Assembly: GCA_023248535.1 (NCBI GenBank)
Contig: JAHFEJ010000016.1
Span: 1-46,991, forward strand
Reading direction: 5' to 3'
DNA length: 46,991 nt
Origin: Nitrospinales bacterium
GTDB taxonomy: Bacteria; Nitrospinota_A; UBA7883; JACRGQ01
Positions 1 to 46,991 of this stretch are shown piece after piece. The notes beneath the pieces were generated by a model. That model did not search any database. It saw nothing but the letters and a program-made list of their open reading frames with translations, and was not told the DNA's origin. Within the stretch, counting starts at the first letter, position 1, and every line of letters begins with the position of its first letter. Position numbers and translations under genes: made by a program.

Positions 1-2
1 CG

Positions 3-494
3 GCCGAGGCCGCGCGCGACGGGCACTTGTCGCAGGCCACGTTCCAGATAGAGCCGGGGCGTTGGCTGATGGGGCCGTGCGGCGCCTATGTGATGACGGT
101 ACAGGGGGTGAAGGAGATGCGCGGCACGCGTTTCGCCCTTACCGACGGGGGGATACACCATGCGCTTTTTCCGTTCCGCATCAGCCGCGAGTTTCCCGCA
201 GAATTGGTGAAAGGGAAGAACGGCAAACCGGTTCCGCAGATATTGGGCGGCCCCTTATGCACCACACTGGATCAAAGCGACCTGCCGGTACGTTTGCCGC
301 CATTGCGCGCGGGAGACGTTATCGCCATCCGCAACAGCGGGGCTTACGGATACGGCACCGGCATGCACTATTTCCTCAGCCACCCGCTGCCGGCAGAAGT
401 CCTCAAGGATGGGGGGCGTTATTTCCTTATCCGCAAGGCGTCCCCCTCGGCCCATCTATTCCGCGATCAAGTTCATTCTTCCTTGGGGAAGTGA
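3..494 (+). CDS. PLP-dependent decarboxylase (DapDC/ODC group IV), C-terminal part
   Basis: This is the C-terminal half of a pyridoxal-phosphate decarboxylase of the diaminopimelate/ornithine/arginine fold-III family. The frame is open to the left window edge, so the gene begins outside. Visible family signatures are EPGRWL (phosphate-binding/barrel end), the active-site cysteine loop GPLCTTLDQ followed by the D of the C-x-x-x-D pattern, and the GAYG tyrosine near the C terminus that contacts PLP. The beta-domain runs to the stop. The PLP lysine would lie upstream and is not visible. Substrate cannot be decided from this half: diaminopimelate, a polyamine precursor and the decarboxylases associated with exosortase clusters all share these motifs. 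The DsrC-family gene follows after an 82-base gap with its own ribosome-binding site. Confidence 0.8.
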   Translation, partial: AEAARDGHLSQATFQIEPGRWLMGPCGAYVMTVQGVKEMRGTRFALTDGGIHHALFPFRISREFPAELVKGKNGKPVPQILGGPLCTTLDQSDLPVRLPPLRAGDVIAIRNSGAYGYGTGMHYFLSHPLPAEVLKDGGRYFLIRKASPSAHLFRDQVHSSLGK

Positions 495-576
495 TGTGGT
501 GCTGATCTACATCAAGGTGCCGTAAGATTTGCAGTTCGGGCGTATAATAACCGCATATAAGCCACAAGGAGGAAAA

Positions 577-918
577 ATGCCGCATTTTAATCTGAACGGG
601 GTGAAATACGAAACGACCGACGACGGGTATTTGCTCGATCTCAATCAATGGAATGACGACGTCGCCCGTTATATGGCAAAAGCCGAGGGGCTTGGCGATC
701 TGACTGGCCCCCGCTGGGAGATCATTCTTTTTCTCCGCTGGTTTTATAAAGAGTATGCGATCTCGCCGATGGTGAAGATACTTATGAAAGAGCTGGAAAA
801 AAAGTACGGCCCGGAAAAAGCGAGCCGCGAATATCTTTATGAACTGTTTCCGCACGGTCCCTCCAAGCAGGGAACCCGTATCGCCGGTTTGCCGAAACCG
901 CACGATTGCATCGACTGA
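577..918 (+). CDS. DsrC/TusE-family sulfur-transfer protein with a single C-terminal cysteine
   Basis: A 113-residue protein of the DsrC/TusE/RspA family, small cytoplasmic proteins that carry sulfur on a C-terminal cysteine for tRNA thiolation (TusE) or dissimilatory sulfite reduction (DsrC). It has the family core DLTGPRWEIILFLRWFYKEY, the SPMVKILMKEL helix and the C-terminal arm GLPKPHDCID. The terminal cysteine (CysA) is present. The second arm cysteine (CysB), which in true DsrC lies in the QACKIAGLP segment, is threonine here (QGTRIAGLP), so it cannot form the DsrC intramolecular disulfide. This points to a TusE-like relay role. The ATG at 577 is chosen because AAGGAGG at 566-572 sits 4 nt upstream; an in-frame TTG at 529 has no such support. 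A TATAAT hexamer lies at 543-548. Confidence 0.9.
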   Translation: MPHFNLNGVKYETTDDGYLLDLNQWNDDVARYMAKAEGLGDLTGPRWEIILFLRWFYKEYAISPMVKILMKELEKKYGPEKASREYLYELFPHGPSKQGTRIAGLPKPHDCID

Positions 919-942
919 AATCAGGCGGCGGGAAGAGGGCCG

Positions 943-1125
943 TTACACGGCGATATTGACGTTGGTGCCTATTTCGGACAATGCCTCATTGGCGCGGCTG
1001 GCTTGGCTCTCCTTGGCGCGGATTTTGGCTTTGTCGACTTCCGCGGAATGGGTTTCCGCCGCAATGCTTTTGGTCGCCGTTTCAACTTTTGGGGCCGGGT
1101 TGCTGGTAACACCACTTACTGGCAT
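943..1125 (-). CDS. small conserved-looking protein of unknown function
   Basis: A 60-residue acidic/alanine-rich protein, predicted cytoplasmic with no membrane segment. The start is supported by an AGAGGT ribosome-binding site (complement of 1131-1136) five bases from the ATG. The middle is strongly helical with alternating charged residues, and it ends in GTNVNIAV. Short proteins ending in a G-x-x-V-N-x-x-V pattern occur among small putative motility proteins, but the resemblance is confined to the tail and no flagellar genes are in the window. It lies between the DsrC-family gene (convergent) and the BamD-like gene (same strand, upstream). I do not recognise a function. Confidence 0.55.
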   Translation of the reverse strand: MPVSGVTSNPAPKVETATKSIAAETHSAEVDKAKIRAKESQASRANEALSEIGTNVNIAV

Positions 1126-1202
1126 ATTTCACCTCTAAACTTTCAAAATCCCTGAATACATTATAGAGCCGATGCATGGAAAATGAAAGTGCGTGGCGTC
1201 TC

Positions 1203-1931
1203 TCAGTGTTTGGCCGCAAGAAGCGCTGCCGCCTCTTTACCGGCGGGGGTTTCCGGGAAATCCGCCACCAGTTGGTTCAGAACGGCCTTTCCCTTACTGT
1301 ACGCCTGTTCCGCAAGGTAGGATTTCCCTTTTAGCAAAAGCGCATCCGCCTTAAAACGGGTTGTTGGCCATGTTTCCAGAAGGCTATCCACGCGGTCTAT
1401 GCATGAAACATAAGCGGTGGTATTGAAATAGAAAAACGCGATATCGTATTCCTTTTCCATCAGGCGGTCATTAAGCCTGGAAATCTTTTCAAGGGCGAAC
1501 GGCGTGGCGAAGTGGGTAGGATATTTCCGGACAAACTCTTTAAAAACGCCCAGCGCCTTCCCGGCGTTGGTTTGATCTTTTTTCATCGGCACCATGTCCT
1601 GGAAATAGCTCATCCCTTCGTAAAAAAGCGCTTGCGGAGTAAGCTCGTCCTGCGGGTAAAGCTCCACAAAGCGGGCGTAAACCGGGGCGGAAGCGATGTA
1701 TTCCTTGTCCATATAATAGGCATCGGCCGAACCGAGCAATGCATGAATGCGGAAGGGGCTGTCCGGAGATTCATCCAGTACCCGTTGATGAGCTTTTTGG
1801 CTTGGCTCGAACCGTTCTTTGGCGAAGAAGGCGTTCCCGTCGTCAAAATGTTCCATTTCCCGCTTATGTTCATCCGTGGCGCAAGCGGTCAGCAGCAGGC
1901 AGGCCGTCACCGTGGCAATCATTAGTTTCAT
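1203..1931 (-). CDS. bamD: BamD-like outer-membrane assembly lipoprotein
   Basis: A 242-residue lipoprotein with a short hydrophobic signal and lipobox LTAC at residues 14-17 (lipidated Cys17). The rest is a series of TPR-type helical hairpins, including the HALLGSADAYYMDKEY and ALFYEGMSYF helices, typical of BamD/YfiO, the TPR lipoprotein of the BAM complex that inserts beta-barrel proteins in the outer membrane. Length matches BamD (about 245). A less specific reading is a YbgF/CpoB-like TPR lipoprotein, but the overall order fits BamD better. A GGAGGT is present upstream but 14 nt from the ATG, which is long for Shine-Dalgarno pairing. Its presence argues for a Gram-negative envelope. Confidence 0.75.
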   Translation of the reverse strand: MKLMIATVTACLLLTACATDEHKREMEHFDDGNAFFAKERFEPSQKAHQRVLDESPDSPFRIHALLGSADAYYMDKEYIASAPVYARFVELYPQDELTPQALFYEGMSYFQDMVPMKKDQTNAGKALGVFKEFVRKYPTHFATPFALEKISRLNDRLMEKEYDIAFFYFNTTAYVSCIDRVDSLLETWPTTRFKADALLLKGKSYLAEQAYSKGKAVLNQLVADFPETPAGKEAAALLAAKH

Positions 1932-1995
1932 AGCGCTCTAGTTTACCTCCATGCAACCGCCGATAACCAGCTTTTTTCCTCGATCAGGCCTATTA

Positions 1996-4218
1996 TCAAC
2001 GGGCAAGGGAGACGGAGAGAAGTTCCCCGCGTGCCTCATCGGATACGAACGTGGTCAAAGGGAGGCCGTTTGGCGGCAGGGCCAGGCGGAACGGTTCCCC
2101 TTTGTGAAGGGTAAAGCCCTTGCGGTAGAGCTTTCCCCCTTCAACCGGGATCAGGAAAACCGATTGGATCTCCGCCTCCGCCGTTTGACTGCCGGTGGCG
2201 GTGATTTGGATGGCAAAGGAATTGAATCCGTCATATGAAACGGTTCCGAGGTTCAACCATTTCCAGCCGGTTTGGGAGGCGGGGAGAATGACCGGCTGTG
2301 CCGTTACCTCCCGCCTGCCTGCGAATGCCTGCAACGCCACCCCTTGAGAACCATGCATGACGCGGGCGAAAAGGCGGTAGTCGCCAGTTGGCGCATCGGA
2401 GGTGAGGGAGAGGGTGGCGGACTGTTTTTGCGATACCGTCGTTTTGAGACAGAAGCTGTTTGCATAGCCATCCGGCGCGAAAACAAATTTATCGCCGATT
2501 TTGGCGGCGGGGAGCAGCTGATAGCCGCTTATTACCATGAGCGTCATGGCGGCGTCCGGATAGGAGGTGCTTGCTTCCAATTCGCCGCCGGGTATCAACC
2601 GGAGAACCGTTCCCGTGAAGGCGGGGCGGAGTGACCGGTAGTTTGCCGGAAATTCCCCGCCCGTCTCCCGGTCTCTGAAAAGGCGCATGCCGCCGCTTTC
2701 ATCCTCAAGCCTGTCCAGATGCCCCGTCTCGTAAGGAATATAACGGATCGCGGCGATCCCTTTGAATCGCGCCGCTTCCGCGGGGGCGGCGAAGCGTTCG
2801 ATCCGGTAGCGCACGGCGGCCGGTTCCATGTCGTGGAACGGCTGCATGTCCGCCGAGGAAAAGATTATCCAGGCCGGGAGTGCGGGCCCATCGCCGTACG
2901 GCCGTGCGGCGATCATGCCGGCGGTCATATCGTCGGCGGGCGGTACGCCGCCATCGGGCGTCAGCCATTGGTGCCGCCAGCGGCCAGGATGGAGAGCGGC
3001 CATGGGAGCTGTGGAGATTTTGCCGGCATGGTACAGCGTTCCCCCCTCGCTCAACCGCGGGTCAAGATAATCGGCGGCGCGGGAAAACTCCTTGCGGACG
3101 GCGTCCGGAGGGGCGGCAAGGTGGTTGTTGGCATAGTATCCCGCCGCACCGGCGGCAAGTCCCGCTGATACCCATATGGCGGCAATGGCGCGGAATGAAG
3201 TGAAATTAAGAACGGCGAAACCGGCCCCCGACAGGACGGCGAGAACGGGGGTAAACACAAGCAGGTGGCGTGGCGCCAGGAAGCCATTTATGAAGGCGGC
3301 CATCAGAAGCAGAGGCACAAAAAAGTAAATGACCGATCGCCGCCCCGCCGCATCGGCCGTTCCAGCCACGGCCAGAACGGCGAGCGGCAGCGTTAGTAGC
3401 CACGCGGAGATGTTTTGCGTGAAGTAGCCATATACCAGCGTGTTCATGAAAGCCATGACCGCTTGAAGACCGGCACCGGAAGGGAAAAAGTTCAGATTTT
3501 CCATGGCCGTGACAAGATGGCCTTCAAATACGGCATAGAGCCATAGCGCCACCGGCGTCAAAAAAAGTGTTTGCAGGGCCAGCCACTCAACCCAGATGCC
3601 ACGTTGATTGTTACGGTTGACATACACGGCGGTCAGCATTGCCGGTATCAACGGCAACGCCGCATACGAGGTAAATACCGCCAGCAGTTGCGCGGCAAGC
3701 GCGGCAAGCGCGGTGCGGGTGTTGCCGGTTTCCATGTAGCGCTCAAGCCACAACAGGGCAAGTACGGTCAGTATCTGGGCGAAAACATCGGCTCCCGCTT
3801 CGCGTGAATGGAAGATGGCAAATGGCGACGCCGCTTGCACGAATGCGGCGAATAAGGCCGCTTTAGTTCCCGCCGCCCGCAAGGTGAACGCGTATACCGC
3901 GCCGATCACGGCTGTGCCGCAGAACGCTTCGAACAGGCGGGCAAACCAGATCGACTCCTGCAGGCGGGTACAGAAATAAATGACATGGTAATACAAAGGA
4001 GGATTGTCACCGTAGAGCTGCGGATCAAGCGGAACAAAACCGGCGGTACCGGCCAAATAGGCGGCCGCTTCGCCGTAACGGAGGTCTTGAAGCCCAAGCC
4101 CATACATGCGCAGGGCCAAGCCAAGCAGGACGATCAATACAAAGCCGATGCCGGTTTCGCGCGGAATGGCGCGCGCACCGCCGAAATTGATGTGTTCCCG
4201 GGAAGTTTCCTTGATCAT
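1996..4218 (-). CDS. membrane glycosyltransferase of the PMT/ArnT (GT39/GT83) superfamily
   Basis: A large integral membrane protein with about ten hydrophobic segments in its first 400 residues and a soluble C-terminal region of about 350 residues rich in beta strand. The N-terminal loop carries the acidic YGEAAAYL segment, followed by DNPPLYYHVIY; both are typical of the PMT_2 family, which uses polyprenyl-phosphate sugars to glycosylate lipid A, proteins or other lipids on the outer face of the inner membrane. The exact sugar and acceptor cannot be read. An upstream ATG at 4248 adds ten non-membrane residues. I prefer 4218 because a TAGCAT hexamer lies 7 nt before it, as at other genes here without a ribosome-binding site. 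It follows a radical SAM gene on the same strand. Confidence 0.8.
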   Translation of the reverse strand: MIKETSREHINFGGARAIPRETGIGFVLIVLLGLALRMYGLGLQDLRYGEAAAYLAGTAGFVPLDPQLYGDNPPLYYHVIYFCTRLQESIWFARLFEAFCGTAVIGAVYAFTLRAAGTKAALFAAFVQAASPFAIFHSREAGADVFAQILTVLALLWLERYMETGNTRTALAALAAQLLAVFTSYAALPLIPAMLTAVYVNRNNQRGIWVEWLALQTLFLTPVALWLYAVFEGHLVTAMENLNFFPSGAGLQAVMAFMNTLVYGYFTQNISAWLLTLPLAVLAVAGTADAAGRRSVIYFFVPLLLMAAFINGFLAPRHLLVFTPVLAVLSGAGFAVLNFTSFRAIAAIWVSAGLAAGAAGYYANNHLAAPPDAVRKEFSRAADYLDPRLSEGGTLYHAGKISTAPMAALHPGRWRHQWLTPDGGVPPADDMTAGMIAARPYGDGPALPAWIIFSSADMQPFHDMEPAAVRYRIERFAAPAEAARFKGIAAIRYIPYETGHLDRLEDESGGMRLFRDRETGGEFPANYRSLRPAFTGTVLRLIPGGELEASTSYPDAAMTLMVISGYQLLPAAKIGDKFVFAPDGYANSFCLKTTVSQKQSATLSLTSDAPTGDYRLFARVMHGSQGVALQAFAGRREVTAQPVILPASQTGWKWLNLGTVSYDGFNSFAIQITATGSQTAEAEIQSVFLIPVEGGKLYRKGFTLHKGEPFRLALPPNGLPLTTFVSDEARGELLSVSLAR

Positions 4219-4287
4219 GGCGAAAATGCTATCACACCCGCGCGGCATGACGGCGGGCGAATTTTCGGGGTGTTACGTTTAGGCCGG

Positions 4288-5865
4288 TTACTTGACGGCG
4301 AGGCGCCGGATGTTTGCATGGCGGCGCACCATCTGCCAAGTAAGCGATCCTTCACGGTACATCGTGACCGCCAGCCCCGCCATTTTAAAAACATTCACCA
4401 GCCAAGCAAAGGCGACAAGCGGCGCGGGGTGCTTCATCAAAAACGCCTGGCGCGAAAACCAGCGGATCATGTTTTTCGGCACAAAGTCTTTGGTGAGCAG
4501 CGATAGCAGCGCCAGCCAGAATTTATCCTCGGCAGGGCGCTCATGCGTGAGGCTCACTTCCCACTGGAAAAGCGATTTATCCGTGTATCCCTCCACCTGG
4601 TCTTTCGTGATCTTTCCTTCGGCCAGCAGCCGTTCGGTGAGCGGCGTTCCGGGAAAATGGGTGAGCGAAAGGATAAAAAGCGAGTAGGGGCGGGGGATAT
4701 CCAGCATGAACTCAAAGCAGTCCCGCTTGTCTTGCGTGGTCTCCAGCGGGTTGTCGATGATAAGGTCATAGTGTACCCGCAGGCCGCTTTCGTGCAGAAT
4801 GCGGACCGCCTTGCGGAGCTTGTCATTGCCGAGCCGCCGGTCGTAAATTTCGTTGGAGACCCGCTCACTGCCGTTTTGAATCCCCATCTCCACCAGCGTC
4901 ATGCCGGCGTGCTTGAGCTTTTCCACCAGCGTTTCAGTGACGTGCTGCGGATTCAGCAGCGCATCGAAGGGCAACCCCACCTCGCGGCGGTATTTCACCA
5001 CAAACTCATCGGTCCATTTTTTATTGGTGGCGAAGAGATCGTCGTAAAACTTCACCCGCTTGATCCCGGGCATGACTTCGCGCGCCCGCTTTATTTCGGC
5101 GATGATCCGGTCGACGCTTCTGATACGCAAGTACTTCGAATTCGCCTGCAAAAAGAAGGTGTTCGTGCAGAACGTGCAGCAGTGCGGGCAGCCGCGGGAA
5201 GATATCGCGATAAACGCCCCTTCGTTTTTTTGAGGGTCGCCCTCGCGCCAGATGCCGTCTTTGCTGTAATACTTCCCGGGGGCGCCGAAATCCGGATCGG
5301 GTATGGCATCGAGATCCACATAGGGGCCGATCTCATTTTTGATAACCGCGCCATCGGCCTTCCGGAACCAGAGGCCGGGGACGGACGATATCTCTTTTCC
5401 ATCGCGCAACCGGCGCATCAACTCCGCCACCGGCGCTTCCCCCTCGCCGCGGCAGAGCGCGTCGCAGATGGCGATACTTTGATCCGGCATGATCGTGGGG
5501 TGCGTGGAACCCCAGATGACCGGCAGGGCAAGCCGCGCGTGAATTTCCCGGGTGACTATTTCGGCCAGCTTTGCGTATGAGGACCGCAGTGATATTCCGA
5601 CAATATCCACCCCCTTGCCGCGCAACAGGCCGATGAGCGATTCAAGGCCGTCCGGCTTTGGGTACTGGAATTCGTTGCGCTTGAAATCTTCAAAGAATAT
5701 TTCTATTACGTCAAAACCGGCTTCGCGCACCGAGGATGCCACATAGCGGATGCCGAGCGATTCAAAGCTGTAAAGCGCGATAAGGGCCAATCGAGGCGGC
5801 TTATCCGCTTGCGGCCTGAAATCCAGCAGTGAAGTTGATCTTGGGGTTTGCACGGTATCCGTCAT
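4288..5865 (-). CDS. B12-binding-domain radical SAM protein
   Basis: A 525-residue protein. Residues about 25-155 have a cobalamin-binding Rossmann-like fold (LALIALYSFESLGIRYVA start, WGSTHPTIMPD loop, then CRGEGEAPVAELM). A radical SAM barrel follows with the 4Fe-4S motif at Cys226, Cys230 and Cys233 (RGCPHCCTFC; an extra Cys229 sits inside the motif). The C-terminal 90 residues form a helical tail. Members of this class methylate unactivated carbons or rearrange lipids, hopanoids and antibiotics; the substrate is not predictable here. No Shine-Dalgarno sequence is visible. A TAATAT hexamer (5872-5877 on the complement) lies 6 nt before the ATG. It precedes the membrane glycosyltransferase on the same strand, which hints at lipid or envelope modification. 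Confidence 0.85.
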   Translation of the reverse strand: MTDTVQTPRSTSLLDFRPQADKPPRLALIALYSFESLGIRYVASSVREAGFDVIEIFFEDFKRNEFQYPKPDGLESLIGLLRGKGVDIVGISLRSSYAKLAEIVTREIHARLALPVIWGSTHPTIMPDQSIAICDALCRGEGEAPVAELMRRLRDGKEISSVPGLWFRKADGAVIKNEIGPYVDLDAIPDPDFGAPGKYYSKDGIWREGDPQKNEGAFIAISSRGCPHCCTFCTNTFFLQANSKYLRIRSVDRIIAEIKRAREVMPGIKRVKFYDDLFATNKKWTDEFVVKYRREVGLPFDALLNPQHVTETLVEKLKHAGMTLVEMGIQNGSERVSNEIYDRRLGNDKLRKAVRILHESGLRVHYDLIIDNPLETTQDKRDCFEFMLDIPRPYSLFILSLTHFPGTPLTERLLAEGKITKDQVEGYTDKSLFQWEVSLTHERPAEDKFWLALLSLLTKDFVPKNMIRWFSRQAFLMKHPAPLVAFAWLVNVFKMAGLAVTMYREGSLTWQMVRRHANIRRLAVK

Positions 5866-5933
5866 ATCGGCAATATTACGCCATTCTTTACGCCGATGAA
5901 AGGCGGGATATCCGTGCGGCGGGGCACGGAAAC

Positions 5934-5965
5934 AAAAAACCCCCGGCGCCCTGCGGCGCCGGGGG
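5934..5965 (-). terminator. strong Rho-independent terminator of the nfnA-nfnB operon
   Basis: An 11-bp perfect GC-rich stem (5940-5950 pairing with 5955-5965) with a 4-nt loop CTGC, followed on the minus strand by six Ts (complement of 5934-5939). It lies 28 bases past the stop of the NfnB-like gene. It separates that operon from the radical SAM gene downstream, which then needs its own promoter. Confidence 0.92.
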
Positions 5966-5992
5966 TTGGTATACGGTGAACGGCGGCCCGGC

Positions 5993-7474
5993 TTACTTGT
6001 TTTTACCTTCCCAAACGATGCCGGAAGCGTTCGGATCGGTGGATATTTTGCTGATATCCCATTTGATCTCGCCCATGAGGTACTTGTGCATGTTCAGGGC
6101 GGCGGTTTTGGCCTGGCCCATTGCCAGGATGACGGTGGAACCGCCGGTGACCACGTCGCCGCCGGCGAAGACCTTTTCCTTGGTGGTCATGTTGGTGTCT
6201 TTGTCCACCATCACGATGCCCCACTTATTGATCCGTATCTCCTTGTCGGTGGCCGGGATGATCGGGTTCACGTCGCAACCGAGCGAGAAGACGATGGTGT
6301 CAATCTCGTCGGTGACGAACTCGCCGGTGCCGACCGGCTTGCGGCGGCCGGACGAATCGGGATCGGAGAGTTTCATTTTTTCGCACTTGATCGCCTTCAC
6401 GTTGTTGTTCGCGTCGGCGATGATCTCAACCGGGTTGTGGAGCCACTTCCAGTTAAGGAATTCCTGCTCCGCGTGTTCCACCTCTTCGGTACGGGCCGGG
6501 GCCTCGTCGCGGGTACGGCGGTAGTAGCAGGTCACTTCGCTGCCGAGCCGTTTGGCGGTGCGGAGCGTATCCATCGCGGTGTTGCCCGCGCCGATGACGC
6601 CCACGCGTTTCCCCTGTTCGATGGGGGTGGTGTAGCGCGGGAAGTGGCTGGCCTGCATCAGGTAGATGCGGGTGAGGTATTCGTTGGCGCTGTAAACGCC
6701 GTTGCTGTTCTCGCCGGGGATGCCGAGCATCTTGGGAAGGCCAGCGCCGGTGCCGATAAAGAGCGCGTCGAACTTTTCGTTCACCAGCAAATCGTCCAAT
6801 GAAAGCACGTTGCCGATGATCATGTCATAGACGAACTGTACGCCCATGTTCTCGAGCATCTTGATGTCTTCGTCGATGATCTCAAGCGGCAACCGGAAGC
6901 GCGGAATGCCGTAAACCATCACGCCGCCGCCGCGGTGGAAGGCTTCAAACACCACCACCTCGTGCCCGCGCATGCGGAGTTCGTAGGCGGCCGTGAGGCC
7001 GGCGGGACCGGAACCGATAACCGCCACCCGTTTGCCGGTGGGAGCCGGGATGACCGGCGCCGTGAAGGTGCCATGGGTCCGTTCCCAGTCGGCGGCGAAA
7101 CGCTCAAGGTTGCCGATACCTACCGCATCGCCTTTTTTACCCACCACGCAGACGGCTTGGCACTGCTTGTCCTGCGGGCAGACGCGGCCGCAGGCGGCCG
7201 GGAGGAAGTTGGTTTCGCGTATCTTCTTGGCGGCCTCGGCGAACTTGCCCTCTTCGATCAGTTCAAGAAAGGCCGGGATGTTGATGCCGACCGGGCAGCC
7301 GCCGATGCAACCGGGCTTTTTGCACTGGATGCAGCGCCGCGCTTCCTGCATCGCCTGTTCGGCGGTATAGCCGATGGGCACCTCGTCGAAATTATGTATC
7401 CGTTTTTCGCCGGGGTTCAGCGGCATGTGGACGAACGGAATCGCCATTCTTTCTTTTGAATTTAATCCTGCCAT
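5993..7474 (-). CDS. NfnB/GltA-type NADPH-dependent oxidoreductase (glutamate synthase small-subunit family)
   Basis: A 493-residue iron-sulfur flavoprotein. The N-terminal ferredoxin-like domain holds two cysteine groups (Cys48, 51, 56, 60 and Cys95, 99, 105, 109) for two 4Fe-4S clusters. It is followed by the FAD-binding GSGPAG (154-159) and a second Rossmann motif GAGNTAMDT for NADPH. Annotation tools usually call this family glutamate synthase small subunit, but no large GltB is nearby. The adjacent gene encodes the NfnA-type partner, so the pair most likely forms an NADH-dependent ferredoxin:NADP+ oxidoreductase that bifurcates electrons from NADPH. A GGGAG ribosome-binding site precedes the ATG. 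It is 12 bases downstream of its partner gene and ends in a strong terminator. Confidence 0.88.
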   Translation of the reverse strand: MAGLNSKERMAIPFVHMPLNPGEKRIHNFDEVPIGYTAEQAMQEARRCIQCKKPGCIGGCPVGINIPAFLELIEEGKFAEAAKKIRETNFLPAACGRVCPQDKQCQAVCVVGKKGDAVGIGNLERFAADWERTHGTFTAPVIPAPTGKRVAVIGSGPAGLTAAYELRMRGHEVVVFEAFHRGGGVMVYGIPRFRLPLEIIDEDIKMLENMGVQFVYDMIIGNVLSLDDLLVNEKFDALFIGTGAGLPKMLGIPGENSNGVYSANEYLTRIYLMQASHFPRYTTPIEQGKRVGVIGAGNTAMDTLRTAKRLGSEVTCYYRRTRDEAPARTEEVEHAEQEFLNWKWLHNPVEIIADANNNVKAIKCEKMKLSDPDSSGRRKPVGTGEFVTDEIDTIVFSLGCDVNPIIPATDKEIRINKWGIVMVDKDTNMTTKEKVFAGGDVVTGGSTVILAMGQAKTAALNMHKYLMGEIKWDISKISTDPNASGIVWEGKNK

Positions 7475-7486
7475 GGTCGTATCTCC

Positions 7487-9124
7487 CTATTTCCCCATCG
7501 CCTCGAGGGCCAGTTTTTCTTTTGCGACGAACATCTTTTGCCTCTTCATAAGCTGATCGAAGTCCACTTCGTGGCCGTTGAAATCCGGGCCGTGGAAGCA
7601 GGCGAACTTCGTTTTGCCCCCCACCGAGACGCGGCAGGCGCCACACATGCCGGTGCCATCCACCATGATGGCGTTGAGGGAAACAAAAGTCTCGATGCCG
7701 AGCGGTTTGGTCATGTTCGCCACGGCCATCATCATCGGCACCGGGCCGATGGCCAGCACGTGGGAAATTTTCTCGCCCCGTTTCAAGATCGCCTCCATCG
7801 CGTGGGTGACAAAGCCCTGTATTCCTTTGGTGCCGTCGTTGGTGGTGACCAGTACCTCGTCACAGGCCTGCTTCAACTCGTCTTCCATGATGAGCAGCTT
7901 CTCATTCCGCGCGCCGACAATGCCGTACACCTTGTTGCCGGCTTTTTTCAGCGCGCGGGCGGTCGGCAGCACCGCGCCGGTTCCGTAACCGCCGCCGATG
8001 ACCACGCACACGCCATCGTGTTTTTTCACATGGCTGTGCTGTCCCAGCGGCCCGACCACGTCGGCCAACCGGTCGCCCACATTCATCATGTTGATCTCGC
8101 GCGAGGTGCGGCCGGCGGACATAATGATGACGTTGATGGTGCCTTTTTCGGCATCCCAGCCGGCGATGGAGAGCGGTATCCGCTCGCCGTGCTCGTTGGG
8201 GCGGATAATGATGAACTGGCCGGCCACAAGCTTGCGGGCGATCAGCGGCGCCTCGATGGAATAGTAGTAGGTATCGGGGCAGAGTTCCCTTTTTTCAAGG
8301 ATCCTGAACGTCTGGTGATAACGGCTTTGGCCTTTGCCTTCCTCTTTAAGGAATTTGAAAAACTGATGGGCTTGGTGGCGCACGATGTAGGCGTTATCCC
8401 AGTTGTTGGCGCCGTCAAGGCCGAGGAACCCGTTGAATTTTTCGCGCACTTTCCGTTCCTGATCCGGCGTAAGCATCCCTTTTTCGGCGATCTTCCCCAG
8501 TGAAGCAACGGCATTGCGCCGGGCGAGCGAATGCTTGTCCTTCAAAGCTTCAAAACAGGTGTCGAACATTTTGAGGCGCAGGGTATTGTCGAACTGATCC
8601 GATCCGAGATTCCGGGCCAGCCGGCCGATGGCGTAAAGCGCTTCAGCGCGTAGACGTTCGTTTTTCGATTTTGAAGCCACCAGTATTTCCGGTACCGCCT
8701 CGAGGGCGGCCGGATCCTTGAAATAGGAGATGGTGGCGATAAGGGTCATCATCGCATAATCGTCGCCGCGGTGGTTGTTGATGGCCTCCAGCACCGGTTT
8801 CATCGCCGCCCCCTTGCCGCGGGCGATCACCCGGCCGAAGTGCGCGGCCGATTCGGAGTCGGCCTGGATAGCCTCATCAATAAGGAACGGGAGAACGGCG
8901 GTGCCGAGGGTGGCGATCACCTCTTCGGCCTGGTTGGCCAGCCGTATAAGGCCTGTTTTGCCGTGAAGATCGTGGTAGAAAAGGGCCGCGACGCCCGCCG
9001 CCAACTCCTTTTTTTCCGCGTCGTTCAGACCGGTCAACCTGGCCGCCGCTTCAAGCGCGCGAGCCGTCTCCGTTTCGTTGTCGATGCGGATGTTTCTGAT
9101 GATGGATTCGATCTTTTCTGTCAT
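7487..9124 (-). CDS. HEAT-repeat/NfnA fusion: FAD-NAD(P)-binding 2Fe-2S subunit
   Basis: A 545-residue protein in two halves. Residues about 60-235 are HEAT-like helical repeats (for example RLRAEALYAIGRLARNLG and LARRNAVASLGKIAEKG). Residues about 268-530 are a full NfnA/PyrK-like module: an FAD-binding barrel (GQFIIIRPN, RIPLSIAG), the NAD-binding GGGYGTGAVLP, and a 2Fe-2S site with Cys494, Cys497 and Cys509 in a DGTGMCGACR context, where characterised NfnA uses an aspartate plus three cysteines. Stand-alone NfnA proteins are about 280 residues, so this one is nearly doubled by the HEAT half. An AAGGAA ribosome-binding site precedes the ATG. The frame is continuous through the junction, so it is a real fusion rather than a missed stop. 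Confidence is high for the C-terminal half and moderate for the repeats. Confidence 0.87.
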   Translation of the reverse strand: MTEKIESIIRNIRIDNETETARALEAAARLTGLNDAEKKELAAGVAALFYHDLHGKTGLIRLANQAEEVIATLGTAVLPFLIDEAIQADSESAAHFGRVIARGKGAAMKPVLEAINNHRGDDYAMMTLIATISYFKDPAALEAVPEILVASKSKNERLRAEALYAIGRLARNLGSDQFDNTLRLKMFDTCFEALKDKHSLARRNAVASLGKIAEKGMLTPDQERKVREKFNGFLGLDGANNWDNAYIVRHQAHQFFKFLKEEGKGQSRYHQTFRILEKRELCPDTYYYSIEAPLIARKLVAGQFIIIRPNEHGERIPLSIAGWDAEKGTINVIIMSAGRTSREINMMNVGDRLADVVGPLGQHSHVKKHDGVCVVIGGGYGTGAVLPTARALKKAGNKVYGIVGARNEKLLIMEDELKQACDEVLVTTNDGTKGIQGFVTHAMEAILKRGEKISHVLAIGPVPMMMAVANMTKPLGIETFVSLNAIMVDGTGMCGACRVSVGGKTKFACFHGPDFNGHEVDFDQLMKRQKMFVAKEKLALEAMGK

Positions 9125-9345
9125 ATATACCTGCTTCCTTATGAACAGTCAGTATTAACGCTTTTCCTCTGTTTTCCAAAAGCTGTCACGCGGTGTATAA
9201 GCACACCGTCAATACGCACCTCAATCCAAAAGTTAATCCCCCCGGATTGTTGGAGGATAAATACTAGCATCGGTGGGGGGATGGGCGCAATAACCGATTT
9301 CCCTTTCCCGGATTCCAGGATGGGAGACCGCGCTGAAAAGCAAGT

Positions 9346-9678
9346 TCAGCTTCGTTTTTTGGGGGCCGGTTTTTTGAGCGCGGCGGCGGCGCGCGCCCAG
9401 CTTTTCAGTTCTTCGGCATCTTCAAGGATGTCGGGCGGCACTTCCATGTAGTTCTTGAGCGTCTGGGTGGCGCTTGCCTTGAACGGCTTCATCTCCCGTT
9501 CTTCATACGGAAGGCGGGTGGCGGCATCCGTCTTGAAGTAAAGGCGTTCTTTAATGATGATGCCGAAGAACGCATCCCCTTTATATAATCCGTAACCGCC
9601 GAACATCGGCCGCGCTCCCGCCCCGAACCCGGCCAACTGATCCATCACAAATTCTTTGAATGAATGGTCTTTTTTCAA
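9346..9678 (-). CDS. TfoX N-terminal-domain family protein
   Basis: A 110-residue protein made almost entirely of the TfoX_N domain. The family core is visible as PMFGGYGLYKGDAFFGII followed by RLYFKTDAATR and the YMEVPPDIL segment. Full-length TfoX/Sxy is a competence regulator with an added C-terminal domain, which is absent here, so no role in competence can be assumed. The start is a TTG that overlaps the TGA of the upstream Mur-ligase gene (TTGA), which suggests translational coupling. The C terminus is a basic KKPAPKKRS tail. Confidence 0.85.
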   Translation of the reverse strand: MKKDHSFKEFVMDQLAGFGAGARPMFGGYGLYKGDAFFGIIIKERLYFKTDAATRLPYEEREMKPFKASATQTLKNYMEVPPDILEDAEELKSWARAAAALKKPAPKKRS

Positions 9679-11270
9679 AACTGTTCCATGTGGTCCGGGA
9701 GGTCGTTCTCGAAAAGCACCACGCTGTTGGCGTCGGCGTGTTGCGCCAGCCAGCCGCGCGCATCGGCGAGCGAGGTGAAAGGCAGGATGTTGTTTTCATC
9801 AAAACCGGCGGCTAAAAGGCCGTCGGCGATAGGCTTGGTGCGCCGCTGGTTTATGAGCAGCACTATATCGCAATACGGCGCGGCCGCCTTGCCGAAGGCG
9901 AAGTTCACCTTTTCATGTTCGCCTCCCAGATCGACAATGCCGGGAGTGGCCATAATTTTTTTAAATCCGGCAAAATAGCCGAGCGTTTCGGCGGCGGTGG
10001 CGGCCCCGACCGGATTGCTGTTGAATCCGTCGTTGATAATAAGGTAGCCGCCGGGATTTTGGATAAGCTGCAGACGGGCTTCCACCTGATCCAGGGTGCG
10101 CGCGCCATGTTTCAGCCGCTCCGGGTCGATGCCGAAATGCAGCCCCACCGCGAAAGCGGCGGTGACGTTCAGCGCGTGGAGTTTTCCCAGAAGCTTAATG
10201 TTCACCCCTTCGATGGTTCCCCGCGGCGTTTTGATGTCGAAGAGGCTCCCTTCGCGCCCGCAACGGAGGTTCAGCGGCATGTAATCGGCCCCTTGCTCAA
10301 GGCCGTAGGTGATTTTTTTCTGCGGACGCCCTTTGGCGTGTTTGCGCGCCAGCTCGTAATCGGCGTCGTAGAAAAGCACGCCATCGGGCGGCAGGGCGTC
10401 GGCCAGCTCGAATTTGGTCAGAGCCACCGCATCGGGGCTGCCGAAGGTCTCCATGTGCGCCACGCCGATGGAGGTGATGATGCCAACGGTGGGGCGCACC
10501 AGTTCGCACAACTCCTTGATGTCTCCCGGCCGGGTGGCCCCCATCTCGGTGACGAACATCTCGTGATGTGTCTCCATCTTTTCATTAATTACCTTGCACA
10601 GTCCCATCGGCGTATTAAAGCTTCCGGGAGTCTTGATGAGCGGATATTTTGTTTCCAGGAGATGCGCCACCGCTTCCTTGGTGCCGGTTTTGCCATAGCT
10701 GCCGGTGATGGCGACCACCTGCTTGCCGCGCAGTTTTAGGCGGGCCTGTTTTTTAAATCCCTCTTGCAAAGCTTTTTCGATGGGGGTGGATGCGATATTG
10801 CCGAGCGCCAGCATAAACAGTTGAGCGTACCCGAACAGCACCAAAATGGCGATGATAAACACTTCGCCGTGGGGAAGCGTGATGGCAAGCAGTGCCGCCT
10901 CGATGAGAATTGTGGCGGCGAAGAGCCGTTTGATGCGTGCGGTTATGACAAGCGGTTTTTTCTGCCCTTTATCAGCGCGGATGTTGGCGGCGCCCCAGAA
11001 GACAGCGATCACGGCAAGGGCCAACAGGGAGAATGAGGCCGGTATCAATGCACCTGACAACATTAGAAAGAGGAAACAAAAAACTGCAGCGTGCAGCGCC
11101 GCATAATGCCGGTTGCGCACGAAGGTGTTTAAGCCGCCCCCCTCCAGCCCCCATTTTAGGTATGCGTTGGTGTGGTAACGCTCGGCTTGCAAGACATGGG
11201 CGAAACGGAGCAGCGTCGCTGCGGAGAAAAAAATCCACGCGGCTCCCGCCACATATCCGTAAATCGTCAT
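9675..11270 (-). CDS. membrane-anchored MurF-like Mur ligase
   Basis: A 531-residue protein. The first 160 residues contain four to five hydrophobic segments (about 5-22, 58-75, 80-95, 115-132, 135-158). After them come the Mur-ligase central and C-terminal domains: ATP loop GSYGKTGT (190-197), TEMGATRPGD (241-250), the SIGVAHMETFGS segment, the likely carbamylated Lys286 in ALTKFEL, and NDGFNSNP (413-420). These correspond best to MurF, which adds D-Ala-D-Ala to UDP-MurNAc-tripeptide. The normal MurF N-terminal uridine-binding domain is missing, its place taken by membrane helices. It may therefore act on a membrane-bound substrate rather than a soluble UDP-sugar; that is inference. It overlaps both neighbours (ATGA with the hydrolase, TTGA with the TfoX-type gene). 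Confidence 0.83.
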   Translation of the reverse strand: MTIYGYVAGAAWIFFSAATLLRFAHVLQAERYHTNAYLKWGLEGGGLNTFVRNRHYAALHAAVFCFLFLMLSGALIPASFSLLALAVIAVFWGAANIRADKGQKKPLVITARIKRLFAATILIEAALLAITLPHGEVFIIAILVLFGYAQLFMLALGNIASTPIEKALQEGFKKQARLKLRGKQVVAITGSYGKTGTKEAVAHLLETKYPLIKTPGSFNTPMGLCKVINEKMETHHEMFVTEMGATRPGDIKELCELVRPTVGIITSIGVAHMETFGSPDAVALTKFELADALPPDGVLFYDADYELARKHAKGRPQKKITYGLEQGADYMPLNLRCGREGSLFDIKTPRGTIEGVNIKLLGKLHALNVTAAFAVGLHFGIDPERLKHGARTLDQVEARLQLIQNPGGYLIINDGFNSNPVGAATAAETLGYFAGFKKIMATPGIVDLGGEHEKVNFAFGKAAAPYCDIVLLINQRRTKPIADGLLAAGFDENNILPFTSLADARGWLAQHADANSVVLFENDLPDHMEQF

Positions 11271-12016
11271 TTGATTTCCAGCACTTTTTCCAAAAGACAG
11301 TAAAATTCTTCAGGTTTGTCCAAGAATGGGTAATGTCCCGCCCCCGGTATGACCGCAAGGGTGGAGTTTTTAAGCCCCGCGTGCATGATCTCCGCCGCCT
11401 CCAGTGTGGTGTCGCGGTCGTTCTCCCCCCATATCAGATGTACGGGCCGCGTGACGGCGGGGAGAATATTCCGCATGTCTTCGTTGACCACTTTCACAAA
11501 AATGGGGCGCATCGCCCCGGCTGCAAGATAATCGGCAGAGCCGATCTTTTTATATATCGTTTCTTTTATCATCCGTCCCGGCGCGCCAATGTTGCCGAAA
11601 AACTTTCCCGCTTTCACCAGCAGTTTACGTAAAAGCGGCGCCGGCTTTTGAATGCGGAGGCCTGCCGCGCCGGTGAGTACCAATGTATTAACGTATGCTG
11701 GATAGCGGTGGGCCAACCGCAGCGCCACACGCGCACCAAAGGAGTGGCCGATGATATCGATCTTCTTCAACCCCCAGGCATCAAGGATCGTTTTCACCAG
11801 TTCCGCGTACTCTTCGGTTCCCCACACGGCCTCCGGTTTTTCTGTCTGGCCGAATCCGGGGAAATCGATGGCCCGGACCTCGCATTGACGCGCCAGCCGC
11901 ATGAAAAGCGGCCTGAACGATTCGCTGCTTACTCCCCACCCATGCAGGAGAAGCACCGGCTCGCCGTTTCCCGCCTGTTCGTAATAGACCTTTTGTCCCC
12001 CTGCATGTACCCACAT
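11267..12016 (-). CDS. alpha/beta hydrolase
   Basis: A 249-residue alpha/beta-hydrolase-fold protein with the oxyanion-hole segment LLHGWG, nucleophile elbow GHSFG (Ser nucleophile), catalytic acid in WGENDRDT and catalytic His in GAGHYPF. No signal peptide is seen, so it is predicted cytoplasmic. The substrate is not readable; esters, thioesters and amides are all possible. It is the first gene of a three-gene operon with the membrane Mur ligase (4-base overlap) and the TfoX-N protein, so a role in making or trimming the ligase's substrate is plausible. No ribosome-binding site is visible; a perfect TATAAT lies 6 nt before the ATG. Confidence 0.88.
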   Translation of the reverse strand: MWVHAGGQKVYYEQAGNGEPVLLLHGWGVSSESFRPLFMRLARQCEVRAIDFPGFGQTEKPEAVWGTEEYAELVKTILDAWGLKKIDIIGHSFGARVALRLAHRYPAYVNTLVLTGAAGLRIQKPAPLLRKLLVKAGKFFGNIGAPGRMIKETIYKKIGSADYLAAGAMRPIFVKVVNEDMRNILPAVTRPVHLIWGENDRDTTLEAAEIMHAGLKNSTLAVIPGAGHYPFLDKPEEFYCLLEKVLEIK

Positions 12017-12022
12017 GTGGCA

Positions 12023-12028
12023 ATTATA
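12023..12028 (-). promoter_or_regulatory. -10 hexamer TATAAT for the hydrolase/Mur-ligase operon, probably leaderless
   Basis: A perfect TATAAT on the complement with 6 nt to the ATG at 12016. Transcription starting about 7 nt after the hexamer would begin at the start codon itself. The best -35 at 17-bp spacing (TTTCGC) is poor, so the call rests on the -10 and on the lack of a ribosome-binding site. Confidence 0.45.
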
Positions 12029-12157
12029 GTGGAAATGTCTTTTCGGCGAAAGGGAGGGAGAGAATATATTGTTTTTCCGGCGCGAAGGCTAGCTGTCCTC
12101 GTCCTTGCTATCGTTCGTTAAATTCCTTTGGTGCGGTTATTTCGTTCTGCGCTGGGT

Positions 12158-12163
12158 TATAAT
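12158..12163 (+). promoter_or_regulatory. -10 hexamer TATAAT for the alanine/sodium symporter gene
   Basis: A perfect TATAAT with 7 nt to the ATG at 12171 and no ribosome-binding site between. It supports 12171 as the start codon and a leaderless transcript. No good -35 is seen. It faces the opposite TATAAT at 12023-12028 across a 154-base divergent intergenic region. Confidence 0.45.
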
Positions 12164-12170
12164 CGTGCCG

Positions 12171-13577
12171 ATGCAAACGATACATGATGGAGTGAACTGG
12201 CTCAACGGCTACCTGTGGGGTCCGCCGATGCTGGCGTTTTTGTTTGGCACCCATTTGTTTCTTACATTCCGCCTCCGCTTTATTCAGCGGTATACGTGGC
12301 GAGGGATCAAGCTATCGTTGCTGCGAGTTGAAGATGACAGTGAGGGGGACGTATCACATTACGGGGCTCTGACCACGGCGCTGGCCGCCACCATCGGTAC
12401 CGGCAACATTGTGGGGGTTGGCACCGCCGTGGCGATTGGCGGGCCGGGAGCGGTGTTGTGGATGTGGTTGACCGGGGTGTTCGGCATCGCCACCAAGTAT
12501 GCCGAGGCGGTGCTGGCCGTAAAGTACCGCGTAAAAACGGAAGATGGCACGATGCTGGGCGGGCCGATGTATGCCATAGAAAAAGGGATGGGAATTAAGT
12601 GGCTGGCGGTGCTGTTCAGTATTTTCACTTCGATAGCCGCTTTCGGCATCGGCAACATGGTGCAATCGAATTCCATCGCCAGTCTTGCCCATGATGAATT
12701 CAGTATTTCCCCCTGGGTGACCGGCGGTGTGATAACGCTTATCACGGCGGTAGTGGTGCTGGGCGGTATTAAATGGATTGCGCGGGTATGCGAAGGGCTG
12801 GTGCCGATGATGGCGGGGGCTTACATCGCGGGATGCATCTATATTCTTTTTTACAATTTTTCGTATGTTATGCCCGCCTTGGGGCTCATTGTAAAATCCG
12901 CTCTCAGTCCGCAAGCGGCGGGTGGGGGATTTGTGGGGGCCACGGTTATGATCGCGGCGCGGTATGGCATTGCCCGGGGGCTGTTCTCAAATGAATCAGG
13001 ACTTGGCTCCGCGCCGATAGTTGCTGCGGCTGCAAAGAGCAAAAATCCGGTGCAGCAGGCATTGGTATCCGCTACCGGCACATTTTGGGATACGGTAGTA
13101 ATTTGCGCCCTGACGGGGCTTGTGTTGGTCACTGCCATGATGCGCCAACCGGAGATTGCGGCGGGGCAAAACGGCGCGTTGCTCACCAAAGCGGTATTCG
13201 GCACTATCCCGGTGATTGGCCAGCCATTGCTGGTCTTTGCGTTGCTGACCTTCGTTTTTTCGACCATTTTGGGATGGTCTTATTATGGCGAACGCGCGGC
13301 GGAATATTTATTGGGGAAAAAGATAATCAGGCCGTACCGGGTTGCATGGGTGGCTGCCGTTATGGTGGGGGCCGTGGTGCCGTTGCCGCTGGTGTGGGAT
13401 TTCGCCGACATGTCTAACGCGCTGATGGCGATACCGAACCTGGTATCGTTAATCATGTTGAGCACTGTCATTGTGGCCGAAACGCGCCATCACCTCTGGA
13501 GCGGTGAACCCGCGCCGGCGGGCGGGTTCATGTCCCCCGCGGCGGAACCGGTGCGCGTGGAAGAGGAAGAGCCATGA
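12171..13577 (+). CDS. AGCS-family sodium:alanine (glycine) symporter
   Basis: A 468-residue secondary transporter of the alanine/glycine:cation symporter family. Hallmarks are the TIGTGNIVGVGTA segment, GGPGAVLWMWLTG, GGPMYAIEKGMG, the RGLFSNESGLGSAPI loop and about ten membrane segments. It imports alanine or glycine with Na+ across the inner membrane. The reading frame extends upstream to 12105, but the family normally begins shortly before the WLNGYLWGPP segment, and the TATAAT at 12158-12163 would lie inside the longer version, so ATG 12171 is chosen. It is divergent from the hydrolase/Mur-ligase operon, and alanine is a building block for MurF chemistry; that link is only suggestive. 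The exported TPR gene follows after 43 bases. Confidence 0.92.
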   Translation: MQTIHDGVNWLNGYLWGPPMLAFLFGTHLFLTFRLRFIQRYTWRGIKLSLLRVEDDSEGDVSHYGALTTALAATIGTGNIVGVGTAVAIGGPGAVLWMWLTGVFGIATKYAEAVLAVKYRVKTEDGTMLGGPMYAIEKGMGIKWLAVLFSIFTSIAAFGIGNMVQSNSIASLAHDEFSISPWVTGGVITLITAVVVLGGIKWIARVCEGLVPMMAGAYIAGCIYILFYNFSYVMPALGLIVKSALSPQAAGGGFVGATVMIAARYGIARGLFSNESGLGSAPIVAAAAKSKNPVQQALVSATGTFWDTVVICALTGLVLVTAMMRQPEIAAGQNGALLTKAVFGTIPVIGQPLLVFALLTFVFSTILGWSYYGERAAEYLLGKKIIRPYRVAWVAAVMVGAVVPLPLVWDFADMSNALMAIPNLVSLIMLSTVIVAETRHHLWSGEPAPAGGFMSPAAEPVRVEEEEP

Positions 13578-13620
13578 GTTTTTATCACGCCGCTTATTCA
13601 ATTAGCCCCGGAGAGTAACG

Positions 13621-14721
13621 GTGGGAAAAACCGTTTTATCCCTGATCGGGATATTGCTTTGTTACACAAGCGCGGGCGCCCACGATCTGGTGATTCCAGC
13701 CGATTTGCCGATAGTGCGCCGGGGATTTGAGCTTGTGTATAACGAGCAATACCTTGAAGCCGAAAAGGTGTTTCATGAATATATCAACAAACACCCCGAC
13801 CGGCCCGAAGGCTATTTTTTCATGACGGGGCGGTACGCGGAATACATGAACGGCTTTCATGACCGCTCGGTGATGCCAATGTTCGAAATGTGGGCGAAGC
13901 TGACTATGGAAAAGGCCGCAGCCTTCAATGCCAGCCATCCCGGCGACCCGACGGGCCATTTCTATCTTGGCAACCTTTACGGTTATATGGGGCTACTGGA
14001 TGCGCAACAGCAAAATCTTGTTTCCGCGTTTCTCAACGCGGTGAAGGCGAAAAGCAGCCTCGAGAAGACGCTTGAACTCGATCCCACGGTGCATGACGCC
14101 TATTTTGGCCTTGGTTCCCTTTACTTTTACGGCAGCAAAAAGCATGTGGAAGAAGGGGGGATGGTCGGGTGGATCGTGAAAAAGTTTATCACCCATGACC
14201 GGGACATGCGGCAGGAGGGGATTGGCATGGTGCAAAAGGCGGTGGCTCATGGAGGGATTACCGCCGATTCGGCATTCAGCACACTTATGTGGTTATTGAT
14301 CATCGAGGAGCGCTACGATGAAGCATGGCCGATGGCCGACGAGATGTCGCGCCGCTGGCCCCAGGATAAACATGGGTTTTGGGCGCAGGGGCGGATCAGC
14401 CTCTTACGCGGTCAATGCGCCGAAGCCAGGGGCTATTTTAAGTGGATCGCAGACATAATAAAACAGCAAAACAACCGCCTTGACCGCTTCCCGGAGATGG
14501 AGATCGCCATTGAACTTTCATCGCTTTGCGTTGAGGGCGACACATTGCCCCATGCCGCCCGCGAAGGGCGGATAAAGGCTCTTAGCGCCCGGTTAGCCGC
14601 AAATCCGAATATACAATTGGAATATGCCAATTCAAAAGGGGTGGTGAAGGATTTTAAGGCGATGCTTGAAAAAATCGATAAACGCCAATTCATACAGCCG
14701 GGGAACGGCGGCATTAAATAA
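13621..14721 (+). CDS. exported TPR-repeat protein
   Basis: A 366-residue protein with an N-terminal signal peptide (hydrophobic core LSLIGILLCY, likely cleavage after SAGA near residue 20), so periplasmic or secreted. The mature part has TPR-like helices, for example YLEAEKVFHEYINKHPDRPEG, SSLEKTLELDPTVHDAYFGLG and DEAWPMADEMSRRWP. The YLGNLYGYMG helix and the conserved-looking HDAYFGLGSLYFYGSK region resemble exported TPR proteins of unknown function. The start is GTG, supported by GGAGAG about 6-9 nt upstream. It follows the symporter gene by 43 bases and may share its transcript. No catalytic motif is visible. Confidence 0.82.
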   Translation: MGKTVLSLIGILLCYTSAGAHDLVIPADLPIVRRGFELVYNEQYLEAEKVFHEYINKHPDRPEGYFFMTGRYAEYMNGFHDRSVMPMFEMWAKLTMEKAAAFNASHPGDPTGHFYLGNLYGYMGLLDAQQQNLVSAFLNAVKAKSSLEKTLELDPTVHDAYFGLGSLYFYGSKKHVEEGGMVGWIVKKFITHDRDMRQEGIGMVQKAVAHGGITADSAFSTLMWLLIIEERYDEAWPMADEMSRRWPQDKHGFWAQGRISLLRGQCAEARGYFKWIADIIKQQNNRLDRFPEMEIAIELSSLCVEGDTLPHAAREGRIKALSARLAANPNIQLEYANSKGVVKDFKAMLEKIDKRQFIQPGNGGIK

Positions 14722-14782
14722 CCGGTTCAGGTTGGGCCTTTTGCTCCCGCTACAATGCAAAATAGCAAATCGAACTGTTCTG

Positions 14783-14811
14783 TTGCATTACTATCCAGCC
14801 CCGCTTATCAT
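14783..14811 (+). promoter_or_regulatory. sigma-70-type promoter of the HD-GYP gene
   Basis: TTGCAT (14783-14788), a 17-bp spacer and TATCAT (14806-14811), giving a transcript start near 14818. The -35 is part of a 7-bp inverted repeat, AATGCAA (14754-14760) with TTGCATT (14783-14789), which could be an operator. A second TATCAT at 14822-14827 lies 10 nt from the ATG and is an alternative. Confidence 0.45.
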
Positions 14812-14837
14812 TTGAATAAGATATCATGATGTGTTAA

Positions 14838-16052
14838 ATGATAAAAAAAATACAAGCTTCCCAGTTGCGTTCCGGCATGTTCGTCCACGACTTCAATTGC
14901 GAGTGGCTTGAAAACCCTTTTTTCGCCTCGCAACTTCTTATAAAAGACGAGACGATGATCGCAAAAGTGTTAAAAGCCGGCATTCGGGAGATATACATCG
15001 ACACCGCCAAGGGGATCGATATGGCCGGCGGCGAATCCGCATCACAGGTTCGCCGCGAAATTGACAAAGTTATTTCAAAAATATCGGAAGACGTTCATCA
15101 GGATGTCTCGGTACCGATGGCGGAGGAACTTTTCGCCGCAAAAAAAGCGCATACCGCCGCGAAAAAAATCGTCACCGAGGTTATGCACGATGTCCGGATG
15201 GGGAAACAGGTGGAGATTGAGGCGGTAAACGGAGTGGTTGAGCAGATGGTTGATTCCATTTTCCGCAACAAGGGGGCGCTTTCGAGTCTGAGCCGGATAA
15301 AGTCCAAGGATGAATACACGTTTTTCCACTCCGTCAATGTCTGTGTACTTATGGTGGCGTTTACGAAGGGGCTGGGGATGCCGCGTTCGGTGATAAACCG
15401 GGCGGGGGTGGGTGCGTTGCTGCACGATGTGGGAAAGATGGCCGTGCCGGACGGAATTCTAAATAAAGAAGGCCGCCTCACCGACGAGGAGTTTGCCCGG
15501 ATGAAAGACCATGTCACGCAAAGCCGCATTATTCTTGGAAAAACCCCCGGTATAACGGAGGAGGCCATTGCCGTGGCGGGGCAACACCACGAACGATACG
15601 ATGGCTCCGGCTATCCGGATAAGCTTAAAGGGGAGGAAATCTCCGAGTTGGGGCGGATGGCCGCCATTGTCGACGTATACGACGCCATTACTTCCGACCG
15701 GTGCTATCATAAGGGCTTCAGCACCTCCGAAGCGTTGCGTAAAATATTTGAATGGGGCAAATACCATTTCGATCCAAAAATGGTGGAACTGTTCATTAAG
15801 GTTGTGGGGATCTATCCGGTGGGAACCATGGTACGGCTGGAAAGCGGCCTTGTGGGAGTGGTGAAAGAGCCGGGCATGGAAAACCTGTTGATGCCGGTGG
15901 TAAAAGTTTTCTACGATAAGAAAAAGGAACGGTATCTGACGCCATACGATCTGGATTTGGCGGGACCGGATGGCGCCCCTCACCGCATTTTCGGGCCTGA
16001 AAACGCCCAAGGTTACAAGATCAATTCGCTTGAATTCGTCGGCCTGATCTAA
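14838..16052 (+). CDS. HD-GYP domain phosphodiesterase with DUF3391 N terminus
   Basis: A 404-residue cytoplasmic protein. Residues about 3-140 match the DUF3391-type domain often found before HD-GYP (LRSGMFVHDFNCEWLENPF). The HD-GYP domain (about 155-330) has a complete metal and substrate set: His164, the HD pair His196-Asp197 in LLHDVGKMAVPD, HHE at 250-252 and the GYP signature at 258-260 (DGSGYP). It should therefore be an active cyclic-di-GMP (or cGAMP) phosphodiesterase. A C-terminal region of about 80 residues follows with a small beta-rich segment (GTMVRLESGLVGVV). No Shine-Dalgarno sequence precedes the ATG. Its stop overlaps that of the convergent cytochrome gene by 4 bases. Confidence 0.92.
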   Translation: MIKKIQASQLRSGMFVHDFNCEWLENPFFASQLLIKDETMIAKVLKAGIREIYIDTAKGIDMAGGESASQVRREIDKVISKISEDVHQDVSVPMAEELFAAKKAHTAAKKIVTEVMHDVRMGKQVEIEAVNGVVEQMVDSIFRNKGALSSLSRIKSKDEYTFFHSVNVCVLMVAFTKGLGMPRSVINRAGVGALLHDVGKMAVPDGILNKEGRLTDEEFARMKDHVTQSRIILGKTPGITEEAIAVAGQHHERYDGSGYPDKLKGEEISELGRMAAIVDVYDAITSDRCYHKGFSTSEALRKIFEWGKYHFDPKMVELFIKVVGIYPVGTMVRLESGLVGVVKEPGMENLLMPVVKVFYDKKKERYLTPYDLDLAGPDGAPHRIFGPENAQGYKINSLEFVGLI

Positions 16053-17212
16053 TTGATCCCCGGGGTGGAGAGCGGTATTTTCATTTCTTCCCGTTGGGCT
16101 ACTGCGGGAGTGGTAAGCAGGTAGAGTTCGGCTGCCACAGTTGCATTTTCACCCGGCGAGGTTCGGAATAAAACCGTTTCGGTACGCGATTCTCCCGGCC
16201 CGATCCGGTTATCGGCGGTCACGGCCGCCGCGTGGAGAAAAGCGCCATCAAACGATGTGATCTCATTGCCATTCCTGTCGGTCACCGTTTTGCGGTATAT
16301 CCGTTTCTGGGTTTCCAGCACATTGCCCGCCGCATTCATCAGGCGGATTTCGAGTACCAGCGAACGGGCCGGGCTGCCGGTTGGCACAAAGTGACCGGCC
16401 TTGACGTTGCGAATGGTGATGGATGCGGTCACGGCGTTGCCGCTCACGGTAATATCGGCAATTTCCGCCGTCACCGCGCCGCTCATGGATTCCAGTGTGG
16501 TTGCAAGCGAATGGTCGTGCATTTCATCGCGGCCGTCCTTGTTGGCGGTGCGCCCGGCGATCAGGGGCATATGGCATTTTTGGCAGTGGTCACCGGCCGT
16601 AGCCGATGAAGATGCGCGCCACTCGCTCCAGGTTGTGCCAATAGGCACTTTGTGCCGGTTTTCAAAATCATGGCAACCGGCGCACGGCCGTGCTTCGGTA
16701 AAATATGCGCCATGATTTTTGTTTTGGTTCATTTCATTTGCCGCGGCGGCAGACGCTGGTTGTTTATCCCGGCCGTGGGAATACCCCGATCCCTTCGCTG
16801 GTACGGCTGGCATTTCAACTGCCGTCACCCCGTGACAAAAATTACAGGTGACCCCTTCGCGGGTGATCACTTCCGCCGCTGTATAGTCGCCGGTAATGGT
16901 GACGGTTGGGGCGTGGCAGGGGAGGCATAAACGCGCCGCTGCCAATCCCTCTTCAAGCCATGTTTTCCGGTATGCGGTTTGAAAAACCGGATTTTCATAT
17001 GCGGCGGCGTGACGGCTTTGTTTCCAGTTACGGAAAATATCCGAATGGCATTTTGAACATTCCTGTGCGGGCAGAATGGCGGCGTTCCCTTTTTTCACGC
17101 CGGCTGTTTTCGCATGGGAAAGCTTGGTCCGGCCGGCGGCGGGGTGGGGGAAGAAAAGCGCCGCGAATAAGACCGTTATTATCAACGCCGGAAAACCTGT
17201 TTTTATGCCCAT
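16049..17212 (-). CDS. exported pentaheme c-type cytochrome (cytochrome c554-like)
   Basis: A 387-residue protein with a signal peptide (LIITVLFAALFFPHPAAG) and five CXXCH haem-binding motifs: CSKCH (52-56), CLPCH (96-100), CNFCH (123-127), CAGCH (177-181) and CQKCH (210-214). The haem half resembles cytochrome c554-family electron carriers, several of which act with hydroxylamine, nitrite or other N/S redox enzymes. The last 150 residues lack cysteines and form a beta-rich domain (VTASITIRNVKAGHFVPTGSP) typical of the all-beta extension of some multiheme proteins. It is periplasmic or surface exposed. An AGGAA ribosome-binding site precedes the ATG. The redox partner is unknown; no oxidoreductase lies adjacent. 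Confidence 0.87.
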   Translation of the reverse strand: MGIKTGFPALIITVLFAALFFPHPAAGRTKLSHAKTAGVKKGNAAILPAQECSKCHSDIFRNWKQSRHAAAYENPVFQTAYRKTWLEEGLAAARLCLPCHAPTVTITGDYTAAEVITREGVTCNFCHGVTAVEMPAVPAKGSGYSHGRDKQPASAAAANEMNQNKNHGAYFTEARPCAGCHDFENRHKVPIGTTWSEWRASSSATAGDHCQKCHMPLIAGRTANKDGRDEMHDHSLATTLESMSGAVTAEIADITVSGNAVTASITIRNVKAGHFVPTGSPARSLVLEIRLMNAAGNVLETQKRIYRKTVTDRNGNEITSFDGAFLHAAAVTADNRIGPGESRTETVLFRTSPGENATVAAELYLLTTPAVAQREEMKIPLSTPGIN

Positions 17213-17290
17213 GGGGTTCCTGATAAACGTAATTAGTCGGACATGATACCATGTTTTGAATCGGCGGGAAGGGAAGGATGGCCGGGTAAA

Positions 17291-17680
17291 TTATCTGTTG
17301 CGGATCGCGTTGACGAAGTATTCCAACGCTTCGATATCCCGCTGGTCGGCCTCGGTATATATGCTTTTGAGTTTTTCCGCCATCACGAGGAAATGTTTGC
17401 TCCGTTTTTCCCACAGGGCTTTGCGTTTCCCCGCATACGGCTTTGTCAGCGTCATTTCTTCATTGCTGACGCGGCTCATATCCACCGACCTGCCCGTAAC
17501 AAGCCAGTCGAGCGAACAGCCGGTGTATTGCTGGATTTTAAGAAGATTTTTGTATGAGGGAATTCTTTCTTTCTGCCAATAGTACTGAAACAGGCCTTTC
17601 TCGATGCCCACTTTTTGCGTCCAGGCGTATGGTTTCTCCCCATCCATCAGGATCTTTAACCGGTCTTTAAATGTTGTCAT
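17291..17680 (-). CDS. CI-repressor-like helix-turn-helix protein
   Basis: A 129-residue DNA-binding protein. Residues about 1-65 fit the bacteriophage CI repressor helix-turn-helix family, with the typical LLKIQQYTGCSLDWLVTGR ending. The C-terminal half is a charged helical stretch (about 85-125) that could dimerise. It lacks the peptidase S24 domain of full CI/LexA repressors, so it is not a self-cleaving repressor. It lies 99 bases downstream of the 866-residue TPR gene on the same strand. The intervening DNA is AT-rich and has its own TATACT box. Target unknown; the palindrome at 20400-20416 and the TAACGG repeats at 20534-20561 are nearby candidates. Confidence 0.78.
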   Translation of the reverse strand: MTTFKDRLKILMDGEKPYAWTQKVGIEKGLFQYYWQKERIPSYKNLLKIQQYTGCSLDWLVTGRSVDMSRVSNEEMTLTKPYAGKRKALWEKRSKHFLVMAEKLKSIYTEADQRDIEALEYFVNAIRNR

Positions 17681-17689
17681 CTTGAAGAC

Positions 17690-17717
17690 AGTATACCAAT
17701 AAATAGAATAAAGTAAA
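17690..17717 (-). promoter_or_regulatory. putative promoter of the CI-like repressor gene
   Basis: On the complement, TTTACT (17712-17717), a 16-bp spacer and TATACT (17690-17695), with 9 nt to the ATG at 17680. The surrounding 70 bases are strongly AT-rich. No ribosome-binding site is present, so the transcript may be leaderless. Confidence 0.4.
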
Positions 17718-17779
17718 GTAATAAGAAAAATAATAAATGGGTAATAAAACGCCCGCGCGGAAACGGGGGTGCTGATGGG

Positions 17780-20380
17780 CTATAAATGGCGCAGGGCGAG
17801 TCCTTGCAACTTCATGTAGATTTCTTTCGAGGCGGAAACGATGTCTCCGTGCTGATAGAAATAATATTTGTCCACAACTTCCGGCATGGCATAGATGGCC
17901 TTGGCGATGCTGTTGGCCATTTTCCGCTGATCCGATGTGGCCATCAGCACTTCGATCGCCTCGTTGGCATATGTGGCGAACTGCCGGTATTTTTCGCGCC
18001 GAACCGTAAATTCCTTCAGCCGGGCGGCGAGCGCTTGCGGGGTTTTGGCGTCGACCTTAAGCGCAAGCGCCTCCAGCGGAGCGTTATCGTATGCTTCGGG
18101 GGAATCGAGCAGCGAGGGATTTTCCGCCAGCGCCTTGGCCAGTGAATCCGGCCCGGCCAGCAGCGCGGCCTCAAGCGGGTTGATTGTTTGGGGAGGCGCC
18201 GCGGTCTGAAGGAACCGTTCGCGGCGTTCAAGGTAGCGGTTAAGCGTGACCGTAAAAGTGGCGAAACGGGGATCGTTAAGTGCGTTGAATAGTTGCACAG
18301 TGTCGCGGATGCTTGCCGCAAGCGGTTCAGATTCAAACGCTTGGCGGCTGGCGAAAAAGCCCCGGTTGGCGGTGGCGGTTTCAAAGAGTTTTTTGACGGC
18401 TGCGTTTTGGTTGGCTGGTATTAATGTTTCAAGTTGTTGCAGTAATGCAGTATGGGAATCGTCATCGGGGAGAAGGAGGTTGGCGTCGGCGGCCAACGTC
18501 TCTTCGAGGAACGCGGCGAATTGCTGCAATTCTTTCTTTTCCGCCAGTTTTATCATTTCCGCCATTTCCTCCATCAGCCCCATGATCGGCGCGCTGGCAT
18601 ACGCGCTGGCACTTTGGAGAAAAGCGGGAGATTTAATGTAAAGGTTGTAGAGCACCCGGTAGGATTTCTGCCGCTCCCCGTTGATGAGCGTTTCAAAACG
18701 GAGCCGGTGGGCGGCGAATCGCGGATCGTCGCCGGGAATGAACATCGGGCGTTGTTCTTTTGGCGCGCCCGCCGGAAATGAAGCCGCGGGGGGCGGCGGG
18801 AGCTTGCCATCGTTTTCCTTTATCCTGGCGAACAGGGCGATGAGCGTTTCCATCAGCTGCACCACCTCGGCGTTTTTATAGAAGAGGTCGTCGGTGGGGA
18901 GCGACGGGTCGGTGTAGACCGCTTCCACGATGGATCCCGCGGCATCGATGAGATCGCCTGATGCGTGGCGCGCCACCGCGAGGTTGTAATGCACGGCGGC
19001 TTTGTTGGGGGGATCGAGCGCGAGTATTTTCATATAGAGGTCAATCGCTTCTTGCGGGCCGGCGGTTTTGCGCAACTGCGTTCCCATGTAGTTGAGTTCG
19101 CGGCAGGCCTCCAGCAGGTATTTTTTATCCGCGGCGGCGCGGAACAGCAGCTTTTCGGCTTCGGCGAATTCCCCTTTGTCGACGGCGGCCAGCGCCAGGC
19201 AGATGAGCTGCGACGTGGGAAGGGCGACGGAACCGGCGTCCTTGACGGCGCTTTCGAGCGATTGCCGCGCGATCCCCCCCAGTTCCTTGACCAGCGGGTT
19301 GCGCGAGCCGAGGGTTTCGGCCAACTCGTGCTTGAAGATGCCGCTGGCGATGTTCGATACCGCCTCGGCGGCGCGGTCGGTGGTATCGTCCTGCGAGTGC
19401 GGAACCAGCGCTTGCGCCTTGGCGATGGCGTTTTTGTAGTTCGCCACGGCCTCGGTCATGAGCTTGGTCACCTGCTCGCTGTCGGGGTCGGCCCCCTGCG
19501 CGATCATCTCCTTTACCTGAATGATGCGGACGTTGGCGATCTCCTGATTGGGGGCGGGAATATCGAGGGCCACCTCTTCCGCCTCGGTGAAGCGCTGGAT
19601 GGCGCGGGAGTATTTTTTCAGCTTGGTGTAGCCGCGTCCGCTTTCCAGATAGAGGCCGGGATCGTCCGGCATCGCATCGATTGCCCTGTTGAAGCATTGC
19701 ACCGCTTCTTCCCAGTTGCCGCTCCGCTTGTAGTCCTCCCCCTGTTTCATCAGTTTTTCGGCCTGGGCTTTGCGGGTGGAGAGATCGGCTTCGTTTTTGC
19801 GCTGGTCAAGGTCTTCCAGCCGCTTTTCCTTTTCGGTGAAATGTTCCGTCATGAGTTGGCGCAGCAGCGGAAGGCGTTCGGCCTCCTGCTCCTTCGGCTG
19901 GGCGCTTTGCGCGTAGGGGAGGATGAATGCGTTGGTGATGCGGAACTCCGCCAGCGTTAGAAGGTATTTCATCCGCATCTGGTAGTTCTCGGCCTCTTCA
20001 AAGACCGGCACCAGTTTGGACATGCCTTTCAGTATTTTTTCGTTCTCCTTGCCGGTCTGCCTCATGCGGGCCTGCACGTTGAGCAGGAACTGGCGCAGCG
20101 CGTCGACGCGGTTGTCCGCCGCATCCTTGCCGGTGGCGGGGGGCGGGCTGAAGAAAATCTGCGCCTCTTCCGTGAGGAGAAGGCGGGAGAGCTTTTCGAT
20201 GGCATCGGCGGCGGTCTGGCCGGTGGCCACGGCGACGGTGTTTTTGAATTTCAACTGTTTTTCGAGGATCTGCTGCATCTGGGCGCGGAATGCCTGGTCG
20301 CGTATGAACAGGCGGATAGGGGTCTCCCGATAGGGAGCCAGTTGATCCTGTTCCGGAGCCGTTGAAACCTGTGCGGACAT
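17780..20380 (-). CDS. pseudo-receiver/TPR protein with C-terminal triple repeat
   Basis: An 866-residue cytoplasmic protein of unknown function. Residues about 21-185 follow the secondary structure of a response-regulator receiver (RLFIRD strand, AVATGQTAADAIEKL, EAQIFFS) but lack the phospho-acceptor aspartate (Ser at that place) and the conserved lysine, so it should not be phosphorylated. A charged coiled stretch (185-215) leads into TPRs at about 206-270 and 395-490. The C-terminal third holds about three degenerate repeats (about 584-635, 672-724, 754-800), each with a pattern like L-x-S-x-x-AY-x-x-x-PL and later FA-x-x-L. ATG 20380 is chosen because AGGAGG lies just upstream; the frame is open further upstream to 21049, but that part is antisense to fic. 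Confidence 0.82.
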   Translation of the reverse strand: MSAQVSTAPEQDQLAPYRETPIRLFIRDQAFRAQMQQILEKQLKFKNTVAVATGQTAADAIEKLSRLLLTEEAQIFFSPPPATGKDAADNRVDALRQFLLNVQARMRQTGKENEKILKGMSKLVPVFEEAENYQMRMKYLLTLAEFRITNAFILPYAQSAQPKEQEAERLPLLRQLMTEHFTEKEKRLEDLDQRKNEADLSTRKAQAEKLMKQGEDYKRSGNWEEAVQCFNRAIDAMPDDPGLYLESGRGYTKLKKYSRAIQRFTEAEEVALDIPAPNQEIANVRIIQVKEMIAQGADPDSEQVTKLMTEAVANYKNAIAKAQALVPHSQDDTTDRAAEAVSNIASGIFKHELAETLGSRNPLVKELGGIARQSLESAVKDAGSVALPTSQLICLALAAVDKGEFAEAEKLLFRAAADKKYLLEACRELNYMGTQLRKTAGPQEAIDLYMKILALDPPNKAAVHYNLAVARHASGDLIDAAGSIVEAVYTDPSLPTDDLFYKNAEVVQLMETLIALFARIKENDGKLPPPPAASFPAGAPKEQRPMFIPGDDPRFAAHRLRFETLINGERQKSYRVLYNLYIKSPAFLQSASAYASAPIMGLMEEMAEMIKLAEKKELQQFAAFLEETLAADANLLLPDDDSHTALLQQLETLIPANQNAAVKKLFETATANRGFFASRQAFESEPLAASIRDTVQLFNALNDPRFATFTVTLNRYLERRERFLQTAAPPQTINPLEAALLAGPDSLAKALAENPSLLDSPEAYDNAPLEALALKVDAKTPQALAARLKEFTVRREKYRQFATYANEAIEVLMATSDQRKMANSIAKAIYAMPEVVDKYYFYQHGDIVSASKEIYMKLQGLALRHL

Positions 20381-20399
20381 ACCCCTCCTCTGATCGGCA

Positions 20400-20416
20400 A
20401 CGTTTTTGAAAAACGT
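20400..20416. repeat. 17-bp palindrome upstream of the pseudo-receiver/TPR gene
   Basis: ACGTTTTTGAAAAACGT is an exact inverted repeat around a central base. It lies 20 bp before the ATG at 20380, between the ribosome-binding site and a TATCAT (20431-20436 on the complement) that could be the -10 box. Its symmetry and place suit an operator for a dimeric repressor. Confidence 0.5.
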
Positions 20417-20533
20417 AAACCTGCGTAACCATGATAATTGATGGTGTATGATTTTGCCCAGAGGAAAAAATATCGTGGGGGAAAAAAACCTCGGGGGAGG
20501 GGATCTGTCAGGCCGGAAAGGGGCCGCTGGATT

Positions 20534-20561
20534 TAACGGCAATATAACGGTAAAATAACGG
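20534..20561. repeat. three TAACGG direct repeats at 11-bp spacing at the fic start
   Basis: TAACGG occurs at 20534-20539, 20545-20550 and 20556-20561, exactly 11 bp apart, so all three lie on the same face of the DNA helix. The array ends 2 bases before the fic ATG and surrounds a TAAAAT -10-like hexamer (20551-20556). It is placed as an operator array would be for a regulator of fic. Confidence 0.55.
20551..20556 (+). promoter_or_regulatory. -10-like hexamer TAAAAT of fic
   Basis: TAAAAT matches TATAAT at five of six positions and stands 7 nt before the ATG at 20564. No ribosome-binding site exists, which suggests a leaderless transcript. It is embedded in the TAACGG repeats, so a protein bound there would block transcription. 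Confidence 0.4.
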
Positions 20562-20563
20562 CA

Positions 20564-21691
20564 ATGAAGATTGCCGATAAATTGCCGGTCAACACGTTCA
20601 AACCAAAATACCGCTTCAGCAAAAATGTCGTTGCTGGTCTGATGAAGATCGAGGCGGTGAAAGGCCGGTTCGAGGCGCTCCGTGTCACGCCCCGCCTGCT
20701 GGCCACTTTGCGCCAAAGCGCGCGCCTCTATTCCACCCATTATTCCACCCTCATCGAGGGGAACCGCCTTTCCGAGGCCGAGGTAAAGCGGGTGATCGAA
20801 GGCGGAATCGTGGAAAAGGGGCGAAAGCGGGACGAAGCCGAAGTCAAAGGATACTGGGCCGCCTTGGACGGACTGGAGCGGCTGGTGGAGAACAATGTCG
20901 GCCTTTCGGAAAATGCCGTCAAGAAACTCCACGCGCTGGTGATGGGTGGAGGCCGCAAAAGGGTAACACCAACGGCGTATCGCACCGTGCAAAACGTCAT
21001 CAAGGAATCCGGCACAGGCCGGATCGTTTATCTTCCGCCCGAGCCGCAAGATGTGCCGGGATTAATGGCTTCACTGTCCGAGTGGTTGATCGAGGCGGAG
21101 CGGGAAGGCATCCCCTGCCCGATACGGGCGGCGATTGCCCATTACCAATTTGCCACCATTCACCCGTATATCGACGGCAACGGCCGCACGGCCAGATTAC
21201 TGACCACGCTGGTTCTACGGATGGGCGGGTACGGCCTGAAAGGTATCTATTCTTTGGATGAGTATTACGCCAAAGATTTGTACGGGTACTACAATGCTCT
21301 CACCATCGGGACTTCGCACAATTACTACATGGGGCGCGCCAAGTCGGATATCACCAAGTGGGTTGAATACTTCATTCAAGGGATGGCCTACAGTTTTGAG
21401 AAGGTCAACAAACACGCCGAAAAAGGATCTCTCGAAGGCCGTGGCGACAATTCGGAACTGCTTGAGCAATTGGACGCGCGCCAGAAAAAAGTGCTTGAAC
21501 TCTTCTCCCGCGCCGATTCTATCACTGCCAAGGAGGTGGGGGCCTTGCTCGGAGTGAAAGAGCGGATGGCGCGCCTTTTGTGCGGCGAATATGCGAAGAA
21601 GGGATTCTTTATCGTTACCAGTGCGGCTAGAAAGACCCGGAAGTATTCCCTTGGCAAGAAATGGAAAGCGCTGTTGAGAAGTCCCGCTTGA
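20564..21691 (+). CDS. fic: Fic family protein (AMPylator type) with C-terminal winged helix
   Basis: A 375-residue Fic protein with the complete catalytic motif HPYIDGNGRTAR (200-211; His200 is the base, the rest forms the ATP-anion hole) and an intact N-terminal inhibitory helix STLIEGN (61-67), whose glutamate blocks ATP. This is the class II arrangement with inhibitor on the same chain. The flap segment TGRIVYLPPEP is present. Residues about 300-375 form a winged-helix DNA-binding domain (SITAKEVGALLGVKERMARLL). Such proteins AMPylate target proteins and some control their own promoters. It is divergent from the pseudo-receiver/TPR gene. The TAACGG repeats at its start codon are candidate binding sites for its own winged helix. 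Confidence 0.93.
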   Translation: MKIADKLPVNTFKPKYRFSKNVVAGLMKIEAVKGRFEALRVTPRLLATLRQSARLYSTHYSTLIEGNRLSEAEVKRVIEGGIVEKGRKRDEAEVKGYWAALDGLERLVENNVGLSENAVKKLHALVMGGGRKRVTPTAYRTVQNVIKESGTGRIVYLPPEPQDVPGLMASLSEWLIEAEREGIPCPIRAAIAHYQFATIHPYIDGNGRTARLLTTLVLRMGGYGLKGIYSLDEYYAKDLYGYYNALTIGTSHNYYMGRAKSDITKWVEYFIQGMAYSFEKVNKHAEKGSLEGRGDNSELLEQLDARQKKVLELFSRADSITAKEVGALLGVKERMARLLCGEYAKKGFFIVTSAARKTRKYSLGKKWKALLRSPA

Positions 21692-21875
21692 AAACGGCTT
21701 TATCGGCAATCCCCAAAAATGGGTGCGGCGGCACGGGCATTGGCGTGCTATCGGATAATTCAGTTAAGGCAATCGTGTTAGAATCAAATCGAAGGAATTA
21801 ATGAGGGTGGGCAACAGCGAATCGTACAACGATCCCTCTTCCCCTTGAAGATAACTTGTAACGTTGGAGAACAGC

Positions 21876-24680
21876 ATGGGTGATGATGCCGCCCCTCCGC
21901 AGAGGCATAGGCTGATCTCAATTATCGGGAAATTCTTCCTGACAGCATTTATTGTGTGGACTGCGGTCGTTATCGCGCTTTTCATATGGGATACATATGA
22001 AACCCGCCAGTTTGTATTTAATAATGCCAAAACCAATGCCTTGGCCAGCTACAACAAAGACGTGGCATTCCGCGAATGGGCTACCATGCACGGCGGGGTG
22101 TATGTATCGGTCGATGAGGTGACGCTCCCTAACCCATATTTGGCCAATATTAGGGAACGCGATATTGTCACCCCGTCCGGCAAACATCTCACGCTCATGA
22201 ATCCCGCTTACATGGCGCGCCAGATGAACGAGTTTTTCGCCAAAAGGGGAACCGTTTTCGGCCACATCACCAGCCTGAAGCTCAAAAATCCGGGCAATAA
22301 ACCGGATAAATGGGAAGAGGAAGCGTTGCGGGCGTTTGAAAAAGGGGAACCGGAACGGATAGAGGTTTCTGAAATCGGCGGCAAACAGTACCTGCGGCTG
22401 ATGCGGCCAATGATCACAAAAGAAGGGTGCCTGAAATGCCATGCCGATCAGGGGTACAAGGTCGGGGATATCCGCGGTGGAGTGAGCGTATCGGTGGCGC
22501 TTGAGCCGTACTTTGCCGAGGCGTGGACGCTCACAACCGGACATGCCGCCGCTCATGGCCTGGTATGGTTCCTGGGTTCGCTGGGGCTTCTATGGGGGCA
22601 TGGTTATGCGCGGCGGATGGGGCGCGCCCGTGACGAGGCGCGGGACGCCCTGATAGACAGCGAGGAGCGTTTCCGGCAACTTTCAGAGGCGGCCTTTGAA
22701 GGGGTGGCAATACACTCGGGCGGCATAATCCTCGATTGCAATACGGCATATGCGGCGATGATGGGGTATGAACCGGCGGAGATCATCGGCTTGCCGGTGC
22801 TTAAAACGGTGGCGCCCGAATTCCATGAAGAGATAAAGGGAAGGATGAAGCAGGGCTACGGCGATCCGTTCGAGGCCTTGGCGATGAAGAAGGATGGCAC
22901 CCGCTTTTGGGTGGAGGCTTTTGGAAAAAACATCGTGTATAAGGGAAAAAACGCCAGGATTTCCCTCATTCATGACCTAAGCAGGCGCAAAAAAGCGGAA
23001 GAGGCTCTGCGGAAGAATGATGCGTTATTGAATCAGACCCAGCAGATATCCCATGTTGGCGGATGGGAATATGACGTCTCGTCCGGCAAAATGCATTTTA
23101 CCGAGGAAACCTACCGGATTCACGAAGTGGGGCCCGATTTCGACCCGAACGACATCAGCAACAACATCAAGTTCTACGCCCCTTCGGATCAGGCGATGAT
23201 CGAAAACGCTTTCAGGCGCGCCCTGGAATCGGGCGATCCGTATGATCTGGAGCTTCAGTTCACAGGGGCGAGGGGAACCCGTAAATGGATCCGCACCTCC
23301 GGCCAAGTGGAGCGGATAGAGGGAAAGGTAACGCGTGTATATGGCACCATCATGGATATTACCGGGCAGAAAGCGGCCGAGTACCGTCTGGAAGAGGCAA
23401 AAGTAACGGCGGAAGCCGCGTTTGAAACCGCGCGGGAAAGCGAGGAGAAGGTTACACTGCTGCTCAACTCCGTGGGAGAGGCCATCTACGGGATTGACTT
23501 GGAAGGCAACTGCACATTCTATAACCAGGCTTGCCAGAGAATTCTTGGATACGAAGATGGATCCCAGTTGCTGGGCAAGAATATGCACGCCCTTATCCAC
23601 CATTCATGGAAAGACGGCGCGCCATATCCGGTTAAGGAATGTAAAATTTATAAGGCATTCCGGGAAGGGACGGGAACCCACGTCGATGACGAGGTTTTGT
23701 GGCGCGCCGACGGCACCTGTTTTGCCGCCGAATACCGTTCGTTTCCCATACGGCGCGACGGCAAAATCACCGGTTCCGTGATCACGTTCACGGACATCAC
23801 CGAGCGAAAACAGGCGGAGATGGAACTGGTCGCGGCGAGGGAAGCCGCCGAGGCGGCAAACCGACTGAAATCGGAATTTTTGTCCAACATGACCCATGAA
23901 CTGAATACCCCGTTAACGTCGGTATTGGGCTATTCCCGCCTGGCAAACGAGCGTGACCACGACATGGCGGCGGCACTGGCCCGGATCATTGAAATACTCG
24001 ACCGGGCGGATACTTCAGGAGCGGCTTGGCCGGCAGAGGTGCGCTTGCACGCCAAATCGGCGATTGAAACCACCCAGGAGATTGCGAAGTACGACCATAT
24101 CGTTTTGGAGCAGGGACAAAGGCTTTTCAGCCTGCTCAACGATTTGATGGATTTAAGCAGGCTGGAATCGGGGCAGATGAAGGTGGAGTACCACACCGTG
24201 TCCACCTTCATGTTGTTAACGACCATTGAGAGGTATTACAAGGATGCGGCGATGATGAAAGGCCTGGCCTTTGCTAATAATGCGGCCGATTTCCGCCCGG
24301 ACGACCTGCTGTTTATGGGTGACCGCAAATGGCTGGAAAAGGCGCTTGGCAATCTGGTGCAAAACGCCATTAAGTTCAGCAACGCGGGGAAAATTCAACT
24401 AACCGCTTTAAGAAGCGGCGCCGATATCCTTTTCCGCGTGAGTGACGATGGGGTAGGGATACCGGAGCATGACCGCAAGAAGCTATTCGAAGCGTTTCGG
24501 CAATTGGACGGAACATCCACGCGCGCGTGGGGAGGGGTGGGGTTGGGACTTGGATTCGCCCGAAAACTGGTTCTGGCGATGGGAGGCGATATAAGCGTTC
24601 AATCGGAGGCCGGCAAAGGCTCAGTGTTTACCATAGCGATCCCCTACCGCTCCGTTGGTTCCAGTTCCAGCTCCGGATAA
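21876..24680 (+). CDS. sensor histidine kinase with c-type haem-like periplasmic domain and three PAS domains
   Basis: A 934-residue inner-membrane kinase. A membrane segment (about 17-38) is followed by a periplasmic DUF3365/Tll0287-like domain (about 40-215) with a CLKCH haem-attachment motif at 185-189. A second membrane segment (about 224-243) leads to PAS domains at about 262-375, 380-500 and 520-645. The kinase core has the HisKA box SNMTHELNTPL (phospho-His674), an N-box NLVQNAIKFSN and G-box DDGVGIP and GLGLGFA. It lacks a receiver domain. The linked haem suggests redox or gas sensing. ATG 21876 is preceded by GGAGA at a 6-nt spacing. The second PAS kinase follows after about 100 bases on the same strand. 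Confidence 0.9.
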   Translation: MGDDAAPPQRHRLISIIGKFFLTAFIVWTAVVIALFIWDTYETRQFVFNNAKTNALASYNKDVAFREWATMHGGVYVSVDEVTLPNPYLANIRERDIVTPSGKHLTLMNPAYMARQMNEFFAKRGTVFGHITSLKLKNPGNKPDKWEEEALRAFEKGEPERIEVSEIGGKQYLRLMRPMITKEGCLKCHADQGYKVGDIRGGVSVSVALEPYFAEAWTLTTGHAAAHGLVWFLGSLGLLWGHGYARRMGRARDEARDALIDSEERFRQLSEAAFEGVAIHSGGIILDCNTAYAAMMGYEPAEIIGLPVLKTVAPEFHEEIKGRMKQGYGDPFEALAMKKDGTRFWVEAFGKNIVYKGKNARISLIHDLSRRKKAEEALRKNDALLNQTQQISHVGGWEYDVSSGKMHFTEETYRIHEVGPDFDPNDISNNIKFYAPSDQAMIENAFRRALESGDPYDLELQFTGARGTRKWIRTSGQVERIEGKVTRVYGTIMDITGQKAAEYRLEEAKVTAEAAFETARESEEKVTLLLNSVGEAIYGIDLEGNCTFYNQACQRILGYEDGSQLLGKNMHALIHHSWKDGAPYPVKECKIYKAFREGTGTHVDDEVLWRADGTCFAAEYRSFPIRRDGKITGSVITFTDITERKQAEMELVAAREAAEAANRLKSEFLSNMTHELNTPLTSVLGYSRLANERDHDMAAALARIIEILDRADTSGAAWPAEVRLHAKSAIETTQEIAKYDHIVLEQGQRLFSLLNDLMDLSRLESGQMKVEYHTVSTFMLLTTIERYYKDAAMMKGLAFANNAADFRPDDLLFMGDRKWLEKALGNLVQNAIKFSNAGKIQLTALRSGADILFRVSDDGVGIPEHDRKKLFEAFRQLDGTSTRAWGGVGLGLGFARKLVLAMGGDISVQSEAGKGSVFTIAIPYRSVGSSSSSG

Positions 24681-24784
24681 ATCCCCTTGCCGGGTATCAT
24701 GATAAAATAAAAATATAAGGTTAGGGGGCAGGTTAGCGGCAGAAGTTGATGCATTTTTTTCCTTCATTGAAGGAGCTTGGCATC

Positions 24785-27703
24785 ATGGGAACCGGCGCAT
24801 TACAAGGCCTTATCGATATACCCCGGCTGCAGGCCCTGATGGACTCGTTTTACCGGGCGTCATCCATTCCGGTGGGGATTCTGGATACGGAAGGCAACAT
24901 TCTTGTCGCCACCGGCTGGCAGGACATCTGCACCAAATATCACCGCATTCATCCCGATACCTCCGCCAAATGCAGAGTGAGCGACGATTACATCAAGGCG
25001 AACCTGCGGGTGGGGGAATATATCGAGTACAAATGCCAGAACAACATGTGGGATCTCGCCACCCCCATCGTTATCAAGGGGCGTCATGTCGCGACACTGT
25101 TCCTCGGCCAGTTCTTTTACGATGACGAAACGGTGGACGTGGAATTCTTCCGGCGGCAGGCGGGGAAGTACGGCTTCCCGGCGGAGGGCTATCTGGATGC
25201 ATTGGCAAAAGTGCCGGTTTTTTCACGCCAAAAGGTGAAAGACATCATGGGCTACTATACACAGTTCGTCCAGATGCTCATCGGCCTGGGCCTTGCGCGC
25301 CTTGAAGTTGAGAACGTTCAGGCGAACCTCCAAAAGCTGGCGGATGAACGCGCCAAAAAAGTATTGGAAGCGACCGCCACCCTGCGCGAGTCGGAGGAGA
25401 AGTACAGGCAGATATTCCATGGCAGCATGGCGATAAAGCTGCTTATCGATCCGGAAACCGGGCAACTGGCGGACGCGAACGAGGCCGCCTGCCGCTTCTA
25501 CGGCTATACCAAGGATGAGCTGCTTTCCCAAAAAATATATGACATCAACACTCTTACGCCGGCGGAAATAAACGCGGAGATGGAGGCGGCGAAAACCCAA
25601 AAGCGCAATCACTTTAATTTCCGCCATCGCCTCGCGTCTGGCGAGGTGCGGGATGTGGAAGTGTATTCAAGCCCGGTCCAGGCCGGAGGGAAATTCCTCC
25701 ATTCAATCATCCATGATGTCACCGAGCGCAGAAAATCGGAACGGCTTCTCAGGTGCCGCGCCGAGCTGTCGGCCCTGTTTGCCACGGCTTCAATGGATGA
25801 CCTCATCCAATCCGGCCTCGATGCGGCCGAACACCTCACTTCAAGCTGCATTGCATATTTCCATTTTGTGGACGATGACCAGGAGAACCTTACCCTGCAG
25901 ACGTGGTCCACCAATACCCTTAAAAACATGTGCAAGGCCGAAGGGAAGGGTCAGCACTATCCCATTTCCAAGGCCGGGGTATGGGTGGACTGCTTCCATC
26001 AAAAAAAGCCGGTGATCCACAACGATTATGCCGCGTTGCCCCACAGGAAAGGGTTGCCGGAGGGGCATGCGCCGGTTATCCGGGAGCTTGGCATACCGGT
26101 TATGCAGGGGAACAAGGTGATGGCGATCATGGGGATGGGAAACAAGGAAACAGATTACACCCAGGATGATGTGGAGGTCACGCAGGAAGCGGCTTCCATC
26201 CTTTTCGATTTGATAGAACGGAAACGCGCCGAAGAAGCGTTGCGGTTGCGGGAAAAACTGCTCAAGGAGGGGCAAGCCATCTCCCACGTGGGAAATTGGG
26301 ATTGGGATATTGCCACCGGCGTCAATACGTGGTCGGACGAACAGTGCCGCATCTTTGGATACGAGCCGGGCACAATAAATCCCGACCACGATCTGTTCAT
26401 TAATGCCCTTCACGGGGACGACAGGCCCGTGGTGCGGGCGGCTTTGGAAGATGCCTTAAGCGGGCGCGCGCCCTATAACATCGACTGCCGCATCGTCCTG
26501 AGGGATGGAACCGTCAAATACATTAACTGCAAAGGGGAAGTGGAGCGTGACGCGGCCGGTAAGCCAAAACGCATGGCCGGAACCGTGCAGGACGTGACCG
26601 AAAGAATACTTATGGAAAATGGTCTGCGGGAAGCCAAAAAGGCCGCCGAGGAAGCGACGCTGGTTAAAGACAAGTTCGTGTCATTGGTGGCGCACGACCT
26701 GAAAAGCCCTCTCACATCGATGACGGGGTTCTTGAAACTGGTGCGGGATGACGAGGCCAAACCTCTGGATGAAGGGGCAAAAGCGATTTTGGACAGGGCT
26801 ATCGACTCCAGCCGGCAGTTGGCGCGCCTCATCGACGACCTGTTAAACATAAACCGGTTGAAGGCCGGCCAGCTGAAACTGGACAAGCAGTTTTTCGACG
26901 CGAAATACCTGGGGGCGAAGATGTGTGTTGATTTTGCCTATCCGGCCGAGAACAAGGGGATTCGGTTGATCAACCGCATTCCCGATAACAGCCGTATTTA
27001 CGGGGACAAAACGTTGTTGGGCGAGGCGCTGCAGAACCTCGTCACCAATGCCATTAAATTCTGCCGGAAAGGGGACACCATCACCGTTTCGCTTTCGGAA
27101 ACGGGCAAAACGGCCATTCAGGTGAAAGACACCGGGCCGGGGATGAAGCCCGAAATGCTGGACCGGCTTTTCAAATATGAGACGAAAACGTCGACGGTGG
27201 GAACCGCCGGGGAAACGGGAAGCGGGTTTGGCCTTCCGCTGGCGAAAGACATCATGCTGTTGCATGGCGGCGATCTGGAAGCCGCATCCGAGTTGGACAA
27301 GGGGAGCGTCTTTACGCTTAAAGTCCCCTATGTCCGGCCCCGCATCCTTATCGTGGATGACGATCCGGCATTCAGGTATCTGCTGGTGCAGATTTTGCTA
27401 AAGGCCGACGCCGACATCACGGAAGCGGAGGACGGCGTGGCGGCGGCGGATATGACGGCTGAAGGAGAAGAGTTGCCCCATTTGATTATCCTGGACATCG
27501 AAATGCCGAGGATGACCGGCCTCGAACTGCTTTCCCATTTGCAAAAACGGCACGAAACCCAATCCATCCCCGTGATTGTCATTTCGGGACAGCATGGGAT
27601 GGAGATACGGGACACCGTGTACAATCTCGGGGGGAAGGATTTTTTAACGAAGCAGCTGGATATCGATGATTTTATTCCCCGCGTACGGCGGTTTATAGGC
27701 TGA
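24785..27703 (+). CDS. hybrid histidine kinase with PocR, PAS, GAF, PAS and receiver domains
   Basis: A 972-residue cytoplasmic hybrid kinase with no membrane segment. The domain order is a PocR ligand-binding domain (about 7-165, with Cys49, Cys63 and Cys84), a short coiled coil, PAS (200-315), GAF (325-478), PAS (485-608), HisKA with VAHDLKSPL (phospho-His637), an ATPase domain with NLVTNAIKF and DTGPGM, and a C-terminal receiver (852-970) with acidic residues 858-860, phospho-acceptor Asp904 and Lys956. PocR domains bind small ligands such as hydrocarbon or C1 derivatives in studied cases; the ligand here is unknown. ATG 24785 has an AAGGAG 9 nt upstream and begins exactly at the PocR domain; in-frame starts at 24746 and 24749 are less supported. 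Confidence 0.9.
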   Translation: MGTGALQGLIDIPRLQALMDSFYRASSIPVGILDTEGNILVATGWQDICTKYHRIHPDTSAKCRVSDDYIKANLRVGEYIEYKCQNNMWDLATPIVIKGRHVATLFLGQFFYDDETVDVEFFRRQAGKYGFPAEGYLDALAKVPVFSRQKVKDIMGYYTQFVQMLIGLGLARLEVENVQANLQKLADERAKKVLEATATLRESEEKYRQIFHGSMAIKLLIDPETGQLADANEAACRFYGYTKDELLSQKIYDINTLTPAEINAEMEAAKTQKRNHFNFRHRLASGEVRDVEVYSSPVQAGGKFLHSIIHDVTERRKSERLLRCRAELSALFATASMDDLIQSGLDAAEHLTSSCIAYFHFVDDDQENLTLQTWSTNTLKNMCKAEGKGQHYPISKAGVWVDCFHQKKPVIHNDYAALPHRKGLPEGHAPVIRELGIPVMQGNKVMAIMGMGNKETDYTQDDVEVTQEAASILFDLIERKRAEEALRLREKLLKEGQAISHVGNWDWDIATGVNTWSDEQCRIFGYEPGTINPDHDLFINALHGDDRPVVRAALEDALSGRAPYNIDCRIVLRDGTVKYINCKGEVERDAAGKPKRMAGTVQDVTERILMENGLREAKKAAEEATLVKDKFVSLVAHDLKSPLTSMTGFLKLVRDDEAKPLDEGAKAILDRAIDSSRQLARLIDDLLNINRLKAGQLKLDKQFFDAKYLGAKMCVDFAYPAENKGIRLINRIPDNSRIYGDKTLLGEALQNLVTNAIKFCRKGDTITVSLSETGKTAIQVKDTGPGMKPEMLDRLFKYETKTSTVGTAGETGSGFGLPLAKDIMLLHGGDLEAASELDKGSVFTLKVPYVRPRILIVDDDPAFRYLLVQILLKADADITEAEDGVAAADMTAEGEELPHLIILDIEMPRMTGLELLSHLQKRHETQSIPVIVISGQHGMEIRDTVYNLGGKDFLTKQLDIDDFIPRVRRFIG

Positions 27704-27826
27704 GTGGCGCATCAATTGCCATTCAACCGCAAAAGATGGCCGGTAGAGCTTCTGTTTGAATTAATATTGCCGGGTACCGCTCAATGGCCGTGGTGCCGCG
27801 TTGCGTGAAAATGACAGGTAATTTCT

Positions 27827-27854
27827 TGCTTTTGGCCCGCCTCCTCTTTATACT
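27827..27854 (+). promoter_or_regulatory. promoter of the tRNA-Glu gene
   Basis: TTGCTT (27827-27832), a 16-bp spacer and TATACT (27849-27854; five of six consensus) lie 17 bases before the tRNA. A start near 27861 would give a short leader removed by RNase P. Confidence 0.55.
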
Positions 27855-27871
27855 CTTGATTCTCACTGGAT

Positions 27872-27947
27872 GGCCCCATCGTCTAGTGGCCTAGGACATC
27901 GCCCTCTCACGGCGCAAACACGGGTTCGACTCCCGTTGGGGCTACCA
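27872..27947 (+). tRNA. tRNA-Glu(CUC)
   Basis: A 76-nt cloverleaf: acceptor strands GGCCCCA and TGGGGCT (G1 pairs by wobble with U72), D-stem GTC/GAC, anticodon loop CTCTCAC with anticodon CTC at 27906-27908, T-loop TTCGACT on a perfect 5-bp stem, discriminator A and an encoded CCA at 27945-27947. The outermost pair of the anticodon stem is mismatched (T-C). It reads GAG codons. Its last 16 bases are copied again at 28127-28142 as part of a longer direct repeat. Confidence 0.95.
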
Positions 27948-28013
27948 ATTAAAGCCAAATCCTTTGTTCCACCCAATAAAACCTTTTCGGCCTATTTTGG
28001 CGCAAGGGAGCCG
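27932..28013. repeat. direct repeat, copy 1 (tRNA-Glu 3' end plus tail)
   Basis: Eighty-two bases identical to 28127-28208. The copy begins inside the T-stem of tRNA-Glu, includes its CCA end and continues 66 bases downstream. It is followed by a section absent from copy 2 that contains a 10-bp-stem palindrome (28048-28069, around CCCGCCATGGATGGCGGG), and then by a 36-base unit at 28092-28127. Confidence 0.95.
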
Positions 28014-28047
28014 AAGCGAGTGAGCGGCACGACTGATGAAGGAGTGC

Positions 28048-28069
28048 ATCCCGCCATGGATGGCGGGAT
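28048..28069. repeat. palindrome in the tRNA tail
   Basis: A 10-bp perfect stem (28048-28057 with 28060-28069) separated by only two bases, so mainly a DNA palindrome. It lies in the part of repeat copy 1 that is missing from copy 2. Confidence 0.6.
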
Positions 28070-28126
28070 AGCGAACGAGCCGGGCCGCGCAAGCCGGAGC
28101 GTGACGCGACGGCGCGTGAGGCCGAC

Positions 28127-28208
28127 CCCGTTGGGGCTACCAATTAAAGCCAAATCCTTTGTTCCACCCAATAAAACCTTTTCGGCCTATTTTGGCGCAA
28201 GGGAGCCG
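28127..28208. repeat. direct repeat, copy 2, with a 16-base tRNA-Glu 3'-end fragment
   Basis: Identical over 82 bases to 27932-28013, offset 195 bases. Its first 16 bases reproduce the tRNA-Glu 3' end with CCA, but no other tRNA part is present, so it is not a functional gene. It is followed directly by a second copy (28204-28239) of the 36-base unit at 28092-28127, with one difference (T for C at 28222). Confidence 0.95.
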
Positions 28209-28246
28209 GAGCGTGACGCGATGGCGCGTGAGGCCGACCAAACGTG

Positions 28247-30178
28247 CTATGGGTTATTTTTCAAATGGTTTATCGTTCCCCCTGCAAGCAGATGCTCACG
28301 CTCCCGCTGGCTCACCTCCAGCTTGGTGATGATCGTGCGGTTATTCACCTGCACGGGGATCTCGATGTCGCCCCTCTTGATGAGTTCCCGAATGCCCGGC
28401 ACCTGAAGCACATCCCCTTCTTTTAGTGTTTCGTAATCTGCCAGGCCGATGAATTCAAGCGGCAGCACGCCAAAGTTGCACAGATTTGCCTTGTGGATGC
28501 GGGCAAAGCTCTTGGCCAGTTTTATCCGGATGCCGAGAAAGCGGGGGGCGAGGGCGGCGTGCTCCCTGCTGGACCCCTGCCCGTAATTATCGCCGCCTAC
28601 AACGGCCAGCGCCCCTTTCCCCTTGCAACGCAGATGAAAGCCGGGCGATATCTTATAGAAAACGAAATGGCTGATAGCCTCTATGTTGGAGCGCAAAGGC
28701 AGCACTTCGTTCCCGGCGGGCATGATACCGTCAGTCGAGATGTTGTCGCCCACCTTCAGTATTACCTCCGTTTTCAGGGAATCGGGGAGTTCGTCAAGAT
28801 GTGGGAACGGCTTGATGTTCGGTCCGCGGATGATCTCCACCGCCGTCCCTTGGGGTGCGGGCCGGTAAATGGATTTTTCATCGATAAGATACTGTTTCGG
28901 ATCCTCGATGCGCACATAGGGCATTTCGGCGGCGAGGTCGCGGGGATCGGTGATGATCCCTTTCAATGCGGCGGCCGCAGCCGTTTCGGGGGAGCAGAGG
29001 TAGACCATGTCGTCCACCGTGCCGGACCTGCCCGGAAAGTTGCGCGGGAAGGTCCTCAGGCTGACCTGCCCGGTTCCCGGCGCCTGCCCAATGCCGATGC
29101 AACCCAAACACCCCGGCTCCTTTATCATCGCGCCCGATTGCAACAGCGGCAAGCCGCCGCCGTTCTTGAACACGTTCTCCACCACCTGCCTGCTGCCGGG
29201 ATTGATGTGCATCGATACGCCCTGGTGGATGTGCCTTCCTTTCAGTATCTCTGCCGTCACCATCAGGTCGCGGTAAGACGAATTGACGCTGCTTCCCACA
29301 ATGACCTGCTCAACCTTCTTGCCCGCCACTTCGCGCACCGTCACCACATTGCCGGGGGAAGAGGGGCAGGCTATGAGCGGCACCAACGTGGAAAGGTCGA
29401 TCTCATCGTATTCGTCGTATTCCGCGCCGTCGTCGGCCGAAAGGGGGGTAAAGGCATCCTCCCTCCCTTGCGCCCTGAGATATTCCAGGGTTCGTTCATC
29501 CGAAGGGAAGATGGAGCTGGTGGCGCCGGTCTCGGTTCCCATATTGCCGATGGTTTCGCGGTCGGTGGCCGATAGGGTGGCTACGCCCGGCCCGAAGTAT
29601 TCAATGATCTTCCCGGAACAACCGTCCACGTTGTATCGCCGCAGCATTTCGAGTATCACATCCTTCGCGCTCACCCATTCCGGCAGTTTCCCTTTAAGCC
29701 TGACGCCCAGCACTTTTGGGCAGGGGAAATAATACGGCCTTCCAGCCAGCGCCAGCGCCACGTCCAGTCCGCCCGCGCCGATGGCAAGCATGGAAAGCCC
29801 GGCGGCCCCCGGCGTATGGCTATCGGCGCCCAACATCGTTTTGCCCGGTACGCCGAAACGCTCCATGTGTACCTGGTGCGAAACGCCGTTGCCCGGCGCG
29901 CTGAACATGATGCCGTATTTGGCGCATGCGCTTTGGAGATATTTGTGGTCGTCGGCGTTCTTGTGATCGGTTTGTAAAAGGTTGTGGTCGACGTACTGCG
30001 CCGCCAGTTCGATTTTTACCCGATCGAATTCCATCGCTTCGAACTCCAGCATGGCCATGGTGCCAGTGGCATCCTGCAACAACGCGTGGTCTATGGATAT
30101 GGCTATTTCCTGTCCCGGAACAAGCCTTCCCGCCTTGAGGTGGGCTTCCAGAATTTTACGGGTCAGATTTTTTTTCAT
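28247..30178 (-). CDS. aconitate hydratase (fused, short form)
   Basis: A 643-residue aconitase that interconverts citrate and isocitrate in the TCA cycle. The 4Fe-4S ligands are Cys271 (LIACPSSPGN) and Cys357/Cys360 (KEPGCLGCIGIG). The substrate-site GADSHTPGAAG (117-127) and the C-terminal swivel domain with GDNISTDGIMPAG and DNYGQGSSREHAAL are complete. It is shorter than AcnA (about 890) and AcnB (about 865). It matches the compact fused aconitase class of about 640 residues known from several deep-branching bacteria. A homoaconitase or isopropylmalate-isomerase role is less likely because both domains are in one chain with aconitase-type motifs. A GGAGGT ribosome-binding site precedes the ATG. 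Confidence 0.93.
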   Translation of the reverse strand: MKKNLTRKILEAHLKAGRLVPGQEIAISIDHALLQDATGTMAMLEFEAMEFDRVKIELAAQYVDHNLLQTDHKNADDHKYLQSACAKYGIMFSAPGNGVSHQVHMERFGVPGKTMLGADSHTPGAAGLSMLAIGAGGLDVALALAGRPYYFPCPKVLGVRLKGKLPEWVSAKDVILEMLRRYNVDGCSGKIIEYFGPGVATLSATDRETIGNMGTETGATSSIFPSDERTLEYLRAQGREDAFTPLSADDGAEYDEYDEIDLSTLVPLIACPSSPGNVVTVREVAGKKVEQVIVGSSVNSSYRDLMVTAEILKGRHIHQGVSMHINPGSRQVVENVFKNGGGLPLLQSGAMIKEPGCLGCIGIGQAPGTGQVSLRTFPRNFPGRSGTVDDMVYLCSPETAAAAALKGIITDPRDLAAEMPYVRIEDPKQYLIDEKSIYRPAPQGTAVEIIRGPNIKPFPHLDELPDSLKTEVILKVGDNISTDGIMPAGNEVLPLRSNIEAISHFVFYKISPGFHLRCKGKGALAVVGGDNYGQGSSREHAALAPRFLGIRIKLAKSFARIHKANLCNFGVLPLEFIGLADYETLKEGDVLQVPGIRELIKRGDIEIPVQVNNRTIITKLEVSQREREHLLAGGTINHLKNNP

Positions 30179-30347
30179 CGGCGTACCTCCAGAAACAAAG
30201 GTGATGGCGAAGGTGTGCGGGTTCCTCGCGGATGTTTCCCTTGATTTATTCTATAGCAGTTCTGGATGGGTGGCGTGTATATATGGCGGCGCTAAAGGAC
30301 GGGTGAAAGTGGAGAACGTACGCCATCAAGTTGTGTAGAAAATAAAA

Positions 30348-30377
30348 TTGACAATTTACGGGGCGGATTATTATAAT
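30348..30377 (+). promoter_or_regulatory. consensus sigma-70 promoter of the receiver-ATPase gene
   Basis: A perfect TTGACA (30348-30353), an 18-bp spacer and a perfect TATAAT (30372-30377). It is the best promoter in the window. It lies in the 311-base divergent region between aconitase and the receiver-ATPase gene. Transcription would start near 30384, leaving a leader of about 105 nt. No promoter for aconitase was recognised in the same region. Confidence 0.75.
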
Positions 30378-30388
30378 ATGGGACAAAT

Positions 30389-30420
30389 AAGACTAAAATA
30401 GTACTATTAACGGTAGTCTT
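30389..30420. repeat. nested palindromes just after the transcription start
   Basis: An outer 7-bp inverted repeat, AAGACTA (30389-30395) with TAGTCTT (30414-30420), encloses a perfect 12-bp palindrome AATAGTACTATT (30397-30408). It begins about 5 bases after the predicted start of transcription, where a repressor would block elongation or an RNA hairpin would cap the leader. Confidence 0.55.
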
Positions 30421-30489
30421 GGGTGTTTGACAAAAAGGGGGAGGCGCGATTCGTCCGGATTTTTGCATCAGGACGATAGTGAGTGATGA

Positions 30490-31368
30490 ATGATTTTGAT
30501 CGTTGACGATTCAAGCGTGGCCCGCACCATGCTACGGGAATTTTTGGAACCGGCCGGCTACCGGATGGAAATGGCCGAAAATGGCAGGCGGGCATGGGAG
30601 TTGCTCAACCGCTCGCCTGAAAAGTATGTTGCCGTTCTTTTAGACCGCGTCATGCCTGAAATGGACGGTATGGAAGTGCTGCGGAAAATGAAAAGCCACG
30701 GCAGCCTGAAAGTTCTTCCGGTGATAATGCAAACGGCCCGCCGCAAAGACCATGAAATCAAGGAAGGCATCCAGGCCGGCGCGTACTACTACCTTACGAA
30801 GCCGTATTCCAAGGATGCGGTGAAGCTGATAACGGCGGCGGCGGTTAACGATTTCATGCGGTACAAGTCGATGCTGGACGAGCCGCTGGACGGATGGGCC
30901 GATATTCCGCGGGCGGCTGAAAACCTTTACCATTTCCGTACGCTGGAGGAAGCGCAGATAATATCAAACGTCTTGTCGCGGGAATGCCCTTCGTCGGAGA
31001 AGGTGGCCGCCGGCCTTTGGGAACTTGCCATAAATGCGGTCGAACACGGCAATCTGGGCATAACCTACGCCGAGAAATCCATGTTGCTGGAACAGGGGAG
31101 GTGGGAGGAGGAAATCCGCCGCCGCTACACCCTGCCACGGTACGCTGCGCGGAAAGCCACCATTAAAATAGAAAAAAGCGGCGGCGAAATCCGTTTCCGC
31201 GTGAAAGACGAAGGGGAAGGTTTTGATTGGGTCCCATACCTCGACATAAGTCCTGAGCGGGTGTTTGACGCCCACGGGCGCGGGATAGCCATGTCCCGCC
31301 ACAAAAGCTTCCACCGGCTGGAATATCTGGGCAAGGGGAACGAAGTGGTGGCAACGGTCCAACTGTAG
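30490..31368 (+). CDS. response regulator with RsbW-like ATPase output domain
   Basis: A 292-residue protein. Residues 1-118 are a complete receiver domain (Asp6/Asp7, phospho-acceptor Asp52, Thr82, Lys104 in the LTKPY segment). Residues about 150-290 are a HATPase_c_2 domain of the anti-sigma-factor/RsbW type, with the N-box ELAINAVEHGN (Asn182) and DEGEGFDW. Such proteins can switch partners under phosphorylation, for example by phosphorylating an STAS-domain antagonist or sequestering a sigma factor. No STAS protein or sigma factor is in the window. The ribosome-binding site is weak. It stands alone downstream of the strong promoter at 30348-30377. Confidence 0.88.
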   Translation: MILIVDDSSVARTMLREFLEPAGYRMEMAENGRRAWELLNRSPEKYVAVLLDRVMPEMDGMEVLRKMKSHGSLKVLPVIMQTARRKDHEIKEGIQAGAYYYLTKPYSKDAVKLITAAAVNDFMRYKSMLDEPLDGWADIPRAAENLYHFRTLEEAQIISNVLSRECPSSEKVAAGLWELAINAVEHGNLGITYAEKSMLLEQGRWEEEIRRRYTLPRYAARKATIKIEKSGGEIRFRVKDEGEGFDWVPYLDISPERVFDAHGRGIAMSRHKSFHRLEYLGKGNEVVATVQL

Positions 31369-31602
31369 CTCCCCCATTCCCGGTACCGGATTTAATACAT
31401 CGTTCCCCTTTTGCTACACTCAATGGCCGCTCGTTATCGATTATGTTTCATGTGTGATATAACTTTAGGCAAATTTTAGAAGTTGACCCCAGTTAAATCC
31501 GCCTTTCAGCGCTGTTCGCGTTCCGTTATTTTCCCCAGTCAAGGAAGGGTGGGAAAGTCCGCCGGGTATCGTCAGATTGTTGCCGTGTAAAAGGAGTGTT
31601 GA

Positions 31603-32967
31603 GTGATTAAGACCATCGCTCTCGTTGAAACCAAATCGGTTAAAACCCATGTGTTCAGCAGGGTGTATTTGCCGCGGCTGGGCTTGCCATTATTGAGCGG
31701 CCTTATGAGAAGCCGGGGATATGAAGTGGAAACCTTTTTTCAGGAGAAGGCGCCGGTTGACATCGATTACCTATGCAAGTTCGATCTTATCGGGATCAGT
31801 TCGCTTACCTCCACCGTTAACGAAGCGTACCGTCTGGGCAGCCTGCTGAAAGGGCGGGGGAAGCTGGTTGTCATGGGTGGCCCGCATGTGAGCGCGATGG
31901 CGGAAGAGGCCTTGCGGCACTGCGATTATGTAGTGCGCGGCGAAGGCGAGGCGACGTTTGCGGAATTGGTATCGGAGATGAACAACGGCGGCGGCGTTTC
32001 GGACGTGCCGGGCATTTCGTGCCTGCGCGGCGGCGTACTGGCGCAGAATCCTTCCGCTGTCACCAAGGTGAACATGGAGGAGATGCCGCAGGCCGATTTT
32101 TCGTCGTGCAAGGGGTTCAAGGGGCCGGAGGAGTATCCGGCACAGCTGATGTTCTCGCGCGGGTGCCCGTTCAATTGCAGTTTTTGCAGCGTTACCACCA
32201 CCTTCGGGCGGAAGTACCGGTATAAAACCAAAGAACAGTTAATGGCCGAAATGGCCCCCATGCTGGGCCGCAGCATCAATTTCATCGACGACAACTTCGC
32301 CGCGAATCCGCGCCGGACGAAAGACCTGCTGAAAACCATGATCGCCGAAAACAAGGTGCCGCGGCGTTATTCGTGCCAACTGAGGATAGACGCGGCGCGG
32401 GACGAAGAGCTGCTCGGCCTTTTGCGGAGAACCAATTGCCGCATCGCCTACGTCGGAATGGAATCGATCAACCCCGAAACCCTGAAGGCGTATGACAAGG
32501 GACAGACGGTGGAAGAGATAGTTGCGTCCATCAAGAATTTCAAGCGGCATAATATCGGCATCCACGGCATGTTCGTGCTGGGGGGCGATTATGACACGCC
32601 CCAAACCATCAAGGATACCACCGCCTTCGCCATCGAGACGGGGCTGGATACCATCCAGCTGTTTGCCCTTACGCCGTTTCCCGGCACGGCCGTTCACGGC
32701 CAGATGGCCGCCGAGAAGCGGATCCTGCATGAAAACTGGGATAAGTACGACGGATTGCATTGCGTGATCCGGCCCATGCGGATGACCGCGTATGAGCTGC
32801 AACACGGCATCATCGAGGGGATGCGGCGGTTTTATTCCCTTCCCCGCGTGTTTAACATCAATTTGAAAAAGCGCTGGCGGCTCAAATACCGGATCGGCGG
32901 GCGTTATCTCGTGAACCGCTGGAATAGCGAAAACGCCGCTTACTTCGATTATCTGAAAACGGTGTAG
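31603..32967 (+). CDS. B12-binding-domain radical SAM protein
   Basis: A 454-residue protein. A cobalamin-binding Rossmann-like domain (about 1-125; RLGLPLLSGLMRSRGYEV, VMGGPHVSAMAEEAL, VVRGEGEATF) precedes a radical SAM barrel with Cys188, Cys192 and Cys195 (SRGCPFNCSFC). The C-terminal 60 residues are basic. This is the same broad class as the gene at 4288-5865 but clearly a different subfamily. GTG 31603 is chosen because AAGGAG lies about 8 nt upstream. The preceding 234 bases (31369-31602) hold no gene or recognisable RNA. The substrate cannot be inferred. Confidence 0.87.
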   Translation: MIKTIALVETKSVKTHVFSRVYLPRLGLPLLSGLMRSRGYEVETFFQEKAPVDIDYLCKFDLIGISSLTSTVNEAYRLGSLLKGRGKLVVMGGPHVSAMAEEALRHCDYVVRGEGEATFAELVSEMNNGGGVSDVPGISCLRGGVLAQNPSAVTKVNMEEMPQADFSSCKGFKGPEEYPAQLMFSRGCPFNCSFCSVTTTFGRKYRYKTKEQLMAEMAPMLGRSINFIDDNFAANPRRTKDLLKTMIAENKVPRRYSCQLRIDAARDEELLGLLRRTNCRIAYVGMESINPETLKAYDKGQTVEEIVASIKNFKRHNIGIHGMFVLGGDYDTPQTIKDTTAFAIETGLDTIQLFALTPFPGTAVHGQMAAEKRILHENWDKYDGLHCVIRPMRMTAYELQHGIIEGMRRFYSLPRVFNINLKKRWRLKYRIGGRYLVNRWNSENAAYFDYLKTV

Positions 32968-33022
32968 CCGGATGCCTCATTTCCCCTCCGGCAAGGGAGT
33001 GGAACGCTTTATGGGGAGTCCA

Positions 33023-34573
33023 CTACAGCGCGGCGGGGAGCTGACTTAAAGCTTCCCTGGCTTCGGCCAGATCGGCATTCAGCCGCAACGCTTCATTATA
33101 CGATTTGCGGGCGTTGTCGTAGTCCTTTAGCATGAAGTGGACACGGCCAAGGTTGTAGTGCAAATTGAAATCGGCCGGATCCATAATGAGCGCTTTTTTG
33201 TAGTCTTCCAGCGCTTTTGCCCCCTGCTTCAGGCGGCGGTGGCTCATGCCCAGCCAGTTGTATAGCCGCGGGTCGGACGGGTTTACCGCAACCGCCTTTT
33301 CGAACAGGGCGATGGCTTTATCGTAGTTTTGCCTCCGGAGCCAGACTTCCCCCGCCAGCACAAGGACGGCCTGATTCTCGGTATCCATCGTTAGCGCTTT
33401 TTGGAGCGCATCTTCCGCGTTGGGGGTATCCTCCGCATTCATGTAGTGGAAAAACCACTCCAGCCAGTCGGCGGTAACCGTGGGCGTTATTTTTTTCGCT
33501 GCTTCCAGTGCCTGTGCGGCTTCGGCATCTTTGCCGAAGTTTTTGAGAATGGCATGGAGCAGGAAGAAGGAAGCCAGCATGGCGGGATCGAGCCGCAACG
33601 CGTTTTTAAGCTCTGCCAGAGGCGGGGCGCAGGCCTCATAACCGGGTTTTTCACCGGCCTTAAGGAAAAGGGTTTTGGCCAATCCATAATGCGCGCGCGC
33701 CTTGTGGTCCGGCGGACCATTTGCGCCATGCAGCTCCAGCGCTTTGCGGAAATGCTCCTCCGCTTTTTCAAGCCCTCCCTCTTCAATAAGGTATGTCTGC
33801 GCAAGGCGGCAATGCAGATCGGGGTCGTTGGGGCGCGTTTCGAGAAGCTCGATCAGGGATTCGGAGTCTTCCAGGCTTTTGCCGGTCCGCTTGTAGCATA
33901 GAGCTAGCGAGTTGTGGGCGTCTTTATCGGTGAAATCGAGTTTGATGATGTTTTTTAGGATCGGAATGGCCTGGGCATGGTTTTCGCCGCCGATATAAAC
34001 TTTTGCCAGATGGCTGTTCAGTTCGCGCCGCCAAGGGGCCATCTCCAGGCATTTTTTCAGCGTGGCGACCGTACTGTTGCAGAGGTCCTTGAAAGCGGCG
34101 CCGCTTTCGTCGCCCGTCATTTTCAGCATTTCGCCGTTGGCTTCCATCATCTGTACCGCTTTGTTGGCGGCGTCGACGGCGATTTTTCCGAACGCTTCTT
34201 TCAGCTGATCCGCCGTAACCGGGTTTTGCAGTATCGCCTGTACGCCGGCCTTTTCCCCTTCCTCTTTCAGTTGGGGGTTCACCGCATCGGCCAGCAGAAT
34301 AATGTTTATCGGCGGAAGTTTTTTCTTTTGCGCCAGCAATTGGGCGAACTGGAGGCCGGTCAGTTTTTTCATCAGGTGGGAGGAGATGGCAAAATCATAA
34401 AACACCCCTTTTTGGGCATCGGCTTCGATCTTATCGAGCGCCGTTTTGGCTGAATCCATCTCATAACAGTCCAGGCGGAAGGAGCGGTCGTATTCCCTGA
34501 ACGGGAGGCTTTGCAGGAATTCGCGGAGTTGTTTTGTCTCGAACGATTTTTCGGAGATTATCAGCGCTTTCAG
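33023..34573 (-). CDS. pseudo-receiver/TPR protein, apparently starting at CTG
   Basis: A 516-residue cytoplasmic protein. Residues about 1-135 have a receiver fold: KALIISEKS first strand, FYDFAISS third strand, and AGVQAILQNPVTADQLKEAF at the fifth-strand end. The phospho-acceptor aspartate is serine and the conserved lysine before proline is asparagine. The rest is at least eight TPRs, ending near YNLGRVHFMLKDYDNARKSYNEAL. The first in-frame ATG (34459) would delete the first strand and helix. The frame is open upstream to a stop at 34598-34600 with no ATG, GTG or TTG. A CTG at 34571-34573 starts exactly at the domain and has AAGGAA 7 nt upstream, so I use it. The same architecture is seen at 17780-20380. 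Confidence 0.75.
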   Translation of the reverse strand: MKALIISEKSFETKQLREFLQSLPFREYDRSFRLDCYEMDSAKTALDKIEADAQKGVFYDFAISSHLMKKLTGLQFAQLLAQKKKLPPINIILLADAVNPQLKEEGEKAGVQAILQNPVTADQLKEAFGKIAVDAANKAVQMMEANGEMLKMTGDESGAAFKDLCNSTVATLKKCLEMAPWRRELNSHLAKVYIGGENHAQAIPILKNIIKLDFTDKDAHNSLALCYKRTGKSLEDSESLIELLETRPNDPDLHCRLAQTYLIEEGGLEKAEEHFRKALELHGANGPPDHKARAHYGLAKTLFLKAGEKPGYEACAPPLAELKNALRLDPAMLASFFLLHAILKNFGKDAEAAQALEAAKKITPTVTADWLEWFFHYMNAEDTPNAEDALQKALTMDTENQAVLVLAGEVWLRRQNYDKAIALFEKAVAVNPSDPRLYNWLGMSHRRLKQGAKALEDYKKALIMDPADFNLHYNLGRVHFMLKDYDNARKSYNEALRLNADLAEAREALSQLPAAL

Positions 34574-34680
34574 ACGGCGTTCCTTCCCTATGATGATTTA
34601 GTCATACTTTACCACAGCCCGTCCGCCGCAAGGATACGGCTGAAAAGAGGCTTATTAACCTGAAAAAACCCCCTTTCGGA

Positions 34681-34686
34681 TATACT
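34681..34686 (+). promoter_or_regulatory. -10 hexamer TATACT of the CHASE2 cyclase gene
   Basis: TATACT (five of six) with 8 nt to the ATG at 34695 and no ribosome-binding site between, again fitting a leaderless transcript. The upstream -35 is not convincing. Confidence 0.4.
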
Positions 34687-34694
34687 GAACGCAT

Positions 34695-36941
34695 ATGAAT
34701 ATCCGCGGATTTATCCCGAAAGTGAACGAGATGAGGCTGGGGCTTCTGTTAACCCTGCTTTCGTTTCTCATCTTTGCCGCGAACTTTCAGGTTTTATCGG
34801 TCATATCGCACAAAATGTTCGATCTCAACTTCCAGGTGCGCGGGGCCGTCGCCGGCAAGCGTGACGTAGTGGTCATCGCCATCGATCAGAAAAGCCAGGA
34901 TACTTTCGGCCGATGGCCCTGGACGCGGACCGTGATCGCCGGCGTGATCGACCGCATCGCGCGGGGGAACCCGAAGGCGGTGGGGCTGGATATTGTTTTT
35001 TCGTATCCCGAAGAGCGGCCCGATTTCATTCTTGCCCAGCAGCTGTTCGCGAAGGCGCCCCCTGTGGGACCGTTTCGCTCCGCGCTGGAGGAGGCGTTGC
35101 ATAACGCGAACGCCGATCAGCGCCTGGCGGCCGCCATCAAAAACGCGGGCAACGTTGTGCCGGGCTATTTTTTCTTTACCGATCCCGGCGAGGTGAAGAG
35201 TCTCAGGATGAACTTTGAGGATGATTACCGCATCATAAAACATTCGCGGTTCGCATCCATCAAGTACCCCCCTTCGGGACGCCGTGATTTTCCGGTGGTC
35301 ACGGCGGCGGGCGTAAAGCCGAATATCAAGGCGATCACCGACAGCGCGCCCGCGACCGGGTACTTCAACATGGTGCCGGACGCCGACGGGACGTTGCGCA
35401 AAGTAACCAATGTCATCCAGTTCAACGGCAAGTATTTCCCTTCACTCAGCCTTCAGACGCTGGGCCTGTACCTCGGCGGCGCGCCGAAGATCGTGTTTTC
35501 GGACGGGGGGGTTGAGGGATTTGAAGCGGGAAAGACATTCATCTCTAGCAATGAGGTGGGCGCGAGCTACATCAACTACTATGGCGGGGAGGAGGCGTTT
35601 CCGGCGGTTTCCATCGCGGACCTTATGGGGCCGGGGTACGATTCCCCCGAAGCCCTGGAAAAGCTGTTCAAGGATAAGGTCGTCCTCGTCGGCGCCACCG
35701 CCATCGGGATTTACGACATGCGCGTCACGCCGTTCGGCATTCAGCCGGGGATGATGGTTCACGCGAATTTCATTCAAAGCATTCTTGATGGCAGGGGGTT
35801 GAAGCGGGCCAACTGGTTCTTGATATTCGACGCGTTATCCATCGCGGTGCTGGGCATCGGGCTTACGCTCTCCATGCGCAGGCTCAAGGTGTTCGGCGGG
35901 CTGTTGCTCGCCCTCATCCTCATGGCCGCGTATGTGCTTTTTCAGTATTACCTGTTTGCGGAGAAAAACACCCTGCTCGATGTCCTGTATCCGCTGATCA
36001 CCATCGCCATGGTATACGGCGGCATCGCATTCTATAAATATTTTCTGGAGGCCAGGGAAAAGCAGTACGTCAAAAAGGCGTTCGGCCACTACCTTTCCCC
36101 GGCGGTCATCGGCAAGATCATGGAAGACCCCGGCAAGCTCAAGCTGGGAGGGGAAACGCGGGTGCTTACCGCTTCGTTCTCCGACATCAAGGGCTTCTCC
36201 ACCATCTCCGAGGGGCTGACGCCGGATGCCTTGGTGGAGTTGTTGAACGAATACCTCACTGAAATGACGGACATCGTCATGGAAAACCAGGGAACCCTCG
36301 ACAAATACATCGGCGACGCCATCGTGGCTTTTTACGGCGCGCCGCTGCATTATGACAATCATGCCGAGCTGGCGTGCCGCTCGGCGTTGCTCTGCCAGAA
36401 ACGGCTGAAAGAGCTTCGCGGGAAATGGAAGGAGGAGGGGAGGCCGATGGTGGAGGCGCGGCTGGGCATCAACACCGGCCCGATGCTCGTGGGGAACATG
36501 GGTTCGCATCAGCGCTTCGACTACACTGTTATTGGCGACGAGGTTAATCTGGCGGCCCGTCTGGAGGGGATCAACAAACAGTACGGCACCTATATATGCA
36601 TTTCGGAAAACACGCGCAACGCGATCGGCAATGCGTTCGCCGTGCGTGAGCTTGATCTTATCCGGGTGGTCGGGCGTTCCACGCCGGTGCGGATATACGA
36701 GCTGGTTGATTTTTCCGGTAACATTACGGATGCCGTGCGGCAATGGCTGCGGAGTTATGAGGCGGCATTGGGCCTTTATCAGGCGCGCCGGTGGGAAGAG
36801 GCCATCGCGGCATTTGAAGAGGCGATAGCGCTCAACAAGGAAGATGGCGCGTCCTGGACCTGCATAAAGCGGTGCCGCATTTTCATGCAAACGCCGCCTG
36901 AACCGGATTGGGACGGCGTGTTCAGCCACACCGCAAAGTGA
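34695..36941 (+). CDS. CHASE2-domain class III adenylate cyclase
   Basis: A 748-residue membrane-bound cyclase that makes cAMP. One membrane segment (about 15-36) is followed by an extracytoplasmic CHASE2 sensor (about 40-370), three further membrane segments (about 375-395, 400-420, 428-446) and a cyclase domain (about 485-670). All catalytic residues are visible: metal-binding Asp497 (SFSDIKGFS) and Asp541 (YIGDAIVAF), base-selecting Lys537 and Asp615 (adenine type), and the transition-state pair Asn618 and Arg622. A short TPR-like tail (about 700-735) follows. A cyclic-nucleotide-binding protein is encoded 83 bases downstream on the same strand, an obvious partner. Confidence 0.93.
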   Translation: MNIRGFIPKVNEMRLGLLLTLLSFLIFAANFQVLSVISHKMFDLNFQVRGAVAGKRDVVVIAIDQKSQDTFGRWPWTRTVIAGVIDRIARGNPKAVGLDIVFSYPEERPDFILAQQLFAKAPPVGPFRSALEEALHNANADQRLAAAIKNAGNVVPGYFFFTDPGEVKSLRMNFEDDYRIIKHSRFASIKYPPSGRRDFPVVTAAGVKPNIKAITDSAPATGYFNMVPDADGTLRKVTNVIQFNGKYFPSLSLQTLGLYLGGAPKIVFSDGGVEGFEAGKTFISSNEVGASYINYYGGEEAFPAVSIADLMGPGYDSPEALEKLFKDKVVLVGATAIGIYDMRVTPFGIQPGMMVHANFIQSILDGRGLKRANWFLIFDALSIAVLGIGLTLSMRRLKVFGGLLLALILMAAYVLFQYYLFAEKNTLLDVLYPLITIAMVYGGIAFYKYFLEAREKQYVKKAFGHYLSPAVIGKIMEDPGKLKLGGETRVLTASFSDIKGFSTISEGLTPDALVELLNEYLTEMTDIVMENQGTLDKYIGDAIVAFYGAPLHYDNHAELACRSALLCQKRLKELRGKWKEEGRPMVEARLGINTGPMLVGNMGSHQRFDYTVIGDEVNLAARLEGINKQYGTYICISENTRNAIGNAFAVRELDLIRVVGRSTPVRIYELVDFSGNITDAVRQWLRSYEAALGLYQARRWEEAIAAFEEAIALNKEDGASWTCIKRCRIFMQTPPEPDWDGVFSHTAK

Positions 36942-36999
36942 TGCCGCGCCGCTGTTGTGAAAGATGCCAATCGGTTAAAAGTTAGTGTAAGATGATTTT

Positions 37000-37011
37000 T
37001 AAACCGGTTTA
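37000..37011. repeat. 12-bp palindrome TAAACCGGTTTA before the cNMP-binding gene
   Basis: A perfect palindrome ending 13 bases before the ATG at 37025, immediately next to the AGAGGAG ribosome-binding site. It is a possible operator, or chance. Confidence 0.35.
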
Positions 37012-37024
37012 GAGGAGTTGATGC

Positions 37025-37516
37025 ATGTCGAATTGGCGGCCTGTCGAGATCGACCGCGCGGCGTTGATTGTGTTGCTGAAAAATGCGGCGCAATTGACCG
37101 CCGGGCTTGATCATGCGGATATCGAAAAGCTTGCTTCCATCGCCGTCACCGAAGAATGCGGCGCCAATTGCGTATTGGCAAAGGAAGATGAGCATTCACG
37201 CGACCTGTTTATCGTGATCAAAGGGGGGCTTAGCGTGGAGATGAACCTCTCCCCGCAGGATGCCAGCCCCGTCAGCATATTGAAGATCCGCGATGGGGGG
37301 GTGGCGGGGGAACTCTCTTTTTTGGATGGCGCCCGGCGCTCGGCCTCGCTCCGGGCGGTAATGCCCACCAGTGTTATCCGATTTCCGTATAACAAATTGG
37401 AAGCGCTCTTCAACGAGGAAAAGGGGATTGGACTGACGGTAATGCGCAACTTGGCCCAACTGGTGACCCACCGGCTCCGGAGCACCAATTTCGAGCTTCG
37501 TTCCCGCCTTCCTTGA
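37025..37516 (+). CDS. stand-alone cyclic-nucleotide-binding-domain protein
   Basis: A 163-residue protein made of one cNMP-binding (Crp/PKA-R type) domain. The beta-barrel and the phosphate-binding cassette GELSFLDGARRSA (95-107) are intact, including the Gly-Glu pair that contacts ribose and the Arg that contacts the phosphate, so it should bind cAMP or cGMP. There is no helix-turn-helix, kinase or channel domain, so it must act through a partner. The C-terminal helix (about 130-160) is long and basic. AGGAG lies 9 nt upstream of the ATG. It sits just after the CHASE2 cyclase gene and probably receives its signal. Confidence 0.9.
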   Translation: MSNWRPVEIDRAALIVLLKNAAQLTAGLDHADIEKLASIAVTEECGANCVLAKEDEHSRDLFIVIKGGLSVEMNLSPQDASPVSILKIRDGGVAGELSFLDGARRSASLRAVMPTSVIRFPYNKLEALFNEEKGIGLTVMRNLAQLVTHRLRSTNFELRSRLP

Positions 37517-37553
37517 CCGGTTCAGCTTGTCTGGCATTCCTCCGGATGGAAAT

Positions 37554-37780
37554 CACCACAGAGGCGCAGAGGCACAGAGTTGCATCACATGTCTCTTGAG
37601 CGGTAGTTGGCACACTGGAAAAAAAGTAAATGATCGAGCCGGTTTTATTTTAACAGCTTAAGATAAGTCAGCAGTTGCCCTGAATGGGCGGGTGTGATCT
37701 TTTCAACGCCTTTAGGCTCCAATACTCCCCCTGTTTGTCATGGAAAACGGGTTTCTCTGTGGCTCCGTGCCTCCGTGGTT
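37554..37780. repeat. MITE-like element with 26-bp imperfect inverted CACAGAGG-type ends
   Basis: The left end (37554-37579) and the reverse complement of the right end (37755-37780) match at 21 of 26 positions. Each end is itself an array of an 8-base CRCAGAGG-like unit. About 175 bases of non-coding DNA lie between. This accounts for most of the 301-base gap between the cNMP-binding gene and the next small gene; I see no gene inside. Confidence 0.55.
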
Positions 37781-37817
37781 TATCGTCCGGCACCGGTTTG
37801 GCGGCGGGGGGGGGAGG

Positions 37818-38078
37818 TTACACCAGTCCCCGGCGATGAAGTTCCTCTATGACGGCTATGCGGGTGGAGTTTTTTTCCTTTTTGAGCGCGGCGTCAACTT
37901 TTTTGTGGGCAGCCTGGAATTTTTCCGCCGCCTTCGCCAGCGCATCCCTGCCAGGCCCGCCGCCTTCCATCGCCAGCATCACGCCAAATATTTTTTGGCG
38001 GGCGCGGCGTTCTCCTTCGGCCAATAAAAGCACATTGGTATCCGGGACAATCCGGCTATTTTGTTTGCTTTTTCGCAT
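37818..38078 (-). CDS. small basic protein of unknown function
   Basis: An 86-residue, lysine- and arginine-rich protein predicted to be cytoplasmic and mainly helical (segment about 45-75 with DALAKAAEKFQAAHKK). No family is recognised. The start at 38078 is supported by AAGGAGTG about 7 nt upstream; a longer in-frame version from 38096 would include the ribosome-binding site. A promoter with a perfect TTGACA lies 110-137 bases upstream, so it is probably expressed. It stands alone between the MITE-like element and the guaB-guaA operon. A nine-base G run lies just after its stop. Confidence 0.6.
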   Translation of the reverse strand: MRKSKQNSRIVPDTNVLLLAEGERRARQKIFGVMLAMEGGGPGRDALAKAAEKFQAAHKKVDAALKKEKNSTRIAVIEELHRRGLV

Positions 38079-38187
38079 TGTAACACTCCTTGTCAAAAAA
38101 ATACGGTGTCAAGATATGTTGGATAAAAAACGCCGCCATTAAAGGCCCGCTAAATGAGTGTATTATAACACGCAACGCTATGACAAG

Positions 38188-38215
38188 ATTCTATGCGATG
38201 TTGTATAAATGTCAA
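38188..38215 (-). promoter_or_regulatory. sigma-70 promoter reading toward the small basic protein
   Basis: On the complement, a perfect TTGACA (38210-38215), a 16-bp spacer and TAGAAT (38188-38193). Transcription would start near 38181, leaving a leader of about 100 nt that contains another TATAAT (38162-38167). The rest of the gap at 38079-38307 shows only an 11-base G run (38237-38247). Confidence 0.55.
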
Positions 38216-38307
38216 GCGCATGGTTCATTGAAGGCAGGGGGGGGGGGAACCGCCGCACCACCACATGATAGCGGACGATTCCCCATTCCATGGGGGATTA
38301 AACCGGC

Positions 38308-38583
38308 TTATGCGTCGTCTTCGGGCAGCTCTTCCGCTTCCAGTTCGTCCAGGCCGATCTCCTCGATCTCCTCGGAATCTCCTGGCAACGCCGCTATATC
38401 ATCCGCCTCTTCATCCGGTATCGCCGCTTTAATTTTACGGGCAGGGGAGGATGAGTGCTTTGCCGGCGCTTTGGTTTGGTCGGCGCCGCATTTCGGGCAG
38501 ACGGGCGGTTCTTTCAAAAGATCATAGAAGCGCACGCTGCACTTGTAGCAGACGCGGCGCGTTCCCCATTCCGGTTTAACCAT
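38308..38583 (-). CDS. FYDLN-type (TIGR02300-like) zinc-ribbon acidic protein
   Basis: A 91-residue protein that starts MVKPEWGTRRVC and has two CXXC pairs, CYKC and CPKC, around an RFYDLLKEPPVCP segment, which matches the FYDLN_acid family (FYDLL here in place of FYDLN). The cysteines probably bind zinc. The second half is the very acidic low-complexity tail typical of the family (EADDIAALPGDSEEIEE). The function of the family is unknown. ATG 38583 has a perfect AGGAGG 5 nt upstream, 13 bases after the guaA stop, so it is the last gene of the guaB-guaA operon. Confidence 0.87.
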   Translation of the reverse strand: MVKPEWGTRRVCYKCSVRFYDLLKEPPVCPKCGADQTKAPAKHSSSPARKIKAAIPDEEADDIAALPGDSEEIEEIGLDELEAEELPEDDA

Positions 38584-38596
38584 CAGTTCCTCCTGA

Positions 38597-40149
38597 TTAT
38601 TCCCATTCGATTGTTGCGGGGGGTTTTGACGAAATGTCATACACCACCCGGTTGATACCCTTTACTTCATTGATAATACGGCTCGATATCGCCGTCAGCA
38701 GTTTTTCAGGCAGGCGCGCCCAGTCCGCCGTCATGCCGTCGCGGCTGGTGACGGCGCGAACCGCCAGCACGTTCTCGTATGTCCGTTCATCTCCCATCAC
38801 GCCGACCGATTTCACCGGCAGCAGCACGCCGAAGGATTGCCACACCTCGCGGTACAGGCCCGCGTTTTTTATTTCATCCACGATGATGTGATCGGCTTCA
38901 CGCAACACCTTCAGCCGTTCGGGGGTCACGGCGCCGATGATACGGATGGAAAGCCCCGGACCGGGGAACGGCTGGCGGTGAATGAATGATTCATCCACGC
39001 CGAGTTCCGCGCCCAGCAGGCGGACTTCGTCCTTGAACAGTTCCCGCAGCGGCTCCAGCAACTTCAGTTTCATCACCTTCGGCAGGCCGCCGACGTTGTG
39101 GTGGCTTTTGATGACCACCGAGGGGCCGCGGAAGCTGACCGATTCGATCACGTCCGGGTAGAGCGTCCCTTGCGCCAGGTACTTTACCTTGCCGATTTTA
39201 CGGGCTTCCTTGCGGAAGACATCGATGAACTTGTGGCCGACGGCTTTGCGTTTCTTTTCCGGGTCAATGACGCCTTTCAGCGCCGTGAGGAAGAGCTTGG
39301 AGGCGTCGGCGAACTGCACCTTGATGTGCAGATTGGCGCGGAACCCTTGCAGCACCTTCTTCGCCTCGTCCTTGCGCATCAGGCCGTTGTCGATGAACAG
39401 GCAGGTGAGCTGGTCGCCGATGGCGCGGTGCACCAGGGCGGCGGCGACGGTGGAATCGACGCCGCCGGAAATGCCGAGGATCACCCGGTCTTTGCCCACT
39501 TTCGCGCGGATATCCTCCACCGCGCTTTCGAGGAACGAGCGCATGTTCCACGCGCCGTGGCAGCCGCAGATGCCCTTCACGAAATTCACCAGCATTTTGG
39601 TGCCCATCGGCGTATGCGCCACTTCGGGGTGGAATTGCAGCGCGTAGATGGGCAGGGTATCGTGCTTCATCGCCGCCACCGGGCTGTTGACCGTGTGCGC
39701 GATACGGTGGAACTTCTTTGGCATCGCTTCAATGCGGTCGCCGTGGCTCATCCAGACCTCTTCGTTCATGGAAAGTCCGGCGAAAATGCCTATGGTTTCA
39801 TCCACCACTAGCGTGGCGGGGCCGTATTCGCGCTTGTCCGACCGCGCCACCTTGCCGCCCATCGCGCGGGTGATCGCCTGCAGGCCGTAGCAGATGCCCA
39901 GCACCGGCGCGCCCATATCCAGCGTTCCGGCCGGTATTTTGGGCGCCCCTTTTTGGTGCACCGAGAACGGGGAGCCGGAAAGGATGATCCCTTTAGGCCC
40001 GAATTTTTTAATATCCGCACGGGTGGCGGTGCACGGGAGAATTTCGCAGTAGACGCCGTTTTCGCGTATGCGGCGGGCGATGAGCTGCGTGTACTGCGAG
40101 CCGAAATCGAGCACCAGTATCTTTTCGCTGTGAACGGCGTCAGGTTTCA

Positions 40150-40150
<1 letters not shown>
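38597..40150 (-). CDS. guaA: GMP synthase (glutamine-hydrolysing)
   Basis: A 517-residue enzyme that converts XMP to GMP with ATP and glutamine. The N-terminal class I glutamine amidotransferase has its catalytic Cys87 (GICYGLQ), His174 and Glu176 (FHPEV). The ATP-pyrophosphatase domain has the P-loop SGGVDS (228-233). The C-terminal dimerisation domain ends in the usual PPATIEWE. Length is standard (about 510-525). Its ATG overlaps the guaB stop by one base (TGATG), so translation is coupled to guaB. Confidence 0.98.
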
Positions 40151-41634
<1,484 letters not shown>

Positions 41635-41799
41635 CTAAAAGTTAAGCCGTTAAAAATAAAGGAGTTATTTAAAAATACCTCTTTAATATTTTCACCGTTG
41701 TGCGATTAGTCGCCAATAGTAGCATTAGTGGGGGGGTGAGGCAAGGAATTTAAAGAAGTTATAATTATTAGCCACGAAGTGTGCGGAAAAGGCAGGTCA

Positions 41800-41948
41800 G
41801 CCCGTTGGGCCGATGTTAGGTGGGTACACAATTTATTGTGTACATTGGCGCGACAGCGCCAAGAATAAGAAGTCATGCCATCGTGCCGCGGCATGATGTA
41901 CCCATTAAAATGGGTACCTACCGTTCAGATGCGGCGGTGCTACTGAAC
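41800..41948. repeat. dense array of hairpins, possible MITE or structured RNA
   Basis: Consecutive perfect or near-perfect hairpins lie between the TPR-cyclase stop and guaB: GCCC-GTT-GGGC (41800-41810); GTACACAA with TTGTGTAC (41824-41843, loop 4); TTGGCGC with GCGCCAA (41845-41862, loop 4); TCATGCC with GGCATGA (41873-41896); GTACCCATT with AATGGGTAC (41898-41917); GTTCAG with CTGAAC (41923-41948, spanning the cyclase stop). In addition GGTGGGTAC (41819-41827) pairs with GTACCTACC (41914-41922) with one G-U, closing a cloverleaf-like fold. The rest of the 323-base gap (41617-41799) is AT-rich with no gene seen. Confidence 0.8.
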
Positions 41949-43703
41949 CTTGAGGACGGTGGTGGAGAGGGTGTGCGCGCCGCTGCCCGGCTGCGATTTT
42001 TCCCAGAACACTTCGTGTATCTGGTAGCGGACGCCGACCTTGCCTTTCAGCTCGGACCAGCCGACCTCGGCGTGTTTGAGGTGCGGCGCGTCGCCCAGCA
42101 TCGTCATCACCTTCGCGCTGCAGAACACGCGGTTCTTTTCGCGGAACGCTTCTTTGCTTCCTTGGGCGAATTCAATAAAAGAGTCCTGCATCAGCCCTTC
42201 TATCCGTTTCGCCACGTTCGCCGCGTCGCCGATGCGGTCGTTATCCAGCTCTTTCACGATGACCTGGCCGCAATCGATGCCGATGCGCAAATCGATGCGC
42301 TGCGACTGGTCTTCCAGCGATGCGTTGTGGTGGTCCACCGCCTGCATGAGCGATACCGCCAGGTACATGGCGCTGGCGCAATCGTTGAACGTGAGCATGT
42401 AGCCGTCGCCGGTGCTTTTTTCAAACTGGCAGGCGTGCCGTTTTTTAAGATCGCCCAGCGGCTTGTCCACCACCGACTGCACTTTTTGGAAGTAGTGCAG
42501 CTCGCCGTAGCTGTCGATGAGGTTGGTCGACTTGCAGATGTCGATGAACAGGATGGCCTCGAATTTCTGTTCCTTGATGCCATCGGCCAGCTTTTTATCC
42601 ATCGTCTTGAAGGCCTCTTCGTCCTTGATGGCTTCCATCCGGACGGTCGTTTCAGATGCATCCGGCATTTTGATTTCCCCGGTTTCGGATTTTTTGAGCG
42701 CTTCAAGGTAGCGCATCGCCTCCTCACGCATCCGCTGCGAACCGCCGACGCTGTTTTCGCTCATTTGCACGAAGATATCGAGGTCTTTCACAGCCTTGTC
42801 CCGTTCGCCGGCCAGCATCCGCGCGGTGCTCCGGCTGTAATAGGCGACCGTGAGCGTGCTGTCCAGTTTCAACGCCCGGTTGTAATCGTCAATCGCCTCT
42901 TTGTACCGCTTCAAGGCGAAACAGCTGTTGCCCCGGTTATAGTAGGCCATGGCGTTTTTGGGGAGCAGGCGTATCGCCTCGTCGTAATCCTGTATCGATT
43001 CCTCTTTCAACCCCACGCGGGAGCGGGCGTTGCCGCGGTGGTAGTACGCCCAGGGATACTTCGGTTCCATCGCCACCGCCTTGTCGAGGTCGGCCAACGC
43101 TTCGCGCAGTTTGCCCATGCCGTACAGCAGTACGCCGCGCCGGAAGTAGGCCTTGTGGTTTTTGGGATCCAGCTTTACAGCTTCGGAGAAATCGGCAGCG
43201 GCCTCTTCCTTCCTACCCAGCGCTTCTTTGGCCTTGCCGCTGGCGTACCAGATGCCGGGGTGTTGACGGTGTAGCTTCAGGGCTTGGGCGTAATCTTGCG
43301 CCGCTTCTTCATATTGCTCCATCTTGAAGCGGGCCGAGCCGAGGTTGTAATAGGCCATCGCCATGTCCGGCTTCAGCCGTATCGCCTCGTTGAAATCGGC
43401 CACCGCGTCGGAAAAGCGGCCCAACTGCACCTTCATGTAGCCGCGAGTGCCGAAGGCGCGGGCGTGTGCGGGATCGAGCTTTATCGCTTCGGTGAACTCC
43501 CTGATGGCCTCTTCCCTTTTCATCAGGGCCGCTTTGGCCGCGCCTAGCTGGAACCAGCATTCGGCGTTTTTCGGATCGAGCTTGACGGCCTCTTCAAAAC
43601 AGACGAGCGCTTCCCCCGTCTCTTTTTTATCGAGGCGGGCGATCCCTTCATCCAGCTTTTGCTTTGCTTTTTTGGCGGTTCCTAAAAGATCGAACACTCC
43701 CAT
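41940..43703 (-). CDS. TPR-repeat protein with C-terminal class III adenylate cyclase domain
   Basis: A 587-residue cytoplasmic protein. Residues about 15-315 are eight to nine consecutive TPRs (for example AMAYYNRGNSCFALKRYKEAIDD). The C-terminal 200 residues form a class III cyclase with every key residue: metal-binding Asp388 (LFIDICKST) and Asp433 (STGDGYML), adenine-selecting Lys429 and Asp493, and Asn496 and Arg500. It should make cAMP, controlled by whatever binds the TPRs. The order TPR-cyclase without a membrane anchor differs from the CHASE2 enzyme at 34695. ATG 43703 is preferred over a GTG at 43745 because it starts the soluble domain and has TATAGT 6 nt upstream. It is divergent from the glycan cluster. 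Confidence 0.87.
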   Translation of the reverse strand: MGVFDLLGTAKKAKQKLDEGIARLDKKETGEALVCFEEAVKLDPKNAECWFQLGAAKAALMKREEAIREFTEAIKLDPAHARAFGTRGYMKVQLGRFSDAVADFNEAIRLKPDMAMAYYNLGSARFKMEQYEEAAQDYAQALKLHRQHPGIWYASGKAKEALGRKEEAAADFSEAVKLDPKNHKAYFRRGVLLYGMGKLREALADLDKAVAMEPKYPWAYYHRGNARSRVGLKEESIQDYDEAIRLLPKNAMAYYNRGNSCFALKRYKEAIDDYNRALKLDSTLTVAYYSRSTARMLAGERDKAVKDLDIFVQMSENSVGGSQRMREEAMRYLEALKKSETGEIKMPDASETTVRMEAIKDEEAFKTMDKKLADGIKEQKFEAILFIDICKSTNLIDSYGELHYFQKVQSVVDKPLGDLKKRHACQFEKSTGDGYMLTFNDCASAMYLAVSLMQAVDHHNASLEDQSQRIDLRIGIDCGQVIVKELDNDRIGDAANVAKRIEGLMQDSFIEFAQGSKEAFREKNRVFCSAKVMTMLGDAPHLKHAEVGWSELKGKVGVRYQIHEVFWEKSQPGSGAHTLSTTVLKVQ

Positions 43704-43709
43704 GCCGTG

Positions 43710-43715
43710 ACTATA
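43710..43715 (-). promoter_or_regulatory. -10 hexamer TATAGT of the TPR-cyclase gene
   Basis: TATAGT (five of six) on the complement, 6 nt before the ATG at 43703, with no ribosome-binding site in a normal position. It fits the leaderless pattern seen at other genes here. Confidence 0.4.
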
Positions 43716-43815
43716 CACCTGCGCGGCATAGGCGGGCAATAACACCTGTAGACGGTGGGGTAAAAACGCATATTCCGGTTATAGAAATTTAAAATGATAT
43801 GCTACACTTCCCGCC

Positions 43816-44583
43816 GTGGATGTAAAGGAAGCGGTTTTATTTTCTTCCGGGCAGAGGCATATCTGGGAGATGGCCCGATTTGAAATTATTGTAAAGCTGC
43901 TTAACAAAAGTTTGCCCGGTTTTGGAAATAAAGGGGATCGGTTGCTGGATATCGGAGCAGGTGATGTTTATGTGTTAGGCCGGCTGGCCGAATTGTATCC
44001 CGATGCCGCTTTCACGGGAATAGACACCGCGCTCTCCCAAGGCAATTGCGAAGAATTTAACCGCAAATATCCAAACATGATTTTAACGAGGGAAATATCT
44101 GAACTGCCCAAAGAGCCTTTCAGGGCGGTACTGCTTTTAGACGTGATCGAACATATTGAAGACGACCGCGGATTCATGGCGGGCCTGTTCAACATGAGCC
44201 AGACGGAAGATGCCGCATGTATAATCACCGCGCCGGCGTTTAACGCGCTTTTTTCTTTGCATGACAGATTTTTAGGCCATCAACGCCGGTATTCCTTGGC
44301 GCAATTAAAATCGTTGGCGGAACATGCGGGGTTTGATGTTGTTGAAGGAGGCTATTTATTCCTGTCGCTATTGCCGGTAAGGGGAATCCAGAAAATCATG
44401 GAAATGGCCGGCATCGCCAAACAACATTCAAATAGCGTGGCGGCATGGAAAGGGTATGGGAGGTATGACAGCCTTTTGGTGAAATTGCTTTTGTTGGATT
44501 ATGCGCTCCTTTCGGCTTTAAGGCGTGTGGGGATCAACCTGCCCGGCCTTTCAAGTTTTGTGATATGCAAAAAACAGCGATAG
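43816..44583 (+). CDS. class I SAM-dependent methyltransferase
   Basis: A 255-residue protein with the methyltransferase Rossmann fold: motif I RLLDIGAGDVYVL, acidic GIDT after the second strand, and LLLDVIEHIEDD for motif IV/post-I. The HDRFLGHQRRYSLAQLKSLAEHAGF segment is typical of methyltransferases in polysaccharide and glycolipid clusters. The C-terminal half has hydrophobic helices that could touch the membrane. The start is GTG with no ribosome-binding site; TACACT lies 7 nt upstream. It overlaps the next gene by 19 bases, so the two are expressed together. The acceptor is unknown; a sugar or polyprenyl-linked glycan is likely from context. Confidence 0.85.
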   Translation: MDVKEAVLFSSGQRHIWEMARFEIIVKLLNKSLPGFGNKGDRLLDIGAGDVYVLGRLAELYPDAAFTGIDTALSQGNCEEFNRKYPNMILTREISELPKEPFRAVLLLDVIEHIEDDRGFMAGLFNMSQTEDAACIITAPAFNALFSLHDRFLGHQRRYSLAQLKSLAEHAGFDVVEGGYLFLSLLPVRGIQKIMEMAGIAKQHSNSVAAWKGYGRYDSLLVKLLLLDYALLSALRRVGINLPGLSSFVICKKQR

Positions 44584-45323
44584 TCGTTCCCTGTTTCAAC
44601 GAAGGGGCGCGGTTGGTCCCCGCGGATTTTCTCGATTTTATAAGAAGCTGTTCCAACGTGGATTTCCTGTTTGTGGATGATGGGAGTTCGGACAACACCC
44701 CGGAGATTTTGGGAATGCTTGATCGGGAAGGCAACGGAAGGGTTGCCGTTCTCAAGCTGGGCGTAAACTCCGGAAAAGCCGAAGCGGTAAGGAGGGGCGG
44801 GCTTCATTGCATCTCTTCCGGAAAATATGAGTATATCGGATATTGGGACGCCGATCTGGCCACTCCGCTTTCGGAAATTAACCGTTTTCTGGCGGTCTTT
44901 TCCAGCAAACCGGACGTAAGCATGGTAATAGGTTCAAGAATAAGGAAAATGGGATCAAGGGTTGAAAGGATATGGTATCGCCACTATCTTGGGCGGTTTT
45001 TCGCCACCGCCGCATCGGTGATGCTCAAAATGCCGATTTATGATACTCAATGCGGGGCCAAAATAATGCGTGCCGGTTTTGCCGCGCCTCTTTTCAATGA
45101 ACCGTTTAACGTAAAGTGGCTTTTCGACATCGAACTGTTTTCCCGCGCCATTTATGAGTTGGGAAATGAAGGGGTGAAAAAGGCTGTTTACGAAATACCA
45201 TTGGATGCATGGAAAGATATCGCCGGATCAAAACTTCGTCTCGTCAATTTTCTGGCTACTCCCGTACAATTGTTTTGGATATGGAAACTGTATAACCTGC
45301 CGGTAAAGGGAAACAGGCGTTGA
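44565..45323 (+). CDS. family 2 glycosyltransferase (polyprenyl-phosphate sugar synthase-like)
   Basis: A 252-residue GT-A fold enzyme: nucleotide-sugar motif VDDGSSDNT, the DXD motif YWDADLATP, and IGSR plus YDTQCGAKIMR, which are characteristic of the DPM1/DPG-synthase branch that transfers a sugar from a nucleotide to polyprenyl phosphate. No C-terminal membrane segments are present, as in soluble DPM1. It overlaps the methyltransferase by 19 bases and the GT87 gene by 4 bases. It probably supplies the polyprenyl-linked sugar that the next membrane enzyme uses. Confidence 0.9.
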   Translation: MQKTAIVVPCFNEGARLVPADFLDFIRSCSNVDFLFVDDGSSDNTPEILGMLDREGNGRVAVLKLGVNSGKAEAVRRGGLHCISSGKYEYIGYWDADLATPLSEINRFLAVFSSKPDVSMVIGSRIRKMGSRVERIWYRHYLGRFFATAASVMLKMPIYDTQCGAKIMRAGFAAPLFNEPFNVKWLFDIELFSRAIYELGNEGVKKAVYEIPLDAWKDIAGSKLRLVNFLATPVQLFWIWKLYNLPVKGNRR

Positions 45324-46546
45324 AATGGAATGATGCCTCCTTTGAAAAAAAAACATGGTTTTTTTTTATCGCGCTGTTCCTGCTTATCGCCATATCCCCC
45401 GCATTGGGCCGCCACAATAATTACATTGCGTATGACGATGGTGTACGTAAAATATTAAGCGGGGAAAACCCGTACCCCGCCGACTGGATGACGGCAACGG
45501 GTAATTCGTTTCCTTCATGGTTTTTGTACGGCCCGTCTTTTGTCTACTTATTCCTGCCTTTTTCCTCCCTCTTCGCCGGAGTGCACGTTGGAACATATCT
45601 GTGGGTGGTCATGAATACCATGATCTTCTATGCGGGAGTGTTCCAGGCAATGCGTTTCATCGACACGCGGCGGTTGTTTACCGGCTGGTGGTTGTTCTTT
45701 TGTCTTTTACTGCTGTTCAATGAAATGCAAAGCTCGCTCACGAATTTGCAGACAAACGGGATGGTGGTGGGCCTGATTTTGCTTGGCATGACTTCCTATT
45801 TCAGGCAAAGGTTTTTGGCCTCTGCCGCTTACCTTGCCGTTGCGACGAGTTTCAAGGTTTTCCCGCTTGCGGCGGCGATGCTGCTTGCCCTTGAATTTAA
45901 TCCGCTCTTTATAGGGGCTTTTTTATTATTCCTTTTATTGGGGCTGGCCGCGCCGCTGGTTATTATTGATTATGGCTTCTACGTGGAGCTTATGAAAACC
46001 TGGATTGATTTTTTGGCGCATGATCCCGTGCACTCCATATACTTGGGAATGGAACCCACGCTGTTAAAACTCGGCATAGGCGTTGATGGAGGATTATTCG
46101 CCAAATTCATGTTGTTGAATGCATTTATTATCGCCTTGGCCTCGTTTTTCATTTTCAGGAAAGGCCGGGGCGAGTATGTGAGGCTCATAATTCCGGTTCT
46201 ACTTCCGTTTTTAGTCCTTTTTAATAAACGTTCTGAAAGCCAGACCTTCATAGTCGTCGTTCCCGTGTTCATCATCATGTTGAGCGCCTATCTGCAGGAA
46301 AGGGCGTCTAACAATGTGGTTGCCGCAAAATGGCGGCTCACGGCTTTGATCGCATGCTGGATTTTAGTCTCGATGATATATTCAGACCTTTCTCCGCGGC
46401 CCTTGAGGGCATTTGCCTGGGAATGGCATTTCAAGACATATGGGGCTTTGCTGATTTACGGTTGGGGGTTGAAGCGGGTTGCGGATTTTCTGTTTTCCCC
46501 GGCATTAACCGCGCATTTTTCCAAAAGGACGGCAAGAAATGAATAA
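45320..46546 (+). CDS. GT87-family (DUF2029) polyprenyl-phosphate-dependent mannosyltransferase-like membrane protein
   Basis: A 408-residue integral membrane protein with about ten membrane segments. Family features include the early extracytoplasmic loop YDDGVRKILSGENPYPADW with its acidic pair, YGPSFVYLFLPFS, and SFKVFPLAAAMLLAL. GT87 enzymes such as PimE use polyprenyl-phosphate sugars on the outer face of the inner membrane. The start is TTG in a TTGA overlap with the GT2 stop, so it is translationally coupled. It may use the product of the GT2. The last 8 bases overlap the next gene. Confidence 0.85.
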   Translation: MKWNDASFEKKTWFFFIALFLLIAISPALGRHNNYIAYDDGVRKILSGENPYPADWMTATGNSFPSWFLYGPSFVYLFLPFSSLFAGVHVGTYLWVVMNTMIFYAGVFQAMRFIDTRRLFTGWWLFFCLLLLFNEMQSSLTNLQTNGMVVGLILLGMTSYFRQRFLASAAYLAVATSFKVFPLAAAMLLALEFNPLFIGAFLLFLLLGLAAPLVIIDYGFYVELMKTWIDFLAHDPVHSIYLGMEPTLLKLGIGVDGGLFAKFMLLNAFIIALASFFIFRKGRGEYVRLIIPVLLPFLVLFNKRSESQTFIVVVPVFIIMLSAYLQERASNNVVAAKWRLTALIACWILVSMIYSDLSPRPLRAFAWEWHFKTYGALLIYGWGLKRVADFLFSPALTAHFSKRTARNE

Positions 46547-46991
46547 TTGCGCATCATCGGTCTTCGTGCCAGCCCGCCACATCCTGTTCAGTACTGAAAA
46601 GGCGTTGCGGATATTTGTTGTGGTTATTATATGCGCCTCGTTTTGCGGGAAGATCAATTATGGAAACGCGGCGGCAAGCGATCCATTATGGGATTGGAAA
46701 TACGATGCCATTGAAAGATTAACAAATGCCACTGGCGCCGGACTGGAATTTGTCGGCAATACCCGTCCATTGACACGGATTGAAATGGCAAAACAGACCT
46801 TGCGGATAAAAGATAAACTTGATTCCGGGGGCGGGACGGGCTGGTATTACCGTCATTTGATGGAAAAACTGGTAACGGAGCTTGCGCCGGAGATAAGAAA
46901 ACTTAACGGAGATGATGAAAGCGGTGAAAAGCCCGTCCAACTGAATTGGGCAAGATACAAAGCAGTCCGGGGCGATATTCCTATCAGGCTT
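46539..46991 (+). CDS. start of a Wzi-like (capsule assembly) outer-membrane protein, cut by the window end
   Basis: An open frame of 151 codons running off the right edge. The N terminus has a hydrophobic signal (about 24-40; RIFVVVIICASFCG) and a likely cleavage near NAAA. The mature start WKYDAIERLTNATGAG followed by TRPLTRIEMAKQ matches the N-terminal periplasmic segment common to Wzi/capsule-assembly beta-barrel proteins and related porin-like proteins. The barrel itself lies outside the window, so the call is tentative. The ATG overlaps the GT87 stop by 8 bases, which makes it the fourth overlapping gene of the cluster and suggests that the glycan is surface attached. Confidence 0.6.
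   Translation, partial: MNNCASSVFVPARHILFSTEKALRIFVVVIICASFCGKINYGNAAASDPLWDWKYDAIERLTNATGAGLEFVGNTRPLTRIEMAKQTLRIKDKLDSGGGTGWYYRHLMEKLVTELAPEIRKLNGDDESGEKPVQLNWARYKAVRGDIPIRL

Follow-up and report, generated by a model that had tools for sequence, protein, structure and literature searches.

The closest described systems are dimers of REP sequences and the REP-associated tyrosine transposases (RAYTs) that go with them. A REP of the GTAG superfamily is marked by a GTAG/GTRG tetranucleotide beside a 20-40 bp palindrome; such REPs are present in many copies per genome and are for the most part extragenic. A REPIN is an inverted REP doublet (Bertels and Rainey 2011, PMC3116915), and in the accounts compared here both REPINs and the BIMEs of E. 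coli consist of two inverted REPs with a spacer, occur singly or in tandem, and are believed to depend for their movement on a RAYT acting in trans. In the sections consulted on the GTAG-tagged REP superfamily, head-to-head heterodimers are common, stem-loop spacers are reported and RAYTs are flanked by REPs; one family has a GTGG majority, the stems are mostly 6-13 bp with short loops, and the tags lie outside (Di Nocera et al. 2013, PMC3733652). The two-stem-loop spacers in those sections belong to a CGTC family, and no GTRG dimer whose REPs abut two spacer hairpins is described there. Some E. coli REPs have been described as stabilisers or attenuators at mRNA 3' ends.

The window, a stretch of 46,991 nucleotides from a Nitrospinales bacterium (GCA_023248535.1, contig JAHFEJ010000016.1), carries a dense run of hairpins in the intergenic gap between the stop codon of a TPR-cyclase gene (41940-41942, minus strand) and the start of guaB (41616, minus strand). 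An earlier note, made from the sequence alone, described six stem-loops in this gap that close into a single cloverleaf-like fold. All six are legible in the window sequence, but the sixth covers the cyclase stop, and it is the four hairpins at 41819-41922 that form one unit; the leftmost is a fragment of a neighbouring copy and the sixth lies outside. The features of the locus, listed with the evidence for each, are:

40150-41616, minus strand: guaB, IMP dehydrogenase (TIGR01302, 632.8 bits against a cut-off of 481.5); downstream host gene, outside the element
41796-41816, no strand assigned: truncated neighbouring copy, a remnant of a TCGGCCC-type hairpin 3 (GTCAGCCCGTTGGGCCGATGT), by sequence nearly equal to GTCGGCCCGTTGGGCCGATAT of the copies on contig C125
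41819-41922, no strand assigned: full copy of the four-hairpin element, read as a REP dimer, 104 bp (covariance-model match and BLASTN borders)
41819-41823, plus strand: left GTRG tag, GGTGG (GGTGG at 52 and GGTAG at 17 of 69 REP ends)
41824-41843, no strand assigned: hairpin 1, outer REP palindrome GTACACAATTTATTGTGTAC, 9 bp with a 2-nt loop (four pairs changed on both sides; 99% of cells paired)
41845-41862, no strand assigned: hairpin 2, inner spacer palindrome TTGGCGCGACAGCGCCAA (TTGGCGC-GACA-GCGCCAA; 99.2% of cells paired)
41863-41872, no strand assigned: unpaired variable spacer GAATAAGAAG, the most variable part of the alignment
41873-41896, no strand assigned: hairpin 3, inner spacer palindrome TCATGCC..GGCATGA (alignment and covariation)
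41898-41917, no strand assigned: hairpin 4, outer REP palindrome GTACCCATTAAAATGGGTAC (four pairs changed on both sides; 98.7% of cells paired)
41918-41922, minus strand: right GTRG tag, GGTAG (CTACC on the plus strand; changes at position 4 are independent of the left tag)
41923-41948, no strand assigned: sixth hairpin, GTTCAG..CTGAAC, outside the element, overlapping the TPR-cyclase gene at its 3' end
41940-43745, minus strand: TPR plus adenylate/guanylate cyclase protein (TPR_1, 187 bits; Guanylate_cyc PF00211, 32 bits); host gene

The cyclase gene lies outside the element, its stop 18 bp away. The fold predicted for 41780-41960 has an energy of -72.3 kcal/mol, lower than expected by chance (z = -3.7; one of 200 shuffles did as well). 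Full copies share a common order: GTRG tag, hairpin 1, one base, hairpin 2, a variable spacer of ~10 nt, hairpin 3, one base, hairpin 4 and an inverted tag. Across a 34-copy alignment and the element list, the two REPs are inverted with their tags outside. A stem follows the tag at each of the 69 ends; GTRG was demanded by the search pattern, so that only the G/A split in this count (52 GGTGG, 17 GGTAG) is informative. Most full copies are heterodimers: among 28 classified in the genome, 11 combine GTACACA with GTACCCA and 4 combine GTACACG with GTACCCA. The inner hairpins also vary. In two copies hairpin 2 reads TTGCCGC in place of TTGGCGC, with the opposite arm changed to match, and hairpin 3 is replaced in other copies by TCGGCCC..GGGCCGA; the loop of hairpin 3 in the guaB-site copy is unusually long.

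The earlier note had proposed BLASTN searches against the genome and its relatives, and such a search of the window's own 2.87 Mb genome revealed a dispersed, modular family. It returned 66 matches in both orientations, many of which stop at query positions 40-144, a common core corresponding to the borders 41819-41922. The covariance model, built on the 34-copy alignment, gave 137 strand-hits at ~70 places; these copy numbers are approximate, since one place can give up to two hits with the palindromic model and scoring took in no more than 150 first-look candidates from each genome. Such a number of copies in one genome is as expected of REPs. The repeat unit is ~95 letters long and the copies are clearly related to each other. 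The window copy matched the model (R1) over all of its positions (1-94 of 94) with 88.9 bits and an E-value of 3.8e-16, a score to be read with the window copy itself being among the sequences aligned for the model. Matches were found in eight of the 11 genomes examined from the same family, with dozens of copies in relatives, and in none of the five genomes from other families of the class. One genome of the same family, G009, had neither copies nor a RAYT match. Two genomes, G004 and G006, have RAYTs and no copies recognised by the covariance model; their REPs may be of other kinds.

To see which helices are conserved, we relied on the covariance modelling that the earlier note had also called for, and the four hairpins were found to covary strongly. 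Each is 88-99% paired across the 34 copies (95.8% of cells overall), and 12 pairs, amounting to 70 cells, are changed on both sides. The pairing of hairpin 3 is under-counted here, its TCGGCCC variant being one column off in the MAFFT alignment. None of 500 shuffles matched the paired-cell, changed-cell or covariation score. This control ignores the relatedness of the copies, but a second control, in which the partner columns were slid, allows for it, and there the hairpin covariation signal was lost. These results also bear on the suggestion that the region is a chance structure or a decayed terminator. Its intergenic location is compatible with such an origin, but a repeated family with covariation is not, and the likelihood of this explanation is negligible.

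The 9-bp outer stem that was thought to enclose the inner hairpins behaved differently from the four hairpins. It is present as letters, but the GTAC of both ends is already engaged in hairpins 1 and 4, which leaves GGTGG and CTACC, 5 bp with one G-U. No compensatory change was seen in these 5 bp across the 34 copies, and pair 4 is paired in 22 and broken in 12 of them, with left G/A and right C/T varying independently. The ends are thus two independent inverted GTRG tags and the cloverleaf closure is incidental; for lack of covariation the outer helix was therefore dropped as a conserved structure. The same evidence weighs against a classical MITE, that is, an element with inverted repeats at its ends and a DDE transposase to move it. 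The element is short, non-coding and dispersed, and its ends are inverted, so that the suggestion of a dispersed miniature element was sound. However, of the GGTGGGTAC ends only 5 bp lie outside the end hairpins, the ends do not act as paired terminal repeats of the long MITE type but as GTRG-tagged hairpins, and the transposase flanked by the repeat is an HUH/Y1 enzyme. We consequently regard a MITE as very unlikely and rejected it.

This transposase is one of eight Y1-transposase matches in the window's genome. It is encoded on contig C125 (G000:C125:61010-61498, minus strand) and is a small single-domain protein of 163 aa. It scored 80 bits against NCBIfam REP_Tyr_transpos (NF047646), exactly the cut-off of 80, fell slightly under the gathering cut-off of Pfam Y1_Tnp, and matched the E. 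coli TnpAREP structure 4er8 at 1.2e-5. Its HUH motif is HIH, and Y135 aligns to Y115 of 4er8; H70, H72 and Y135 are invariant across seven proteins of the RAYT family. By its HUH motif, catalytic tyrosine and profile match the protein belongs to the RAYTs. In the material compared (4er8; PMC8266576) it resembles RAYT/TnpAREP in the HUH motif, the aligned catalytic tyrosine, the REP-flanked gene and the small single-domain build, but sequence identity is low; the palindromes of the C125 RAYT are perfect, as in group 3 of the same source. The guaB-type repeat lies on both sides of the gene. The first tag begins a few bases past the RAYT stop, and four tandem copies with a spacing of 102-103 bp lie upstream. 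The C125 RAYT is thus flanked by the same REPs as occur at the guaB site, as in a REPtron. Genomes G001-G003 also carry copies of the repeat, but identity to the C125 RAYT is no more than 50-55% for their best RAYTs; for this reason, that RAYT and REP pair one to one is deduced from the adjacency in the window's genome. The earlier suggestion of an IS200/IS605-type palindromic relic was right in that the linked enzyme is an IS200/IS605-like Y1 transposase; the element is not a relic, however, but an abundant family beside an intact RAYT.

Comparison with sister species showed that the sites of the element differ between them. At the guaB site of G002 and G003 the element is absent from surroundings that are ~90% identical. 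Three further copies, at C26:540, C9:9107 and C81:27728, are missing from the orthologous intergenic gaps of the sister species examined. The window copy lies between genes, as do the copies at the four sites for which sister species were compared. The flanks align at 74-91% and diverge at the junction. An exact empty site with a target duplication was also sought, but the sister-species junctions are too diverged to show one. Outside the tags, a TTCY motif is conserved at -5 to -2, with C at -3 in 43 of 63 unique flanks (p ~9e-12) and T at -4 in 37 of 63. TTCY may serve as a signal for cleavage or targeting, or may just belong to the element itself. The fixed-distance CT cleavage site known from E. 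coli was considered and rejected: CT is not fixed, and the conserved flank is TTCY.

These observations also weigh against the proposal that the array is a structured RNA acting on guaB as a leader, riboswitch or other cis-regulatory RNA. The element does precede guaB and shares its transcript strand. However, it ends ~200 bp short of the guaB start codon, the same element is found in both orientations at dozens of unrelated places, and guaB of the two sister species does without it. In addition, the element had no Rfam match above the gathering score, the sole match in the window being a tRNA at 27872-27944. A role in guaB regulation is extremely unlikely, and the proposal was dropped; its removal clears away a false lead.

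A transcribed RNA element that acts on the neighbouring genes, for instance by stabilising or attenuating the 3' end of the cyclase mRNA, is a different matter, since such a secondary role would be compatible with a REP dimer. The element sits just past the cyclase stop between two same-strand genes, its region folds strongly as RNA, and a place downstream of genes is common to many REPs, which may function as RNA elements, according to the portion of PMC3733652 compared. On the other hand, the T-run is absent, compensatory changes are expected for folded DNA too, and two sister species lack the element between these same genes. We consider such a role unlikely, if conceivable. At the guaB site the copy probably sits as a neutral passenger between its two neighbours, with a slight influence on the cyclase mRNA at its 3' end as a possible candidate function.

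The directly supported parts of our reading are the repeat family, the compensatory change in four hairpins, the RAYT adjacency on C125 and the species-specific sites. Together, family, covariation, RAYT flanking and absence from sister species point with high confidence (probability about 0.9) to a head-to-head REP dimer of the REPIN/BIME type with two spacer hairpins, which a RAYT most likely mobilises in trans while it is folded as single-stranded DNA. By analogy with the published biochemistry of TnpAREP, the outer palindromes would fold when the DNA is single-stranded, for example during replication, and the RAYT would recognise GTRG plus hairpin and cut beside the hairpin via its catalytic tyrosine. 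The cut end would then be joined elsewhere, so that the dimer is copied in trans to intergenic sites, with tandem amplification now and then.

As a REP dimer, the element shares with the GTAG superfamily the GTRG tag outside, the stems, the heterodimers, the structured spacers and the flanking of RAYTs, as far as the compared sections of PMC3733652 go. Hairpin 1 is built like REP SM1 of Stenotrophomonas maltophilia, GGTGGGTGCCGACCGTTGGTCGGCAC (PMC3686654, as excerpted), in which a perfect palindrome, its loop very short, comes after a GGTGG tag, but the palindrome sequence is another one and the host is a gammaproteobacterium. It differs from the REPINs and BIMEs compared in that its spacer holds two more conserved hairpins, whose type varies by copy, and in that its outer palindromes are usually unlike each other. 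The new part, relative to the REP descriptions compared, appears to be a GTRG dimer regularly joined to two abutting, variable inner hairpins. With this family, REP/RAYT biology now reaches a lineage of uncultured bacteria, one genome of which holds several RAYT-repeat pairs.

RAYTs of the genome and its relatives are flanked by hairpin families of their own. Six related RAYT genes were noted in the 2.87 Mb genome, on contigs C91, C17, C47 and C125 (L031, L033, L036, L037 and L101). The RAYTs of C91, C47:39671 and C125 have distinct flanking hairpin families, of the GGTGGCACGG, GTCACAC and GTACACA types, respectively. The C17 RAYT has a GTGCGAC-type dimer upstream, in which the inner hairpins TTGGCGC and TCGGCCC are kept and the outer hairpins are different, and the RAYT of G005 is flanked by a four-hairpin layout of the same build in other letters. 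From these few cases, the outer hairpins would seem to be RAYT-specific and the inner hairpins shared. Outer hairpins that differ between RAYT-flanking families, with some inner hairpins in common, offer a natural series for tests of RAYT recognition. It is conceivable, but we think quite improbable, that the element is a four-module mobile cassette with RAYT-specific outer ends and an inner pool (TTGGCGC, TCATGCC, TCGGCCC) swapped between the REP families of different RAYTs. The same inner hairpins would then be propagated by several RAYTs, and these hairpins may have a role of their own in the host.

Some copies depart from the common layout. In six of them (L003 1844(-), L010 1580(-), L022 263(+), L025 1580(-), L062 1578(+) and L077 721(-)) the tip of an outer hairpin has been replaced by, or has gained, a second palindromic piece (GATGGCCTATAGGCCACATCCGGCGCGGATT...CCGCGCCTCCCG), and the junction with this piece is nearly identical in all six. 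They may form a subfamily whose tip is long and structured, or may carry a nested element. Copies at L002, L004, L005, L007, L015 and L019 lie beside or inside another palindromic repeat, with a left part like GGGATCCAGACATATTTTCAAAGCTCTCTT and a right part like AGAGTATTGATAATATTTCTGGATGCCGG, which suggests that this repeat is a favoured site for the element. Finally, a three-hairpin relative with outer hairpins GTACACAC and GTACAGGT forms a tandem array with a spacing of ~90-93 bp in G010 (C103:4369-4780, L042).
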